From positions 35,960-99,959 of the forward strand of contig JAGBIY010000020.1 in the NCBI GenBank assembly GCA_017934745.1: a stretch of 64,000 bases of DNA, given 5' to 3'. Each line of letters opens with the position of its first letter. The stretch's first letter is position 1. The stretch comes from Treponema sp. (lineage in GTDB: Bacteria > Spirochaetota > Spirochaetia > Treponematales > Treponemataceae). Below, one piece after another: positions 1-64,000 of the stretch. The position numbers and the translations under genes are program-made. The notes beneath the pieces are model-generated. The model was not told the DNA's origin, searched no databases, and saw only the letters and a program-made list of their open reading frames with translations.

Positions 1-100
1 GATTGGGCTTGGAGGCGTTTTTTTTGCTTTGGCGGAGATGCTGCAGATTCTGGCTTCTCTTGTCGGTTTCTCTTTTTCCTGGAGTGGGAGGATTTGGGGC

Positions 101-129
101 AAAAAAATGCCCTGCTTTGTTTGCAGGGC
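101..129 (-). terminator. Rho-independent terminator of the PBP1A gene
   Basis: Read on the minus strand, a 7-bp GC-rich stem (109-115 with 123-129, seven-base loop) is followed by seven T (101-107). It starts six bases past the PBP stop codon, so it ends that transcript. Bases 1-100 beyond it hold no gene that can be supported; a short open frame on the plus strand there has no recognisable product. Confidence 0.85.
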
Positions 130-135
130 TGCTTG

Positions 136-2778
136 CTAGTCCATAAGGTAATTGTAGTCTATCGAATCCCCTTCCTCTGATTCGATTGTCTCTTCCAATC
201 CGCCGTCAAGAATGTCCGTTCCGAATCCCTCAAAGTCGAACCCGTCCTGCTGGTTCTGGGAGCCGTCGTTCGTGAAGTCCTCGTTGAAGTTGAAGTCCAC
301 GAAAGTCTCCTCGCTTTCTTCGTCTTCCAGGTTCACTGTGAGCGGCGAGTCGTCGAAGATGAACATCTCGCTTCCGAATCCGGCTCCGAGAAGCTCCTTC
401 TCAAGTCGCTGCACGGCCAGCACTTGTCCGACCGCGTTCGGCGAGTGCTTCTCGCAGTATTCCGTCGGTTCCGTTCCCGAAAGGAAATAGAGCGTTATGA
501 CGTCCTTTCCGCAGTCGTCTGTCGGGAGCATTCCGCTTTCCTTGCAGACCTGCACCCCGACGACCCCCGAAGCCGGGCGTTTGAAGTCCTTGTATGGAAG
601 CCCCTCGTGCGCTTTCTTCATGAATTCCGCCCATGCGGGACCCGCGAGCGTGGAACCCGTCAGTTCAAGGCCGAGGGACTGTCCCGGCTTGTCGAATCCG
701 AACCAGAACGCCGCCGTGTAGTATGGCGTGTAGGCGAGCGTCCATGCGTCCGCCCAGTTCTGTGTCGTTCCTGTCTTTCCCGCGGCCGGTATGGTGTACC
801 GCTTTCCGTTTTTGTCCTTGTACCTGAGCACGGTGCCGCTTTCCGTCGGCGACGCCAATGTTCCAGAGCGTATCGTGTTTTCCAGAAGCTGCGTCATGAC
901 GTACGCCGTCTGCTGCGATATCACCTGCGCTTTCGCGCCTTTTGCCTGCTGCGCTATCCTCAAGTCGTGCTCCGGGTTCAGGAATATGTTTCCGTCCCTG
1001 TCCTCCACGTTCCTGACCGCTATCGGAGTGACTTCCTTTCCCTCGTTTCCGAAAATGGCGTATGCCCTCGCCATCTCGATTGGGCGCACCGAGCAGACTC
1101 CGAGTCCCAGTGGGTAGCCGGGCACGAACGCTCTTGACGGAAGCTCTTCCTCGGAGATTCCGAGCAGGGCGACGGCCCTGTCTATTGCCGCGTCGAAGCC
1201 TATTCCGTCGAGGACTTTTATCGACGGGACATTCATGGAGTGGGCGAGGGCGTACCAGAGTTCTACGTCTCCCTTCCATTCGCCTCGGAAGTTGAGCGGT
1301 ATGTAGGGCTTTCCGTCTGCCGTGTAGAAGACGACCGGCGTGTCCGAGATTATCGTGCTGGGCGTGAACTGCCTTGAGTCGATGGCCGCGCTGTAGTAGA
1401 GCGGCTTGAACGACGAGCCAGGCTGGACCCTTGCCTGCACTGCCCTTATGAACTGGTTTTCGCTGTCGAACTTGCTTCCGCCGACGAGGGCTGTTATGTA
1501 GCCAGTCTCGTTCTCAAGCGCGACCATCGTCCCCTCGATTACGCTTTTTCCTACGTTCGACTTCGCCATTGCGTTTCCTTTGTTTGCGATTGACGTCTTG
1601 AGAGAGTCGATTCCGAACATGAGCGACATCACGTCTATCACCGGGTTCACGGAATTCGTGAACGTCGACATTACAATCGTCTCCTGTCTCTGCTCTGAGA
1701 CTTTTATCCCTCGAAGCCCGTACAGGAGGATGAGCATCTCCGAAATCGGGGTGTACGTCTTGAACGCGGCGTTCTTCCTGCTTCCAGATGAGCGTTGGTA
1801 GCTCCTGTTCGCCTTTTCGATGTACTTGTTCATGACTTCCTGCGCCGCCTGCTGGTTCTTCAGGTTGAGGGTGGTGTTCACCGTGAAGCCAGATGTGTAG
1901 ATGTCGTCCGTTCCGTAGATGAGGTTCTTCAATTCCCTTCTGGCGTATTCCGCGAACCACGGTGCCTTGTTGTCGTGCGTGAAATTTGCGGGCGCGCTCG
2001 TCCTGGAATAGTCGAAATTCGCCCAGTATTCGTCGAACGAGGCGTCTGCGTCCTCCTGTGTGATGAATTTCTGCTCGACCATCTTGTTCAGTACGTCCCT
2101 CTGCCTGTCCATGGCCCTGTTCGGGTATTCGAACGGATTCATGAGCGCCGGGTTCGAAAGCTGTATCATGAGGATTGCGGCCTCCGCGGCAGTGATTTCC
2201 GTCGCATCGTGTCCGAAATAGTATTTGCTGGCCGCGCTGACTCCGTATGTTCCGGCTCCGAAGTAGATTTTGTTGAGGTACAGCTCAAGGATTTCGTCCT
2301 TTGTGTAGCGGCGCTCCATCTGCACCGCCCACCACAGTTCCTTGAGCTTTCTCTTGTACGACATGTCGGAGCGGTCGCAGTAGAGCGTTCCCGCTATCTG
2401 CTGGGTGAGCGTGGAGCCTCCTCCGTAGTTCTTCCCGATGAGCCTTCCCGCGAAAGCCCTGGCAGTCGCCAGGACGTTGTAGCCGTTGTGCTTGTAGAAT
2501 TTTTTGTCCTCTCTGGCGAGGAGCGCGTCTATGACTTGCCGAGGCATCCTTCTGATGCTGATGATTTCCCTTTTCTCCTCGCTCGCGAATTCCGTTATCA
2601 ACTCGCCGTTTATGTCGAGGAGCTTTGTCGGAAGGGCAGTGGTGAATTCTGTGAAGTTCTCGTTGTCGATGACGTATTTTGTTTCGGCCAGCCCCTTGCC
2701 CAAAAGGGAACCGAGTATTATCGAAGATAAAAAAAGTCCTGCGAGTAGGACTATCGTGGACACTTTCATGTTTTTCAT
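136..2778 (-). CDS. Class A penicillin-binding protein (PBP1A type)
   Basis: Bifunctional peptidoglycan synthase of 880 residues anchored in the inner membrane by one N-terminal helix (about residues 7-26). The glycosyltransferase (GT51) domain shows REDKKF with the catalytic Glu near residue 90, then GGSTLTQQ near 120-127 and the RRYTKDEILELYLN segment. The transpeptidase domain shows SSFK near residue 453, SMN near 512 and KTGTTQ near 666. Length and motif order fit PBP1A well. The last 70 residues are an acidic D/E/N-rich tail beyond the enzyme core, unusual for the family. Start ATG at 2778 has no clear Shine-Dalgarno; a second ATG lies three codons inside. The gene follows a candidate small RNA whose terminator ends only about 40 bases upstream, so it either has its own short promoter or depends on read-through. 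Family is certain; the exact paralogue name is not. Confidence 0.95.
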   Translation of the reverse strand: MKNMKVSTIVLLAGLFLSSIILGSLLGKGLAETKYVIDNENFTEFTTALPTKLLDINGELITEFASEEKREIISIRRMPRQVIDALLAREDKKFYKHNGYNVLATARAFAGRLIGKNYGGGSTLTQQIAGTLYCDRSDMSYKRKLKELWWAVQMERRYTKDEILELYLNKIYFGAGTYGVSAASKYYFGHDATEITAAEAAILMIQLSNPALMNPFEYPNRAMDRQRDVLNKMVEQKFITQEDADASFDEYWANFDYSRTSAPANFTHDNKAPWFAEYARRELKNLIYGTDDIYTSGFTVNTTLNLKNQQAAQEVMNKYIEKANRSYQRSSGSRKNAAFKTYTPISEMLILLYGLRGIKVSEQRQETIVMSTFTNSVNPVIDVMSLMFGIDSLKTSIANKGNAMAKSNVGKSVIEGTMVALENETGYITALVGGSKFDSENQFIRAVQARVQPGSSFKPLYYSAAIDSRQFTPSTIISDTPVVFYTADGKPYIPLNFRGEWKGDVELWYALAHSMNVPSIKVLDGIGFDAAIDRAVALLGISEEELPSRAFVPGYPLGLGVCSVRPIEMARAYAIFGNEGKEVTPIAVRNVEDRDGNIFLNPEHDLRIAQQAKGAKAQVISQQTAYVMTQLLENTIRSGTLASPTESGTVLRYKDKNGKRYTIPAAGKTGTTQNWADAWTLAYTPYYTAAFWFGFDKPGQSLGLELTGSTLAGPAWAEFMKKAHEGLPYKDFKRPASGVVGVQVCKESGMLPTDDCGKDVITLYFLSGTEPTEYCEKHSPNAVGQVLAVQRLEKELLGAGFGSEMFIFDDSPLTVNLEDEESEETFVDFNFNEDFTNDGSQNQQDGFDFEGFGTDILDGGLEETIESEEGDSIDYNYLMD

Positions 2779-2814
2779 TGTTTTAGAATACGAAATTTCC
2801 GGCTTTCAAGCAAT

Positions 2815-2838
2815 AAAAAAGCCGGCTTGAAGCCGGCT
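2815..2838 (-). terminator. Rho-independent terminator upstream of the PBP gene
   Basis: Two copies of the self-complementary octamer AGCCGGCT with a three-base spacer form the stem; six T follow on the minus strand. It lies between the PEGA-domain gene and the PBP gene and would stop transcription about 40 bases before the PBP start. Confidence 0.8.
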
Positions 2839-2905
2839 ATGCCATTAGGCAGTCGGTCGTCAATGGGTGGGAGGGGATAGTTGACGACCCGACTTTTATA
2901 TTATC
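2815..2905 (-). ncRNA. Candidate small RNA with a C-rich loop and intrinsic terminator
   Basis: On the minus strand a -10-like GATAAT/TAATAT (2898-2905) is followed by three hairpins in about 80 bases. The first is a long stem (2881-2893 with 2852-2863, one bulge) closing a 17-base C-rich loop that contains CCCCUCCC. The second is a 4-bp stem (2840-2851). The third is a strong 8-bp stem (2820-2838) followed by six T (2815-2820). No open frame fits. The C-rich loop is complementary to Shine-Dalgarno sequence, as in known C-rich regulatory RNAs of Gram-positive bacteria. No good -35 was found. It could instead be a structured leader of the PBP gene that ends in an attenuator. The remaining bases up to 3008 show nothing. 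Confidence 0.35.
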
Positions 2906-3008
2906 GCACATCACCTGTGAATTCTTTAGTCGATTTGGAAGCCCATTTTGTAGATTTTGGAGTTTTTTTTCATCGAAAATTTTTGGCATCTCCGTCCGGC
3001 CTGGTAAT

Positions 3009-4091
3009 CTATTTCTCCTCGTATATGCTGGCGTCTATGTCCAGACTCATCGTGTACGACCTGCCGTTTATCGCCGTGAAATTCTTTACGATTTCGTAGT
3101 CCCCCACAATCATCTTCGCGGAATGCTCTCCCGGTTCTATTATGAACGCCGTCTTCGGATTCTCTATCGGCTTGTCGTCGAAGTAGATTTCCGTGTTCAT
3201 GGGGCAGATGAAAATCAGCGTCGGCTCTATGCTCCTGAGTTCGACCGAAAGGTTTGTCGTCTTCGCCTGCTCTATGACGAATGTCCTCAGCTCGTTTCGG
3301 TACGATTCGCTCACGATTGACACGTGGTGCTCCCCTGTCGGAAGCAGCATCGCCCCTGTCGACTGGATTTCATTGTCGTCGATGAAAACCGTGTATTCGG
3401 GCTTTTCGGCCTGCTTCGCCTTCTTCTGCTTCTTTTTAGCCTGCTCGTTTTCCTTCGTGAGCACGGGGAGGTTCAGCTGCCTTGCGGGTTCCACCGAGAA
3501 ATTCAGTTTTCCCTTGTCGATGAGGACGGCCTTCACTGTCGCTTCGATTTCTGCGTTCCCGAACGTCTCCGGCACCTGCTCCATGGCGAGCTGCAGGCGG
3601 AAGAACAGGTCCTTCTTGTCGCCTTTGGGGCTTACCGGAATCTTCTCTGAATAAGGGCTGTCCTTTATGTTGAATTCCGCCGTCAGCGGTATGTAGATGT
3701 TGAGCGAGAGCCTTCCGGGGATTGTCGCGTAGGAGATTCTCTTCCCTGAATATTCTGTCTTCTTCTCGCTGGGCTTTGGTTTCACGTCTTCGTAGAGGGA
3801 GTACGCCACCGAATTTCTCCACGCGGCGATTTCCTCTGGAATCTTCATGTTGATTTCGATTCCGCAGACATAAGTCATGTCCTCCGGCAGGTTTATGTGT
3901 ATCGCGTCGTTGATTCCCGCCTTGAAGGTCACCGATTCCGTGACCTCGGAAAATTTGACGTCCCTGAGCCTTCCTATTTTGAAATCTTCGGCTGCGGTGG
4001 CCGCCGTCATGATGCACGCCATTGTCAATGCCGCAAGCGCGCGGCCTATCGAAAAATGCGCCAGTCCGAATTTGCTTTTGAGTCTTTCCAT
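3009..4091 (-). CDS. Secreted protein with PEGA-like domains
   Basis: A 360-residue exported protein of unknown function. An N-terminal signal peptide (hydrophobic stretch about 17-34 ending in ATAA) is followed by a beta-rich middle region with no recognised family. The last 140 residues hold two PEGA-like units: VFIDDNEIQ...LLPTGEHHVSI and IYFDDKPIE...IEPGEHSAKM. PEGA repeats are common in surface proteins of treponemes and other bacteria. A Lys-rich linker (KKKQKKAKQ) lies before the repeats. It is the third gene of a minus-strand run, 64 bases after the M23 peptidase, so co-transcription and a shared envelope role are likely. ATG start at 4091 with only a weak GAAG element before it. Confidence 0.75.
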   Translation of the reverse strand: MERLKSKFGLAHFSIGRALAALTMACIMTAATAAEDFKIGRLRDVKFSEVTESVTFKAGINDAIHINLPEDMTYVCGIEINMKIPEEIAAWRNSVAYSLYEDVKPKPSEKKTEYSGKRISYATIPGRLSLNIYIPLTAEFNIKDSPYSEKIPVSPKGDKKDLFFRLQLAMEQVPETFGNAEIEATVKAVLIDKGKLNFSVEPARQLNLPVLTKENEQAKKKQKKAKQAEKPEYTVFIDDNEIQSTGAMLLPTGEHHVSIVSESYRNELRTFVIEQAKTTNLSVELRSIEPTLIFICPMNTEIYFDDKPIENPKTAFIIEPGEHSAKMIVGDYEIVKNFTAINGRSYTMSLDIDASIYEEK

Positions 4092-4155
4092 AAATCTTCA
4101 TCCGATTTTTTGGGGAAAATTATAGTTTATGGAAATGCGAAAGTCCACAAATCCG

Positions 4156-5337
4156 CTATTTCACATACATCGCCGGGTCTTTGGGCGTGCCTCCCTCCCT
4201 TATCTCGAAGTGCAGGTGCGGCCCCGTCGCCATTCCCGTCTGCCCGACCTGGCCGATTGTCTCCCCCGTCTTCACCTTCTGTCCTTTCTTGACGAGGATT
4301 TTGGACATGTGTGCGTATGTGCTCGTGGTCTTCTTGTCGTGCCTGATGATGACGTAGCTTCCGTAGACGGGGTTGTTGTTCGCGGCCTCTATGACTTCCC
4401 CGGATTTGCAGGCTAAAATGTCCGTCCCTGTCGGAGCCGCAAGGTCGATTCCCGCGTGAAGTTTCCACTTTCCAGAAATCGGGCTTGTCCTGTAGCCGAA
4501 TTTCGACGTGAGGACTTTGCGGCTCAAGGGAAGCACCATCTTGTCGCTTTCGCCGCCCTTCTGCGACTTGAAGAACGCGCTCGCCGTGGGGGACATGCTT
4601 TTTCCTGGGTGGTAAGAGAATTTCTTTCCGTTCACCTCGACTTTCTTCACGGTGGAGGCGGCCTGTTTTGCTTCGCTCTGTCTCGCAGGGGAGGATTTTT
4701 TTTCAGTAATATGTTCTTTCTTTTCCTTTTCTTTTTTTTGTTGCGTCTTTGCCGCCTTCGCTTCATCCTCTTTCGCCTTCGCGCTGTTGGTTTCCGTTTC
4801 GTATTCCTTGCTCAGCAGAATCTCGAAGTCCGTGGTGGGGTTCTCCGGAAGGTAAATTCCCTGAAAAACCGGAAGGATGAGCTTCATGCCGGGCTTGAGC
4901 GAGTCGGGGGAGGCGATTCCGTTTATCGACGCGAGCGTTCCCTGTAGTTGGTCCAGGCTGGAGGCAATCTGGTTGAAGCCGTTGCCGTTCTTCAAATCTT
5001 CCGCCTTGAGGGTGTAGGTGTAGTAGAGCATCTCTTCTGGATATTCGTCCTTCTTTATGTTCTTGTTCGCCTTTTCGATTTCCTGTTCGTATTTCTGGAA
5101 TTTTGAGTTGTTTTCCTTTGCCTTTTTTTTCTCTTCGTCGGACGCTCCGTTCGGTGCGTAGACGACTCTGTTGTTCGCAAGCTCGCCTGCGTCCGTCAGT
5201 TTTTTGTAGTTGCTGATTGACTCTTCGACTACGTTTTTTGAGATTATCGACAGGGGGGAATCGTCTTCTGCGTGGAATCCAAGTGAAGCCGCTGAAAGCA
5301 AGAGAGCCGATAGTATTTTTCTTGTTGAATTTTTCAT
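4156..5337 (-). CDS. LytM-type M23 metallopeptidase, secreted
   Basis: Periplasmic peptidoglycan endopeptidase or amidase activator of 393 residues. There is an N-terminal signal peptide (about 1-23), then an acidic coiled-coil-prone region, a LysM-like stretch (LKPGMKLILP near 145) and a Lys/Glu/Ala-rich linker with KEKKEH. The C-terminal M23 domain covers about 270-393: GYRTSPISG, HAGIDLAAPTGT with the HxxxD zinc pair, STYAHM and GPHLHFEI with the HxH motif. All zinc ligands of active LytM enzymes appear present, so this is probably catalytic and not a degenerate EnvC-type activator. It follows the small membrane protein by 14 bases in one operon. Confidence 0.9.
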   Translation of the reverse strand: MKNSTRKILSALLLSAASLGFHAEDDSPLSIISKNVVEESISNYKKLTDAGELANNRVVYAPNGASDEEKKKAKENNSKFQKYEQEIEKANKNIKKDEYPEEMLYYTYTLKAEDLKNGNGFNQIASSLDQLQGTLASINGIASPDSLKPGMKLILPVFQGIYLPENPTTDFEILLSKEYETETNSAKAKEDEAKAAKTQQKKEKEKKEHITEKKSSPARQSEAKQAASTVKKVEVNGKKFSYHPGKSMSPTASAFFKSQKGGESDKMVLPLSRKVLTSKFGYRTSPISGKWKLHAGIDLAAPTGTDILACKSGEVIEAANNNPVYGSYVIIRHDKKTTSTYAHMSKILVKKGQKVKTGETIGQVGQTGMATGPHLHFEIREGGTPKDPAMYVK

Positions 5338-5351
5338 TTTTTGGTCGTTTT

Positions 5352-5741
5352 TCAGTTTGACTTCGCTTTTTTGAATCCGAACGAAATCACGCCGTAGAGG
5401 ACGATTGAGGCGATGATTGTCGGAATGGCGAGAATCCTGTTTCCGTCAAGCACGAATTTGACGCAGAGGACGATTCCCAATGCGACAACGACCGCCTTCG
5501 AGAGTCCGAGCGTGAACTTCCTGATTCCTGATTCTGTTATCTTCTTCACGCAGACGAAGACCGCCGCCGCCACCAGCGCGGAGAGAACCGCTATGGTGTA
5601 GATTCTTGGGGCTTCCGTGGCGAACTTCCAGAGCGGGAAGACGAATGCGGCTCCCAGTGCGGCGCACGCGACCACGAGAGCGATTATCTTGCCGAATGTG
5701 TTGAAAAGGTTTCCGTATCCTTCGACTATTTTTTTTATCAT
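5352..5741 (-). CDS. Small integral membrane protein, unknown function
   Basis: 129 residues with four predicted membrane helices (about 16-36, 44-62, 82-100 and 104-122) separated by short basic loops. No family recognised. It is the first gene of the run that continues with the LytM peptidase and the PEGA protein; the ferredoxin terminator lies directly upstream, so a promoter must sit in the short stretch 5742-5767 or overlap the terminator. An accessory role in envelope biology is a guess from position only. Confidence 0.6.
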   Translation of the reverse strand: MIKKIVEGYGNLFNTFGKIIALVVACAALGAAFVFPLWKFATEAPRIYTIAVLSALVAAAVFVCVKKITESGIRKFTLGLSKAVVVALGIVLCVKFVLDGNRILAIPTIIASIVLYGVISFGFKKAKSN

Positions 5742-5767
5742 GCAGGAAGTTTAATGTATGGAAAGAC

Positions 5768-5815
5768 AAAAAAAAAGCCTCAAGAAACCGAGACTGTTGA
5801 AAACGGTTTCTTGAG
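5768..5815 (-). terminator. Rho-independent terminator of the ferredoxin gene
   Basis: A perfect 12-bp stem (5779-5790 with 5804-5815) is followed on the minus strand by at least nine T. It sits just past the ferredoxin stop. Confidence 0.9.
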
Positions 5816-5838
5816 ACTCCCATCGCAATTGCGGCTGA

Positions 5839-6012
5839 TTATGCCTCTGCGATTGCTGCCGCTGGGCACTCTGAAGCGCAAGTTCCGCAGCTGACGCATT
5901 TTGTAGCGTCGATTTCGCGGTGTCCGTCGTTCTCGGAGATTGCTCCGACCGGGCAGTCAGGCTCGCAAGTTCCACAGTTCACGCATGTTCCAGCGTCGAT
6001 TTTGTATGCCAT
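5839..6012 (-). CDS. 2[4Fe-4S] ferredoxin
   Basis: A 57-residue electron carrier of the clostridial type. Two CxxCxxC...CP clusters are seen: CVNCGTCEPDCP and CVSCGTCASECP, each binding one 4Fe-4S centre. The start is set at ATG 6012, where AGAGGT stands nine bases upstream; the longer frame to 6096 would add a 28-residue unrelated extension and was rejected. It is monocistronic with its own terminator. Such ferredoxins serve pyruvate:ferredoxin oxidoreductase and hydrogenases in anaerobes, which suits a fermentative spirochaete, but no partner gene is nearby. Confidence 0.95.
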   Translation of the reverse strand: MAYKIDAGTCVNCGTCEPDCPVGAISENDGHREIDATKCVSCGTCASECPAAAIAEA

Positions 6013-6152
6013 ATCTAGTACCTCTCTAAATTTGGTTTGAACTAATTTAACATCAGATTTTCCCAAAAACAAGAAGACGGAATACGAATTAGTCATTGCT
6101 AACAGATGTCCTGAAAAAAATGCAAAAAAAATAAAAAAATTTAAAAAAGTTG

Positions 6153-6181
6153 TTGACGAAAAAAATCTGCTGTGCTAATAT
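6153..6181 (+). promoter_or_regulatory. Sigma-70 promoter of the tRNA-Gln/Glu operon, with UP-like A tracts
   Basis: TTGACG (6153-6158), 17-base spacer, TAATAT (6176-6181). Runs of A and T from about 6118 to 6148 directly upstream resemble an UP element. It drives the two tRNA genes. Confidence 0.85.
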
Positions 6182-6233
6182 CATATTCATCACCGCAACA
6201 TAGCGATGACAACTTACAAAATAAGTTCCTTAT

Positions 6234-6304
6234 TCCCCGATTGTGTAATGGTAGCACCTCAGATTCTGGTTCTGATTGTGGGGGTTCGAATCCTCCTTGG
6301 GGAA
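6234..6304 (+). tRNA. tRNA-Gln (anticodon CTG)
   Basis: Acceptor stem TCCCCGA with TTGGGGA, anticodon stem TCAGA/TCTGA with loop TTCTGGT, and a GGTTCGAAT T-loop. CCA is not encoded. First gene of a two-tRNA transcript. Confidence 0.9.
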
Positions 6305-6341
6305 CTAAAACAAGTGAGTAGCTTGTTGATTTTGATTGATT

Positions 6342-6414
6342 GGTCCCTTCGAATATCGGTTTAGTTCGCCGCCCTCTCAAGGCGGAGAGATGGGTTCGAC
6401 TCCCGTAGGGACCG
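6342..6414 (+). tRNA. tRNA-Glu (anticodon CTC)
   Basis: Acceptor GGTCCCT with AGGGACC, anticodon stem CCGCC/GGCGG with loop CTCTCAA, T-loop GGTTCGACT. CCA is not encoded. It lies 37 bases after tRNA-Gln and is followed directly by a terminator. Confidence 0.93.
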
Positions 6415-6420
6415 CTTCTG

Positions 6421-6453
6421 CACCCGATTCTTTTTGAGTCGGGTGTTTTTTTT
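6421..6453 (+). terminator. Rho-independent terminator of the tRNA-Gln/Glu operon
   Basis: A 10-bp stem (6421-6430 with 6436-6445) with a five-T loop is followed by eight T. Confidence 0.9.
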
Positions 6454-6613
6454 GTCCTCTTTTTATTTGCGTTTTCTTCCTTGCCACTTTTTTGTAAAAA
6501 AATGTTAAATTCACATTAATCGTACATTGAAAACTGACATTTTCGGAAAGTTGTATTAAAATAGTCAAAGAGTTTGCAGATGGATTTGTGAACGGTTGGA
6601 AAATGGTGCAAGG

Positions 6614-7549
6614 ATGCATAAAAAAGTTGGAAATATTTTAATTTTTACATTTTTTTTGTTTTTTTTCATTCCGAGTGCCTTTTCCTCGGCTTTCATTTTT
6701 GATGAGGACGCTTTCCTGTCCGCCAAAAATTTCAAAATCCATTCGAATTCACAAAATCCCACTGTCCATCTGGTCGATTTCGGCGACGATGACGGCTCTT
6801 CCGCTTCGGACAAGGTCGATCCCGACGAGGAGAACTTGTTCGACGACGACAAGGTTGATCCTGATGATATGGAGGAGGAGCCTGGCGGAGAGGATGACAG
6901 CCCTGAGGGTGATTATTCGGGGGAGAAAACAGAAGACGAAGGGGAGCCTGAGAAGGAGGACCCCGACGAGGCTGCCGAAGACGAATCTGGTGAAGAGCCG
7001 GAGACTCCTGAAGAGGAAGGTGTGTCCGACTGCCCTGGGAATTCCGTGGCTTTCTGCCTTGGTCTTTCGTCGATTCCCGAAAGCTACTTCGGAACGACTT
7101 TTTCGCTTGACGGCTCGTACAGGAACTATTTCAGGTATCCGGTATATTGGCTTTGCGGAGGGGGAATCGGCAGGGGAAGCCCCAACGGGGATTATCCCTA
7201 TACATACCAGGTCGGCGGAGACAACCTCGCGGCGCCGAGTTTCTACTCGACATGCACTTATGGTGGGGCCGGGCTTGTGTACAACAACGTCGAGAAAGGA
7301 TTCTCAGTCTTCTCGGAATTCGTGATGGGCTTGAGCTTGAGGATTTTGTACAACGGAAGCATAAAGCACGCCCACAGCGGGAAACTTTACCCAAGCGTTT
7401 TCGGGGATTTTTCAGTGGGCGGCTCCTGGCGTTGGCTCAGGGCGTCTTTGGGCGTCCAGTACGATACGAACTGGAATTTCGTCTTTGGAGGGAAAATCGG
7501 GGTGGCGATTCCGATAGAGATGTTCAAAAAGTTGAAGAAGCAGCAATGA
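6614..7549 (+). CDS. Secreted protein with acidic linker and beta-rich C-terminal domain
   Basis: 311 residues when started at ATG 6614; the longer frame starts with TTG at 6596. A signal peptide (about 1-25, very Phe-rich) is followed near 50-140 by a low-complexity D/E/P/G segment, then a 170-residue Gly/Tyr/Phe-rich domain with alternating hydrophobic pattern (SVGGSWRWLRASLGVQYD, FVFGGKIGVAIP) that looks like part of an outer-membrane barrel. No named family recognised. Its TGA overlaps the ATG of the next lipoprotein gene (ATGA), so the two are translationally coupled. Function unknown; an outer-membrane or surface role is inferred. The Shine-Dalgarno for 6614 is poor. Confidence 0.65.
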   Translation: MHKKVGNILIFTFFLFFFIPSAFSSAFIFDEDAFLSAKNFKIHSNSQNPTVHLVDFGDDDGSSASDKVDPDEENLFDDDKVDPDDMEEEPGGEDDSPEGDYSGEKTEDEGEPEKEDPDEAAEDESGEEPETPEEEGVSDCPGNSVAFCLGLSSIPESYFGTTFSLDGSYRNYFRYPVYWLCGGGIGRGSPNGDYPYTYQVGGDNLAAPSFYSTCTYGGAGLVYNNVEKGFSVFSEFVMGLSLRILYNGSIKHAHSGKLYPSVFGDFSVGGSWRWLRASLGVQYDTNWNFVFGGKIGVAIPIEMFKKLKKQQ

Positions 7550-8766
7550 AAAGGTTTTGTGTGGTCGCCATATTCTCATTTTTTCTCGTCGCATTGTGCT
7601 CCTGCGGAAACAGCGTCCAGGACATGGTGGACCAGTATAACGAGGGGTTTGTCCAGGTTACGACGACGTACACTCAAGAATCTGAAGTGGACGATACTGT
7701 CTATCAACCTGGTGACGACAAGTTCAATCCGTCTGATATGCTGTATGCGATTTACAACATATCCCAGAATTCCACTCTGAATCTTGCGGCTCCGGGAAAT
7801 TGCAGTTGGTACGAATGGGTTATGACCGACCCCGACGACACTACGAACACTGAGTTGAATATAAAACTTATGGACGGTTATTCACGTTCCACAAAGAAAT
7901 ATGTCCTATATGTTCCGCAGTCAGGTTTGTATGCAAGCAAGACTTTTAAATTGCGGCTGACTGTTCTTGGAAATGATGGAAACTTGTATTCGGACACTTG
8001 TGGAATCGCGGTCTACAAGGATTATTACTTTTCATACGCTTCGTCCAGGAGCGCAGTTGAAACAGGCTCTTTGACATCAAATTCCGGAAGTTCCGCAAGA
8101 ATGATACTTCCTGACAGTTGGTCGCTTTCGGATAGCTCCCTAAAATATTATCTTTGCGCGAGAAACGCTGTCACGGATGAAACTCTCGCGCCGATTGAGC
8201 TTGAAATAGAGGATGACAGTCTTGGCGCATCGGGAAAAACAGGAAGCGTCTACTTGGATTTGCCGAAATCGGACTATTATCTTTCTTTGTATTGTACGAA
8301 AGGTGAACCCAGCGACATCAGTTCTGAAGAAATTATAAAGGCAAGTGCCGTTTTGTCTGGATATGCAAATGCGGATATTCGCTACAACCAGAGCGTAGTC
8401 TTTTACATGGCTTCTGAAAATCTTGATGGTGCAGGCTTTGCGGCGTTGAAAATCTTCACGGATGGCTGGTCTCTGTCGGATGCGGATTATGCTGGATATG
8501 CGGTTTCCGCTGAAATCACGGAGACCGACGGCTCTGAAAAATCATGCAACTATTATGTTGAGTTGGATAATTCGAATATTGCGGCAAATTCGGCTCCATC
8601 AAATTACAATTTCAGAATTGGAATTGAATCGGGGACCTATTTGTTGAGTATAAGATTCAGCAACGGAGAAACAACATACTCATGGTATGACAGTATTGTG
8701 ATTCTTGCTGGAAAAACAACGGAAGCGACTATCGGTGTGCCTCCAATAATTGAGGGAGGTGGATAG
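7546..8766 (+). CDS. Lipoprotein, paralogue of the next gene
   Basis: 406 residues. The N-terminus is a lipoprotein signal (hydrophobic 5-18, then LCSC as a loose lipobox). The start is ATG 7546, overlapping the previous stop; the longer frame from 7147 is only an open extension. The second half resembles the next protein: SARMILPD...YYLCARN, GYANADIR, FTDGWSLSD, SGTYLLSIRFSN and a closing GKTTEATIGVPPIIEG. It is probably surface- or periplasm-anchored. No enzyme motif is seen. The shared ends suggest a gene duplication followed by growth of the downstream copy. Confidence 0.75.
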   Translation: MKRFCVVAIFSFFLVALCSCGNSVQDMVDQYNEGFVQVTTTYTQESEVDDTVYQPGDDKFNPSDMLYAIYNISQNSTLNLAAPGNCSWYEWVMTDPDDTTNTELNIKLMDGYSRSTKKYVLYVPQSGLYASKTFKLRLTVLGNDGNLYSDTCGIAVYKDYYFSYASSRSAVETGSLTSNSGSSARMILPDSWSLSDSSLKYYLCARNAVTDETLAPIELEIEDDSLGASGKTGSVYLDLPKSDYYLSLYCTKGEPSDISSEEIIKASAVLSGYANADIRYNQSVVFYMASENLDGAGFAALKIFTDGWSLSDADYAGYAVSAEITETDGSEKSCNYYVELDNSNIAANSAPSNYNFRIGIESGTYLLSIRFSNGETTYSWYDSIVILAGKTTEATIGVPPIIEGGG

Positions 8767-8922
8767 TTGTGAGATGCGATGAGCAAAAAGTAAAATTCAC
8801 AAGGAGGGAGTGAGAAAATTGGAATAAAACTGGTTGCTCGCAACCTTCGAGACTCTGTGGTGGAGTTGTAGAAAAACGGATTATTTTTTATGGAAATATT
8901 GTTTTCATGAGGAGGCAAAAAT

Positions 8923-11142
8923 ATGAAAAAAATTGCTAAATTTTTTGCATTGGCAGTTGGTTTGGCGACGATGCTTTTTGCATCGTGCTCAGACCTTTCT
9001 GACGATGCGGTTGTCAGTTCAAAGACAAAAAACGGTGATGAGACAGCTTCTCTTACGTTGAATGTCACGTCGGCTTCGAAGCTTGTCAATTTTTCGTCTA
9101 AAAGCGATTCGTCAAGCCGTACAATCATTCCTGAGGCTCAGGAAATCGACAATCTTTGGTTCTATCTTTGTTCAAAAAACAACACTGCTGGAGCTACAGC
9201 ATGGTCGGCACCTGTCGTTGTTGACGTAAAAGGCAAAGAGGTTGCTGACGGAAACGGCGGAACGACGACCCTTGCTAGAGAGGGCGAGGTAATCATAAAT
9301 CTTGCAAAGGCGGACTACGATTTCGAGCTTTTCGCTGTCATAAGAGGCGCTGGCGAAACAGAGGCTCCTGCGCAGTCGTCTGAGGGTACTCTCAAGCAGG
9401 CTGCCGTGTTGGTGGGATATGCGAATGCCGATATCAGAAATGATGATACCGTCAATTTTTATTTGACGGCGGAAGGTCTCACAAAAAGCGGTGGAGTTGC
9501 ATTGAGCCTTTTCACTGACGGATGGGATATCGCTGATTTTCCTGATTATTCAGCGATTGTGTTGATGTCTTATACTAAAGCTACAACCGTTGGAACTGAT
9601 ACATATACTGAAGGTACGACGGTCGCTGGAACTCAGGTTCCTGCCGATGCGGCAAATCCAACAGACGCTATTGCGCTTCCAAATGCCGCTCCAACAACTG
9701 CGAACTACTCTAAAACTGTTCAGCCTGGAACTTACAACTTTGAGGTTCGCTTTACGAACAATACGAAAAGCTATACATGGAGCGACAGAATAATAGTTCT
9801 TCCTGGTCAGACTACAGAGCAGGAGATAGGAATCCCTCTCGTGATAGAGAAAGTTCCGAATGCGCCAGCTTCATTCAATGTCGGATATATCGATCCTGCA
9901 AACACTACGACTGAGTACTATCGGGCGGAATTTGTTTGGGACGGCAAGGATGCCGACGGAAACGAAATCAACAATGAGGAAAAATTCGAGCTTGAGCTGT
10001 TGCAGGTTCCTGCCGCTGTCGCCGACGATTATGTGAAAACGTATGCGGACGCTGTGGCTTCGGCGACTGCCACTGCGGCGACAAAAGATGCGGCATGGGA
10101 GACTTTCTCTCCATATGCTACTGGTACTGGAGCCAATGGAACTGACGTGGTGTGGTCTACGGACTTCTATGGAAATCTTACAGTCTACAGTTCCGGCTCT
10201 TTGCAGAAGAACAATGAGGTCGCTATATTCAAGCTTCCGCTCGGAAGCCGCTATGTCGCAAGAATCCGCGCAACGAACGCGGCAGGTTCTTCTGATTGGG
10301 TCTATGCGGATTTGACTCAGGACATTGCCGCGGATGCCGACACTGGAGCGGTTGCCGCCAGCAAGTACACATCAAAGACTATCAGCAGATTTAGAGTCAC
10401 ATATGACTTGGTTGGAGGTACTTTGGTCGATTCAAGCGATGCGGCTGTCGACAACGTGTACTACTACTGTCAGGAATTCGCCTCTACGACGACGTCGGGT
10501 TCTGTGACGACCGTCACGGGCGGTATCGAAATAATGCAGCCTGATGGAACAAAGGATTTCGCTGTTACGAATGCAGATCCTGCAGTCTCAGTGACCGCTC
10601 CTATTCTCACGTTGAACGGCTCGACATGGACTAACTGGATCAAGGGCGGAACTGAGTACAACAAAGTCAAGGAAGCTCCTCTAAACTATGGTGGATGTGA
10701 GAGCCTTTTGCTTGTAGCGAACTATGCCACAATCGGCACTGTCACCATATTCGACGACAACGACTATGCTATTGGTGGCGTGGAGTCTGCTTCTAGCGGC
10801 TCTGGAACCGCGGCGATTGCTGTCGACACAAACAATACTGTCTATACTATTACGGCAAGCCAGAAAGATGACGTGACGCTCACATGGACTGTCACTTATC
10901 CAACAGGCGTAGTGTATGACAAGGTCTACCTCGACATTACAAGTACAGACGGAAACCGCAAGTACAATGTGGGGGACATAAAATCCGTTACGACCGATGC
11001 GTCTGGAGTTACAACAGGAACTTTCACGATTCCAATCAGCACATATACAAAGGGTGTTTACAACGCAATGATAAAAGCATGGTCGGCCGTAAAACAAAAC
11101 GACCCATACACCGCGAACATCACTCTCACAATCGTAGATTAA
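8923..11142 (+). CDS. Large lipoprotein, paralogue of the preceding gene
   Basis: 739 residues, start ATG 8923 with GAGGAGG seven bases upstream. A signal peptide ends in LFASC (loose spirochaete lipobox). Residues about 60-310 correspond to the upstream lipoprotein: SSRTIIPE...FYLCSKN, GYANADIRNDD, FTDGWDIAD, PGTYNFEVRFTN, GQTTEQEIGIPLVIE. The part after residue 310 is unique: Thr/Ala/Val-rich, with a fibronectin-III-like stretch (APASFNVGYID... YVARIRATNAAGSSDWVYADL). Probably a surface-exposed binding or adhesive protein; ligand unknown. The 156 bases before it contain a small GC hairpin (about 8832-8846) without a T tract and no clear promoter. Confidence 0.75.
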   Translation: MKKIAKFFALAVGLATMLFASCSDLSDDAVVSSKTKNGDETASLTLNVTSASKLVNFSSKSDSSSRTIIPEAQEIDNLWFYLCSKNNTAGATAWSAPVVVDVKGKEVADGNGGTTTLAREGEVIINLAKADYDFELFAVIRGAGETEAPAQSSEGTLKQAAVLVGYANADIRNDDTVNFYLTAEGLTKSGGVALSLFTDGWDIADFPDYSAIVLMSYTKATTVGTDTYTEGTTVAGTQVPADAANPTDAIALPNAAPTTANYSKTVQPGTYNFEVRFTNNTKSYTWSDRIIVLPGQTTEQEIGIPLVIEKVPNAPASFNVGYIDPANTTTEYYRAEFVWDGKDADGNEINNEEKFELELLQVPAAVADDYVKTYADAVASATATAATKDAAWETFSPYATGTGANGTDVVWSTDFYGNLTVYSSGSLQKNNEVAIFKLPLGSRYVARIRATNAAGSSDWVYADLTQDIAADADTGAVAASKYTSKTISRFRVTYDLVGGTLVDSSDAAVDNVYYYCQEFASTTTSGSVTTVTGGIEIMQPDGTKDFAVTNADPAVSVTAPILTLNGSTWTNWIKGGTEYNKVKEAPLNYGGCESLLLVANYATIGTVTIFDDNDYAIGGVESASSGSGTAAIAVDTNNTVYTITASQKDDVTLTWTVTYPTGVVYDKVYLDITSTDGNRKYNVGDIKSVTTDASGVTTGTFTIPISTYTKGVYNAMIKAWSAVKQNDPYTANITLTIVD

Positions 11143-11174
11143 ATTCTTTTTTAATCTAGTGTGAGCCTTTCCAG

Positions 11175-11214
11175 ATGCGCCGCTTCCGTTCGTTCGGTTG
11201 CGGCGCATTTTTTT
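11175..11214 (+). terminator. Rho-independent terminator of the lipoprotein genes
   Basis: A 9-bp GC-rich stem ATGCGCCGC (11175-11183) pairs with 11200-11208 and is followed by seven T. Confidence 0.92.
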
Positions 11215-11240
11215 CCATACTCCATTATTTCCCGCCAGTT

Positions 11241-11249
11241 TGATATAAT
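11241..11249 (+). promoter_or_regulatory. Extended -10 promoter of uvrA
   Basis: TGATATAAT is an extended -10 (TGn plus perfect TATAAT, 11244-11249). No good -35 is present at 17 bases. The uvrA ATG begins only nine bases after the hexamer, so the transcript would start within a few bases of the start codon. Confidence 0.65.
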
Positions 11250-11258
11250 TGCTGTCCT

Positions 11259-14117
11259 ATGAACATAAATCCTGTTTTGGGCGAGAAAATCGTCATCCGC
11301 GGTGCGCGCGAGCACAACCTCAAGAACATTGATTTGGACATTCCGAGAAACAAACTCGTGGTGATTTCGGGACTTTCTGGGTCTGGAAAGTCGTCGCTGG
11401 CGTTCGACACTCTCTTCGCGGAGGGGCAGCGGCGGTACATGGAAAGCCTTTCGAGCTACGCGAGGCAGTTTTTGGGCAGCATGGACAAGCCCGACGTGGA
11501 TTTGATAGAAGGGCTTTCCCCGGCGATTTCTATTGAACAGAAGACGACTCACAGGAATCCGCGCTCCACTGTCGGAACCGTCACCGAAATCTACGACTAC
11601 TACAGGCTGATTTTCTCCCGGATTGGAAAGGCGCACTGCCCGAAGTGCGGGCGCGAGATAAACGAGCAGTCTGACGACCAGATAATCGACACGATAATGT
11701 CTTGGGGCGAGGGGACGAGAGTCTCGATTCTCGCGCCTGTAATACACGGAAAGAAGGGCGAGCACCAGAAGGTCATCGACGACGCGAAGAAGTCCGGTTT
11801 CGTTCGTGCGAGGATTGACGGTCTGATGGTGGACCTGGACGACTCTATAAAGCTCGACAAGCAGAAGAAGCATTCGATAGAGATTGTCGTGGACAGGATT
11901 GCGATAAAGGGCGAGTCAAGGAAAAGGCTTGCAGAGAGCGTGGAGACCGCCCTTTCGTCGGCGAACGGAGTGATAGTCGTCCTGAAGCGGGTGGAAGATT
12001 CGTCGGAGAGGGGCTACCACGAGGACGAGGTCTTCTTCTCCCAGCACAACGCTTGCCCTGACTGCGGAATATCGATTCCAGAGCTCCAGCCGCGACTCTT
12101 CTCGTTCAACAATCCGTTCGGAGCCTGCCCTGAATGCACGGGAATCGGCGAGAAGATGGAGTGGGACGAGAGGAAGATTCTCCCGGACGATTCCCTTAGC
12201 TTCAACGAGGGCGCGTTTCCGTTCTTCAACCCCGATTCTGAGTGGAATTCAGCCATGTTCACCGCCATTTCCGAGACGTTCGGCTTTTCTTTGGACACTC
12301 CTGTGCGCGATTTGACTGACGAGCAGAAGCGTGTCCTCTGGAACGGCGATGGAAGGAACATCCACTGGATTTACAAGAAGCAGAGCGGCGAAGGAATGTC
12401 GGAATACAACAGGCCGTGGGTTGGAATCTGGAACGAGATGAAGAGGCGGCACAACGAGGCGTGGGGCGAAGCGCAGCGTGTGAAGATGGAAGAGAAGTAC
12501 ATGTCCGTCTCTGAATGCACCGGCTGCCACGGAAAAAGGCTCAGGCCGGAGGCGTTGGGCGTGACCGTCGGCGGAAAGAACATCGTGGATTTGTGCTCCC
12601 TTTCAGTCTCCGAGTCGATTGAATTCTTCAAGAACCTCTCCCTTTCCGAAACAGAGCGTCTCATCGCTTCCCAGGTTTTGAAGGAGATAAACGCGAGGCT
12701 CAGCTTCCTGAACAATGTCGGACTCGACTACCTCACGCTCGACCGGGCCGCCGGCACTCTTTCGGGCGGCGAGGCGCAGAGAATCAGGCTCGCCACTCAA
12801 ATCGGCTCTGGGCTCACTGGCGTGATGTACATTCTGGACGAGCCTTCGATAGGACTCCACCAGAGGGACAACCAGCGGCTCATCGACACTTTGACATACC
12901 TCAGGAATCTCGGAAACTCGGTAATCGTCGTGGAGCATGACGAGCAGACGCTCCGAACAGCCGATTGGCTCGTGGACATCGGTCCGGGTGCCGGAGTTCA
13001 TGGCGGAAACGTGGTCGCCTCTGGAACGCCTGAGCAGGTGATGCAGGTGGAGGAGAGCGTGACCGGGCGGTTCCTTTCCGGGAAACTCAAGATGGAGATT
13101 CCTTCGGAGAGGAGAAAGGGCAACGGAAAATTCATAAGCATAAACGGAGTCCGTGAGCACAACCTCAAGAACATCTCCGTGAAGATTCCTCTAGGCGCGT
13201 TCACCTGCATAACGGGTGTCTCGGGGTCGGGGAAGTCGACTCTGCTTTCGGACGTGTTCTATCCGGCAGTTTCCAACAGGCTCATGAAGACCGACTATCC
13301 GGTCGGCGATTTCGACGGAATCGAGGGAATCGAAGGCATCGACAAGGTGATAAATATCGACCAAAGCCCAATCGGGCGCACACCAAGGAGCAACCCCGTC
13401 ACATACGCCGGCGTTTTCGATTCGATAAGGGAACTCTACGCTTCTCTTCCTGATTCAAAAGCGAGGGGCTACAAGGGCGGAAGGTTCTCTTTCAACGTGA
13501 AGGGCGGTCGCTGCGAGAAGTGCCAGGGCGCGGGAACGCTCACAATCGAGATGAACTTCCTGCCGGACGTTTTTATCCAGTGCGACGTATGCCACGGAAA
13601 GCGGTTCAACCAGGAAACTCTGGACGTCCTCTACAAGGGAAAGTCGATTTCGGACGTTCTTGACATGACGATAGAGGAGGCGTGCGACTTCTTCGACTCG
13701 ATTCCGCACATCTACAGGAAGCTTTCGACGCTCAAGTCCGTCGGGCTTGGCTACATAAAGCTCGGGCAGAACGCGTTGACCCTTTCAGGGGGCGAGGCGC
13801 AGCGCGTGAAGCTTGCCACGGAGCTTGCCAGACCGTCTACCGGGAAGACACTCTACATTTTGGACGAGCCTACGACCGGCCTCCACTTCGCGGACGTGAA
13901 AATCCTCATGGAAGTGATTCAGCGGCTTGTGGACAAGGGAAACACTGTCGTGATGATAGAACACAACCTGGACGTGATAAAGCAGGCCGACTACATAATC
14001 GATTTGGGTCCGGACGGAGGTTTCCGCGGAGGCACCGTCGTGGACACCGGCACCCCGGAGGAAATCGCCGAGAGGGCCGACGAGACAGGCTCTTTCACAG
14101 GGAAATTCCTTCGATAA
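11259..14117 (+). CDS. uvrA: Excinuclease ABC subunit A
   Basis: 952-residue DNA-damage recognition ATPase of nucleotide excision repair; acts with UvrB and UvrC. Two ABC modules are visible: Walker [10 protein letters not shown] near residue 35 and GVSGSGKST near 652, with two LSGGEAQR signatures. Zinc sites: CPKCGRE near 128, CPDC...CPEC near 268-295, and CEKCQGAG...CDVCHGKRF near 750. Full length for the family. No Shine-Dalgarno is seen before ATG 11259 and the promoter is almost touching the start codon. The lptD homologue follows after 50 bases, a pairing also known in Treponema pallidum. Confidence 0.98.
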
Positions 14118-14167
14118 ATAGGAGAGATGCCGGATTCGGGATTTTTTTCCGCCTGCCGTCTTGAGAA

Positions 14168-17100
14168 ATGAAAGTGAAGAAGTTTTTTTCCGCGCCGTTT
14201 TTGTTTTTTCTCTTGAGCCTTGCCTCGATTGCTTTCTCCGCAGAGAAGTCCGTCATAAAAATCGAGTCCGCCCAAAAGTCCGAGTACAAGAAGGACGAGG
14301 AGAACGGTTCCGACACCATCGTGCTGACCGGCGACGTAAAGGTGAGCGTCACGAGCGGCTCCAAGACGACCACGATAAAGGCCGACAAAATCAACTACAA
14401 CCGCGGGAACGACATGATTTACGCCGAGGGGAACGTGGAACTCGACCAGTCTTCCGGCGGGACGAGCGGAGGGGAGACCGTCACGGCCGATTCCCTCCTG
14501 TTCAACACCGTCACCCTTGAGGGCATCTTCGACAACGGGCGCGCTGTCCAGACTTCGAGCGACGCGCTGAACCTGCCGAGCGGCTCCAAGCTCATAGTCG
14601 CTTCTGAGATGTTCGGGCGCGACTCGGGCGGCACGATAGCGTTCAAGTCCGGGAACCTCACTTTCTGCGACGACGAGGATCCGCACTGGAGAATCAAGGC
14701 TTCGAGGATTTGGCTTTTGCCGGGCGGTGAATTCGCTTTCCTTAACGCCGTCTTGTACGTTGGGCGCGTTCCTCTTCTGTGGCTTCCTGCCTTCTACTAT
14801 CCCAAGGACGAGCTGATTTTCAACCCGTCTTTCGGCTACAAGTCGCGCACGGGCTACTTCTTCAACACGACGACGTATCTTTATGGAAGAAAGTCCGCGG
14901 ACTCGTCTTCCACAAGCAGCGACGACGACGACGACAAAATCAACTTCTTCAGCCTCATGAACACGAGTTCCATGAAGGAGCAGGTGAGGGAGGGCTTGGT
15001 CCTTCACAACCTTGACGAGGACTTCAAGGGCGACACGAGCCACTACGTCAAAATCATGGCGGACTACTACGAGAACCTCGGAATCATGACCGGAATCGAC
15101 GCGAACGTTGTCCCCGGCTCCTACCTGACTTCCCTCGTGGCGAACTTGGAGCTTGGCTTTTCCAACACCGTCTTCAAGAACAATTCCGTCTACACTCCGT
15201 TCAACGCTTTGGGCGACAAGGTTTCCGACTCGTCCAACTTCATGGGCTTCGACGCTCCGTTCAGGTACCAGGCGAACTTGAAGATGACATTCGCGAAACC
15301 GTTCACGCTCAACATCAGCATACCAATCTATTCCGATCCGTATTTCGACTACGACTTCAACAACCGCGCGGAATCGATGGACTGGATCGGCTACGCCATG
15401 AACGGAGGAAAGACAAGCGAGGACGATGACGAGGACGTGACCGAGATTTCAAGCTTCACATGGAATTTGAATGGAAGCTACAAGATTCCGCTTCCTGCTG
15501 CCGTCAGTCCTTACGTTTCGAGTCTTTCTGTCTCAAGTTTCTCTTCGTCCGTGGCCTATTCTTCCAAGGCCGCCACGCTCACGGACAGGGACGAGTACGC
15601 CGACGACTCGGCATGGGCGACATACACTCCTGCCAGAAAATTCTACTATCCCTCGCAGGTGAACCCGTTCAAGTCGACGCTTTCAATATCGGGAACCATC
15701 TTCAAGTATCCGGCCGATTCTTCGTCGTCAAAAGCGAAGAGTGCGGCTTCACTCGTGAAAATCGACGAATTCAAGACGGAGGAGGAGCTTTTGAAGGAGA
15801 AGGAGGAGGCCGAGAAGAAAGCCGAGGAGGCGAGGCTCGCTTCCTTGACGCCGGAGCAGAGGAAGGCTGAAGAGGAGAAGAAGAAAGGTGAGAAGAGTGA
15901 TGGGGAATCCGAATCGAAGGTCGTTTTCGATGAGTCTGTCCTTCCGTCGCTTTCTGTCTCCGTCCCTTCCGTGAAATCCGTGGGAGATTTGACATACACT
16001 CTCGGCTACACCGTCACCCCCGATTTCACGTCCCAGTTCTCCTATTCGTCGACCGCTCTGGAAACTCCTGAGGACTTCTCGTGGAGCGACATGCAGTCGA
16101 CGTACATAAACGTGAAGTCCCCCGCGACACTCTCAAGCACCCTCGGCTACAAGGGCGGATTCTTCTCGCTGACCGACAGCCTGACGTTTTCGCCTGTGTA
16201 CCAGAGGCATCCGTACTTGAAGTCCGCCGAAGTCGACGAGAACGGAAACGAAAGCACATCCAACGGCGGCTACACCGAAGCCTCCAAGCTTTCGATAAAG
16301 AAGACCGACTACAACGCGCGGAAGCTCGACTTGTCAAGCACGAACACGGCGACGATAAAGCCTTTCTACTACACCGACCACTTTTCTGGAACGTCGCTCG
16401 CGTGGAATTCCACGATGAAGCTTGTGGACACGGAATTCCTCTCCGACGAGTACACGAGCGACGACGACGACCCCGAATGGGAGTACCACGTCTTCGACTT
16501 CTGGGACAAGGACGAATTCACGACCCACAGCCTCACGGGAACTTTCGCGGCTTCCGAACTGGACGGAAAGCTCACCCAGAGCCTGGCGTTGACGTCCACG
16601 CTTCCTCCCCGCTACAAATCGTACACGGGAACGCTCACTCTTGGATTCCCCTGCGTCACGCTCACGACATCGGGCGGAATAAAGGAGAACGAGACCGAGC
16701 AGACAGAATCGAACGCCGACTCCTGGGAGAAGTGGATAAAGCAGGATTTTTCGGAATCGCTTTCCGTGTCGCTCTTCGATAGCAAACTGAAAATCTCGCA
16801 GTCCTACGCCTTCGACTTCGAGAAATGGGACCACGAGTCGTTCAAGGCCTCTGTTTCTGGCTACGGCGCGCAGCTCTCCTATGTCGCGAGCTATGTTTCC
16901 GGGTACTATTTCAACGTGGCCACGGACGACGACGGCAACGTCATCTCAAGGCGCGGCTGGAAGGCGAATTCCAGCGACGAGAAGAAATTCCAGCCGTACT
17001 CGATGACCCTCTCCTACACGAAGCCGAGCGCGACGTACAAATACTGGTCCGACAGGGTCTCTTTCGCGCCGACCTTGACAACCAGCGTCGTCTACGATTT

Positions 17101-17575
17101 TCTCCGTCCTACGAGCAGCTATTTCAGCTTCAAGCCGGGACTCACGTTCAAGATAAACAATTTCCTCGACGTTTCTTTCAGCGCGGAGACGAAGAACAGC
17201 GTCATCTACAGGTACTTTTGCACTGCGGAGAACTACGAGTACTATTATGCGGGAAAGGGCGAGAGAAGCTGGTTCAAGGACCTCCTCGACTCGTTCAGGT
17301 TCGACGACAAGGAAAAGCGCGAGTCCAGCGCGTTCAAGATGAAGACTGTCAGCCTTTCCGTGACCCACGACCTTGACGACTGGGACTTGAACTTTTCCAT
17401 GTCGGTCTCTCCGACCCTCATTTCCGAGACGGACGGGACGAAGAGCTACGACTTCAGTCCGGAGATTTCCCTGAGCATCGCTTGGAGACCGCTTTCGAGC
17501 ATGAAGACGGAACTCAAGTACGAGCTTGACGACACTACGAAGGAGAGCGTCTGGGAGTTGAACCCGTCCGATTAG
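14168..17575 (+). CDS. LptD/OstA-like outer-membrane protein
   Basis: 1135 residues. A signal peptide (about 1-25, ending AFSA) precedes an OstA/LptA-like beta-jellyroll repeat region (IVLTGDVKVSV..., IYAEGNVELDQ...). A long barrel-like region follows, beginning near YVGRVPLLWLPAFYYPKDE, a motif typical of LptD. An inserted E/K-rich coiled-coil segment lies near 535-580 and a DDDDD patch near 255. In Gram-negative bacteria LptD places lipopolysaccharide in the outer membrane. Treponemes that have been studied lack classical LPS, so the cargo here is probably another lipid or unknown. Cysteines needed for LptD disulphides are not evident. Confidence 0.85.
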   Translation: MKVKKFFSAPFLFFLLSLASIAFSAEKSVIKIESAQKSEYKKDEENGSDTIVLTGDVKVSVTSGSKTTTIKADKINYNRGNDMIYAEGNVELDQSSGGTSGGETVTADSLLFNTVTLEGIFDNGRAVQTSSDALNLPSGSKLIVASEMFGRDSGGTIAFKSGNLTFCDDEDPHWRIKASRIWLLPGGEFAFLNAVLYVGRVPLLWLPAFYYPKDELIFNPSFGYKSRTGYFFNTTTYLYGRKSADSSSTSSDDDDDKINFFSLMNTSSMKEQVREGLVLHNLDEDFKGDTSHYVKIMADYYENLGIMTGIDANVVPGSYLTSLVANLELGFSNTVFKNNSVYTPFNALGDKVSDSSNFMGFDAPFRYQANLKMTFAKPFTLNISIPIYSDPYFDYDFNNRAESMDWIGYAMNGGKTSEDDDEDVTEISSFTWNLNGSYKIPLPAAVSPYVSSLSVSSFSSSVAYSSKAATLTDRDEYADDSAWATYTPARKFYYPSQVNPFKSTLSISGTIFKYPADSSSSKAKSAASLVKIDEFKTEEELLKEKEEAEKKAEEARLASLTPEQRKAEEEKKKGEKSDGESESKVVFDESVLPSLSVSVPSVKSVGDLTYTLGYTVTPDFTSQFSYSSTALETPEDFSWSDMQSTYINVKSPATLSSTLGYKGGFFSLTDSLTFSPVYQRHPYLKSAEVDENGNESTSNGGYTEASKLSIKKTDYNARKLDLSSTNTATIKPFYYTDHFSGTSLAWNSTMKLVDTEFLSDEYTSDDDDPEWEYHVFDFWDKDEFTTHSLTGTFAASELDGKLTQSLALTSTLPPRYKSYTGTLTLGFPCVTLTTSGGIKENETEQTESNADSWEKWIKQDFSESLSVSLFDSKLKISQSYAFDFEKWDHESFKASVSGYGAQLSYVASYVSGYYFNVATDDDGNVISRRGWKANSSDEKKFQPYSMTLSYTKPSATYKYWSDRVSFAPTLTTSVVYDFLRPTSSYFSFKPGLTFKINNFLDVSFSAETKNSVIYRYFCTAENYEYYYAGKGERSWFKDLLDSFRFDDKEKRESSAFKMKTVSLSVTHDLDDWDLNFSMSVSPTLISETDGTKSYDFSPEISLSIAWRPLSSMKTELKYELDDTTKESVWELNPSD

Positions 17576-17599
17576 GCCTGTTGATTTCACTTTTGTTAA

Positions 17600-17628
17600 T
17601 TGTGAATTGTCGCTTCTTAGGGTAGAAT
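17600..17628 (+). promoter_or_regulatory. Sigma-70 promoter of phoH
   Basis: TTGTGA (17600-17605), 17-base spacer, TAGAAT (17623-17628). The phoH ATG follows nine bases later, exactly the spacing seen at uvrA; a GGAGA element sits between. Confidence 0.65.
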
Positions 17629-17637
17629 TGGAGACAG

Positions 17638-18651
17638 ATGGAAAAAGAATTTACGATTGTCCTGTCGGACGGCGATGTCCTTTCGAATGTCTGCGGGACG
17701 AATGATTGCAATTTGAAGCTCGTGGAGGAGTATCTTGGGACTCCAGTCTACACGAAGGGAAACGAGCTTTCTATAGAGAACGATGATGCCGAGGTGCAGC
17801 AGAAATTCAAATTCATAATAGACAGAATCACCGACGAGATAGCGGAGAGCGGCGCGTGCCCTCTCGATTTGGTCGAATCTATTTTGAACACGGGTTTTGT
17901 CGGTTGGGAGAAGTCGCCTTCATCTTCGTCTTCCAGGAATTTCAACGCGGGGGAGGCAGCCATTCAGATTCCCGGAGGAACGCACAAGGTCTACCCAAAG
18001 ACGAAGAACCAGTCCGTCCTCGTCAAGGAATTCAGGAAGAACGACTTGGTGTTCGCTGTCGGTCCCGCCGGTTCGGGAAAGACTTTTTTGGCGGTCGCGG
18101 AGGCCCTTCGCCTAGTGCTCTCCAAAAAGGTCAATTCCATAATCCTCACCCGCCCAATCGTCGAGGCTGGCGAGAGTCTGGGCTTTTTGCCCGGAACCTT
18201 GGAGGAGAAGATAAACCCGTACCTGCGTCCGCTCTATGACTCGATGGGAGCCTGCATACCGCGCGAGATGGTGCAGAAGCTTACGGAGAACGGAGTCATA
18301 GAGATTGCGCCTCTCGCCTACATGAGGGGGCGCACGCTTTCGAACTGCGCCGTCATTCTCGACGAGGCGCAGAACACCACGACGGAGCAGATGAAGATGT
18401 TCCTCACCCGGATGGGAGAGAACTCCAAGATGTTCATAACAGGAGATTCCACGCAGATAGATTTGCCGAGACGCGCGAAGTCGGGGCTTCTTCATGCGTT
18501 GAAGATATTGAGGGGGATTCCCGAAATCAGCATTGTCGAACTCGACGACACGGACGTTGTGAGGTCGGCATTGGTGAGGAAGATTGTGCGCGCGTACGAA
18601 ATCGACTCGGAAAGGGAAGAGTCGAAAATGGCGCGCCAGTCGGATTTTTAA
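17638..18651 (+). CDS. phoH: PhoH-family ATPase
   Basis: 337 residues. A KH-like N-terminal region is followed by the PhoH ATPase core: Walker A GPAGSGKTFLA near 143, RPIVEAGESLGFLPG near 182, Walker B VILDEAQN near 240 and the ITGDSTQIDLP motif. The family is linked to RNA metabolism and often sits beside ybeY. Here it leads phoH, the HD phosphodiesterase and ybeY, the same order known in many Firmicutes. Start ATG 17638 with GGAGA four bases before it. Confidence 0.95.
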   Translation: MEKEFTIVLSDGDVLSNVCGTNDCNLKLVEEYLGTPVYTKGNELSIENDDAEVQQKFKFIIDRITDEIAESGACPLDLVESILNTGFVGWEKSPSSSSSRNFNAGEAAIQIPGGTHKVYPKTKNQSVLVKEFRKNDLVFAVGPAGSGKTFLAVAEALRLVLSKKVNSIILTRPIVEAGESLGFLPGTLEEKINPYLRPLYDSMGACIPREMVQKLTENGVIEIAPLAYMRGRTLSNCAVILDEAQNTTTEQMKMFLTRMGENSKMFITGDSTQIDLPRRAKSGLLHALKILRGIPEISIVELDDTDVVRSALVRKIVRAYEIDSEREESKMARQSDF

Positions 18652-18667
18652 AAAGGAGTTGGAAAAA

Positions 18668-20632
18668 ATGTCTGAGAACGAAGAGAAAAATGCGCTCGCA
18701 TTTCCGTCCGGTGAAAACGCTGGGCACGAGATGGGCTTGCAAATCGAAGAGAAGCCGGGTTCAAACGGTGTCTTCAAGGATTTTTTGGAATTCCTCAAAC
18801 GCGACTGGGGAAGGATTCTGCTCGGAATTGCCGTGTTCGCCGCGGTTTCCGCTGTCGTGTATTTCAGCGCGAACACGACCGACTCGCTGTCGGCTTATGC
18901 CGCCGAGGAGTACGAGGTCGGACAGTGCTCCGACAAGACCGTGATAGCCACTAAGACAATGAAGGCCACGGCCGCGTACCCGGTCGAAATCGAGGAGGGC
19001 GAGAAGATAATAAAGAAGGGCTTCCCGATAACGGAGGAGGGGCTTTTGAAGCTCCGTAAGCTCTCCGATGTCCCTGTCACAATCGACTACCGCACAATCG
19101 GGAACAGCATCTTCTTCTTGGTCCTTATCGGCGCGTTGTGGATAATCCTGTTCAGCCCGGTCATACTCGGACGCAGGGTCGAGATGAAGGAGCTGGTGCT
19201 CGAATCGCTTCTTTTCATAATGGCGTTCTGCATAACGGCTTTCGCGTACAAATCGCTGATTTTCCAGTCCGAGTACAGAATAGCGGTCGTCATCACGTCG
19301 ACTTTGAGCGTGTTCCTAGTCGCCATTCTTTTCGGCCAGCTTTCCGCGTTCCTGTACACGTTCGTTTTGGCGGCGGGCATCTTCGCTGCGACGAATTTCC
19401 AGACCGTGCCGTTCATTTTCACGCTGGCCACTGGACTTTCGGCCGCCAGAATCGTAAGGAAAATATCGAAGAGAATCGACATCGTTTTCGCTTCCATCTT
19501 GCAGGCGTTCCTTTCCGTCGTCTTCATGTTGGTGCTGAAGGTGATTTTCAACGACGATTTCAAGGACTGCTTCCTCGTCCTTCCGGGCGTGGCCGTGAAC
19601 GCTTTCGTCTCTGGAATCTTCGTGCTCGGCCTTCTCACTCCGCTTGAGAACCTCATGAACACGGCTTCAGTGTTCAGACTCATGGACTTGAACAGCGACA
19701 CGAACACTGAAGTCCTCCAGAAAATGCAGATTTACGCGCTCGGAACGTATAGCCACAGCACGATGGTCGCACAGCTCGCCGAAGCCGCATGCAAGAAAAT
19801 CGGTGCGAACGCCCTTTTGGCGCGCGTCGCGTCTTTGTACCACGACATCGGAAAAATCGAGCAGCCGGAGTATTTCACGGAGAACCAGGAGGGCGAGACA
19901 AAGCACAAGCACGATTCCCTTAGTCCCGCGGTATCGGCTTCAATAATAAAGAGCCATGTGAAGAAGGGCGTGGACATCGCGAAAAAGCTCCATCTTCCCC
20001 GCCAGGTCATCGACATAATCGAAGAGCACCACGGAAACAGCCTCATAGCGTTCTTCTATGCCAAGGCCAAGGAGAGCGACCCGAACGTATCCGTCGAAGA
20101 CTTCTCGTATTCCGGGCATCCGCCTGTTTCCAAGGAGAGCGCGGTCGTCATGCTCGCCGACACTGTGGAAGCGGCCTGCAGAAGCCTTGACAGCCCGACA
20201 CCGGAGCGCATCGAGAAATTCATCCAGACGCTCATAGACGGAAAAATCAACGGGCACCAGCTCGACGACTGCGGATTGACGTTCGGGGAACTCACGCTCA
20301 TCAAGAACGCTTTCGTGCAGATTCTGACAGGTCACTACCATTCGAGGATAAAGTATCCGAACCAGAAAGACCCGGACGAGCAGAAGAAAATAGAAGACAA
20401 GCGGACCGACGGTGAGACTCAGGCTCCCGAAAAAGCGGACGAATCCGATGGCGGAAAAGTTGAGCCAGTTTCGGATTCCGAGACCTCTGGCGAGTCCATC
20501 GTCATCCACGAGAGCGATGCGGATGAAAATGGCGAAAAGGAATCGGAGTCTGATGCGATTGTCATTCAGGATAATTCGGCAGAGGCGGAACAGGATTCCG
20601 GCGACGGAGAAGAGCGCAAGCAGGAGATGTGA
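18668..20632 (+). CDS. 7TM-HD membrane phosphodiesterase (PgpH-like)
   Basis: 654 residues from ATG 18668, which has AAGGAG nine bases upstream; the longer frame from 18584 lies inside phoH. One membrane helix (about 45-65) is followed by a short outer domain of roughly 75 residues (with GEKIIKKGFPITEEGLLKLRKL), about seven membrane helices, then a cytoplasmic HD domain: YSHST near 361, YHDIGKIEQP near 389, HH near 455 and VMLADTVEAA. PgpH proteins hydrolyse cyclic di-AMP. The extracellular domain is clearly shorter than the usual 200 or more residues. The C-terminus is a 90-residue E/D/S-rich tail. Substrate is inferred from the family. Confidence 0.9.
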   Translation: MSENEEKNALAFPSGENAGHEMGLQIEEKPGSNGVFKDFLEFLKRDWGRILLGIAVFAAVSAVVYFSANTTDSLSAYAAEEYEVGQCSDKTVIATKTMKATAAYPVEIEEGEKIIKKGFPITEEGLLKLRKLSDVPVTIDYRTIGNSIFFLVLIGALWIILFSPVILGRRVEMKELVLESLLFIMAFCITAFAYKSLIFQSEYRIAVVITSTLSVFLVAILFGQLSAFLYTFVLAAGIFAATNFQTVPFIFTLATGLSAARIVRKISKRIDIVFASILQAFLSVVFMLVLKVIFNDDFKDCFLVLPGVAVNAFVSGIFVLGLLTPLENLMNTASVFRLMDLNSDTNTEVLQKMQIYALGTYSHSTMVAQLAEAACKKIGANALLARVASLYHDIGKIEQPEYFTENQEGETKHKHDSLSPAVSASIIKSHVKKGVDIAKKLHLPRQVIDIIEEHHGNSLIAFFYAKAKESDPNVSVEDFSYSGHPPVSKESAVVMLADTVEAACRSLDSPTPERIEKFIQTLIDGKINGHQLDDCGLTFGELTLIKNAFVQILTGHYHSRIKYPNQKDPDEQKKIEDKRTDGETQAPEKADESDGGKVEPVSDSETSGESIVIHESDADENGEKESESDAIVIQDNSAEAEQDSGDGEERKQEM

Positions 20633-20635
20633 TTT

Positions 20636-21154
20636 ATGGAAGCTGCAGGCAGAAAAAACAGGATTCTCGTTTCGGTTCAGGAAGGGCTTGAGAAAAACGA
20701 ATCCAACGCGTGGGTGTTCGATTTGGTCGAATCAGGAAAAATAGAGGACTTCGAGGAGAATGTCCTTGAGAAATTCGGCTACGACGGCGAGGAGGTTTCG
20801 ATTCTCTTCTGCGACGACGAATTCATCCGCGAATTCAACAGGCGCGACAGGGGAATCGACTCCGCCACCGACATACTCGAATACGAGAACGGCGAGGAGT
20901 ACGAGGACGAAGAGGGCGACTGGTACATCGCGGGCGACATGCTCATAAGCTTCGAGACTTTGCCGAAGAACGCGGAATATTTCGGTGTCGGGCAGAACGA
21001 AGAGTTGAAGAGGCTTCTCGTCCACGGAACGCTGCACCTGAACGGATACGACCACGGGGACGCGCATGTGGAGCCGGGCGTGGAGGTGACGGACGAGATG
21101 CTCAGGATGCAGGAGGACGCTCTCAAGGATTTCGGGGAAATCCGATTGATTTAG
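20636..21154 (+). CDS. ybeY: Endoribonuclease YbeY
   Basis: 172 residues. The metal-binding signature HGTLHLNGYDHGD is present near residue 129, followed by the M...QE end typical of the family. YbeY takes part in 16S rRNA 3'-end maturation and ribosome quality control. An unusually acidic stretch (YENGEEYEDEEGDWY) precedes the GDMLIS strand, where most homologues have a short loop. Start ATG 20636 with AGGAG nine bases upstream, three bases after the HD gene stop. Confidence 0.95.
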   Translation: MEAAGRKNRILVSVQEGLEKNESNAWVFDLVESGKIEDFEENVLEKFGYDGEEVSILFCDDEFIREFNRRDRGIDSATDILEYENGEEYEDEEGDWYIAGDMLISFETLPKNAEYFGVGQNEELKRLLVHGTLHLNGYDHGDAHVEPGVEVTDEMLRMQEDALKDFGEIRLI

Positions 21155-21194
21155 AGGAAACTCGGTTGCTAAAGAATTGAAAAAGGTGGGAAAA

Positions 21195-22007
21195 ATGGGA
21201 TTGTTCAGTTTCGGAAAAAAGAAGAAAGAGGAGGACGACCCCTCCGGTAAAGACAATGGAGAGGAGTTGACATCGATACTATCGGAAGAGAAGAAGGACA
21301 TGATAAAGGGCATAGAGGATTTGTCCGAGACTTCTGTCAAAGAGGTCATGATTCCGAGAATCGATGTCGATTTTTTGTCTATCGACACACCGCAGGAGGA
21401 ACTGCTGCAGAAAATCGCTTCGAGCGGGCATTCCCGCTTCCCTGTCTACAGCGAATCGATAGACAACGTGACGGGCGTTCTCTATGTGAAGGACATCATC
21501 AAGGCGTTCGCCAGGAAAGAGCGCGGCGTCGACTTGCAGAAGATAATCAGGAAGGCGTATTTCGTTCCAGAGTCCAAGAAGATAGACGGGCTCCTCCGCG
21601 AATTCAAAAGGAGGCACCTGCACATCGCCATCGCCATAGACGAGTACGGCGGAATATCGGGAATCGTATGCATGGAGGACATCATCGAAGAGATTGTGGG
21701 CGACATCCAGGACGAATTCGACCACGAGGGCGAGGAGTTGAAGCCGCTTGGAGGAAACGCATGGCTCTGCGACGCCAGGATGAACCTTGAGGATTTGAAC
21801 GATGCGATAGAGTCCAACTTCCCGACGAAGGAATTCGACACGCTCGGAGGCTTCGTCCTTGACCTGTTCGCCCGCGTTCCGTCTGTCAACGAGAAAATCG
21901 AGTACGAGAATTTTGAATTCATGGTCCATTCAATGGAAGGTCATCGGGTAAATCAAATCAAAGTATTTAGGAAGACCGAGCCAAAAGTTGACGATAATGA
22001 ACAATAA
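21195..22007 (+). CDS. CBS-domain and CorC_HlyC-domain protein
   Basis: 270 residues from ATG 21195 with AAGGTGGG before it; the longer frame begins with TTG at 21177. It has two CBS units (about 50-170: VKEVMIPRIDVDFLSID..., HIAIAIDEYGGISGIVCMEDIIEEIVGDIQDE) and a C-terminal CorC_HlyC transporter-associated domain (LGGNAWLCDARMNLEDLNDAI...TLGGFVLDLF). There is no membrane domain, so it resembles soluble CorC/YbeX, which is often found beside ybeY. Roles in Mg export or ribosome metabolism are proposed for that family. Confidence 0.92.
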   Translation: MGLFSFGKKKKEEDDPSGKDNGEELTSILSEEKKDMIKGIEDLSETSVKEVMIPRIDVDFLSIDTPQEELLQKIASSGHSRFPVYSESIDNVTGVLYVKDIIKAFARKERGVDLQKIIRKAYFVPESKKIDGLLREFKRRHLHIAIAIDEYGGISGIVCMEDIIEEIVGDIQDEFDHEGEELKPLGGNAWLCDARMNLEDLNDAIESNFPTKEFDTLGGFVLDLFARVPSVNEKIEYENFEFMVHSMEGHRVNQIKVFRKTEPKVDDNEQ

Positions 22008-22040
22008 GGAAAAATTTTTTTTCAAACAGAGAGTCTAAAA

Positions 22041-24137
22041 ATGAAGTTTAACGCAAAAATATTTTCGCTTGTCCTGTCCGGTTTGTTTTTTTCATCATCC
22101 GCGCTCTGGGCCGGCGCTCTTGAATCCTACAACATGGGATTGTCGAAGCAGAGCAGGGAAGATTATTACGGAGCTTCCGAGGATTTCCATCAGGCTCTGC
22201 AGGCGAATCCGTATTACGGGGACGCCTGGTTTCATCTTGCGGAAGTGACCTACTCGATAGGCGACTACAGTCTTGCGCTCACATATCTCGATTCCGCAGA
22301 AAAATACGCAAAAAGCAGAACCGAAATCCAGAACCTCAGGGGCATGGTCTACATCGCGCTTGGCCGCTTGCCTGAGGCGAAAAAGATTTTCAACGACATA
22401 ATCAAGGCGAACCCGAACGATGTCGACGCAAGGTTCGGACTCGCGGAAATAGAGCTTTATTCAGGCGGCTATTCAGGCGCGACCAGGCTCTATCAGGACG
22501 CGCTCAAGCGGCAGTCGACGAACAGGAAGGCTCTTCTTTCGCTCGCGCTCCTTTCCGCCGAGAACGGCAACTACGATGCCGCCCAGAACTACATAATGCA
22601 GGCGCTCAAGTACCATTCCGGCGACGCGGAGGTCCACTATCTCGCCTCGTACCTCGACGCGCGCCGCGGCGACTTGCAGAACGCTGAGAGAAAGGCTCGC
22701 GGAGCTGTCCAGATAAAGAAGGACTACACGAAGGCGTATGTCCTCCTCGCGAGCATACTCTATGCGCAGGGCAGGTACGACGACACTATAGACACTTGCG
22801 AGTACCTCATCTCGAAGAACAGGAAGACGGCCGAGGCTTGGTATTTGAAGGGGCTGTCGCAGGTGAAGAAGAACCAGCCGGAAGCTGCCATCACGACATG
22901 GAATAACGCCCTTTTCGACAATCCACAGGACGAAATCATGAGGGCGGCGTTGGAGATTCTCGTCGTCAAGACGTACTCGCTTGAGGATTCTAGGCGGAAC
23001 AAGTGGGCGGACTACCACATAAAGAAGGCGCGCGACTACAAGAAGACGTTCATGGGCGAGGAGGCCCGATACGAATACCAGCGCGCGTTGAAAATCGCCC
23101 CATACAACTCGACTGTGCGGGCCGAATTCGCCGATTTGATTTCAAAGTCCGGCTTGAACGAGCTTTACTTGAACCAGCTCAAATTCATAAAGAGCATCAA
23201 GAATCCAAACGAGAAGAAGAACCAGTACCAGGAGAACAAAATCAACGACACAATCGAGGCATACGACTCGCTCATGAAGTATTCCCTCGCTTCCGAATGG
23301 AATGTCGATCCGTTCTATCTGGACAAAATCAGATGGAATGTCGGAGTCTTCTATAAAAATTCCACTTCCCACCTCATCCATCCAGAAGCCGAGGTCGTGG
23401 CAGCCGGCATGGTTTCCGACATCTTCGGAGGTGTTGCGACGACATCCGTTTCCGTCCTCGACTCTTCCGTAAGCGGATACGGCGAGGCTTACAGACTTGC
23501 AAGGCAGCGGAACCTCGACTATTTCTCCCTCATAACGATAGACGAGACGGACAGGGAGATTTCAATGGACGTCGTGGTTTATTCTGGGCGTACAGGAACG
23601 GAGACGACGCGGTTCAGCTATTTCAGGACAGGCAACGACAAATTCGCTTCGATTCTAAGGGGATTCAGGCGGGATTTGCTCAACATGCTCCCCGTCAGGG
23701 GGAAAATCATCCAGAGAAGCGTCAACGACTTGCTCGTGGATTTGGGTTTTGTTGAAGGAATGAAGGAAGGGGCGGTGCTCGATGTCATCAAGGCTGGAAA
23801 AATCCAGACGGCGGATTCTGGGCGAGGCGTAAAATTCGACGAAAAGGATTTGCTCGGAACGATAACGATAACGAGAGTCGGCGAGGAAATCTCGTTGGGA
23901 ACGCTCAAGCAGAACGGTTTTTATGACAAGGTGAACATCGGCGACGAGCTTCTTGTGCGCTCCCTTCCGAATTCGAAGGGCACGAACGACGGCAACATAT
24001 CGGACACGGCTCCAGCGGCTGGCGAGAACGGCGGAAGAATCCTTCCCGACGATGCCGACAAGAAGAAACTCAACGCGGACGAGCTTGGACTCGTGAAAAC
24101 GCCGCTCGTCCTCGATTTGATTCGGGATATAAAATAG
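22041..24137 (+). CDS. Secreted TPR-repeat protein
   Basis: 698 residues. A signal peptide (about 1-24, ending WAGA) is followed by about ten tetratricopeptide repeats to near residue 370 (for example GDAWFHLAEVTYSIGDYSLALTYL style units). A 300-residue C-terminal region has no recognised domain: it includes VVAAGMVSDIFGG, an RDLLNMLPVRGKIIQR stretch and a DELLVR segment that resembles a small beta domain. Probably a periplasmic scaffold; partner unknown. Weak Shine-Dalgarno. The Cas2-like gene follows 18 bases after the stop. Confidence 0.85.
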   Translation: MKFNAKIFSLVLSGLFFSSSALWAGALESYNMGLSKQSREDYYGASEDFHQALQANPYYGDAWFHLAEVTYSIGDYSLALTYLDSAEKYAKSRTEIQNLRGMVYIALGRLPEAKKIFNDIIKANPNDVDARFGLAEIELYSGGYSGATRLYQDALKRQSTNRKALLSLALLSAENGNYDAAQNYIMQALKYHSGDAEVHYLASYLDARRGDLQNAERKARGAVQIKKDYTKAYVLLASILYAQGRYDDTIDTCEYLISKNRKTAEAWYLKGLSQVKKNQPEAAITTWNNALFDNPQDEIMRAALEILVVKTYSLEDSRRNKWADYHIKKARDYKKTFMGEEARYEYQRALKIAPYNSTVRAEFADLISKSGLNELYLNQLKFIKSIKNPNEKKNQYQENKINDTIEAYDSLMKYSLASEWNVDPFYLDKIRWNVGVFYKNSTSHLIHPEAEVVAAGMVSDIFGGVATTSVSVLDSSVSGYGEAYRLARQRNLDYFSLITIDETDREISMDVVVYSGRTGTETTRFSYFRTGNDKFASILRGFRRDLLNMLPVRGKIIQRSVNDLLVDLGFVEGMKEGAVLDVIKAGKIQTADSGRGVKFDEKDLLGTITITRVGEEISLGTLKQNGFYDKVNIGDELLVRSLPNSKGTNDGNISDTAPAAGENGGRILPDDADKKKLNADELGLVKTPLVLDLIRDIK

Positions 24138-24155
24138 ACTTGTTCGGAGGAAGTC

Positions 24156-24455
24156 ATGTTTGTTTCAGTTGTTTTGGATCCGGGTGGAATGGATTCGGCG
24201 AAGGCTATGGCGACGATACTCGCTCGATACAGTTTCAAAAAAATTCAGAGGGCGTGCTGGGAATGCATGAACATAAACGAAGCGCAGCTCGCCGCATTGA
24301 AGCGCGAAATCGATGGAGTCACCGATTATTATGACAAATTGCGCATATACCAGTTCCCTGTAAACACGAATTTTGCTATAACTGAACTTCTACACAAAAA
24401 ATGGAGGCGGTGTGTTTTGGGAGCGTCTCCTGAAACTCAAAAAAAGGCTAAATAG
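24156..24455 (+). CDS. Stand-alone Cas2-like small protein
   Basis: 99 residues, ATG 24156 with GGAGGAAG before it. The pattern matches the Cas2 ferredoxin-like fold: an N-terminal strand MFVSVVLD with an Asp at position 8 where Cas2 carries its metal-binding Asp, KKIQRACWEC (Cas2: RVQ.SVFEC), a central helix LAALKREI and the strand DKLRIYQF (Cas2: D.LRIY). No cas1, other cas gene or CRISPR array exists in the window, so an adaptation role is doubtful. Related folds include VapD ribonucleases. It lies between the TPR gene and prfB. Function unknown. Confidence 0.6.
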   Translation: MFVSVVLDPGGMDSAKAMATILARYSFKKIQRACWECMNINEAQLAALKREIDGVTDYYDKLRIYQFPVNTNFAITELLHKKWRRCVLGASPETQKKAK

Positions 24456-24487
24456 ACCTGTTCGTAAATTGGAGTTTACTAACAGGT
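24456..24487. repeat. Hairpin repeat CCTGTTCG type, copy 1
   Basis: Directly after the Cas2-like stop, ACCTGTT (24456-24462) pairs with AACAGGT (24481-24487); after one mismatch GTAAA (24464-24468) pairs with TTTAC (24475-24479), loop six bases. The same architecture and the shared string AATAGACCTGTTC recur at 59573-59585. There is no T tract on the plus strand. On the minus strand a T tract follows after ten bases, inside the coding frame. Confidence 0.6.
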
Positions 24488-24541
24488 TCAATGAAGTTCC
24501 CTCTAGCCTAAGAATAGAAATTTTTAACGGAGTCATAAGAA

Positions 24542-25687
24542 ATGCTTGAAGAATTGAAAGAGCCGATTTCATCATTGAAAAAGGACATCAAGGGGGTTTG
24601 GGACAAACTCGACCCGGCGTCTATCGAAAAAAAGATAAAGGAGACGGAGGTTGTCACTCTCGCTGAAAATTTCTGGGACAATCCTGAGAAGGCTCAGAAG
24701 GTCATGAACGACTTGAAGCTCTTGAAGGGGCGGGTCGAGCCGTGGAAGGAATTGATGAATTCCGTCAGCGACATGGAGACCCTTTATGAGCTTGCCATGG
24801 ACGAGGGCGATTCCGACGGCAGCCTTGAGGCGGAGCTGCGCGAGAATCTGAGCGCGTCGCAGAAGAAATTCGAAGAGCAGAGCATATTGAACCTGCTTTC
24901 CGGCGAGGCGGACAAGAACGGATGCTTCTTGACGATTCATGCCGGCGCGGGCGGAACCGAGGCCTGCGACTGGGCGTACATGCTTTCGAGAATGTACATC
25001 AGATGGGCGGAGCGGCACGGATACAAGCTTGAGACTGTAGACCTGCAGGAAGACGAGGGCGGAATCAAGTCCACGACGATACAAATCGAGGGCGACTATG
25101 TGTACGGCCACCTAAAAGGAGAAGCCGGTGTCCACAGACTCGTAAGAATCAGCCCTTTCGACGCGAACGCGAGAAGGCACACTTCGTTCAGCTCCGTGTT
25201 CATCTTTCCAATCCTCGACGACACTATCGAAGTCAACATCAGGCCTGAGGATTTGCGCGTGGACACATACCGTTCGGGCGGAAAGGGAGGCCAGCACGTC
25301 AACAAGACCGATTCGGCAGTCCGCTTCACGCACCTTCCGACCGGCATTGTCGTGCAGTGCGATTCAGAGCGTTCCCAGATAATGAACAGGCAGACTTGTA
25401 TGAATCTCCTCCGCGCGAAGCTGTACGCCTATTACGAAGAGCAGCGTCAGAAGGAGACCGCCAAATTCGGAGCTGAGAAGAAGGACATTTCGTGGGGAAA
25501 CCAGATTCGCTCCTATGTCTTCCAGCCCTACACGATGGTAAAGGACAACAGGACGAAATTCTCTGTTGGCGATATACAGGCGGTGATGGACGGCGACATC
25601 GACCAGTTCATCGATTCGTTCCTTCAGGCGCAGTGGAAAGGACTCCCCCTTGGCGGTGACGACGACACTTCCGACGAAGACCTCTGA
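24542..25687 (+). CDS. prfB: Peptide chain release factor 2, without programmed frameshift
   Basis: 381 residues. Class I release factor that reads UGA and UAA. GGQ is in GGKGGQHVNKTDSAVRF near residue 248, and the codon-recognition tripeptide SPF (RF2 type, where RF1 has PxT) is in RISPFDAN near 201. At codons 17-21 the DNA reads AAG GGG GTT TGG GAC, the place where most prfB genes carry an in-frame UGA and a +1 shift. Here the frame is open, so the autoregulatory frameshift is absent although the G-run remains. No strong Shine-Dalgarno is seen. Confidence 0.95.
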   Translation: MLEELKEPISSLKKDIKGVWDKLDPASIEKKIKETEVVTLAENFWDNPEKAQKVMNDLKLLKGRVEPWKELMNSVSDMETLYELAMDEGDSDGSLEAELRENLSASQKKFEEQSILNLLSGEADKNGCFLTIHAGAGGTEACDWAYMLSRMYIRWAERHGYKLETVDLQEDEGGIKSTTIQIEGDYVYGHLKGEAGVHRLVRISPFDANARRHTSFSSVFIFPILDDTIEVNIRPEDLRVDTYRSGGKGGQHVNKTDSAVRFTHLPTGIVVQCDSERSQIMNRQTCMNLLRAKLYAYYEEQRQKETAKFGAEKKDISWGNQIRSYVFQPYTMVKDNRTKFSVGDIQAVMDGDIDQFIDSFLQAQWKGLPLGGDDDTSDEDL

Positions 25688-27476
25688 TTCTTTCGTAAAA
25701 ATCGATATAAAAAAGTTTCTCAGAAAACTAACCGTGTTTTTCTTGGCCATGCTGATTCCCGTTTCGTTCGCCCATGCGGGCGATTGGGTCTTGGCGGGCG
25801 AGGCTTTCACGTCCAAAAAAAGCGATTCATCCTCCGAAAGTCTGAAGAAAGCCTCGGAGGTGATTCCCCAGCTGATTCTCGAACAGATTTCACTCAACAA
25901 GACGCGCGTCATACCCGACAGCGAGCTTTTGGACAGGAAGCTGAACACTCTCCAGACAGAGCGTCTTTCCCTTTTTTTGGAGCTTGAGAAGGAAATCAAG
26001 ACCCGCGATGCCCTCGTAATCTCTGAGAAAAAGCCGAAGAGCCTTGAGAAGAAGCTCGTCGAGGCGAACAAGAAAATCGCCGAAATCCAGGAAAAAATCG
26101 AAGCGAATTTGAAGGCTGCCGACGAGGAAATCGAGAAGATGGAGAGCGAATCTTCCGGTGAAAGGAAAATGGACGGCGAGGGGGCTGTCGGAAAAAAGGA
26201 ATCTAAGGGGCCTTACGAATTTTTCAAGAAAGTCTTTCCGATGCGCTTTTTCAGGCGGGACGAAAAAACGAAGGAGATTGTGAGCGAGGACATCGCCGTC
26301 TACAAGAACGATGTTTCCGCTTTGTTCAAGGCGAGCGAGGAAGCGGCGGCGCAGGGGCGGAAGAGCTATGCGTTCGGCAAGGAAGTGACGGCAGCGAAAA
26401 TAAACGGGCTTTTGACCGGAACAATCGTCTCCTACGGCGAGTACATCGGAGTCACGGCCGAGATTTTCGTCTATCCCGGCGCGAAGTCGATAGGTGTCGT
26501 TTCGGAAGTCGGAAGCATTACGAATTTGGTTCCGCTCGCGAAAAGAATCCTTCAGGGAATGTCTCCGAAAATAGCGAACAACATGCCTGTTCTTTTGAGG
26601 TTCGACATAGACTCCGCCGATTCTGGAATGTCTGTCACGAACCCTGTCGTCACAATCGACGGCGTAGTCTCGAAAAACGCCGAGGACGCCCTCCTCGATT
26701 CTGGAATACACACGATTTCCGTCGAGGCCCCCGGATTCGAGACCGCTTCCATAAGCTATTCGTTTACCGGGGATTCCGAATTTTCCGTTGTCGCCCGTCT
26801 TGTTCCGGTCGTTTCAGGCACGATGAACATAAGACTGAAGAAATTCAAGGACGGACTTTTCTACGCAGATGCCATAGAGTCGTCTCCGTTGAGCGTCGAA
26901 AGCCCGTATTCTCCGATAAGCGTCAACGGCAAGGACATCCTCGCTGTCTTTGAGGATTCCTCAACGAAGGAGCGGGCGTTCGTCTTTGTTCCGTTCGATT
27001 TGGCGACGGATGGAGGAGAACTACTCGTCAACGCGAAGACGTTCGACCGCGCGGACAACATCGACAGGCGGCGGCGCGAGATGTACATAGCGTACAGCGC
27101 GCTCATCTGCTCCCTGCCGTTCACGTTCTACAGCCTCGGAGAATTCGACTCCAGGAACAACGCCTACGCGATGGGAAGGGGCGACTACGACAACCTTTTG
27201 AAGTGGCAGAACATATCGAACATATCGCAGGTCGTGACGTTCGTCTGCGCAGGCTGGTTCGCGGTCGAGCTTGTGCGGTACTTGTTCGCCGCGAACAGGG
27301 TTCTTCCGGCTGCGGCGAAATCCGACAGGGACCGTGAGTCGTACATGCAGAAAATCGAGTCGCTCCGTGTGGAGGCTGCCAACAACGATGCCGATGAGAA
27401 AAGCGCGGACACGGACGCTCCTGGCGATGTTGCCGTCGACGAGACTGAACCGAACTCGTCTAATAGTGTACAATAG
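25650..27476 (+). CDS. Secreted coiled-coil and PEGA-domain membrane protein
   Basis: 608 residues if started at TTG 25650, where AAGGA stands seven bases upstream; the start lies inside prfB (38-base overlap). A signal-like segment (KKFLRKLTVFFLAMLIPVSFAHA) precedes a Lys/Glu coiled coil (about 75-185), a mixed domain (TAAKINGLLTGTIVSYGEYIGVTAEIFVYPG), a PEGA-like unit near 330-390 (VTIDGVVSKN...LDSGIHTISVEAPGF) and two C-terminal membrane helices (about 480-500 and 535-555). The tail is D/E/N-rich. It resembles treponemal proteins of unknown function. No alternative ATG with a Shine-Dalgarno precedes the signal sequence, which is why TTG is kept. Confidence 0.7.
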   Translation: MAVTTTLPTKTSDSFVKIDIKKFLRKLTVFFLAMLIPVSFAHAGDWVLAGEAFTSKKSDSSSESLKKASEVIPQLILEQISLNKTRVIPDSELLDRKLNTLQTERLSLFLELEKEIKTRDALVISEKKPKSLEKKLVEANKKIAEIQEKIEANLKAADEEIEKMESESSGERKMDGEGAVGKKESKGPYEFFKKVFPMRFFRRDEKTKEIVSEDIAVYKNDVSALFKASEEAAAQGRKSYAFGKEVTAAKINGLLTGTIVSYGEYIGVTAEIFVYPGAKSIGVVSEVGSITNLVPLAKRILQGMSPKIANNMPVLLRFDIDSADSGMSVTNPVVTIDGVVSKNAEDALLDSGIHTISVEAPGFETASISYSFTGDSEFSVVARLVPVVSGTMNIRLKKFKDGLFYADAIESSPLSVESPYSPISVNGKDILAVFEDSSTKERAFVFVPFDLATDGGELLVNAKTFDRADNIDRRRREMYIAYSALICSLPFTFYSLGEFDSRNNAYAMGRGDYDNLLKWQNISNISQVVTFVCAGWFAVELVRYLFAANRVLPAAAKSDRDRESYMQKIESLRVEAANNDADEKSADTDAPGDVAVDETEPNSSNSVQ

Positions 27477-27521
27477 AGCAAAGAGCAATATAGAGCAAAG
27501 TGATTAAAAGTGGGGTTGTAA

Positions 27522-28400
27522 ATGGCAAAAGTTTCTTTCTTTGGGAAAATCAAGAATCTATTCAAGCCGAAAAGCAAAATCAGCGAAGAGTTCTATGACG
27601 ATTTGACGGACGTTCTCGTGGAGGGCGATATCGGAGCCAAGTTCGCGTTCGAGTTGTCCGAGCGGCTTCGCGACGTGTGCGATTCAAAGAAAATCGAAGA
27701 CGAGGGCGAAGTCAGGCTTGAGCTGAAAAAACTTCTCCTTCCGTATGCGAAATCGGTCTCGTTCGCGCCTGAAAAAGGAAAGGTCAACATATACATGATG
27801 CTCGGCGTGAACGGTGTCGGAAAGACCACTTCCGCAGCGAAAATAGCGAAACTCTACCGTGATTCCGGGGAGAGCGTCCTTCTCGCGGCGAGCGATACTT
27901 TCCGCGCGGCCGCCGAGGAGCAGCTTGAGATGCATGGCGAGAGGCTCGGAATCAGGGTCATCGCGCACCAGCACGGAACCGACCCCGCGGCCGTAGTTTT
28001 CGATGCAGCGGATTCCGCAAGGGCGGCGGGCGGCGCTCTAGTCATAGCCGACACCGCCGGGCGTCTCCACAACAAGGAGAACCTCGTCCGCGAACTCCAG
28101 AAAATCAACAAGATAGCCGCCCAGAAAGCCGACGAGGGCTGCTTCAAGAAACTCATCGTAATCGACGCGACTACAGGACAGAACGCGCTTCGTCAGGCCG
28201 AGGTCTTTTCCGAGGCTGTCGGTGTCGACGGAATCGTGCTTACGAAGTACGACTCCACTGCGAGGGGCGGTGTCGCGTTCACAATCGGAAAGGAGCTTTC
28301 GCTTCCTGTCGCGTTCGTCTGCACCGGAGAGAAATACGAGGACATTCGGAGTTTCGACCCTGAAAAGTACACGAACGAATTCCTGGGTCTAGAAAATTGA
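27522..28400 (+). CDS. ftsY: Signal recognition particle receptor FtsY
   Basis: 292-residue SRP GTPase that docks ribosome-SRP complexes at the inner membrane. NG-domain motifs: GVNGVGKTT near 95, DTFRAAAEEQL near 128, DTAGR near 180 and TKYDSTARGG near 245. The N-terminal acidic A domain of the enterobacterial protein is missing; only a short basic start (FFGKIKNLFKPKSK) precedes the N domain, as in many compact FtsY proteins. GTGGGG stands before ATG 27522. Upstream bases 27472-27499 contain two copies of TAGAGCAAAG spaced by seven bases. Confidence 0.97.
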   Translation: MAKVSFFGKIKNLFKPKSKISEEFYDDLTDVLVEGDIGAKFAFELSERLRDVCDSKKIEDEGEVRLELKKLLLPYAKSVSFAPEKGKVNIYMMLGVNGVGKTTSAAKIAKLYRDSGESVLLAASDTFRAAAEEQLEMHGERLGIRVIAHQHGTDPAAVVFDAADSARAAGGALVIADTAGRLHNKENLVRELQKINKIAAQKADEGCFKKLIVIDATTGQNALRQAEVFSEAVGVDGIVLTKYDSTARGGVAFTIGKELSLPVAFVCTGEKYEDIRSFDPEKYTNEFLGLEN

Positions 28401-29494
28401 GGAAAAAAACGTCCGTCGTTCTCGCTTGTCTCTTTTTCTCGGCCTTCGCCCTCTGTTGCGCGGAAAATTACGGGCGTGGGTTGTATTTCGACCTGTCTTT
28501 CGGAAACAGGTTCCTGCTTGATGACGGTTTTTCTTCTGTTAGCCGCTTCGCTTCCGTCTTGACGGCGCGCGAATCCGCTTTCAGACATGCATCGCGGCAA
28601 AAAGACGACGCAGGGGCTGTTGCCGACGATTCTCTGGAATCTTTGGTCGGCGAGGAGCAGGAGGCTGATTCCGAATTCTTCGATGGAAGCGGATTATTGG
28701 AGGCCCTGGACGGAAAGGACGAGAGGGGAATCCAGGAAGGCGACGAGCAGAAAGTCGAAATCCCGGAGTTCGTCTACTACGACAAGGACGGAGAAATCAG
28801 GCGGTTCACCTACGATGGCGAGCAGATGACGGCCAGAAAGAGGATTCTTGGATACGGGGACGACGGAGAGGAACTTTTCCAGACAGAGATAGTTTCCGCA
28901 TACGGAAAGAAAATCAAGAAGCGCGTTTTCGATGCGGATTCCAGGCTTGTATCAAGCGAGTCGTTTTTGATTGGCTCTTCCGCGAAGGATTTCAGTCTGA
29001 CGTCGAGCAGGTCGTATTCTTATGCGGAAGACTCGAAAATCCCCGAAAAAAGTTCCGAGGTCGACTACGCCAATCATTCGGGCTTCGACAGCCAGTTCAA
29101 CGAAAAGGGGCTTCTGCTCTCTCGTTTCGACTATTCGCTTCCGGAAGACGGTTCCGGCGGAGAGAGGACTCCGGTGAAGAGAGTCTCCTTCGAATATGAC
29201 GAGAGCGACAGGGTGGTCGTGGAGGAGAATTCTGTTTGGAGCGGCGGGGTCGAGTCGGTGAGGAAGATGGCCTACAAGTTCACGGATTTGAGCGCGGACC
29301 CGGATTTTGAATACTATGAGGACGGAATACTGCGTCTTCGCAGAAATTTCGACGATGAGAAAAACTATTACGAGACAACATTCATGGAAGATGGATTCTC
29401 CATTCTCGCTTATTTCGAGGACGGAGTGAAATTCTATGAGATTGTCTATTTGAACGGTGTGGAAGTCAGAAGAAAATACTATGATTTCGACTAG
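28397..29494 (+). CDS. Secreted YD-repeat-like protein, unknown function
   Basis: 365 residues. The TTG start at 28397 overlaps the ftsY stop (TTGA), implying coupled translation. A signal peptide (about 1-20, ending LCCAE) precedes an acidic region and then short repeated beta-hairpin-like units: EFVYYDKDGEIRRFTYDGEQ, ILGYGDDGEELFQTEI, FDADSRLVSSESF, FEYYEDGILRLRRNF. These resemble YD or MORN-type repeats. No ATG alternative with a Shine-Dalgarno was seen. It stands just before the lol transporter genes, so a link to lipoprotein or outer-membrane biogenesis is possible but not shown. Confidence 0.65.
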   Translation: MRKKTSVVLACLFFSAFALCCAENYGRGLYFDLSFGNRFLLDDGFSSVSRFASVLTARESAFRHASRQKDDAGAVADDSLESLVGEEQEADSEFFDGSGLLEALDGKDERGIQEGDEQKVEIPEFVYYDKDGEIRRFTYDGEQMTARKRILGYGDDGEELFQTEIVSAYGKKIKKRVFDADSRLVSSESFLIGSSAKDFSLTSSRSYSYAEDSKIPEKSSEVDYANHSGFDSQFNEKGLLLSRFDYSLPEDGSGGERTPVKRVSFEYDESDRVVVEENSVWSGGVESVRKMAYKFTDLSADPDFEYYEDGILRLRRNFDDEKNYYETTFMEDGFSILAYFEDGVKFYEIVYLNGVEVRRKYYDFD

Positions 29495-29512
29495 ATTTTT
29501 TTGCAGGTGATT

Positions 29513-30808
29513 ATGTTCAGCAAGTGGATTTTGTTCGTTTCAAGAAGGTTCTCTAAAGTTGACAGGCAGGGACGTTCCGCCGTCACCTCGATGCTGGCGT
29601 CGCTTGGGATATGCTTCGGCGTGATGACGTTGATTACGGTCATAAGCGTCATGAACGGCTTCCAGATGAGCTTCATCGATTCGATAATGGAAGTCAGCTC
29701 GTACCATGTGCAGGTGTCGGGATTCGGAAAGGACGGCGAATCGTTGGAGCGGTTCAGGGAATACTGCATTCGCGACGACGAGATTCTGTCGTACGTTCCT
29801 TATCTTGAGGCTCAGTCGCTCGCCGTAGGGCGCAACGAGAAGCAGACGGCGGCTCTTCTCCGCGCGGTTCCCCCGACAGTGCGCGACGACGATTCCGGGT
29901 TCGCCTCGGAAGTGAGGATGTGGAGCGGAAATTTCGACTTGTCCAGTCCAGACTCCATCGTCCTCGGAAGCGACCTTGCCCACGCGCTCGGCGTCAGAAT
30001 CGGGGGCGTCGTAAATTTGTGCGCGCTCTCCGGTGGAGCGGACGTTGACCTGTTCTCCTCCGACCGTGTTTTCACGGTCACGGGGATATTCAGGACGGGG
30101 TTCGCGGACATCAACTCGTCATACGCTTTCGTCAATTTCGACGACGGAAAGAGATACTTCGGCGAAAAAGCCGTTGAGAATCTCGTCTACGGCCTGAAAA
30201 TCAGAGACAAGTACAAGGATGCGAGGGTAGTCTCCAGACTTCGGCAGGAATTCCCGAATCTGAAGGTGGAATCGTGGAAGAATTTCAACCGCTCGTTCTT
30301 CGGCGCGCTCCGCGTGGAAAAGAACATGCTCATGGTTCTCGTGTTCCTCATTTTTGTCGTCGTCGGGATAAACATCTTCTCCGGTATGCGGCGCATGGTG
30401 TTCGAACGCCGCGAGGAGATAAGCATAATGTCGGCTTTCGGCGGGCGGAAGAGCCAGATTCCGTCGATTTTCGTGATGCAGGGATTTTTGACCGGCTTTT
30501 TCGGAGCGGTGCCCGGCCTCGTGCTTGGGCTTCTTTTGTGCGTTCGCATGTCGGACATATTCATGCTCATCTCCAAGGCGACGTACTATATCCAGCTTTT
30601 CTTCGTCATGCTCGCATCTCCTGAGAGCGGAGATTTCGTAAGGGAGAATTCGATGTTCATGGTCTACGCGGGAATCCCCCCGAGGGTGGAGCCTGGGGAG
30701 GTCCTCGTGATAACCGTGTTCGGGATGTTCTCGTCACTCGTCGCGAGCTGGATTGCCAGCAGGAACGTCCTGAAGATGACTGTCGCGGAAGTCATGAGGG
30801 ATGAATAG
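29513..30808 (+). CDS. LolC/LolE-type lipoprotein-release permease
   Basis: 431 residues from ATG 29513 with AGGTG upstream; TTG at 29501 is a longer alternative. Membrane helix 1 (about 23-45), a large periplasmic MacB-core-like domain, then three C-terminal helices (LMVLVFLIFVVVGINIFSGM, FLTGFFGAVPGLVLGLLLCV, and the last near VLVITVFGMFSSLVASWIAS) give the FtsX fold. With the next two genes it forms a permease-ATPase-permease set, the LolCDE arrangement that extracts lipoproteins from the inner membrane. Whether this one equals LolC or LolE cannot be decided by eye. Confidence 0.88.
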   Translation: MFSKWILFVSRRFSKVDRQGRSAVTSMLASLGICFGVMTLITVISVMNGFQMSFIDSIMEVSSYHVQVSGFGKDGESLERFREYCIRDDEILSYVPYLEAQSLAVGRNEKQTAALLRAVPPTVRDDDSGFASEVRMWSGNFDLSSPDSIVLGSDLAHALGVRIGGVVNLCALSGGADVDLFSSDRVFTVTGIFRTGFADINSSYAFVNFDDGKRYFGEKAVENLVYGLKIRDKYKDARVVSRLRQEFPNLKVESWKNFNRSFFGALRVEKNMLMVLVFLIFVVVGINIFSGMRRMVFERREEISIMSAFGGRKSQIPSIFVMQGFLTGFFGAVPGLVLGLLLCVRMSDIFMLISKATYYIQLFFVMLASPESGDFVRENSMFMVYAGIPPRVEPGEVLVITVFGMFSSLVASWIASRNVLKMTVAEVMRDE

Positions 30809-30833
30809 TTTTTTTTTATTTTATGGAGGAAAA

Positions 30834-31520
30834 ATGGGCGGAAATCATATCGTTTCGATAAGGAAACTTGAGAAGACTTACAAAACCGACAGCGAGACAC
30901 TCACGATTTTGAAGGATGTCGATTTCGATGCCGAGCGTGGAAAGAAAATCGTCATAGTAGGACAGAGCGGAAGCGGAAAAAGCACGTTCCTGAACATACT
31001 CGGCGGACTCGACTCGGCCACCAGCGGCTCCGTCGTGGCTGGCGGATTCGATGTGACGTCGCTCGACGAGAAGGGGCTTTCCGAGTACCGCTCGAAATTC
31101 CTCGGCCTCATATTCCAGTTCCATTACCTTCTCAAGGATTTCTCCGCTTTGGAGAACGTCTTCCTCCCGGCTTTCATGGCCGGAGTCCCGAAAAAAGAGG
31201 CGATGTCGAAGGCGCGGGGGCTTCTTGTCGACGTTGGGCTGGAGTCTCGCATGAACCATCTTCCGTCCCAGCTCTCAGGCGGCGAGAGGCAGCGCGTGGC
31301 CGTCGCTCGCTCTTTGATAAACGACCCGGAGCTGATTCTGGCGGACGAGCCGACCGGAAACCTCGACCCCGCGAACGCCGAGATGATAGGAAACCTGCTT
31401 TTTTCGATGGCCGACAAGTACGACAAGACGCTCGTCCTCGTGACGCACGACATGCGCCTGGCCGAAAAGGGCGATTTCAAGTATTCGATAAAAAACGGAA
31501 AACTGGTGAAGGGTGAGTGA
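30834..31520 (+). CDS. lolD: LolD-type ABC transporter ATPase
   Basis: 228 residues from ATG 30834 with GGAGG five bases before it. Walker [10 protein letters not shown] near 44, Q-loop [16 protein letters not shown], signature [15 protein letters not shown], Walker [13 protein letters not shown] and the switch [11 protein letters not shown] are all present. The sequence is typical of the LolD/MacB subfamily. It sits between two FtsX-fold permeases and is followed by the second without a gap. Confidence 0.92.
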
Positions 31521-32858
31521 ATGAAAACTGAAGCGTCGGTTCTTTTCGCGGCCCGTCTTTTGTTCCCCAAAACCGGGAAAAAGTCGAACGCGCGCAGAAG
31601 CCTCATTGGAGCGATGGTCTGCATCGGAATAAGCCTTGTGCCGCTCGTCATGGTGCTTTCCGTCTCCAACGGAATGATAGAGGGAATAACGGACAGGATG
31701 ATTGGCCTTTCCACGTCGCACATAAGCTGCGTGCTGCAGAACGAGACGGAGGCTGTCTCTTCCTTCGGCTCCTTCAAGAAAGTCTCGTCCGAGTTGAACA
31801 TCCTTCCCGGTGTGGTCGATTCGTTCCCGGAAATTCAGGGGATGGCTCTCGCGTCGTCCCTTTCCGGGCGCACGGGTGCGTCGGTCAGGGCGGTGGAGAA
31901 GGACGTCTTTTCCAGGAACAAGTCATTTTCTGAGCTTTTCGAGGTCGTGGACGGAAAAACGGAATTCGATTCGGAAAAGTCTGCGATAATCGGAAAGAAA
32001 CTTTCGGAGATTCTGGGGGTGAAGGCCGGAGACACGGTAAGGCTCATAACGATACGCGACGACGGGAATTCGGCGGACGGAGAAGTTTCTCTTCGCCCTC
32101 GCATAACTTCGCTCAAGGTCTCCGGAATCGTCTCCAGCGGGTATCAGGAACTGGACGCTCTGTGGCTGTTCGTTCCGATTGAGACAGGCTTCTCCGTCCT
32201 TCCGATGAAGTCGTCGAAATTCGTCATAGGCGTGGAGACCGAAGACGCGTTCGACATCTCGCTGGAGCGCGCGGTGCGGTATGTTGAGCGCACAGTGCCG
32301 AAGGGGACGAGGGTCTACCGCTGGAACGAGCTGAATTCCGCACAGTACGAGAATTTCGCTTCGACACAGACGATGCTCCTCTTCATAATGATGCTGATTG
32401 TCCTTGTCGCGTCCGTGAACATTTCGAGCGCGCTCATAATGCTCGTCATGGAGCGCAGGAAGGAGATTGCGATTCTGAAAAGCCTGGGGGCTTCCCCTTC
32501 TGGAATCGCGCTCTCGTTTTTGCTGACAGGAATGGTGACAGGACTTTTCGGAGTCCTCATCGGCATTCCCTGCGGTCTCCTCTGTTCCGTCAATTTCAGT
32601 TCGATAATGAATTCAATAGAAAAAATCGTCAATGTCGTCTACGAATTCTTCCATGTGCTTTTCCACGGAAATCCTGACACTCTGACGATTCGGCTTTTGG
32701 ATCCCGCCTTCTACCTGCAGAACGTCCCCCTCGCGATTCCCCTTCCTCAGCTTGTGGTGGTCGCGAGCGGGACACTCGTGCTCTCCCTCTTCGTCAGCGC
32801 GATTCCTGCAATAAGGGCGGGGGCTGAAAAACCGATTGAAACGTTAAGGAAAATTTAG
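31521..32858 (+). CDS. LolC/LolE-type lipoprotein-release permease, second copy
   Basis: 445 residues starting directly after the ATPase stop (GGTGAG before the ATG). First helix about 32-55, periplasmic domain with [16 protein letters not shown]..., then TM segments [39 protein letters not shown] and a final helix near [23 protein letters not shown]. It shares the fold of the upstream permease but little obvious identity, as expected for a LolC/LolE heterodimer. Confidence 0.88.
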
Positions 32859-32872
32859 TTATTATTTTGTCT

Positions 32873-33415
32873 ATGCTTTGTAGTCTTTGTCACGAAAACG
32901 AGGCCTGCATTTTTGTCGAACAGACGAATGTGGTGACCCAGAAAAGAAGAATGTGTCTCTGCGCGGATTGCGCCCGTCAGTTCGGCATCCCGCCGACATC
33001 GAAAACGATGACGAAATCGTTGACGGCTCTTTTCGACGCTTTTTTGAAGGTGAACAACGCCAACGATGTGTACAGGAATTCCCCCGACAGCAAAAAACTC
33101 TGCCCTGTATGCGGCATCAGCCTCCTTTCTATAAAAAAGACCCGCAAGGTCGGTTGTCCTGAGTGCTATGCCATTTTCAAGGACGAGATAAACGATATCC
33201 TGAAGAACATAGGAGTCACGAACGAGTACACAGGCTCCATGCCTAAGCGCATAAGGAATTTCAGCTCGGTGTTGACCACGAGGGTCGCAATCCAGGGAAA
33301 GCTTGAGGAATCCCTAAAAAAGGAAGACTACGAGAAAGCCGCAATCTACCGCGACTATCTAAAAGCGTTGGAAAAAGCCCCTGTTGCGGGCGACGGTGAC
33401 GCGGAAGATGAGTGA
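32873..33415 (+). CDS. mcsA: McsA-like zinc and UVR-domain protein
   Basis: 180 residues from ATG 32873; the longer frame starts with TTG. Paired CxxC sites are seen: CSLCHENEACIF, CADCARQF, CPVCGISLL and CPECYAIF, matching the metal-binding half of McsA. A UVR motif (QGKLEESLKKEDYEKAAIYRDYLKAL) closes the protein. In Firmicutes McsA activates the arginine kinase McsB and the ClpC chaperone. The gene order mcsA-mcsB-clpC is kept here, without ctsR. The McsB start overlaps this stop by eight bases. Confidence 0.9.
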   Translation: MLCSLCHENEACIFVEQTNVVTQKRRMCLCADCARQFGIPPTSKTMTKSLTALFDAFLKVNNANDVYRNSPDSKKLCPVCGISLLSIKKTRKVGCPECYAIFKDEINDILKNIGVTNEYTGSMPKRIRNFSSVLTTRVAIQGKLEESLKKEDYEKAAIYRDYLKALEKAPVAGDGDAEDE

Positions 33416-34508
33416 CAAAGTTTCATCATCTGCAATCGGCGACGCGTGGTTCGCTTCCGAGGGACCGGAAAGCGATGTCGTCATATCGACAAGGGTGCGC
33501 CTCGCCAGAAATTTGGCGAATTTTCCGTTTCCTGTCCGTTTCCGCGGCGACGACGCCGACCATGTGCGCGCGATTGTCTTCGACGCTTTCTCCCATTGCT
33601 CGGCACCGGACAACTATCAGGCCGTGATAACGTCGAACCTCGATTATGTCGGAAAAAAGATTTTGTGCGAGCGCGGAGTCATGGAGGCTTCCACTCCAGT
33701 GTCTACCGGTTCTGGAATCGTAATCAGCACGGACGGGGTTCTTTCTTGCATAGTGAACGGAGTCGACCATCTGCGTTTGTCCTCGTTCGTTCCGGGGCTT
33801 GCCGGTGTCGAGGCGTTCGAGATGGTCAAGCGCGTGGACGACGAACTGCAGAATTCCATCCAGTTCGCGGCGAGCGTGGAGCATGGATACCTCACTTCCG
33901 ACATGAGCGACTGCGGAAGCGGAATGAAAGTCTCTTGCCGTGTGCATCTTCCATCGATAACGTTCGCGAAAAAGTTGAAGGACGTCTTTGTGGAATTCGA
34001 CAAGCGGGGAATAGAAGTGCGCGATTCGTTCGGGCTTGGATCGGAGAAGGAGTCCGCGCTCGGCTGCTTCTATCAGGTTTCGACAAAAGTCGCCGGAAAC
34101 GGAAGCGAAATAGAGCAGATGGCGGGACTCATCGGCGCCGTGAAATTCCTTGCGGAGACCGAACGGAAGATTTCCAGGGAGATTTTTGTCTTGCGGGCCA
34201 CCGAGATAAAGGACATGATTTACAAGTCGTACGCTTCGTCGAAATTTTCCTTTCTGCTCTCGGAACGTGATGCCGTGGAGGCGATTTCCCTTGTCAAGTG
34301 GGGGAAGAACCTCGGTGCCGTAAAAGGAATTTCTGACAGCGAGTTGTGCGCCCTTTTGTACAGGATAAGAAGCGGGCACCTCCAGTTCTTGATGAAGAGC
34401 AAGGATTTTGCTTTCCCAAACGATGTGGCGAAAAGCCCTCTTCTAAAAGAAAACAGCATACGTTCATTGATAATTCAGGAAGCGTTTTCACAGATTTCGT
34501 TTAACTAG
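33408..34508 (+). CDS. mcsB: McsB-family protein with altered active-site residues
   Basis: 366 residues from ATG 33408; the longer frame begins with TTG. Homology to the ATP:guanido phosphotransferase fold of McsB is clear: GPESDVVISTRVRLARN, DHLRLSSFVPG, GYLTS...GSGMKVSCRVHLP, EVRDSFGLGSE. Compared from memory with Bacillus subtilis McsB, the catalytic NEED motif (Glu120/Glu121) reads NGVD at 117-120, and Cys167 corresponds to Asp165 (GYLTSD). The C-terminal phosphoarginine-sensing RDxRRA region reads NSIRSL. The nucleotide-binding arginines look kept. It may therefore be a pseudokinase or use a different chemistry. Operon: mcsA-mcsB-clpC. Confidence 0.88.
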   Translation: MSDKVSSSAIGDAWFASEGPESDVVISTRVRLARNLANFPFPVRFRGDDADHVRAIVFDAFSHCSAPDNYQAVITSNLDYVGKKILCERGVMEASTPVSTGSGIVISTDGVLSCIVNGVDHLRLSSFVPGLAGVEAFEMVKRVDDELQNSIQFAASVEHGYLTSDMSDCGSGMKVSCRVHLPSITFAKKLKDVFVEFDKRGIEVRDSFGLGSEKESALGCFYQVSTKVAGNGSEIEQMAGLIGAVKFLAETERKISREIFVLRATEIKDMIYKSYASSKFSFLLSERDAVEAISLVKWGKNLGAVKGISDSELCALLYRIRSGHLQFLMKSKDFAFPNDVAKSPLLKENSIRSLIIQEAFSQISFN

Positions 34509-34526
34509 GATACAAGTCAAGGAGAA

Positions 34527-37019
34527 ATGAATATGAAAGGAATGTCGAATCTTGTCGACCGGCTTCTTCTTCTCGCACAGGATGAGGGGCGGAACAGCGG
34601 AGCTTACGAGCTTCAGCCTGAACACGTCCTTTTGGCTCTTTTGAAAAACGCGGAGGGCTACGGCTACAAACTCCTTCAGCATTTGAACCTGAACGTTCTT
34701 TCATTCCAGCTCATGCTTGAGCAGAGCGTCACGAACGACGACGTGAAACCTCAGCAGATGGTTGGCGCCCTCCAACCGTCCCACAGGCTTCGTTCTGTGC
34801 TCGATGCGGCCGTCATCGAGTCGCGCTCCATGCAGAACACTTCCGTCGGAACCGAGCACTTGATAATCGGAGCGAGCCTTGAAGAGCGGAGCGTGACGGC
34901 CAGATTCTTCGCGAACTCCGGTATAGATTTGGAGAAGCTCAGGCGCGTGGCGAAGGAAATCCAGCACGAGAACAACGATGTCGACGAGGACACCGACCCT
35001 TCCGAAGTCGCGGATGCCGAAAAGAATTTGGAGCCTGAATTCGCCGGCCGCCCGAAATCCGACAAGAAACAGAAAGGCTCCTTCCTTTCAAAATACGCGA
35101 AAAACCTCACAGCCATGGCGAAAGACGGAAAACTCGACCCGGTGATAGGCCGCTCGGACGAGATTGCCAGGGCGATACAGATTCTGAGCCGCCGAACAAA
35201 GAACAATCCGATTCTTCTCGGAGAGCCGGGCGTCGGAAAAACAGCCGTCGTCGAAGGTCTCGCCCAAAAGATTGCGGCGCGGGACGTTCCGTACAATCTC
35301 TACGACAAGCGCGTCATGAGCCTCGACTTGACCGCGATGGTCGCGGGGACGCGCTACCGCGGCGACTTCGAGGAGCGCATGAAGAAGATGATACAGGAAG
35401 TCGAGGAATGCAAGGACGTGATTCTCTTCATCGACGAAATCCACATGATGATTGGCGCGGGCGACTCTTCCGGCGGAACGATGGACGCGAGCAACATACT
35501 GAAGCCCGCCTTGAGCCGCGGTGAAATCCAGCTCATCGGAGCGACCACGCTCAAGGAGTACCGCCAGCACATCGAGAAGGACTCCGCCCTTGAGCGCAGG
35601 TTCCAGTCGGTCACAGTCGACGAGCCTTCAATCGAGGACAGCATAAAAATCATCGACGGTCTCAAGCAGAAGTACGAGGAATTCCACAATGTCGTCTACG
35701 AACCTGATGTCGTTCCCGCCATCGTGAAGCTCAGCGCGCGCTACATTCCCGACAGGCACCTTCCCGACAAGGCGATAGACATTCTGGACGAGGCCGGAAG
35801 CGCGAAGAAAATCGAGGGCAACGAGAAGCCCGCCCAGCTTGCCGAGCTTGAACTGAAACTTGAGGCCCTCACGAAAGAGAAGGACGAGATGGTCTCTTCC
35901 AAAAAGTACGAGAACGCGGCAATCGCCCGCGACCAGGTGAAGGAGCTTCAGAAGCAGATAGACGGGCTCAGCGAGTCTTGGAAGGCGAACGCGTTGAGCG
36001 AGGCGAGGCGCGTTTGTGTCGGGGATGTCGAGAAAGTCATAGCCGGAATGACAGGAATCCCTGTGGAGCGGCTGGACTTGAACGAGTCCGCAAGGCTGCT
36101 CGGCATGGAGGAAGAACTCCACAAGTCCGTCATCGGTCAGGACGAGGCCGTCCGCCTTTTGAGCAGCACGGTCAGAAGAAGCCGCTCCGGTGTTTCAAGC
36201 CCGAACAGGCCAATCGGCTCGTTCATATTCCTCGGCCCTACCGGTGTCGGAAAGACGCAGCTGGCGAAGTCGATCGCGAAATTCCTTTTCGGCTCGGAGG
36301 ATTCTCTCATTCGCATCGACATGAGCGACTTCATGGAAAAATTCACGTCGACACGCCTTGTGGGAGCGGCTCCAGGCTATGTGGGCTACGAGGAGGGCGG
36401 CTCGCTCACGAACAAGGTCAGGCAGAAGCCTTACTCCATCGTCCTTTTCGACGAGATAGAGAAGGCGCACCCGGACGTCTTCAACTTCCTCCTGCAGATA
36501 CTTGAAGAGGGGCAGCTCTCCGACAACCTCGGCCATGTCGTGAATTTCAGGAACACGCTCATCATCATGACTAGCAACGCCGGTTCGGGGGAAATCCTTT
36601 CCGAGAAAAAACTCGGATTCTCCTCTTCATCGACCGGCCTTATTTCCCACGAAGAGCTCAAGTCGAACGTGATGGAGGAACTCAAGAAGATAATGAGGCC
36701 TGAGCTTTTGAACAGAATCGACGACATTGTCGTCTTCGACCCGCTAACGAGGGACGAGGTCTCAAAAATCCTCGACATCCAGCTTAAGGAGCTTGAGGAC
36801 AGGATTTCTGAGAAGAGCATAAAGCTGAACGTGACGGATGGGGCAAGGGAGTACCTCCTCGACAACGGATACGACCCGGAGATGGGTGCGCGTCCAATGC
36901 GCCGCCTCATCCAGAACGAAATCGAAGACCAGCTTGCGACTTTGATTTTGAAGAACGAAGTCTCCCCCGACGGACGCGTGAATGTCGATAAAATCGATGG
37001 AAAAATAGTGGTGAAGTAG
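34527..37019 (+). CDS. clpC: ATP-dependent Clp protease ATPase ClpC
   Basis: 830-residue Hsp100 unfoldase. The double Clp N-domain covers about 1-145, D1 has [13 protein letters not shown] near 230, a UVR-containing M domain ([29 protein letters not shown]) lies near 450-480, and D2 has [13 protein letters not shown] near 570. The ClpP-docking loop LGF is present in [12 protein letters not shown] 34527 has AAGGAG in the usual place. It presumably works with the ClpP encoded at 48577. McsA and McsB directly upstream suggest adaptor control as in Firmicutes. No clear terminator follows; 37020-37115 holds only a weak stem around an A10 loop (about 37069-37088). Confidence 0.97.
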
Positions 37020-37115
37020 AAACAGGCGATTTTCTGTCTTTAGAGTCGGTTTTCTTCAAAAAAATTACCATACAAAAAAAAAAGTATGTGTTATTTTTCT
37101 CTGCGGAGGAAAATA

Positions 37116-38270
37116 ATGCTTAACAAAAAGTTAACAATCAAAGTGGGACTGGCCGCCATGCTTGCTGCCGGTATATTCTCCAGTTGCGACACGTCGACCC
37201 GCGACTTGGACGAAGATAATTCAGCCATCATCGACGGATTCCCCGAAGATTTGCTTGCGACGCTTGAGCTACAGAACAACATCGACTTGAACAACGATGG
37301 AAAGTTGAGCGGCCACGAGGCTGCATCGCTCACGTCTCTCGACTTGTCTGGGTACGTGTGCGGTTGGGTTTCGGACAGCGACGAGTCTGTGGCGACCGAC
37401 AGTTCAACTGGGCTTGCTCTCACATACGAGGAAGGCGTCGCCAATGGGTATTCCGCAGACGGTTCGGGATACACTTGGACCGACGAGCTTTCCTGGCTCG
37501 ACAAGCTTTCCTATTTCACCGGTCTTGAGTCGTTCACGGTCGGTTCTGAAAGCAAGGCCTGCGCCCTGTCCTCGATAGACATATCGAAATTGTCGTCCCT
37601 TGAGACCCTGAACCTTGTCTATACAAATGTTTCCGAGCTTGATTTGACAGGGCACGAAGCCATCACTTCCCTGACAATATCGAAAAGCTCGAAAATCTCT
37701 TCCTTGAACCTCTCTTCGGTTCCGAATCTAGTCTCCCTCGACATCCGAGGCTGCTCTGTAAAGTCTGGTCTCGAGTACATTCCGAATCTGACAGCTCTCA
37801 CGAACCTCAAAATCCACCGACTCGGAGCGAACAACAACGCCGTGATGGGAAAGGACGAGGACGGAAACTACGCGGTCGATTTGACGGCAGCGACTTACGC
37901 GAACAACAACAATGTCGAATCTTTGGCGAGCGGAGCGTTCGACAAGTTGGTGAACCTCGCGGAAATCATGGCGGAGAACTGCGGAATCACTTCAATAAAC
38001 TTGTCCGCCTGCTCGAACCTCAAGAACATCTACCTTGAAGCGAACAGCATCAGCGGAGAACTCGACTTGAGCGGCATAAACACAGGATTCAAGAACATTC
38101 AGCTCACTGGAAACCCGGATTTGGCGTCTTTCACGCTTCCCGGAAGCAAGACTGCGACAGGAAACGTCTACGCAGACACCGGCGTGACATGCACCAATGC
38201 GGACGCTACCGGCACACAGACTGCCACCACGGCATTCGCAAGCGGAAAATGCACAACTTCATGGAACTAG
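37116..38270 (+). CDS. Leucine-rich-repeat lipoprotein
   Basis: 384 residues from ATG 37116, with GGAGGA five bases upstream; a longer frame from 37086 was rejected. The signal ends in IFSSC (loose lipobox). An EF-hand/dockerin-like loop DLNNDGKLSGHEA lies near 55-67, followed by irregular leucine-rich repeats (LSSLETLNLVYTNVSELDLT, ITSLTIS, LVSLDIRGC, LKNIYLEANSISGELDLS). LRR surface proteins often mediate binding. It is directly upstream of the pectate lyase gene (11 bases), so it may bind plant cell-wall polymer or the host surface; this is inferred from position. Confidence 0.8.
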   Translation: MLNKKLTIKVGLAAMLAAGIFSSCDTSTRDLDEDNSAIIDGFPEDLLATLELQNNIDLNNDGKLSGHEAASLTSLDLSGYVCGWVSDSDESVATDSSTGLALTYEEGVANGYSADGSGYTWTDELSWLDKLSYFTGLESFTVGSESKACALSSIDISKLSSLETLNLVYTNVSELDLTGHEAITSLTISKSSKISSLNLSSVPNLVSLDIRGCSVKSGLEYIPNLTALTNLKIHRLGANNNAVMGKDEDGNYAVDLTAATYANNNNVESLASGAFDKLVNLAEIMAENCGITSINLSACSNLKNIYLEANSISGELDLSGINTGFKNIQLTGNPDLASFTLPGSKTATGNVYADTGVTCTNADATGTQTATTAFASGKCTTSWN

Positions 38271-38281
38271 GCGAGGAGAAA

Positions 38282-39901
38282 ATGATGAAAAGGACAAATG
38301 CTTTGAAAATCGCTGGATTGACCGCCGCAGCCGCATCGCTTTTCGTTGCGGCCTGCTCCGACCCGTCAGGCGTTTCTTACGACAGCAGTGCGAGGGCCGT
38401 CGGGTACGCTTCACACGCAGGTGTTGACGGAGGGGACGACGCGGACGTCTACCACACTTACTACATAAACGAATTCGACACGAACACGCCGTATACATAC
38501 GACAACGACTCTGCGGGAGCGAGAAGCTGCGAGGTTTTGAACGTAGTTTTGACGGACTTGAAATATAGGCAGAAGAGCGGAAAGTACTGGGGCGGAGACA
38601 AACTGGATTCCACCGAGGCAAAATACAATGGAGGCACAAACTACTCCAAGAAGCTTTCCGACTTGTGCATAAACAAGGACAACACGAGCTGCGACTGGGA
38701 CCAGGACGGTACGGTGGACTTCTATCTGACTGGCGGAAAAGACTTGAACCCTGTCCTGATTTGCCTCGAAGGCGACGTGGAGAACTCCTGCACGACCGAC
38801 AGCGGCTGGGAAAGCGCGGGCCAGACTGGAAGAATCGTCACGTTGAATGGACTCAAGAACGTGACGATTCAGGGAGTGGGCGAGAGCGGAGCCACGCTCG
38901 TCCATTACGGATTCAAAATATCGAGCTGCAGCAACATCATAATCCGGAACCTCTCGTTCTCCGCTCCGTACAAGGACGCCATCGACATCGAGGGCAGCGA
39001 CTGCGTTTTGATTGACCACTGCTCCTTCTCCGATTGGATTTCCGAGGACGAGCCATACACAGACTCGTCGGGGAATTCCGTCTCCAGCGACGGAGCGATT
39101 GACATAGGCGGCGGAAGCACCAACGTCACCGTTTCCTACAACCACTTCGACGACACGAACAAGAACATGCTCTATTCATCGGGAAACTACGGGGCGGACG
39201 ACGGAAACACCGACTCAAAGCAGACGGTCTCCGTCATGTACAACTGGTTCGAAAAGACTCACCAGAGAAACCCGATGGTGAGGTTCGGAACTGTCCACGT
39301 CCTCAACAACTTCTACGACAACGTCTCTTCTTACGGAATCGACGGAAGACACGCCGCCCGCATCCTTGTCGAGGGAAACTATTTCCTGAACACGAAGAAA
39401 ATCTCCCAGACTTCCTTCATCGCCGGCGAGATTCCTTCATTCCTCAGCCAGAAAGATTGGGGATGGGAATACGGATATCCGGCTCTCATAAAACTTCAGG
39501 ACAACTACAGCAAGTACAACGGCGAAGTCGTCTATCCAGTGCACCACGGCGTGAACGGGTTGAACGGAGTCACTGCGGTCGAAGTTTTGGCGACAAGCAA
39601 CCCGGAATATGACGATTCTGGAAACCTTGTCGCGCGTGGCAGCGGCGACGATTTCGCTCCGACTACATTGGACGGAACAACTTGCGTCTACGACAACGAC
39701 AAGCACAACGGCGCGCAAAGTTGGGACTACACGCCTCCATACGAGTACGTCTCGATGAAGCCTTCCGATGTTCCAACTTACGTCAAGGCCAACGCTGGAA
39801 ACGTCTACAAGTTGAGCAGACCTGCGAATTTGAAAGCTGCGCAACTTTTGGTGAGTCACGGCTCAATTTATTCAGAGAGCTTCACAAGTACACTTTGGTA
39901 A
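38282..39901 (+). CDS. Pectate lyase family 1 lipoprotein
   Basis: 539 residues from ATG 38282 (GAGGAG before it; a second ATG follows at once). The lipoprotein signal ends in LFVAAC. The parallel beta-helix pectate lyase core (about 190-410) shows NIIIRNLSFS, DAIDIEGSDCVLIDHCSF, DGAIDIGGGSTNVTVSYNHFD, and the HQRNPMVRFGTVHVLNNFYDN block with the catalytic-type Arg. These blocks match polysaccharide lyase family 1, which cleaves polygalacturonate by beta-elimination using calcium. Surface anchoring would let the cell degrade pectin outside. The porin-like gene follows 22 bases later. Confidence 0.9.
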   Translation: MMKRTNALKIAGLTAAAASLFVAACSDPSGVSYDSSARAVGYASHAGVDGGDDADVYHTYYINEFDTNTPYTYDNDSAGARSCEVLNVVLTDLKYRQKSGKYWGGDKLDSTEAKYNGGTNYSKKLSDLCINKDNTSCDWDQDGTVDFYLTGGKDLNPVLICLEGDVENSCTTDSGWESAGQTGRIVTLNGLKNVTIQGVGESGATLVHYGFKISSCSNIIIRNLSFSAPYKDAIDIEGSDCVLIDHCSFSDWISEDEPYTDSSGNSVSSDGAIDIGGGSTNVTVSYNHFDDTNKNMLYSSGNYGADDGNTDSKQTVSVMYNWFEKTHQRNPMVRFGTVHVLNNFYDNVSSYGIDGRHAARILVEGNYFLNTKKISQTSFIAGEIPSFLSQKDWGWEYGYPALIKLQDNYSKYNGEVVYPVHHGVNGLNGVTAVEVLATSNPEYDDSGNLVARGSGDDFAPTTLDGTTCVYDNDKHNGAQSWDYTPPYEYVSMKPSDVPTYVKANAGNVYKLSRPANLKAAQLLVSHGSIYSESFTSTLW

Positions 39902-39923
39902 GGAAAAACGGAGAATTTTGGAA

Positions 39924-41240
39924 ATGAAAAAGATACTTTTTGTTTTTGCACAGGCGTTGCTGCTCTCGCCAATCTTTTCGCAGGAGATTCCTGATGCATC
40001 GTATGGCGAAGTTGCCGAGCCTGTCGTTGAAGATGACGCTGAGAAAAAGAATCCAGAGCCTGTGGGCGAGGAGACCAAGGAAGGGCCTTCGTTTTCCGTT
40101 TTCGGCGACCTCTATTTCACAGGATACATCTCCGAGAACCACCGCGGAGTGAGCATGAAGAACGGCAACCAGGACGACAGCCTTGTCGGAATCAAGGCGA
40201 AACTCGATGAGTACACGGGAGCTGTCGCAAGGTTCAAGTTCACTGCCGCAGCGAATGCTGACAGCGACGACAAGACAGTCGATTTCAAGGATGCGTACGT
40301 CTACAGCGATGTCCTGGGCGAGTGCGGAATCGATGTCGCTTCCCTTGTGCTGAAAGCCGGATACAAGAGCTGGAACAGCGACTATTTTTGTCCTTCTGCC
40401 ATGACGATTGACGACACATACGTCCAGAACGACAAGACGAAAGATCGCTTGAGCTTCAGAGTCGACGCTGGCTACAACGACGAGAAGTGGCCAGTGACTC
40501 TGAGTTTCGCTTCCGACTTGGATTTCGGCTCCGCCTTGAACGACAGTGACAACAACAATGCGGGGCAGACGTTCTTCGCTCAGGTATCCGAAAAAAAACA
40601 ACCTGTTTTGGGCTATGTCGACATCGACTGGAATTTCTATTTCTGCCGCTATTTCAACGAGCTGAATTCCGATTCGACGGCTGTTGATTATGACCACTTC
40701 ATCCAGCACATGGGCGCGACTATGGGTGTGGATGTCCTCGTCATCCCGAATCTCTTGGGAAGGAAAGTCTCCGTCCGTCCGGGATTCGCGTGGGAATACA
40801 CGAGAACAGTCTCCGAAAACGACAACGAGTCGACTTCATGGGATTTTCAGGTCGGACTCAAGGCTTCCGTCGAGAAAATCGCCTCGCTTTCGCTCATGTA
40901 TTTCCGCGACGGTGAGAACCCAGTCTACGACAAGGGCGACTACAACCCCGCCAGATACTTCGCCTTCCAGACAAGCTTCGACATGGTGGAGAAATTTTCG
41001 GCGTATTACGGAATGGCCTACCAGTTCAATGAAACTGTCGTGAACGCGGCTCCGTCTTCCGCTGCCGACAGGACTTCGTTCGAATTTGGAGCTTCGTTCG
41101 TCCCTCTCCAGAAAGTCTGCTTCACGCTCGGTTGGCAGCGCGGAGAGTGGGGAATCAACGCGCCTGTCACGAATTTGAAAGACGAGACTGGAGCGTTGTC
41201 GAAGGGGCAAATCTTTTTGCAGACAAGGTTCTCTTTCTGA
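39924..41240 (+). CDS. Outer-membrane beta-barrel protein, porin-like
   Basis: 438 residues from ATG 39924 with GGAG nine bases upstream; the TTG at 39918 was rejected. A signal peptide (about 1-20, ending IFSQE) is followed by an acidic spacer and then alternating amphipathic strands throughout (VFGDLYFTGYIS, AVARFKFTAAANA, FRVDAGYND, FAWEYTRTVS, ASLSLMYFRDG), ending in QTRFSF with a terminal aromatic residue, typical for barrels inserted by BamA. Position behind the pectate lyase suggests uptake of oligogalacturonides. It ends with a strong terminator. Confidence 0.8.
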   Translation: MKKILFVFAQALLLSPIFSQEIPDASYGEVAEPVVEDDAEKKNPEPVGEETKEGPSFSVFGDLYFTGYISENHRGVSMKNGNQDDSLVGIKAKLDEYTGAVARFKFTAAANADSDDKTVDFKDAYVYSDVLGECGIDVASLVLKAGYKSWNSDYFCPSAMTIDDTYVQNDKTKDRLSFRVDAGYNDEKWPVTLSFASDLDFGSALNDSDNNNAGQTFFAQVSEKKQPVLGYVDIDWNFYFCRYFNELNSDSTAVDYDHFIQHMGATMGVDVLVIPNLLGRKVSVRPGFAWEYTRTVSENDNESTSWDFQVGLKASVEKIASLSLMYFRDGENPVYDKGDYNPARYFAFQTSFDMVEKFSAYYGMAYQFNETVVNAAPSSAADRTSFEFGASFVPLQKVCFTLGWQRGEWGINAPVTNLKDETGALSKGQIFLQTRFSF

Positions 41241-41266
41241 TTTGACTTGAGCCAGTCTGACTTTTT

Positions 41267-41318
41267 AGCGGCGGCGGACGCGGGATTTGAGACATTTCAG
41301 CGTCCGCCGCCGCTTTTT
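41267..41318 (+). terminator. Strong rho-independent terminator after the pectinolysis genes
   Basis: A perfect 15-bp GC-rich stem (41267-41281 with 41300-41314) is followed by five T. Confidence 0.95.
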
Positions 41319-41339
41319 CTGTTCCCTCTTTCCCTGTCG

Positions 41340-41368
41340 TTGCAACATAATCAATTTCAAACTAGAAT
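41340..41368 (+). promoter_or_regulatory. Sigma-70 promoter of tyrS
   Basis: TTGCAA (41340-41345), 17-base spacer, TAGAAT (41363-41368). The same pair of hexamers with the same spacing precedes the aminopeptidase gene at 45806. Confidence 0.75.
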
Positions 41369-41406
41369 CTTCTATTAAAATTCAAATCAATTTTGGGAGA
41401 AAAAAA

Positions 41407-42651
41407 ATGAACAAGGCTCTTGAGACGCTCAAGGCACGCGGATTTTTCGCGCAGTGCACAGACGAGCAAGCACTTTCGGACAGAATGGACAAGGGACCTG
41501 TAACTTTCTATGTGGGATGCGACCCTACCGGACCGTCCTTGCACATCGGACACATGGTTCCCTTCTTCGCTCTTCGCCATTTGAGAAAATTCGGACATTG
41601 CGGAATCGCGCTGATTGGCGGAGGAACTGCCCGAATCGGCGACCCGTCTGGAAAAACCGAGATGAGGAAGATGATTACCTACGAGCAGATTGACTCGAAC
41701 GCCGCCAACATAAAGAAGCAGCTCGACAAGTTCATCGGCTTCGACGGCAAGACGGCTTATTCAGTGAACAACAAGGACTGGCTCGCGGACATGAACTACA
41801 TCGACTTCCTCCGAGATGTCGGCTCGTGCTTCTCCGTGAACAAGATGCTCACGTTCGAGGCGTACAAGCAGAGGCTTGAGCGCGGACTTTCGTTCATCGA
41901 ATTCAACTACCAGCTTCTCCAGGCATACGATTTCCACCAGCTCCACGTCCGCCACAACTGTGAGCTTCAGATTGGCGGCGACGACCAGTGGGGCAACATC
42001 ACGGCCGGTGTCGACCTCATCAGAAGAAAGTGCGGCGGAACCGAGGAGTCGAACGCGGAGCACCAGGTATTCGGTTTGACATTCCCGCTCATCACCCGCG
42101 CGGACGGAAAAAAGATGGGCAAGACGGAGAAGGGCGCAATCTTCCTCGATGAATCCCTCACTTCTGTTTTCGACTTCTTCCAGTATTGGAGAAACGTTGC
42201 CGATCCTGATGTCGAAAAATTCTTCAAGCTCTTCACTTTCTTGGAACTCGACGAAATTTCGGAAATCTGCAAGGGCGACATCAACGCGGCGAAAGAGCGG
42301 CTCGCCTTCGAAGTCACGAAAATCATCCACGGGGAGGAAAAGGCCAATTCTGCGCTCGCAGGTGCAAAGGCCGCTTTCAGTGGTGAAGGCGACAAGACCC
42401 AGATGCCTTCAATCGAAATCTCCAAGGCCGATGTCGAGAACGGGGTCGGAATCTTGAACCTCTTCGTGCAGGCGGGACTCTGCTCGTCGAACGGCGAGGC
42501 AAGGAAACTCATAATCGGAAACGGCGCGTCTTTGAACGGCGAGAAAATCACCGACCCGACACTCAAAGTCACGACCGCGAACCTCGATTCTGACGGAGAA
42601 ATCGTCCTCAAGTCGGGCAAAAAGAAGTTCTGCCGAATCGTGTTGAAGTGA
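41407..42651 (+). CDS. tyrS: Tyrosyl-tRNA synthetase
   Basis: 414 residues from ATG 41407 with GGGAG upstream; the longer frame from 41287 runs through the terminator and promoter and was rejected. Class I motifs: HIGH in PSLHIGHMVP near 48 and KMGKTEKG (KMSKS variant) near 235. The tyrosine-binding block YQLLQAYDFHQL, GGDDQWGN and a C-terminal S4 RNA-binding domain (about 345-410: SSNGEARKLIIGNGASLNGEKI) are present. It charges tRNA-Tyr. No T-box or other leader element was seen. Confidence 0.97.
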   Translation: MNKALETLKARGFFAQCTDEQALSDRMDKGPVTFYVGCDPTGPSLHIGHMVPFFALRHLRKFGHCGIALIGGGTARIGDPSGKTEMRKMITYEQIDSNAANIKKQLDKFIGFDGKTAYSVNNKDWLADMNYIDFLRDVGSCFSVNKMLTFEAYKQRLERGLSFIEFNYQLLQAYDFHQLHVRHNCELQIGGDDQWGNITAGVDLIRRKCGGTEESNAEHQVFGLTFPLITRADGKKMGKTEKGAIFLDESLTSVFDFFQYWRNVADPDVEKFFKLFTFLELDEISEICKGDINAAKERLAFEVTKIIHGEEKANSALAGAKAAFSGEGDKTQMPSIEISKADVENGVGILNLFVQAGLCSSNGEARKLIIGNGASLNGEKITDPTLKVTTANLDSDGEIVLKSGKKKFCRIVLK

Positions 42652-42748
42652 ATTTTGTTCCGAATCGGATAAAATTCATCATTTAAAGTTCCGATACTCT
42701 AAGGGACGAAGTTTGCGTTTTTTCCGCGGCTTCGGAACTTGGAGTATT

Positions 42749-43261
42749 ATGAAAAAATCAATTCTGTCTTTGCTTTTTATTTTTGTGGCGTTTTCTGTTC
42801 ATGCGAAGGCGAAAGCGCTTTCCGTGCAGATAATACAGAACAATCCCGGCCAGGAAAAGACGTGGGCCACAAGCGAATTTTTCGAGCAGTCCGTCATAAA
42901 CTACTATTTCGATTCCGGGCGGATAGTTTCGAATTCTCCAATATACATAACTACCAACGACAGCGAAAAAAACAGGAAGGCCCTGAGAGCCGCGCTGATA
43001 GAGAACAACGACGGCGGAATGGACTACCTCATCCGAATCGAGCTTTTCTTCAAAATGTCGAAGACAGTCGCTCCCGACATCCCAAAACTCGGAAATCTGG
43101 ACAAGGTTGAGTGGATTGTCTACAACGTCGGAACTGGGGTCGAGATTTCATCGGGCAGCAAGAAACCTTCAAAAGTCACGACATCGAACGACAACGAAAT
43201 AGGGATAGAGTCATTCGCCTACGAAGTGGTGGAGGAATTGACTTCTTCTTTCGACAACTGA
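42749..43261 (+). CDS. Small secreted protein, unknown function
   Basis: 170 residues from ATG 42749 with GGAG four bases upstream; the longer TTG frame from 42713 was rejected. A clear signal peptide (about 1-20, ending VHAKA) is present. The mature part is a mixed alpha/beta domain with SVQIIQNNPGQEKTW, VINYYFDSGRIVSNSPIYI and MDYLIRIELFFK, ending in an acidic helix. No family recognised. It lies 19 bases before the SPOR-like gene and may be co-transcribed with it. Confidence 0.65.
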   Translation: MKKSILSLLFIFVAFSVHAKAKALSVQIIQNNPGQEKTWATSEFFEQSVINYYFDSGRIVSNSPIYITTNDSEKNRKALRAALIENNDGGMDYLIRIELFFKMSKTVAPDIPKLGNLDKVEWIVYNVGTGVEISSGSKKPSKVTTSNDNEIGIESFAYEVVEELTSSFDN

Positions 43262-43280
43262 TTTTTGTTATGGATGGACG

Positions 43281-45320
43281 ATGAGCATGAGAAAATTTAA
43301 AAAAATATCCAGTTTGTTTTTTGTCTCGTTTGTAGTGGCTTTCGCATTCGCTGCCGCTCGTCCGTCGTTGGATGGGCGCGCTGCTGTCGCTGAGTCTGGA
43401 GTTCTCCCCAGTGGAATGTTCGCGGAGGCTGTCGGATTCCGTCCCGGCGACACTGTCTGCGTCACGAACCAGTTGAACGGGAAGTCCGTCGATGTCCTCG
43501 TTGTTGGCGCGCTGGATCCTAGCGAGGGCTTCGCAGTCCTGTTGTCGCCCGAAGCCGCCGAGTCTGTCTCCATAAGAAAAGATTCAAATGTTCTCGTCAA
43601 GGTTTCCAAAATTTCTTCATCCTCAGAAATACAGACTTTTGCCGATGCTGGGGAGGATGATGACGAGTTTCTGGAAGAGGATTCCATTGAAGGCGATGCC
43701 GAAGAATCTTCTGAGCCAGAAGTACCTGAAACTGCCGACCCCGTTGTCCCAAACGCCACTGAACAATCCGAGGTTACCGAGCCGGAGACTGCGGAAACTG
43801 AACAGCCTGATATTGCCGAGGAAGCATCTGAGTCCATCGGGATTCCTGAATCGGAGAACGCCGAGCCAGCCGAACTGGAGATTGCGGAGACTGAACCGTC
43901 CGCTCCTGCCGAAATCGAAAAAAACGACACCTCGTCCGAGCCGCTTGAGACAGTTGATGGAAACGCGGAACCTATTGAGCCTTTGAATGGCGATTCTGTC
44001 GCTGAAAATACCCAAAATGCCTCTGATGAAAGCGAACCTGCCGGGATTGAGACGATGGAACCTGCTGGGAATACAGAGACTGCCGAGCCTGAAACAACGG
44101 AGCCAGGGCCTGCCGAACCTGCGGACGAGTCCGAGTTTGTAGAACCAGTCGAGCCTGTGGAGATGGAAAACACCGAACCAGAACCAACCGAATCTGCGGA
44201 AGAGCCTGAGCCAGTCGATAATGCCGAGCCAGTTGATGATTCCGAGCTTCTCGGCGACACACCTGCAGGAGATTCTGTCGAGGACGTCTCTCAGCCGGAA
44301 TCCGCGGAAGCCGAGCCTGAAGCAACGGAGCCAGAGCCATCCGAGCCTTTGGAAGAGTCTGAACTTGTCGAGACAACCGAGCCTGTCGAGCCGGAAACGG
44401 CCGAACCCGAAACCGCCGAACCTGCGGAAGAGCCTGAGCCAATCGATGAAGCCGAGCCGGTTGATGATTCCGAGCTTCTCGGCGACACACCTGTAGGGGA
44501 TTCTGTCGAGGACGTCTCTCAGCCGGAATCTGCGGAAGCCGAGTCTGAAACAACGGAGCCAGAGCCATCCGAGCCTTTGGAAGAGTCTGAGCTTGTCGAG
44601 GCAACCGAGCCTGTCGAGCCGGAAACGGCTGAACCAGAGCCGACAGAGCCTGTGGATAATGCAGAACCAGAGAGAGCCGAATCTTCCGTGCCTGAAAAAG
44701 CCGAGAGCGTCGTTCCGCCGATGCCAGAAGAGGAAGCCGACGACATTTCTACGGAGGAGGGGGAGCACTACCAGCCGATTTTCCTTACCGCCGCAGACAT
44801 GAATCCGCCGACTGGAGACGAAAGCGACTCTGAAATCGAGGAGGAGCCTGCGGAGCCTCAGCCTCGCCACGACATTCCAGAGGAATTCGTCCAGTCCGAT
44901 GTCGATTCTGCAGATGGAAAGCCGATGAAGTACGACATTCCAGAGGAGTTCGTGGTGGAGTCTGGAAAGAATTCTGCCTCTACAAGGAACTATGACATTC
45001 CTGAGGAATTCATAGTCGAGCCGTCAGCTTCTTCAAAGAGCGAGCCAAGCCCTGAGAACGATTCGTATGTGAGGAACCACATCGTCAGCCAAAACGATTT
45101 GAAAAATGGAAAATACATTCAGATTGCCCGTTTGTCAAAGGCCTCGAACATGCGGCAGGTACTCGACAAAATATCCTCGAAGTACAATGTGTTTTTTGTG
45201 CCGAGCGAATCCGAGAGGGGAACGACGTACCGTGTCCTTGTCGGGCCTTTTGGCAGGGACGTGAAGAAAGCCCTGAAGGAGATGAAGTCGCTGGGGTTCA
45301 AAGACGCTTTTGTGAAATAG
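43281..45320 (+). CDS. RlpA-like and SPOR-like secreted protein with acidic repeats
   Basis: 679 residues. A signal sequence (about 5-27) precedes an RlpA-like double-psi barrel segment (MFAEAVGFRPGDTVCVTNQLNGKSVDVLVVG...VLLSPEAAESV), which lacks an obvious catalytic Asp. Residues about 110-490 are a low-complexity E/P/A/V region with a 76-residue tandem repeat. Three DIPEEF motifs (near 532, 554 and 573) follow. The last 75 residues are a SPOR-like domain (YIQIARLSKASNMRQVLDKI...YRVLVGPFGR...ALKEMKSLGF), which in other bacteria binds denuded septal peptidoglycan. A division or periplasm-spanning role is inferred. Confidence 0.82.
   Translation: MSMRKFKKISSLFFVSFVVAFAFAAARPSLDGRAAVAESGVLPSGMFAEAVGFRPGDTVCVTNQLNGKSVDVLVVGALDPSEGFAVLLSPEAAESVSIRKDSNVLVKVSKISSSSEIQTFADAGEDDDEFLEEDSIEGDAEESSEPEVPETADPVVPNATEQSEVTEPETAETEQPDIAEEASESIGIPESENAEPAELEIAETEPSAPAEIEKNDTSSEPLETVDGNAEPIEPLNGDSVAENTQNASDESEPAGIETMEPAGNTETAEPETTEPGPAEPADESEFVEPVEPVEMENTEPEPTESAEEPEPVDNAEPVDDSELLGDTPAGDSVEDVSQPESAEAEPEATEPEPSEPLEESELVETTEPVEPETAEPETAEPAEEPEPIDEAEPVDDSELLGDTPVGDSVEDVSQPESAEAESETTEPEPSEPLEESELVEATEPVEPETAEPEPTEPVDNAEPERAESSVPEKAESVVPPMPEEEADDISTEEGEHYQPIFLTAADMNPPTGDESDSEIEEEPAEPQPRHDIPEEFVQSDVDSADGKPMKYDIPEEFVVESGKNSASTRNYDIPEEFIVEPSASSKSEPSPENDSYVRNHIVSQNDLKNGKYIQIARLSKASNMRQVLDKISSKYNVFFVPSESERGTTYRVLVGPFGRDVKKALKEMKSLGFKDAFVK
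44226..44640 (+). repeat. In-frame 228-bp tandem repeat in the SPOR-like gene
   Basis: EPVDDSELLGDTP recurs exactly 228 bases apart (44226 and 44454), with VEDVSQPESAEAE and EPLEESELVE following in both units. The first unit is complete (44226-44453); the second diverges near 44640. Few substitutions separate the copies, which suggests a recent or homogenised duplication. Confidence 0.85.
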
Positions 45321-45324
45321 AGTC

Positions 45325-45353
45325 TTGACGATTCCTGTTTTTATGCCTATATT
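45325..45353 (+). promoter_or_regulatory. Sigma-70 promoter of the tmRNA gene
   Basis: TTGACG (45325-45330), 17-base spacer, TATATT (45348-45353), starting five bases after the SPOR-like stop. The mature tmRNA begins 20 bases past the -10. Confidence 0.88.
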
Positions 45354-45373
45354 TTCAGCATAAGAATTTTTTA

Positions 45374-45752
45374 GGGGGTGCACCGGTTTCGACGACTGTG
45401 ACGAAGGCATTTACTGCATGTGGGAGTCAAGGTTCCCTGAACTGAGAAAAAAATAACTGCAATTTTCGAAAGAAAAGAAGAGGAAGTCTTCGAGGCTTCT
45501 TCTGCAGAAGCATTGGCAGCATAACTGCCTTGCCGGAACCCAGGTTACGCTGTTCCTAGTGGTCTGATGTTCCGTCGATAATAGGGACTTGCTTTTCGGT
45601 GTTTCAGGTCGCCGGAGGGGACTCTTCAATCTGAATACGGAGGAGACTCTTGCCGTGCTGCCAACTCCTCCCGACAACCACCTCGCACGGATAAACATGT
45701 AGATGTATCTGGCTTGCACTTTCGGACGCGGGTTCGATTCCCGCCATCTCCA
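45374..45752 (+). ncRNA. ssrA: Transfer-messenger RNA
   Basis: One-piece tmRNA of about 379 bases. The 5' end GGGGGTGCACCGGTTTCGAC pairs over seven positions with the 3' end CATCTCC plus discriminator A, and the T-arm reads CGGGTTCGATTCCCG. The tag frame begins at the resume codon GCA (45459) after the conserved TAACT and ends at TAA (45522-45524). The deduced tag is AIFERKEEEVFEASSAEALAA, 21 encoded residues. CCA is not encoded. It rescues stalled ribosomes with SmpB and marks peptides for ClpXP. Confidence 0.95.
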
Positions 45753-45762
45753 GCAGACCCCA

Positions 45763-45802
45763 AAGCCTGTCCTTTTCCTTTAGAAAACGGACAGGCTTTT
45801 TT
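45763..45802 (+). terminator. Rho-independent terminator of the tmRNA gene
   Basis: A perfect 10-bp stem AAGCCTGTCC (45763-45772) pairs with 45789-45798, followed by a T tract. Confidence 0.93.
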
Positions 45803-45805
45803 ATT

Positions 45806-45834
45806 TTGCAATTTCAAGTGCAATATTCTAGAAT
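45806..45834 (+). promoter_or_regulatory. Sigma-70 promoter of the M18 aminopeptidase gene
   Basis: TTGCAA (45806-45811), 17-base spacer, TAGAAT (45829-45834), starting right behind the tmRNA terminator. Confidence 0.78.
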
Positions 45835-45888
45835 AGCAGGGAACGCATGAAAAAATGATTTCAAAAATCAAATGAAAAGAGGCAAAGA

Positions 45889-47238
45889 ATGAATTCTGAT
45901 TTGATTGAAGACTACAAGATGTTTTTGAACGCTGGAAAGACCGAGCGAGAGTGTGTTTCGCAGATAATTTCGTGGGCGGAACAGGCTGGATTCAAGGATG
46001 TCGCAAAGTGCGACAAGCTTTCGGAGGGCAGCAAAGTCTATGTGCAGAAGATGGGCAAGGCGATAGCCCTTTTCACGATAGGAAGCGAGAGCATAGAGTC
46101 TGGAATGAACATACTTGGGGCGCACATCGATTCTCCAAGGCTCGACGTGAAGCAAAATCCCGTTTACGAGAATGATTTCATCGTCTATCTCAACACGCAC
46201 TATTACGGCGGAATCAAGAAGTACCAGTGGGTCACGCTGCCTTTGGCGATTCACGGTGTCGTGTGCAAAAAGGACGGCTCGGTAGTCAAGGTCGTCGTAG
46301 GCGAGAGCGAGAGCGATCCTGTGTTCGTCATCTCCGACATCCTTCCGCACCTCGCCCAGAAGCAGATGAAAGGTTCCGCCAGCGAATTCATTCCGGGTGA
46401 GAGCCTTGATTTGATTTTGGGGAGCGAACCGCCGAAAAAGAAGGGCGACGACGACGACGAGCAGAAGAAGGGCGACAAGATGAACGCCAAGAAGAGGATT
46501 CTGGGGCTTTTGAAGGACAAATACGGAATCGAGGAGGATGATTTCGGTTCAGCGGAACTTGAGATTGTCCCGGCTGGAAAAGCCCGCGACCTCGGCTTCG
46601 ACCGCTCTCTCGTTTTGGCGTATGGCCAGGACGACCGCTCTTGCGCCTACACGTCTGTGCGCGCTCTCATTGAAAGCCCTTGCGGAAAGAGGACTAACTG
46701 CTGCATATGTGTCGACAAGGAGGAAATCGGTTCTGTCGGCGCGACCGGAATGGGAAGCCACTTCTTCGAGAACGCTGTCGCCGAAGTGATAGCCCGTCTT
46801 CCGGCTGGGTATTCGGAGCTTTCCCTCAGAAGGTGCCTTTCGAACTGCAACATGCTTTCCAGCGATGTGAACGCGGCTTTCGACCCGATGAATTCTGACC
46901 TCTTCGACAAGGCGAACGCAAGCTTCTTGGGTGGAGGCATCGTCTTCAACAAATACACTGGCTCGCGTGGAAAAAGCGGAGCGAGCGATGCGAATCCCGA
47001 ATTCATCGCAAAACTCAGGAATCTTTTGGACAACAGCAACGTGAAATACCAGATGGCCGAACTCGGCAAGGTCGACCAGGGTGGCGGCGGTACAATCGCC
47101 TATCTCGCGGCGAAATACGGAATGAACGTCCTCGACGCTGGAGTGTCAGTACTCAGTATGCACGCGCCGTGGGAGATAACGAGCCGAGAGGACATAATAC
47201 AGGCGCTCAACGCGTACAAAGCGTTCTTGACTTTGTGA
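45889..47238 (+). CDS. M18-family aminopeptidase
   Basis: 449 residues, ATG 45889 with AGAGG upstream. Zinc-site motifs of the M18 family: GAHIDSPRLDVKQNP near 82, YGQDDRSCAYTS near 245, DKEEIGSVGATGMGS near 280 and SVLSMHAPWEI near 423. A Lys/Asp-rich insertion (KKKGDDDDEQKKGDK) near 180-195 is unlike most members. It removes N-terminal residues, often acidic, from cytosolic peptides. It ends convergently with clpX. Confidence 0.93.
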   Translation: MNSDLIEDYKMFLNAGKTERECVSQIISWAEQAGFKDVAKCDKLSEGSKVYVQKMGKAIALFTIGSESIESGMNILGAHIDSPRLDVKQNPVYENDFIVYLNTHYYGGIKKYQWVTLPLAIHGVVCKKDGSVVKVVVGESESDPVFVISDILPHLAQKQMKGSASEFIPGESLDLILGSEPPKKKGDDDDEQKKGDKMNAKKRILGLLKDKYGIEEDDFGSAELEIVPAGKARDLGFDRSLVLAYGQDDRSCAYTSVRALIESPCGKRTNCCICVDKEEIGSVGATGMGSHFFENAVAEVIARLPAGYSELSLRRCLSNCNMLSSDVNAAFDPMNSDLFDKANASFLGGGIVFNKYTGSRGKSGASDANPEFIAKLRNLLDNSNVKYQMAELGKVDQGGGGTIAYLAAKYGMNVLDAGVSVLSMHAPWEITSREDIIQALNAYKAFLTL

Positions 47239-47271
47239 TTTTTGCCGGTTGTTCTTAAGAGAAGTTTGTTC

Positions 47272-47316
47272 AAAAAAAACAGGTTCGGATTTCCGATTGA
47301 AATACCGAACCTGTTT
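47272..47316 (-). terminator. Terminator between the aminopeptidase and clpX genes, ACAGGTTCGG stem
   Basis: A perfect 12-bp stem (47277-47288 with 47305-47316) lies between two convergent genes. On the minus strand it is followed by eight T, so it ends clpX; the plus strand has a weaker T-rich tail. Its core CCGAACCTGTT resembles the hairpin repeats at 24456 and 59578. Confidence 0.9.
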
Positions 47317-47323
47317 CGTTTCG

Positions 47324-48577
47324 TTAAGCCGAAGCCTGACTTACAAGAAGCGTCTGCGCGTCTGGAATCACCTTCGTCTCCACGATTTCCTTCGTTATCG
47401 TGAGCTTCTTCTGTCCCTTCACGCTCGGTGCCTCGTACATCAAGTCCATGAGCATTTTTTCCACGATTGCGCGGAGTCCGCGCGCTCCCGTCTTCTGCTT
47501 TATTGCGATGTCCGCGATTTCGTCGAGCGCGTCGTCCGTGAAGCTGATGTCGAGGTCGTCCATCGCGAACGATGCCTTGAACTGCTTGGTGATGGCGTTT
47601 TTCGGTTCAGTGAGGATTTTCTTCAAGTCCTCTTTTGTCAGTTCCTTCAAAGCCACGTTTATAGGCATACGGCCAATCAATTCCGGAATGATTCCGAATT
47701 TCACGAGGTCGTCGGACGTGCATTCGTTGAGCAGATCCATCTTCTGCTCCTCGTCCATCTCCCCGACATTGCTTCCGAATCCCATTGAATGGGCCGAGAT
47801 TCTCTGCTCGATTATCTTGTCGAGTCCGACGAACGCCCCTCCCATTATGAACAGGATGTTCGTCGTGTCGATTTGGAGCATCTCCTGGTTCGGGTGTTTC
47901 CTTCCTCCCTGCGGAGGAACCGAAGCTACCGTTCCTTCGATGATTTTCAGCAATGCCTGCTGGACACCTTCACCCGAAACGTCCCTCGTTATGCTCGTGT
48001 TCTCGCTCTTCCTGGCGATTTTGTCTATTTCGTCTATGAAGATGATTCCCCTCTGCGCCGCCTCGATGTTGCCGTCGGCCGCATTGATGAGCTTCAAGAG
48101 CACATTCTCTACGTCCTCTCCGACATATCCGGCTTCCGTGAGCGTAGTCGCGTCGGCTATCGCGAACGGAACCTTGAGTTTTTCCGCCAATGTCCTTGCG
48201 AGGAGCGTCTTTCCGCTTCCTGTCGGTCCAATCAAAAGGACGTTCGACTTTTCGATTTTTATTCCGTCCTTCGTCTTTTTCCCGCCGAGCGACATTCTCT
48301 TGTAGTGGTTGTAGACCGCCACGGAGAGGGCTTTCTTTGCGTAGTCCTGTCCGATTATGTACTGGTCGAGGTATTCCTTGAATTCCTTCGGAGTCGGTAC
48401 CTCCGACATCTCGATTTCTGGAGTCTCGCTGTACTCTTGCTCAACAATTCCCTGGCAAACAGCTATGCAGTTGTTGCAGATGAAAATGCCTTTTGTTGGA
48501 GCGGCAACGAGATGGTGCTTGTCGTCTCCCTCCTTTCCGCAGAAGGAGCATCTGTTTATCGAGCTCATGAATTTCAT
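47324..48577 (-). CDS. clpX: ClpX unfoldase of ClpXP
   Basis: 417 residues. The N-terminal zinc-binding domain has CSFC near 9 and CNNC near 34. The AAA+ core has Walker [12 protein letters not shown] near 117, Walker [12 protein letters not shown] near 178, sensor and Arg-finger segments (ELIGRMPI) and the ClpP loop region including IGF-like MGFGSN. It delivers ssrA-tagged proteins to ClpP. GAGGAGAGG stands before ATG 48577, which overlaps the clpP stop by one base (TAATG). Confidence 0.98.
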
Positions 48578-49209
48578 TATTTCCTCTCCTCAGATTTTGA
48601 CTCTGAAGATTTGCTTCTTGCCGGCATCACATGGTCGACGATTCCGTATTCGAGGGCTTCGTCCGCCGACATGAAGAAATCCCTCTCGATGTCTTTAGCC
48701 ACGGTGTCGAAATCTTTCCCAGTTTTGTCGGCGAGGTACTTAATAGAAAGTTTTTTGAGCCGGAGAATCTCTTTCGCCTGAACGGCGATGTCGCTTTCCT
48801 GTCCCTGGACTCCGCCTGAAGGCTGATGAATCATAACTCTCGAAGATGGAAGGGCGTATCTCTTTCCCTTCGTTCCTCCTGCGAGGAGAATCGCGCCCAT
48901 GGATGCAGCCTGTCCCATGCAGATTGTCTGGATGTCGCACTTGACGTACTGCATCGTATCGTAGATTGCGAGTCCCGCCGTGACGCTTCCTCCCGGCGAG
49001 TTGATGTACATGCTGATGTCCTTTTCCGGGTTCTCGGACTCAAGGAAAAGAATTTGCGCTACTACAAGATCCGCCGCCAAGTCGTGGATTTCACCGTCAA
49101 CGAAGATGATTCTGTCTTTGAGGAGGCGTGAGTAGATGTCGTAAGACCTCTCTCCGTTGCCGCTGCGCTCTATAACAAAAGGAACGTTGTTGTTCATCTG
49201 CTCGTTCAT
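48577..49209 (-). CDS. clpP: ATP-dependent Clp protease proteolytic subunit
   Basis: 210 residues. The catalytic triad is visible: Ser in GQAASMGA near 102, His in MIHQPSGG near 127 and an Asp in the following helix region (DKTGKDFD near 176). [10 protein letters not shown] is the handle region. ATG 49209 has GGAGA upstream. The tail after residue 197 is Ser/Lys-rich. It forms the chamber used by ClpX (next gene) and probably ClpC (34527). Confidence 0.98.
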
Positions 49210-49241
49210 ATTGATCTCCTTTTCGTGTTCAAAATGGCTCT

Positions 49242-49282
49242 AAAAAAAAACGGAATGCAGCCAGTCCAACGGTAGCACTCCG
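49242..49282 (-). terminator. Rho-independent terminator between tig and clpP
   Basis: An 8-bp stem with one mismatch (49251-49258 with 49275-49282) is followed on the minus strand by nine T. It ends 32 bases before the clpP start, so clpP-clpX transcription relies on partial read-through or a promoter overlapping this stretch. Confidence 0.75.
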
Positions 49283-49305
49283 CTTCTTCGCTCAATTAGA
49301 ATCTA

Positions 49306-50661
49306 CTAGTTTTTGAACAATTCGGCAAACTTTACTTTGTCGCCTTTTGAAACTTTCACCTGCTTGTAAAGCTCATCGTAAAGCTTCTGCTCTTTCGTGT
49401 TGTCGACGAGGTACTCCTTGGCCCTTGCGTCCTCGTAGTGCTTCTTGACTTCATCGATTGTTATGGCGTTCTGCTCTGCGATTTTCGCGTACTCGGCATC
49501 GATTTCCTCTGGAGTGACGTCGATGTTCTTCTCTTTGAGGAGCGTGTCAACGATGATTCTACTCTTGAGCATCTTCTCAGCTTCTGCCGCCCACTGCTTG
49601 AGCATGTCCTCTTTCGACTGTCCCGAAGACTTCACGAGCTTCTCCAGTTCCGCCGGTGTTGTCTGGAACTGGCGAGCCATCATTCTCCAGCGTCCGTCAA
49701 GCTCGGCGTTGAGCATGCTCTCTGGAATGTCGAACGCGTTCTTCTCGACAAGCTGTTCGAGGAGGGAATTCGCCTTTGTCTCGTTGATTTTTCTCTCTTT
49801 TGCATTGTTGAGCTGCCTCTTGATGTCGGCCTTGAGCTCGTCCAATGTCTTGAACTTGTCGCTGACATCCTGCGCGAAGTCGTCGTCGAGCTTCGGAAGG
49901 TCGCGGAACTTGATTGTCGTTACTGTGACAGAGTACTTCTTTGTTTTTCCTGCAAGCTCAGAATCCTTGTCGTCTGCCGCGTATGACTTTGAAATCTCTT
50001 TTGTCTCGTCTTTCTTCATGCCGATGATTTCATCGTCGATTTTGTAGACGTTCTCCGCTGTTCCGACTGTAAACGTGAATCCGTCTCTCTTTGTGTCTGC
50101 GATGTCGTTTCCAGCATCATCTTTCTCGACAATGTTGATTGTGACGATGTCGTCCTTTGCTACTGTGTTGTCCTTCTTGTCGATGACGACTGCGTTGCGC
50201 TCCTGGAGCCCCTTGAGCTCTTCGTTCACTTCCTCGTCGCCGATTTCGACCTGAGGCTCTTTAACTTCGATTCCATCGAAATTCTTGACCTCGATTTTCG
50301 GGAAAACATCGTACACGACTGTGAATTTGAGATCTTTTGTGACGTCGATAGCGGGTGTTTCCTGAAGGACCGGCTGAGAATATGGAAGAGGGCGGTTGTC
50401 CAATTCCTTCTCGTTCTGGAAGATTTCGTCCAAAGATTTGTTGATGAGTTCACCGATTGTCTCGGCCTTTATCTGCTCGCCATACTTGCGCTCAAGAGTC
50501 GCTGCCGGAACGTGGCCCTTTCTGAATCCTGGAATCTGGACATGCTTCACATACTGCTTGAGTGTTTCGTTGTAGTTCTCCGCTACATCCTTCTTTGCGA
50601 CTGTGACAGTCAATTTGACTGAAGATTTCTCGAGTTTTTCGATTTCTTTGGTGACTTTCAC
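49306..50661 (-). CDS. tig: Trigger factor, GTG start
   Basis: 451 residues. The ribosome-binding N-domain contains the signature as IPGFRKGHVP near 45. The PPIase (FKBP) domain covers about 160-250 and a helical C-terminal chaperone domain follows (KTLDELKADIKRQL..., LNAELDGRWRMMARQF). It binds nascent chains at the tunnel exit. The start codon is GTG at 50661 with AAGGGGAA eight bases upstream. The order tig-clpP-clpX is a common bacterial arrangement. The tRNA-cluster terminator lies about 30 bases upstream. Confidence 0.97.
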   Translation of the reverse strand: MKVTKEIEKLEKSSVKLTVTVAKKDVAENYNETLKQYVKHVQIPGFRKGHVPAATLERKYGEQIKAETIGELINKSLDEIFQNEKELDNRPLPYSQPVLQETPAIDVTKDLKFTVVYDVFPKIEVKNFDGIEVKEPQVEIGDEEVNEELKGLQERNAVVIDKKDNTVAKDDIVTINIVEKDDAGNDIADTKRDGFTFTVGTAENVYKIDDEIIGMKKDETKEISKSYAADDKDSELAGKTKKYSVTVTTIKFRDLPKLDDDFAQDVSDKFKTLDELKADIKRQLNNAKERKINETKANSLLEQLVEKNAFDIPESMLNAELDGRWRMMARQFQTTPAELEKLVKSSGQSKEDMLKQWAAEAEKMLKSRIIVDTLLKEKNIDVTPEEIDAEYAKIAEQNAITIDEVKKHYEDARAKEYLVDNTKEQKLYDELYKQVKVSKGDKVKFAELFKN

Positions 50662-50689
50662 GATAAGTTCCCCTTGAAAAATGAAGTAA

Positions 50690-50726
50690 AATAAAAAAAA
50701 GCGATTCAGATGAAATCTAAATCGCT
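50690..50726 (-). terminator. Rho-independent terminator of the tRNA cluster
   Basis: A 7-bp stem AGCGATT (50700-50706 with 50720-50726) plus three inner pairs is followed on the minus strand by eight T. It separates the tRNA genes from tig. Confidence 0.88.
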
Positions 50727-50734
50727 TCAGTTAG

Positions 50735-50806
50735 AGCGGAAAACGGGATTCGAACCCGCGACATCCACCTTGGCAAGGTGACGCGCTACCTCTGCGCTAT
50801 TTCCGC
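50735..50806 (-). tRNA. tRNA-Gly (anticodon GCC), copy A
   Basis: Acceptor GCGGAAA with TTTCCGC, anticodon loop TTGCCAA, T-loop GGTTCGAAT. It differs from copy B at only two bases (one in the D-loop, one in the anticodon stem). CCA is not encoded. Last gene of the minus-strand cluster. Confidence 0.93.
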
Positions 50807-50845
50807 AAAATAAATAAACTGCATCTGTTTCTATATTTGCAATAG

Positions 50846-50917
50846 AGCGGAAAACGGGATTCGAACCCGCGACATCCACCTTGGCAAGGTGGCGCGCTAC
50901 CACTGCGCTATTTCCGC
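50846..50917 (-). tRNA. tRNA-Gly (anticodon GCC), copy B
   Basis: Same structure as copy A, 39 bases upstream of it in transcription order; a tandem duplication including the flanking TAGAG and CAAA bases. Confidence 0.93.
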
Positions 50918-50938
50918 AAATTTCAATTACAAAAAATA

Positions 50939-51018
50939 TGCGAGAGAAGGGACTTGAACCCTTACGCCGAAGCACTAGATCCTAAGTCTAGCGTGTATGC
51001 CAGTTTCACCACTCTCGC
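50939..51018 (-). tRNA. tRNA-Leu (anticodon TAG)
   Basis: Acceptor GCGAGAG with CTCTCGC, anticodon stem CTAGA/TCTAG with loop CTTAGGA, short class II variable arm, T-loop GGTTCAAGT. Confidence 0.92.
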
Positions 51019-51074
51019 TTCTTGACTGGGTATTTCCCTGTCTCGTTTCTGAAGTATTTCATCAGAAAAAAAAT

Positions 51075-51147
51075 GAGCGACCGCAGGATCGAACTGCGGA
51101 CCCACAGATTAAGAGTCTGTTGCTCTACCAGCTGAGCTAGTCGCCCA
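51075..51147 (-). tRNA. tRNA-Lys (anticodon CTT)
   Basis: Acceptor GGGCGAC with GTCGCTC (one G-U pair), anticodon stem ACAGA/TCTGT with loop CTCTTAA, T-loop AGTTCGATC. Confidence 0.93.
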
Positions 51148-51167
51148 AAATTTAATTTGCCTAAATT

Positions 51168-51240
51168 GCGTCCGACACGGGTCGAACGTGCAACCTACGG
51201 ATTCGAAGTCCGTTGCTCTATCCAGTTGAGCTACGAACGC
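51168..51240 (-). tRNA. tRNA-Arg (anticodon TCG)
   Basis: Acceptor GCGTTCG with CGGACGC, anticodon stem ACGGA/TCCGT with loop CTTCGAA, T-loop CGTTCGACC. Confidence 0.9.
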
Positions 51241-51249
51241 AAATTAAAG

Positions 51250-51322
51250 GGTGCCTGGTGGGTTTCGAACCCACGACAGCCAGATCCACAATCTGGAACT
51301 CTACCCCTGAGCTACAGGCACC
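51250..51322 (-). tRNA. tRNA-His (anticodon GTG)
   Basis: Anticodon loop TTGTGGA. The extra 5' G (G-1) opposite C73, the identity mark of tRNA-His, is encoded. T-loop GGTTCGAAA. First gene of the cluster. Confidence 0.93.
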
Positions 51323-51339
51323 ATTAGTTGATGAAGAAA

Positions 51340-51369
51340 AATATACACCACAAGCGACAAAAATGTCAA
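51340..51369 (-). promoter_or_regulatory. Sigma-70 promoter of the six-tRNA cluster
   Basis: On the minus strand TTGACA (51364-51369), 18-base spacer, TATATT (51340-51345), with long T runs upstream (51370-51394) that resemble an UP element. It fires divergently from the flagellar operon. Confidence 0.85.
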
Positions 51370-51412
51370 GCGAAAAATAAAAAAAACGAAAAAGTTTGAC
51401 TTCAAAAACTAT

Positions 51413-51440
51413 TCAATTTTTGGTGATAAAAAGCCGAGAA
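51413..51440 (+). promoter_or_regulatory. Candidate sigma-28 promoter of the flgN-csrA operon
   Basis: GCCGAGAA (51433-51440) is close to the sigma-28 -10 GCCGATAA. TCAA (51413-51416), 16 bases upstream, is a one-mismatch -35 (TAAA). The flgN start is 31 bases downstream. No sigma-70 hexamer pair fits here. Confidence 0.45.
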
Positions 51441-51471
51441 TGTATAAAGGGAACTTTTCCGTGAGGAGTCG

Positions 51472-52449
51472 ATGATGGCGGATGAAAATTCAGATTTTTC
51501 TTTCGATGACGTTGTTGCTCAGCTTGACGATATGGATGATGGTGGGCAAAAAAAATCTGTTGAAGTCGTCGGCGCCGAGTCGTCTCCAGAGGAGGGGGAG
51601 TTTTCTTCTCATGAGTGCGATAGTGTGGAGACAGGCTCTCCCAACAATGCCGATGGAGAAAATCCTGTTTCCGTCGAGTCGTCGGGCGAAGATTCTTCTA
51701 TAGAAGAATCGGTGGAGCAATCTTTTTCTGATGGAGGACTTGGAGAGGAATCAAAGGATTCTTCGGAGCCGGACTCGAATATTGGACAGGGGAATTCTGA
51801 TTCTTCAGATTCCGATTCTGGATCGGCGGTCGATGGTTCGAGTGCCTTGGAGTCCTCCGTGGACGCAGTTCACGATGAGCCGATTCCAGATGGCGTTCCT
51901 GTACAGGCTCTGGAGACTGATTCTGACGGACAGAATGTCGTTTCAGATTTTAATCCGCTGGATCCTGCTTCTGTCGGCCGTTTCCTTGAGGACATGGGGG
52001 TTCCGCATGACGTTGTTGAGAGCAAAAAGTGTCTCATCGATGTGATGCAGCGGGAGAACGAGCTTTTGGACAAAATCCTTGAAACTCAAACTGAGCTCCA
52101 CGACTTTGTCCGTGAAAAAAATTGGGAATGCCTTAGCGAGAAGCTTGCCGCTCTTCAGGATTTGAGCGACACGTTCGCTGATTTGGAGGAAGAGAGGGAA
52201 ACTCTCTGCGAGCTGATAGACATGCGCACCGATTCGGATTTTTCGCCGGTATTGACCGAGGTGAGGGGAAAACTCCAGCGATCAAAAATCGAGAACCATG
52301 CGCTAAACGAGTACATTTCCACGACGAGGAAATTTCTTCAGGGGGTTTTTGATTCTGTTGTCCCTCAGCGGCGGAATGTGCTTTATTCGAAAAATGGTAA
52401 AATCGTGCGGCCGGAATTGAGCGGTGTCGCAGTCAATATAAGTTTGTGA
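51472..52449 (+). CDS. FlgN-like flagellar chaperone with acidic extension
   Basis: 325 residues from ATG 51472 with GAGGAG upstream. Residues 1-170 are low-complexity (S/D/E/G-rich). From about 180 to 300 there is a helical domain (LIDVMQRENELLDKILETQTELHDFVREKNWECLSEKL pattern) matching FlgN, the export chaperone of FlgK and FlgL, both encoded next. The end (NVLYSKNGKIVRPELSGVAVNISL) fits FlgN-family tails. The disordered extension is not typical of FlgN. First gene of the operon. Confidence 0.75.
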   Translation: MMADENSDFSFDDVVAQLDDMDDGGQKKSVEVVGAESSPEEGEFSSHECDSVETGSPNNADGENPVSVESSGEDSSIEESVEQSFSDGGLGEESKDSSEPDSNIGQGNSDSSDSDSGSAVDGSSALESSVDAVHDEPIPDGVPVQALETDSDGQNVVSDFNPLDPASVGRFLEDMGVPHDVVESKKCLIDVMQRENELLDKILETQTELHDFVREKNWECLSEKLAALQDLSDTFADLEEERETLCELIDMRTDSDFSPVLTEVRGKLQRSKIENHALNEYISTTRKFLQGVFDSVVPQRRNVLYSKNGKIVRPELSGVAVNISL

Positions 52450-52470
52450 AATTCGGAGGAACATCTATAT

Positions 52471-54342
52471 ATGTCTAGCACTTTTGGAAACATTGAACTC
52501 GGAAAAAGAAGCTTGATGGCGCATACGCAGCAGATTTCGACTGCGGGCCACAACATTTCTAACGCTGATACTCAGGGGTATTCCCGGCAGAGAGTGCAGG
52601 TCAAAGCGACTGATCCTCTGTACAGACCGGATTTGTCGCGCGCGGAAACTCCCGGTCAGTTGGGGCAGGGAACTTCTATAGAAAGTGTCACCCGTCTCCG
52701 CGACGAGCTCCTCGATCAGAGAATCGTCGCTCAAAGCAACAGGGAGACGTATTGGGAAACCCGCGACAAGTACTATTCCATGATTGAGGACATATACAAC
52801 GAGCCGGAGGAGATTTCCGTGCGCGGCAACATGGACAAATATTGGCAGGGGTGGCAGGAGCTTTCCATGTACCCTGAGAGCCAGGCCGCGCGTCAGGCCG
52901 TCGTGACTCGTGGAGAGTCGTTGGCGGAGTCTATTCAGCAGCGTTTCAAAAGCTTGTCTGGCGTGGGGACTCTCATAAACGGAGACATAGAAGGCTCTGT
53001 GAGGCAGGTGAACAATCTCACAAAGCAGATTGCGGCTTTGAATGAAGAAATCGTCAAGTCGAAGGCTATCGGCGACAATCCGAACGATTTGCTCGACAGG
53101 CGTGATTTGCTCATCGATGACCTTTCAAAAATCGTCAACATAACTTCTGACAACAGGGATTCCGATGAATTCATGATACACCTCGACGGTCACATTCTCG
53201 TCCAGGGAAAAATCGCCAGGGGATTCGATGTGGAGGCGATGACCGACAACAATGGATACAGCAGGGTCGTTTGGGCGGACACTCGCGATTCTGCCCAGAT
53301 TTCCGGCGGTTCCCTCGGTGCGTTGATTGAACTTAGGGATGTCGACATAAGGAACGAGATTCAGTCGCTCAATACAATGACGATGAATTTCGCCGACTTG
53401 GTGAACGATGTCCACAGAAATGCGATCGGCGCCAACAATGTGACAGGTCTTGACTTCTTCTCCCAGCAGCCTTTCGTCACCGACACCAACGGAAACTACG
53501 ACAGGAACGGCGATGGAGTCGATGATTCGTCATACATATTCAGGTTCACAGGAACGAACGCGTTGAACCCTCAAGAAAAAGTCGGCCTTGAAGGCGAGAT
53601 GGTGCTTTCTGGCAAAAGCGGAAACGTCACTGTTCCTTACCATGCGACAGACACAATCGAGGATGTCATTGCGAGAATCAACGATTCTGACGGAGAAGTG
53701 AAGGCTTATCTCGACCGCAACAACCATCTCGTTTTGAAGGCGACGACTGCCACTGACCCTGAGAACCCAGATTTCGTGATTCGCCATGTCGAGGATTCAG
53801 GAATGTTCTTGACAGGGTATTCTGGCATTCTTTCAATGAGCGGTGCCGAGGGCGCTTACAATTTCGACTCGGCCAACGCGGTCAACACATTGCGCGACAA
53901 CGCACAGTTCTCGGTGTCGCCTGTCACGAATCCTGCGGCGTATATCGCGGTCAATCAAGACATCAAGAAGGACGTCCTCAGCGTGGCCGCGGCTTATCCT
54001 GTTCGACAGCGTTCTCTGGTTGGAGACGGTCGTGCCGCCGTTGAGATAGCTTCAATCAGGAACACTTACGTCATGATTGGAAAGGATAGGACGTTCGACG
54101 ACTATTTCGCGAATTCCGTCACGAATGTCGGATTGAAAGGCGAGCAGGCTGAGACTAATTATCTGAGCCAGAACACAATAATGAACGACCTCAGAAACCT
54201 CCGCGATTCGATAAGCGGTGTCAACATCGACGAGGAGCTTGCCGACATCATCAAATTCCAGCACGGATACAATGCCGCCGCGAAATTCGTTTCCGTGGTC
54301 GACGAAATGATAGACACTGTAATCAACAGACTTGGCGTTTGA
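52471..54342 (+). CDS. flgK: Flagellar hook-filament junction protein FlgK
   Basis: 623 residues. The rod-hook N-terminal motif (LMAHTQQISTAGHNISNADTQGYSRQRV) and the C-terminal D0 coiled coil (DEELADIIKFQHGYNAAAKFVSVVDEMIDTVINRLGV) identify FlgK (HAP1). In spirochaetes the filament lies in the periplasm. GGAGGA precedes ATG 52471. The next gene is flgL, the second junction protein. Confidence 0.97.
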   Translation: MSSTFGNIELGKRSLMAHTQQISTAGHNISNADTQGYSRQRVQVKATDPLYRPDLSRAETPGQLGQGTSIESVTRLRDELLDQRIVAQSNRETYWETRDKYYSMIEDIYNEPEEISVRGNMDKYWQGWQELSMYPESQAARQAVVTRGESLAESIQQRFKSLSGVGTLINGDIEGSVRQVNNLTKQIAALNEEIVKSKAIGDNPNDLLDRRDLLIDDLSKIVNITSDNRDSDEFMIHLDGHILVQGKIARGFDVEAMTDNNGYSRVVWADTRDSAQISGGSLGALIELRDVDIRNEIQSLNTMTMNFADLVNDVHRNAIGANNVTGLDFFSQQPFVTDTNGNYDRNGDGVDDSSYIFRFTGTNALNPQEKVGLEGEMVLSGKSGNVTVPYHATDTIEDVIARINDSDGEVKAYLDRNNHLVLKATTATDPENPDFVIRHVEDSGMFLTGYSGILSMSGAEGAYNFDSANAVNTLRDNAQFSVSPVTNPAAYIAVNQDIKKDVLSVAAAYPVRQRSLVGDGRAAVEIASIRNTYVMIGKDRTFDDYFANSVTNVGLKGEQAETNYLSQNTIMNDLRNLRDSISGVNIDEELADIIKFQHGYNAAAKFVSVVDEMIDTVINRLGV

Positions 54343-54362
54343 GTTTAGGGTAGGGGAAGAAT

Positions 54363-55610
54363 ATGCCGACAAGAATCAGCAGTCAGTACAACAATAGACA
54401 GACTCAGAACAATCTGCGCAGGCAGGAAATCGAAAAGGCGAAGATCGACAACCAGATTGGGACACAATCAAGGATAAACAATCTCCGCGACGATCCCCTT
54501 GCGGCTGGACGGCTCGTAAAATACCAGTCCTATCTCACTCGCGTGAACAATTTCGAAAAGAATGCGCAGACTCTCACCGACAAATTCGAGTACCGCGAGG
54601 GCTACATGCAGAACACCCTTGAAGTGATGCACCGCGTGAGGGAGCTTGCTGTCCAGGGGGCCAACGGAATAAATACTTCCGAAGATCTCAGGAACATGGC
54701 CGTCGAGGTCAATGAATTGCTCGGAGAGTTGCTCCAGAACGCGAACGCGGTCGGACCCGATGGAACATCGATATTCTCCGGCACCAACACGAACATACAG
54801 GCTTTCGATGCCGACATGGGGGCCGTCAAGGGTGCTTCATACCCTGTCATCGCTTCTGTCCGCTACAACGGCTCGATAGAACAGAACAAAATCGAAATCG
54901 ACGAGAACAAATACGTCGATGTCGACAATGTTGGAAGCCGCACTTTCTGGGCGGAGAACCAGCGTCTTTTTGGCGGCCGCGATGCTTCCGACTGGCAGGC
55001 CCAGGAGGATTCTGTCATCCGTGTTGATGGATTGAACATATACATCGATGCGGGGGACAACGTGTATTCGCTTGTATCGAAGATAAACGCCAGCGGGCTT
55101 TCGGTGAAGGCCTCGGTCGATCCTGTGTCCAGCGGCTTGAATTTGGCGACCACTGATGCGCATCAGATTTGGCTTGAGGATTTGAGCGGCTCCGTTTTGA
55201 ACGAGCTTGGCATGATAAAGGACTCTTCGCAGCGGCCTCCGTACAATCTCGGCGACAGTGTCCGCGTTTCCGGCGGCTCTCTTTTTGATGCCGTCATAAC
55301 ATTGCGTAACGCGATGTTCGCCGGCGACTCGGAGACCGTCGGCGGAAGGGCGTTGATGGGAATCGACAGCGGCATAAACACCCTTGTGAACAGGTTGGCG
55401 AAAAGCGGTTCCGAATATGAGCGTCTTGAGAAGGACATCGCCCGTAATTCCGCCGTTGCCCTAAACGTGAACGAGCAGATTTCTCGCGAAGGGGATTTGG
55501 ACATAACGAAGGCCATCACTGACGAGAAGGCTCTTGAGCAGGTGCAGAATGCGACTCTGCATTCCGCAAGCAAGATTTATTCGTCTTCCCTTCTCAACTA
55601 CATGAGATGA
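54363..55610 (+). CDS. flgL: Flagellar hook-filament junction protein FlgL
   Basis: 415 residues with flagellin-like ends: N-terminal helix (QTQNNLRRQEIEKAKIDNQIGTQ...LRDDPLAAGRLV) and [23 protein letters not shown]; the C-terminal helix ends SASKIYSSSLLNYMR-like (HSASKIYSSSLLNYMR). The central domain is longer than in enterobacteria. It follows flgK by 20 bases with GGGG upstream. Confidence 0.95.
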   Translation: MPTRISSQYNNRQTQNNLRRQEIEKAKIDNQIGTQSRINNLRDDPLAAGRLVKYQSYLTRVNNFEKNAQTLTDKFEYREGYMQNTLEVMHRVRELAVQGANGINTSEDLRNMAVEVNELLGELLQNANAVGPDGTSIFSGTNTNIQAFDADMGAVKGASYPVIASVRYNGSIEQNKIEIDENKYVDVDNVGSRTFWAENQRLFGGRDASDWQAQEDSVIRVDGLNIYIDAGDNVYSLVSKINASGLSVKASVDPVSSGLNLATTDAHQIWLEDLSGSVLNELGMIKDSSQRPPYNLGDSVRVSGGSLFDAVITLRNAMFAGDSETVGGRALMGIDSGINTLVNRLAKSGSEYERLEKDIARNSAVALNVNEQISREGDLDITKAITDEKALEQVQNATLHSASKIYSSSLLNYMR

Positions 55611-55653
55611 GTTGCGGTGTGTGTTTGTTGAATAACATAAATGGTGAGTGAAA

Positions 55654-56112
55654 ATGGAAAATAACAAAATCGAAGTAAACACGAAAACAATGGGAAAAAT
55701 CATGGTCGATACCGACAAGATAATCAATTTCCCGGCCGGTCTTTTCGGATTTGAAGATTATCACAAATACGCTCTGATTGAAGCTGAATACCGTCCGTTC
55801 ATTTGGATGCAGTCTCTTGAGGAGAAGAATCTCGCCTTTCTCCTTATAGACCCGTTCACAGTGGCTGATGGGTATGAAATCGATGTGGACGACAAGACGC
55901 TGCTCGAAATCGGTGTCGTTTCTCCTGCTGATGTCGTGGTCTATTCGATTGTCACTGTTCCTGGCGACGGAGGTCCTGTAACCGCCAATTTGCAGGGGCC
56001 TGTCGTCATCAACAGCAAGAACAACAGCGCGATTCAGGCGATTCTTTCCGATTCCAAGTGGACGACGAAGTTCAATATCGTCAATGCGCTCAAGTCGAAC
56101 GCCAAAAAATGA
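55654..56112 (+). CDS. fliW: Flagellar assembly factor FliW
   Basis: 152 residues from ATG 55654; GTG 55648 is two codons longer. Typical FliW blocks: INFPAGLFGFEDYHKYALIE, PFIWMQSLEEKNLAFLLIDPF, VVVYSIVTVPGD, and TANLQGPVVINSKN. FliW binds free flagellin or CsrA in turn and so couples flagellin translation to secretion. csrA follows after 15 bases, and flagellin genes are 6 kb away. Confidence 0.97.
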   Translation: MENNKIEVNTKTMGKIMVDTDKIINFPAGLFGFEDYHKYALIEAEYRPFIWMQSLEEKNLAFLLIDPFTVADGYEIDVDDKTLLEIGVVSPADVVVYSIVTVPGDGGPVTANLQGPVVINSKNNSAIQAILSDSKWTTKFNIVNALKSNAKK

Positions 56113-56127
56113 TTTCAGGAGACCTAG

Positions 56128-56358
56128 ATGCTTATACTTTCAAGAAAAGTTGATGAGAAAATAAAAATCGGAACGGATATCACCATAACTTTGATTGGAA
56201 TTTCTGGCGATCAGGTAAAAATCGGTATTGAAGCTCCAAAAAATGTGAAAGTCTTCAGACAAGAAGTTTTCGATGACATCCAACGGCAGAACTTGGCCGC
56301 GGCCAATGCAACACCGTCGTTGGATGTCCTGTCAAAATTGTTCGGGAAGAAGAAATAA
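56128..56358 (+). CDS. csrA: Carbon storage regulator CsrA
   Basis: 76-residue RNA-binding protein: [38 protein letters not shown] are the conserved beta-strand blocks, with Arg6 and the GxxKIGIxAP core present. The C-terminal extension after residue 50 suits FliW binding, as in Bacillus. AGGAG precedes ATG 56128. Its stop codon lies inside the palindrome at 56353-56366 shared with tsaB. No terminator was seen. Confidence 0.97.
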
Positions 56359-56366
56359 CGTTATTT
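56353..56366. repeat. Palindrome holding both convergent stop codons
   Basis: AAATAACGTTATTT is a perfect 14-base palindrome; its TAA (56356-56358) ends csrA and the mirror TAA ends tsaB, with two bases between. It is too AT-rich to act as an intrinsic terminator. Confidence 0.7.
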
Positions 56367-57038
56367 GTTTTCAAGAGCTATTTCTGCTTCGCTTTTTCGC
56401 AGATATATTGGGCCGTCATAGTCTTTGAGCGGCTCTTTTTTTTGCGCAATCATGCTTTCCGCTATTGCGAAAAGGGCATCTGTCGCGTTCGGCTGTGATT
56501 CCAGCCTTTTTATGCCGCTGTAGCCTTTTTCCGTCAGCGCCTCTGAGAATATTTCTGCGTCCGACCCCGTGACGATCGTGCTTCCAGCTGATGTCGAGTT
56601 CAGGAATTCAAAAATCCTGTCGGCTGTTGTGTCCTCTGCTTCCAGCTCGCACTTTCCGTTCTTGTATACCGCAGCGAAAAATTGGTCTTTCTTTGCGTCA
56701 ATCACAGACACGACGGTTTCGCCGAAGTTTCTGAAAGGAAAAGCGTATGCGTCCAGTGATGGAACTCCGTAGATTGGAACGTCGTGAGCCAGCTCTATAG
56801 CCTTCAGCGCGGAGAACGCAAGCCTTAGTCCTGTGAATGTTCCTGGTCCTGAGGTAAGGACGGTATAGTCCAGATCCGCCGGCGTGGTTCCGACCTGTTC
56901 CAAAACGTAGTCTATCGCCGGAAGTATCTTCTGCGACTGCTTCATTCCTATGTCGAGCGAGAGCGTTGCCGTCAAATCGTCGTTCCGGGCGGCAATGACC
57001 ATGCAGGAAGCCGCCGAATCTATCGCTAGTGATTTCAT
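56361..57038 (-). CDS. tsaB: tRNA threonylcarbamoyladenosine protein TsaB
   Basis: 225 residues from ATG 57038 with GGAGA upstream; the longer TTG frame to 57059 was rejected. ASKHA fold with the N-terminal strand SLAIDSAASCMVIAA and the family block VLTSGPGTFTGLRLAFSALKAIELA. TsaB partners TsaD for t6A37 modification of ANN-decoding tRNAs. The TsaE gene upstream overlaps it (ATGA), so two of the t6A proteins are coupled here. Confidence 0.95.
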   Translation of the reverse strand: MKSLAIDSAASCMVIAARNDDLTATLSLDIGMKQSQKILPAIDYVLEQVGTTPADLDYTVLTSGPGTFTGLRLAFSALKAIELAHDVPIYGVPSLDAYAFPFRNFGETVVSVIDAKKDQFFAAVYKNGKCELEAEDTTADRIFEFLNSTSAGSTIVTGSDAEIFSEALTEKGYSGIKRLESQPNATDALFAIAESMIAQKKEPLKDYDGPIYLRKSEAEIALENK

Positions 57039-57475
57039 TCTATTTCTCCATAAGGCCAATTTTCTATCGTTATTTTTCTGTTCGTCGTGTTCTCTTCTGG
57101 CTCTATCGACAGGACAATCGTCTTTTTAGGAAGTTCCGACATGACTTTTTCGCTCCATTCGATTATGGAAACACCTTTTCCATAAATCAAATCTTCCACA
57201 CCGAGATTTATGAAGTCTTCACCGCCATCGAGCCTGTACACATCCATGTGGTACAACGGGATGCGGCCTTCGTACTCTGATATGAGACAGAACGTGGGAC
57301 TCGTTATCGTGTCCGTGACACCGAGGGCTTCGGCGATGCCTTTCGTGATTGTCGTTTTTCCGGCCGCCAAAGTCCCCTGCATCGCTATTATTTCTCCGCC
57401 TTTCAGCATGGAGCCAATCTTCTTTCCCAGTTCGATTGTCTCTTCTGCGGAATTTGTCGTCAAATTCAGGCGCAT
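57035..57475 (-). CDS. tsaE: tRNA threonylcarbamoyladenosine protein TsaE
   Basis: 146-residue ATPase. Walker A variant GTLAAGKTTITKG near 34, then SPTFCLISEYEG, LYHMDVYRLDGGEDF and IEWSEKV, all TsaE hallmarks. It overlaps the upstream small gene by ten bases and tsaB by four. Confidence 0.96.
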   Translation of the reverse strand: MRLNLTTNSAEETIELGKKIGSMLKGGEIIAMQGTLAAGKTTITKGIAEALGVTDTITSPTFCLISEYEGRIPLYHMDVYRLDGGEDFINLGVEDLIYGKGVSIIEWSEKVMSELPKKTIVLSIEPEENTTNRKITIENWPYGEIE

Positions 57476-57738
57476 GGCAGCTTGCCCTCGTTGTCCAACG
57501 TCAAGATGTATGTCTTGAGAGCTGATTTCACAGGTATCAACGGATAGTCCAAATTCGTTCCCGGAGCCAAATCAACGTATATGATTTTGTCGCCGAACGG
57601 ATTTGTTTCGATGGTGAAAGATATGTTCGCGTCCAGTGATTTCGAGAGCAGTTCCAACTTAGCCTGTGCAGTATAGTTTCTTCTGTAGTAGATATAGTTT
57701 TCATCTATGTGAATTTGGTTTAGTTCCAAAACTTTCAT
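57466..57738 (-). CDS. Small conserved-looking protein, unknown function
   Basis: 90 residues from ATG 57738, with AAGGGG at normal distance. It appears to be a single alpha/beta domain (YYRRNYTAQAKLELLSKSL, DKIIYVDLAPGTNLDYPLIPVKSALKTYILTLD). No signal peptide or membrane segment. It sits between the PilZ protein and tsaE and overlaps tsaE by ten bases. No family recognised; its place at the end of the flagellar run may be incidental. Confidence 0.6.
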   Translation of the reverse strand: MKVLELNQIHIDENYIYYRRNYTAQAKLELLSKSLDANISFTIETNPFGDKIIYVDLAPGTNLDYPLIPVKSALKTYILTLDNEGKLPCA

Positions 57739-57759
57739 GGAGAACCCCTTTTGTTTGTA

Positions 57760-58917
57760 TTATTCTTCATATCCGCAAGCGATGGCTTGGATTTTGTTCT
57801 TGACAGCCGTGCCGATTTTTACGAAACGGACGTGAAGTATGAAATTGTTGTCGACTCTTTTTGTAGTCCTGACAATGACACCTATTGCAGTGTCGATGTC
57901 GGTCTTGTTCATAGGCCCCTTTATCTCAAGGTACTGCTCAGCTTTTATCGGCAGTGATGTTATGACTCTGCAACCGCCCATTGAAACATCCTCCAAAGTG
58001 CCTTCGTGCTCTTTTTCGGAAACTTCATATTGGGCGTCGGCCTCGTTTTTGCCCTGCTTCTTCGCCGAATAGAATGTGCAAGGAGCTTGGATTTCGATAC
58101 GCTCTGTCTGTCGTTTCTTGAGAGGGACGATTTTGTCGGTGTGGACTGTTATCAGCCTCTTTTCTCCGTCATTTCCGTCCTCGTATCGCACGATTCTGGT
58201 TTCTATCTCGTATGGGAAGAAGTCCTTGTCCTCGAACACCATCGAAACCTTTGACAACGCCGCCGGCAAATCGTTTGAATCCGACAGCGCTTTCGGGAGC
58301 GTGAATGTCATGTTGTCGGAATTCGTGTCAACAAGTTTGAGCTTGTAGTGGAATCCTTTCGACTGCGTGAACGTGAAAAGCGTTCCTGTTTCTATGACTT
58401 TTGTGTTCCTGAGGACGATGACCTGCTTGTATGTCCTGAGAAGTTTCAGCCGCAAGGAGAAGAGCGTGGCTATCAGCTCTTCGTTCCTTGACGTTTTCAT
58501 ATCGTTGTATTCCTCTTTCAGAAGCTTTTCGACATCGTCCGTCTCTTTTACGAAATATATTACGTTGGGAGTCTTTCTTGTCTTGCATATCTTCCAAAGC
58601 AGGTCTTTCTCTTTCTTCGACAGCGATGCTTCTCTCGCAACTTCCGCTATGTCCCTCGCGGAGGTCGGGCGTTTTTTCTGCCGCTCAAGATGCTCCGGGG
58701 AATTCTTATATGCGACGATTTTTTTCGAGACGACGAAGATGAGCGAGATGACAAGAATCAGCACCACAAAAAGCAGCATGAACGTCATAACCACGTCGCT
58801 GCTTCTGTCGTCAACAAGCGAGCCTGAGTTCGTCCCTGTCAAGGCGGAATTTCCGCAAGAGATGAAAGTCATGCTCGCTGCGAGAAGGCAGGCGATGTTT
58901 TTCATAATCTTATTCAT
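57760..58917 (-). CDS. Membrane-anchored PilZ-domain protein
   Basis: 385 residues from ATG 58917 with AGGGGGA upstream. The N-terminus looks like a lipoprotein signal (ISCGNS), followed by a strong membrane helix (about 42-64, VVMTFMLLFVVLILVISLIFVV). A helical middle region (about 85-165) leads to a YcgR-N-like segment. The C-terminal PilZ domain (about 262-375) holds both cyclic di-GMP motifs: RQTER (RxxxR) near 267 and DVSMGG (DxSxxG) near 309. It is probably a cyclic di-GMP sensor at the inner membrane that tunes flagellar rotation or export, given the fliD-flaG neighbours. Confidence 0.88.
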   Translation of the reverse strand: MNKIMKNIACLLAASMTFISCGNSALTGTNSGSLVDDRSSDVVMTFMLLFVVLILVISLIFVVSKKIVAYKNSPEHLERQKKRPTSARDIAEVAREASLSKKEKDLLWKICKTRKTPNVIYFVKETDDVEKLLKEEYNDMKTSRNEELIATLFSLRLKLLRTYKQVIVLRNTKVIETGTLFTFTQSKGFHYKLKLVDTNSDNMTFTLPKALSDSNDLPAALSKVSMVFEDKDFFPYEIETRIVRYEDGNDGEKRLITVHTDKIVPLKKRQTERIEIQAPCTFYSAKKQGKNEADAQYEVSEKEHEGTLEDVSMGGCRVITSLPIKAEQYLEIKGPMNKTDIDTAIGVIVRTTKRVDNNFILHVRFVKIGTAVKNKIQAIACGYEE

Positions 58918-58947
58918 ATAAGTCCCCCTAAAATCCGCGGCACAGAA

Positions 58948-59541
58948 CTAGATTTTTTCCAACGACTCGGCGATTGCCGCAAGGCGGGGGCTTATCTCGT
59001 ATTCTGCGAGATCTCCCATCAGTACGGTGTCGTTCGACTCGATTGCCTGCTGCAGGTCTGAAAGTATCGGTGTGATTTCCGAGAAGAACGATTCGATGGC
59101 CTTCGCGTCGTCTTCCTGCAGCGTGTTGAAATTGTCGGGAAAATATGCTGTCTGCTTTATCGTCACGCACATCGTATTGAGAAAATCTGCCAGGCTCGCT
59201 ATGAGGGCTGCTGCTTCCTTGTCCTTCCCGCTTTGGAAGTCGACGGAGATGCTCTTGATTTTTTCTGAAAGTTCTTTCGCCTCTTTCGCCTCGGCCTTTA
59301 TCGCTTCCTGGATTTCTCCGAGCGTTATTATCGAAAGCTCCAGTTTCGTAGACTCTGAAAGCTCCTGCTTTGAAATCTCGTCGAAATCGTCAGCTCCGAC
59401 AGTTTTTCCGTCCAATTTTATTCCTGTGGTCGTCGCATTGTTCGCCTCGAATTCTTCCTCGAACGCCTTGAGAATGTCTCCGACTGTCTTTTCGTTCTCG
59501 ATTGTTATGTCTATCTTCTGAGAATTCACAAAAAATTCCAT
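58948..59541 (-). CDS. Flagellar-region protein of unknown function
   Basis: 197 residues, no signal or membrane segment. The first 75 residues read like a ubiquitin/beta-grasp fold (MEFFVNSQKIDITIENEKTVG... IKLDGKTVGADDF); the rest is helical (EIQEAIKAEAKEAKELSEKIKS, LIASLADFLNTMC, SFFSEITPILSDLQQAI, IAESLEKI). It lies between fliD and the PilZ gene. FliS or FliT-type chaperones are the right size for this position, but no motif of either is seen, so the role is left open. Poor Shine-Dalgarno. Confidence 0.65.
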   Translation of the reverse strand: MEFFVNSQKIDITIENEKTVGDILKAFEEEFEANNATTTGIKLDGKTVGADDFDEISKQELSESTKLELSIITLGEIQEAIKAEAKEAKELSEKIKSISVDFQSGKDKEAAALIASLADFLNTMCVTIKQTAYFPDNFNTLQEDDAKAIESFFSEITPILSDLQQAIESNDTVLMGDLAEYEISPRLAAIAESLEKI

Positions 59542-59577
59542 TTTAGAACCGCCTATTTCACGTAAACTGAATAATAG

Positions 59578-59608
59578 ACCTGTTCTGAAAGTTGAATTTC
59601 CGAACAGG
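59578..59608. repeat. Hairpin repeat CCTGTTCG type, copy 2
   Basis: CCTGTTC (59579-59585) pairs with GAACAGG (59602-59608), one mismatch, then GAAA (59587-59590) pairs with TTTC (59597-59600), loop six bases. Layout is the same as the copy at 24456-24487. It lies in the 92-base gap between fliD and the next gene, without a T tract on the transcribed strand. Confidence 0.6.
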
Positions 59609-59633
59609 CTTAATATAACACTATAACATTATA

Positions 59634-61742
59634 CTACTGTTTATTCTGATTTGTAAAACTGTTCAGTGTGTTCGACTGCGCGTTCAGACTGTTGAGGGTG
59701 CCCTCCATCTGACCGTACTTCTGCTTGAGTTTCGCTTCCTTGCCGTCAAGCTGCTCCTCAAGTTTTTGTATTGTTTTTTCAGAAGATTTTATTCTTTGGT
59801 CGATGCCGGAATTCTTCGTCGCGAGTATTCCTCCGCTTTGGACCCATGAAGAGAGCTGCTTGTCCATGCTGTACGCTATTCCAGAGTCGATTATGAGATC
59901 TCCGTCCTTGTCGTATCCGAAAATGTTCTTTATCTCGTCGAGATTGTTCTCTATGGACGCGTCAAGCTTTTTCTCGTCGATCTCAAGGTATCCCCTGAGC
60001 TGGGAGGCGTTGTATCCACCACCTCCGCTGGCCCTGCTCGATATTCCAATCTGAGAGAGCATCGTTATCGTAGCTTCGTCGCCCCAATTGTAGTTCGAGT
60101 TGACGATGTTCCTCAGCGATGATTTTCCGTTCGTGAGCGAGAAGTCCCCTTGGAACATTCCGAGTTTTCCGTAGTACTCTTCTTTTTCCTCTTTTGAGAG
60201 ATAGTCCAGCTCGTCGACGACCTCCGGCTTGTTGTCGCTGAGTATCGTCATCTCCGCTATTACCTGGTTGTAGCTTCCGACAAAATCGATGAGGGCGGTC
60301 TTCGCCGAATCCTTGTCGGGCGTTATGTCGATTGTCGCTGTCCTCTCGGTCGGTTGTTTCACGTTTAGAGTCACGTGCGGAATCACGTCGTCTATTTTGT
60401 TCGTCGGTCTGTTGATTGTGATTCCGTTGTATTTTATCGTTGCGTCGCCGGCCGTGCTGACGGGATTCACAGGAGAGTAGTCGAGCTTCTTTTTTTCGTC
60501 GTACACGGTGTATGCGGTCATGGATATTTCCGCTCCCGTGTTCCTGTTCCTGACGACAATGCTGTCCATGTCAGGAAAATCGCGGACGGCAATCGATATC
60601 GTCTTTTCGCCAGTCACCGAATCTGTCGATGAATTTTCCCCGTTCGTGTCTATTTTTGTCTCTGTGCCGTCCGTGTTGTGCACATAGAAGTCCGCTGCGT
60701 CGGCTATCGGAGTCAGCTCCGTCTCTGGAATCGGAGGCAGAATCGTGTCGTCCGGCTCGTTCTTCACCGTTACCTCGGAGAATGTCACGCTTCCTGGGTT
60801 CGTGAAGTCCGGGCGGGTAGTGCGGTTGTTGTTTAGCTCTTCCGTTATGTCGTCGACCTCTTTTGCCAAATATGAGAAATCGATTCTGTTGTTTGTGTTC
60901 TCCAGGAATGACGGGTCTACAGGGACCGTGAAACCTTTCCTCGGCGGAATTATCGTCCTGTTGTCTTCCGGTTTCGCCTCTCCTGATTCGTCCGTGGCTT
61001 CCGCTATTGATACAGGCTTTTTCTTGAAAAGCGGCATTCCCTCCTGGTCGTTTTCCGGAATGGTCTCCTCGATTTGTGGATTCTCGAAATATTCCGTGTC
61101 GTTTCCGAATTCTACAAGGTCTTTTTTGCTTTTCTCGACGATTTTGTTCTTCAGCGCGTAGGAGAGCGCGTCGTCCTTGAAGATGAGATTGCTGTCGTTT
61201 CCCGTCTTGAGCGATTCTATCAGGAGCGCTTGCTTGTTCCCGCTTGTGCCAATCAGCGATGCTTTTATCGTGTTCGCGCTTCGCTTGTTCAGGGCTGTTA
61301 TGAAGTCGGTGACCTTTCCGCCTTTCCAGTTGAAGGAGATGACTTTCTCTCCGACTTCAAAAGTGTACTTTCCCTTCGGCACCTGTGAATTCTTTTCCAA
61401 TTCCTGCGACAAGAACCTGTCCGCCGTCGCCTCTTTTATCACATCCACCTTTATGGATTCGTAAGAGGCCTCTCGTCCAGCTTCCGCCGTGATTGCGTCT
61501 TCGTCGGATGATGTCGCCAATTTGTTGTTGAATGGATTTTCAAAAGAATACAGGGATTTTGAGTTAGCCCTGAGAGTCGTCATTTTTTGGTTGACACTCC
61601 GCCACGCAGCCTGCTGTTCCTTGTATTTGTCGAGATTGTCCTTCTCTCGGTTCAATGGAATCCGCTCTTTCTGCATGAGCGCTTCGATGTAGTCTTTTGT
61701 CTTGTATTTGTCGCTGAATCCAGGTACAGATATATCCGCCAT
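59634..61742 (-). CDS. fliD: Flagellar filament cap protein FliD
   Basis: 702 residues. The N-terminal FliD block (SVPGFSDKYKTKDYIEALMQKERIPLNREKDNLDKYKEQQAAW pattern) and the C-terminal coiled coil (SSEKTIQKLEEQLDGKEAKLKQKYGQMEGTLNSLNAQSNTL pattern) identify HAP2. The middle has GNKQALLIESL, a Pro/Glu-rich insertion (about 225-270) and the IASQIGISSR-like LSQIGISSRASGGGG stretch. AAGGA precedes ATG 61742. It caps the periplasmic filament and guides flagellin folding. Confidence 0.95.
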   Translation of the reverse strand: MADISVPGFSDKYKTKDYIEALMQKERIPLNREKDNLDKYKEQQAAWRSVNQKMTTLRANSKSLYSFENPFNNKLATSSDEDAITAEAGREASYESIKVDVIKEATADRFLSQELEKNSQVPKGKYTFEVGEKVISFNWKGGKVTDFITALNKRSANTIKASLIGTSGNKQALLIESLKTGNDSNLIFKDDALSYALKNKIVEKSKKDLVEFGNDTEYFENPQIEETIPENDQEGMPLFKKKPVSIAEATDESGEAKPEDNRTIIPPRKGFTVPVDPSFLENTNNRIDFSYLAKEVDDITEELNNNRTTRPDFTNPGSVTFSEVTVKNEPDDTILPPIPETELTPIADAADFYVHNTDGTETKIDTNGENSSTDSVTGEKTISIAVRDFPDMDSIVVRNRNTGAEISMTAYTVYDEKKKLDYSPVNPVSTAGDATIKYNGITINRPTNKIDDVIPHVTLNVKQPTERTATIDITPDKDSAKTALIDFVGSYNQVIAEMTILSDNKPEVVDELDYLSKEEKEEYYGKLGMFQGDFSLTNGKSSLRNIVNSNYNWGDEATITMLSQIGISSRASGGGGYNASQLRGYLEIDEKKLDASIENNLDEIKNIFGYDKDGDLIIDSGIAYSMDKQLSSWVQSGGILATKNSGIDQRIKSSEKTIQKLEEQLDGKEAKLKQKYGQMEGTLNSLNAQSNTLNSFTNQNKQ

Positions 61743-61807
61743 ATTTCCTTTTTTCTGCTGAATTCAAAGTTTGAGAAGAAGCATTAAGCATCGCTTCCTG
61801 CTTTGCT

Positions 61808-62182
61808 TTAAGCCTTCAGGTCCACGACCGAACCTGTCAAAGAAAGTTCCGCCATTCTTCTGAGTTTAGCTCTCAGCCTTTGTTCATCAGCAGATGGTAT
61901 CTCCTTGATAACCGTGTTTGTCTGTGGATCGATGATTGCGATGACAACTTTGCCCGACTCTTGATCTACAGAAAATTGTGTCTTTCTTCCTAGTATAATA
62001 TCGGAAACTCGCTGAATCTGCTCGATACTTTCTTTTGTTTTTGCGATGTTTTTTGCTAATTTTTGGACGACTTGAGCGGCGTCTGCCATAGGTGGACGCA
62101 CTGTCGGTACGGGAGCCTTTGGCTTTTGCACTATGTTGGTTGGAATGACAGCTTTGGAATTTGGATTGATTCTGCTCATCAT
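61808..62182 (-). CDS. flaG: FlaG-family flagellar protein
   Basis: 124 residues from ATG 62182 (two adjacent ATGs), with AAGGGGAG five bases upstream; the longer frame to 62227 runs into the terminator. A Pro-rich N-terminal part precedes the FlaG domain: QFSVDQESGKVVIAIIDPQTNTVIKEIPSADEQRLRAKLRRM. FlaG proteins sit between flagellin and fliD in many genomes and influence filament length. The flagellin terminator lies just 15 bases upstream of its ribosome-binding site. Confidence 0.88.
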   Translation of the reverse strand: MMSRINPNSKAVIPTNIVQKPKAPVPTVRPPMADAAQVVQKLAKNIAKTKESIEQIQRVSDIILGRKTQFSVDQESGKVVIAIIDPQTNTVIKEIPSADEQRLRAKLRRMAELSLTGSVVDLKA

Positions 62183-62196
62183 AAGGACTCCCCTTG

Positions 62197-62237
62197 AAAA
62201 AAAAATAAAGAAGAAAGAGGGGCGCACCTCTTTCTTC
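62197..62237 (-). terminator. Rho-independent terminator between flaB and flaG
   Basis: A perfect 11-bp stem (62210-62220 with 62227-62237), six-base loop, is followed on the minus strand by a T-rich run of about 13. It should make flagellin mRNA far more abundant than the flaG-fliD extension. Confidence 0.9.
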
Positions 62238-62295
62238 CACGCCCTTTAAAAGACGACATCCAGCTGTCTCTCATCGAGCGGTTTTATACGCAACA

Positions 62296-63150
62296 TTAGC
62301 GAAGCAAAGCAAGCACATTCTGCGACTGAGAATTGGCCTGCGCAAGCATAGCTGTTCCAGACTGTGTAAGAATCTGGTTCTTTGTATACTCGACCATTGT
62401 CGATGCCATGTCAGTGTCGCGGATGAGAGACTCAGAAGCCTGAAGATTCTCCGCTGCGATTGCGACGCCCTGTGAGGCCATCTCAAATCTGTTCTGATAA
62501 GCACCAAGGTCAGCTCTCTGCTTTGAAACTGTCAACAAAGCGTTGTCGATTGTTCCAATAGCCATGTTTGCAGTCTCTGGAGTAGCGATTGAAAACTGCT
62601 CTTCTGTTCCTTCCGCACCCTTGAGACCCAAGGCCTGAGCTGTCATGGTTCCGATGTATACGCGGGCGTTCTGGTCCATGTTTGCTCCGATGTGGAACTG
62701 CATTACACGGCCAGCGGCAGAGTCTTTTGCGAACGCGCCTGTGAGCATGTTCAAACCGTTGAACTGCGCCTGTGAAGCGATTCTGTCAACCTCAGATACA
62801 AGCTGTGAAACTTCTACCTGAATCTGCATGCGGTCCTCGTCTGTGTAGATACCGTTGGCAGACTGAACTGCAAGCTCGCGGACTCTCTGGAGGATGTCTG
62901 TTGTTTCTCTCAGATATCCTTCTGTTGTCTGGATAAAAGAAACACCGTTTTCGATGTTCCTGTTAGCCTGATTGAGACCGCGAATCTGGCTGCGCATTTT
63001 CTCGGAAACTGCGAGTCCTGATGCGTCGTCTCCCGCTCTGTTGATTTTTTCGCCCGAACTGAGCTTTTCAATGTTGCTCTGAATCTGATCGTTGCTCAAA
63101 CCGAGAGTTCTGTTAGCGAACATTGAGCTCATGTTGTGATTGATAACCAT
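62296..63150 (-). CDS. flaB: Periplasmic flagellin, core protein (FlaB type)
   Basis: 284 residues, the size of spirochaete FlaB core flagellins. D0/D1 blocks are complete: [53 protein letters not shown] at the N-terminal side, and [32 protein letters not shown] at the C-terminal side. There is no signal peptide; export is through the flagellar type III system. ATG 63150 has GGAGGA five bases upstream. It is the second of two tandem flagellin genes. Confidence 0.98.
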
Positions 63151-63407
63151 AATTGTCCTCCATGAATAAACCCTTGTGCGTCTTGCACGATGCCTGCTTT
63201 GTGTAGGCTTGGTTCGGACTTTGCGCCTTCCGCCCCAAGTTTTAGACCTATACAGCAGAAACCGTTGCTGAATGTTTTAATTTTCAGCAATCGTTCATGC
63301 TGTCACAAAGCCATGGATGGATAATTTCAAAGATCAAAAATATGCCTAAACTGCATATTAACTATATAAATTTTGACTAAATTCGCAATAAATGTAAATA
63401 GTCCCAA
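63151..63407 (-). promoter_or_regulatory. Structured leader of flaB with possible CsrA sites
   Basis: The 257 bases between the upstream terminator and flaB contain no gene. On the minus strand the distal part is AT-rich and probably holds the promoter. Three stems follow: 63265-63272 with 63283-63290, GCCT/AGGC (63192-63208) and GTGC/GCAC (63176-63188). The Shine-Dalgarno region ATGGAGGA (63156-63163) contains the CsrA-type motif AnGGA, and GCGGAAGG lies further upstream near 63230. In Bacillus CsrA blocks flagellin translation at such a leader. That this happens here is inferred. Confidence 0.4.
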
Positions 63408-63438
63408 TAAAAAACGGAGGAACTCTATGCAAGGTGAA
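63408..63438 (-). terminator. Rho-independent terminator of the upstream flagellin gene
   Basis: An 8-bp stem AACGGAGG (63413-63420 with 63431-63438) is followed on the minus strand by a T-rich run. Confidence 0.88.
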
Positions 63439-63483
63439 TCCCTCCGTTTCGTCATTAAGGGTTAGGCGTTAGCCAAACGATTT

Positions 63484-64000
63484 CTATCTAAGCAAAGAAA
63501 GAACTGTCTGAGCCTGAGAGTTAGCCTGCGCGAGCATAGCTGTTCCAGCCTGTGTAAGAACCTGGTTCTTTGTAGACTCGACAACCTGTGCTGCCATGTC
63601 TGTGTCGCGGATGCGAGACTCGGAAGCCTGGAGGTTCTCGGCTGCGATGTCGACTCCCTTGACTGTGTACTCAAGGCGGTTCTGGTAAGCACCGAGGTCG
63701 GCTCTCTGCTTGTTGATCTTCTTGAGACCTTCATCGAGAGTTCCGATTGCGCGGTTCGCCTCTTCTGGAGTAGCGAGAGAGAGGATTCCTTCTCCGGCGA
63801 CATCCTTGAGTCCGAGAGCTGCGGCTGTCATTGTTCCGATGAAAGCCTGGACTCTCTGGTCCATGTTGGCACCAACGTGGAACCACATAGAAGCAGTAAC
63901 AGTGTTCTCACCTGTAGAGCGAGCGAAGCGTCCAGTGAGCATGTTCATTCCGTTGAACTGTGCGTGTGAAGCAACTCTGTCGATCTCGGCAACGAGAGCA
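63484..64000 (-). CDS. flaB: Periplasmic flagellin (FlaB type), 5' part outside the window
   Basis: The C-terminal 172 residues of a second FlaB flagellin; the frame stays open to the window edge, so the start lies beyond base 64000. The sequence runs from [21 protein letters not shown] to [10 protein letters not shown]. The central part shows [24 protein letters not shown] and the end [20 protein letters not shown]. It is closely similar to the next flagellin except for a short variable segment after [13 protein letters not shown], so it is a paralogue from tandem duplication, as the FlaB1-FlaB3 set known in other treponemes. Confidence 0.96.

Follow-up and report, generated by a model that had tools for sequence, protein, structure and literature searches.

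The McsB homologue encoded in the window (the whole stretch of 64,000 nucleotides of Treponema sp. DNA analysed here) retains the fold and the gene neighbourhood of McsB but has lost the glutamate and the cysteine of the catalytic site. Loss of the canonical kinase residues is well supported as a lineage-wide feature of Treponema and, judging from sequence comparison, canonical arginine kinase activity is very probably absent. The protein shows the hallmarks of a pseudokinase, namely a kinase fold, lost catalytic residues and purifying selection, and a pseudokinase acting as a phosphorylation-independent adaptor or scaffold in a McsA-McsB-ClpC unit appears to be a reasonably probable, although not a secure, interpretation. 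The positions of the features discussed below are given in Table 1.

Table 1. Features discussed in the text; positions refer to the window unless another locus or contig is given.
Feature	Position	Strand	Basis or remark
FtsX-type permeases (two) and ABC ATPase	29501..32858		
mcsA	32873..33415	+	two CxxC...CxxC zinc modules, UVR motif at C-terminus
mcsB, putative pseudokinase	33408..34508	+	ATG at 33408, TAG ends 34508, frame intact, 366 aa
NEEDH site, N117-G118-V119-D120-H121	33756..33770	+	ungapped structure-sequence alignment
McsA-docking loop equivalent, residues 155-161	33870..33890	+	alignment with 8gqd
Asp165 replacing catalytic Cys167	33900..33902	+	YLTSC reads YLTSD
Lys174 replacing Arg176	33927..33929	+	wider alignment
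Lid loop with insertion, residues 208-217	34029..34058	+	Glu212 position ambiguous
Arg352, equivalent of Arg341 of the C-terminal pArg site	34461..34463	+	invariant in 127 Treponema-type sequences
clpC	34527..37019	+	830 aa; Glu32 and Glu106 equivalents of pArg pockets kept
Two large frames after clpC	37086..39901		
clpP	48622..49158	-	PF00574 E 7.8e-82; about 12 kb downstream
McsA-McsB frame of G186	L324 641-2344, from G186:C1:1226500-1232500	+	PF00217 missed McsB
mcsB in two frames, G028	G028:C4:47791-48853		stop or frameshift
Second LMW-PTP-like protein, window's genome (L265)	G000:C60:35202-36080		
Second LMW-PTP-like protein, L264	G243:C38:4954-5826		

An earlier note on this DNA had proposed that the guanido-kinase fold is kept, and a fold with a McsB-type C-terminal domain was indeed found. 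In a phmmer search against solved structures, the window protein aligns with B. subtilis McsB 8wtb (E 6e-45). Glu121, Glu212 and Cys167 of McsB are taken here as the equivalents of arginine kinase Glu225, Glu314 and Cys271. These three arginine kinase residues are reported to be essential for orienting and polarising the guanidinium (PMC11075012), and B. subtilis McsB C167S is reported to be kinase-inactive (PMC7235348). The note compared the window protein with a remembered Bacillus sequence, and the 8wtb alignment agrees with it at both the Glu and Cys sites: the Bacillus NEED reads NGVD (residues 117-120), with Val119 at the position of Glu121, and Cys167 reads Asp165. Comparison with McsB structures and spirochaete homologues, the check that the note had put forward, thus finds both catalytic residues replaced. 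Acidic residues in the active site, which the note considered contrary to its reading, are represented by Asp165 in the literal sense only; as the same column holds Ser, Asn, Ala, Gln and others among relatives, the Asp has not been conserved as a substitute. A search of the active-site motifs for another acid that could take over catalysis likewise found none.

Other functional positions are retained in part. In B. subtilis, each of the substitutions R29K, R31K, R34K, R125K, R176K, R207K and R337K is reported to abolish the signal (PMC7235348). The window protein keeps R29, R31, R34, R125 and R207 (R176 is Lys), so that nucleotide binding is possible. The fate of Glu212 depends on how the lid loop, which has an insertion, is aligned: from the left end of the loop, Glu212 corresponds to Leu210, while a right-anchored alignment made by eye can put a window Glu at this position (mean pLDDT is 76 over residues 211-220). 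The earlier note further considered the C-terminal RDxRRA phosphoarginine (pArg) sensor to be lost, which holds for R337, replaced in the window protein, but not for R341, retained as R352. Moreover, R337 is absent from all 27 readable spirochaete McsB that possess both Glu121 and Cys167 (with a gap in three more), so its change is no marker of kinase loss, and the C-terminal site was dropped as evidence. Scores against NCBIfam models were dropped as a membership test for a similar reason. The window protein reaches 201.9 bits for NF002194 (cut-off 385) and 193.2 bits for NF053707 (cut-off 500), but this does not discriminate, as all six of the scanned spirochaete McsB with both catalytic residues (of 30) likewise fall below the cut-offs (298-348 bits against the 385-bit one).

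The loss extends far beyond the window. Our dataset contains 200 loci, which yielded 180 distinct McsB sequences, among them a Treponema-type set of 129 (50 from the window's genus, 19 from the rest of its family and 60 from a contig profile search, of which the best 80 of 142 matches were used). Two of the 129 are fragments and 127 are near full-length. Glu121 and Cys167 never occur together in these 127 sequences (nor in the 129 with fragments included): Glu121 is found in 13 (one sequence, L165, has a gap there), Cys167 in one and Arg176 in nine. The other arginines are unevenly retained (R34 in 126, R29 in 104, R125 in 85 and R207 in 15), and an acid stands in the Glu212 column in two, although this column depends on how the lid is aligned. 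Each of the 127 sequences differs at three to seven of the positions R29, R34, E121, R125, C167, R176 and R207, versus zero to two changes in the 30 spirochaete McsB with both catalytic residues, a set selected for two of these seven positions. Even in the latter, R176 is not kept in seven and R207 is not read as Arg in 21, so changes at R176, R207 or R337 alone prove nothing. As identical positions are lost across 127 relatives while their flanks are invariant or nearly so, the residue loss is more than chance.

To place this pattern in the phylum, 296 Spirochaetota genomes were drawn evenly; 193 have a PF00217 match, which is a lower bound because this profile misses some McsB (e.g. that of genome G186), and the active site could be read in 150, the 43 unread ones being largely weaker matches. 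Both residues are present in 30 of the 150, Glu121 only in 20 and neither in 100. The 30 are located in eight of the 27 families read, and the window's own family contributes none (0/46). The possible pseudo-arginine-kinase of the earlier note is thus supported at the sequence level, both within the Treponema-type set and across the phylum. Isolate genomes also exhibit the loss: both residues are missing in T. socranskii and T. parvum, and T. berlinense has Glu121 without the Cys.

Several lineages deserve separate mention. In family f25 (L105, L106, L120 and most of L287-L315), no sequence out of 28 has both residues, and McsB is more eroded, with four to six of the seven kinase positions changed per sequence and R125 in none. 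Genus g21 of the window's family (G077, G089, G182, G219 and G226) reads NLEDH or NLDDH and lacks the Cys; none of these five genomes has a low-molecular-weight phosphatase (LMW-PTP) match. In G028, mcsB is split between two frames, which may reflect real decay or an assembly error. Finally, some f1 genomes have no McsB match, such as the 1.1 Mb G114.

The mcsA-mcsB-clpC arrangement that the earlier note had described as an operon was found both in the window and in its relatives. In the window, the start of mcsB shares 8 bases with the end of mcsA (read from the DNA itself), and clpC begins 18 bases past the mcsB stop. Among the 129 Treponema-type loci, 128 have mcsA upstream of mcsB and on its strand, at a median distance of 3 bases and a maximum of 350; the exception has fewer than 400 bases upstream. 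Similarly, clpC lies downstream in 125 loci, all but two of the 127 that extend 500 bases or more on that side; the median distance from mcsB to the first clpC profile residue is 31 bases, and about 1.4 kb separate the two genes in L123 and L125. The closest named relative of the window McsB is an 85% identical protein from an uncultured Treponema metagenome-assembled genome (L121). The window ClpC carries an LGF loop (read by eye), and the ClpP encoded on the opposite strand is likely to be its peptidase partner.

Other genes surround this locus. On the 5' side are two FtsX-type permease genes and an ABC ATPase gene (LolCDE-like). Only 14 bases lie between the end of this group and the ATG of mcsA, so that it may share a transcript with mcsA-mcsB-clpC. 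In G186, too, an FtsX-type frame precedes the McsA-McsB fusion frame. Of the two large frames following clpC, one shows weak LRR matches under the Pfam cut-off, and the other encodes a pectate lyase (PF00544, E 5.8e-32). Scans of this DNA for promoters, terminators and inverted repeats gave no usable result.

McsA accompanies McsB closely. The window McsA has the UVR domain in Pfam and matches B. subtilis McsA (8wtb_B, E 4.7e-17); it scores 88 bits against NF053706, the cut-off of which is 210 bits. Of 128 McsA matches, 125 carry the whole second zinc module, the part that docks on McsB; as the other three cross the locus edge, the cysteines of this module are kept in every readable case (125/125). 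Among the 110 long McsA matches, 108 show the first module and two have gaps there. Fourteen Treponema-type loci (L019, L022-L027, L029, L067, L069, L073, L075, L079 and L080) carry a short McsA that lacks the first module and is made up of the second one plus the C-terminal region; parts of the McsA-McsB-ClpC unit thus erode as well.

Presence of the two proteins is also correlated among genomes. All 49 genomes with McsB have a McsA match, near full length in 42 and partial in seven (G003, G004, G010, G038, G072, G153 and G330). Among the 31 genomes without a PF00217 match, several of which are incomplete assemblies, 12 have no McsA match and 18 have weak ones (E 1e-7 to 1e-3), all lying in the C-terminal third but for one in G019 (positions 62-135, E 4.5e-4). 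The last of the 31 is G186, in which McsA and a very degenerate McsB share one 567-residue stop-to-stop frame, with clpC adjoining. This McsB is recovered with our own profile (E 1.4e-32), and both its NEEDH site and its Cys are gone. One frame holding the pair without the kinase residues at these two sites supports a joint non-kinase role.

Selection on mcsB was examined through close pairs and conservation along the protein. In 17 of 19 close pairs (those with finite dS), dN/dS ranges from 0.02 to 0.16; dS exceeds 1 and is saturated in eight of the 17, and the remaining nine give 0.05-0.16. Over the same pair set, values are 0-0.29 for mcsA and 0.03-0.13 for clpC pieces. When the 379 columns of the Treponema-type alignment are ordered by variability, those of G118 and V119 come 14th and 32nd from the variable end, while the nearby N117 and H121 are invariant, as are G170 and G172. 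Thus, selection appears to hold the scaffold and to ignore the catalytic side chains. D120 is present in 124 of the 127 sequences, and its near-invariance beside the lost Glu counts against the pseudokinase interpretation. Conservation is highest in the block around R31-P42 (lowest entropy), and the second lowest-entropy block includes residues 152-163. The corresponding loop of S. aureus McsB (Y147-Y153) is contacted by the zinc finger of McsA (PMC12467219).

A quick tree of 89 rows, built with the catalytic columns excluded and rooted on two Bacillus-type rows with both residues, sets the 48 thinned Treponema-type rows apart from the others by one branch (SH-aLRT 96-99). This tree requires a minimum of 11 changes for Glu121 and of seven for Cys167, mostly losses under the Bacillus-type rooting; several of the non-Treponema rows are long-branched, and their placement is uncertain.

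The rest of the pArg system provides less discriminating evidence. LMW-PTP matches were detected in 43 of the 56 f1 genomes searched, and 46 matches could be read. A Thr at PX5 is reported to direct YwlE/PtpB to pArg (PMC8001253). None of the 46 has it: Ile or Val takes this position in 41 and Ser in three, which read CVHNSCRS, and in the other two the loop is degenerate. This argument for the lack of an eraser is weak, however, as Thr within a C(X)4CR loop was seen in two (G070 and G094) of the 24 genomes whose McsB has Glu121 and Cys167 (four of the 24 have no LMW-PTP match, and four matches are unread). Second LMW-PTP copies in G238 and G266 have the Thr at PX5 but Ala for the second Cys. 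In the window's genome and in one relative (L264), the catalytic Arg is missing from the P-loop of a second LMW-PTP-like protein, which reads CSKNVSLSP or CQDNVTLSP and makes the protein a possible pseudophosphatase.

The CtsR search was negative in all 80 genomes, a result made less secure by its controls, of which only Lactococcus matched; the B. subtilis control did not match and seems not to span the region, as PF00217 was unmatched in every control. On the ClpC side, the equivalents of the pArg-pocket residues Glu32 and Glu106 are present in all 124 Treponema-type N-domains read, and Glu32 is Asp in four of 25 ClpC from genomes with Glu121 and Cys167. These retained residues might indicate a pArg signal from another source, but their retention is also expected under an adaptor role, since the pockets are reported to anchor the ClpC resting state and to bind MecA (PMC12583610). 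A further test, at the ClpC activation site Arg254, was weighed and dropped: according to an S. aureus alignment, this residue falls in a YRGEFEER stretch, which is general to Clp ATPases, and it cannot discriminate.

Among the two activities that the earlier note had envisaged, a ClpC adaptor without kinase activity fits these data best, in so far as sequence can tell. Phosphorylation of a different group finds little support, with no new conserved acid found in the active site and phosphate-site arginines eroded in some of the relatives. We propose that McsB would serve as a scaffold that has kept its guanido-kinase fold and McsA-docking surface and has very probably lost canonical phosphoryl transfer to arginine. 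McsA would bind it via the second zinc module, and the complex may dock on the ClpC N-domain, perhaps at the pArg pockets also used by MecA, where it would free ClpC from its resting state or bring substrates unmarked. The fold, the residue losses in the clade, purifying selection, gene order, the shared retention of McsA and the one McsA-McsB fusion frame are computed results, of which gene order and McsA retention speak to an adaptor; lack of kinase activity in vitro, association with ClpC and whether ClpC would be activated or restrained are what we infer here.

Experiments in B. subtilis bear on this proposal in both directions. With McsB C167S, the half-life of MgsR is 12.3 min, versus 17.7 in the deletion, which the authors interpret as a kinase-independent adaptor function; MgsR is degraded mainly by ClpXP and not ClpCP, and loss of ClpC had no effect (PMC7235348). 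The adaptor role of B. subtilis McsB on ClpC itself is reported to be kinase-dependent (PMC5506225).

Three other functional interpretations have to be weighed. In the first, McsA-McsB would hold ClpC in an inactive state until McsA becomes oxidised, without supplying it with substrates. McsA is reported to act as a redox switch for McsB in B. subtilis, where ClpC and McsB interact (PMC5506225), the second-module cysteines of McsA are kept in all readable sequences, and the failure to find CtsR in the 80 genomes, weak control included, removes one known target. However, the inhibition known in B. subtilis is that of McsB by ClpC and not the reverse, the first zinc module is missing from McsA in 14 loci, and our data do not separate restraint from activation. 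We consider such a restraint unlikely.

Secondly, McsB could be a regulator that binds ATP or ADP without transferring phosphate, its nucleotide state switching McsA or ClpC binding. The five arginines kept in the window protein and the frequent retention of R29, R34 and R125 among relatives are in line with such a regulator, while the scarcity of R207 (15/127) and the joint loss of R29, R31 and R125 in some members (e.g. L017 and L020) count against it; we regard it as rather improbable.

Thirdly, the protein might still be an arginine kinase with rearranged chemistry, stimulated by McsA, in which for example D120 or a lid Glu would stand in for Glu121 and Glu212. The high frequency of D120, the five phosphate-site arginines of the window protein, the lid Glu allowed by a right-anchored alignment and the pArg-pocket glutamates present in every ClpC read could all be explained in this way. 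Yet D120 is equally invariant in the 30 McsB with Glu121 and Cys167 and has therefore not been newly acquired. Gains of an acid are limited to two columns (B. subtilis positions 59 and 111), both outside the active-site motifs by sequence; moreover, 49 of the 127 sequences have no acid in the lid block, 42 have lost R125 and 23 have lost R29. A rearranged kinase is accordingly quite improbable.

Finally, a decaying relic or an assembly artefact, to which the interrupted mcsB of G028 and the f1 genomes without a match (e.g. G114) might point, is largely refuted already by the dN/dS values and is highly improbable given purifying selection, conserved gene order and the losses in the genomes of the three isolates.

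The non-catalytic scaffold that we favour may be compared with known systems. The Treponema protein shares its fold and neighbourhood with the known McsB of B. subtilis, G. stearothermophilus and S. aureus (PDB 6tv6, 6fh1-6fh3, 8gqd and 8wtb), but differs from them by the lack of Glu121 and Cys167, by Lys at Arg176 and by the absence of a detected CtsR (with the weak control mentioned above). As both Glu121 and Cys167 are replaced, it ought not to be classed among the protein arginine kinases. MecA has a fold unrelated to McsB and is not known to have enzymatic activity. Bacterial serine-threonine pseudokinases belong to a different kinase superfamily. The likeness to MecA lies in the proposed way of contacting ClpC through its N-domain, where MecA occupies the pArg pockets (PMC12583610), and the likeness to serine-threonine pseudokinases in a kinase fold without catalytic residues (PMC12599244); the latter article names McsB solely in its reference list. 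The B. subtilis C167S mutant resembles the Treponema protein in having lost the catalytic Cys while showing a residual adaptor-like effect, on a ClpXP substrate (PMC7235348), whereas the Treponema state is natural, lineage-wide, marked by more lesions and retained in evolution. The chlamydial McsB is termed a putative arginine kinase (PMC5177608). In the literature searched, which covered few subscription papers, we found no earlier description of a spirochaete McsB or of a pseudokinase McsB; what appears to be new is a natural, recurrent and lineage-wide catalytic loss with the module retained.

Spirochaetes appear to have split the adaptor role of McsB from its kinase role several times. More tentatively, with the odds slightly against us, most of Spirochaetota may rely on McsA-McsB-ClpC proteolysis without any arginine phosphorylation, McsB having repeatedly become a pseudokinase whose scaffold, rather than its chemistry, is under selection. 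If this is true, the two roles would be separated in nature, and pArg marking would be restricted to certain lineages. For many spirochaete McsB, the label 'protein arginine kinase' is probably incorrect if transferred by homology. Natural McsB proteins that are probably kinase-dead also offer material for studying how McsA-McsB acts on ClpC when pArg plays no part. While the McsB of Bacillus tags damaged proteins for destruction, its Treponema form suggests a scaffold instead of an enzyme.
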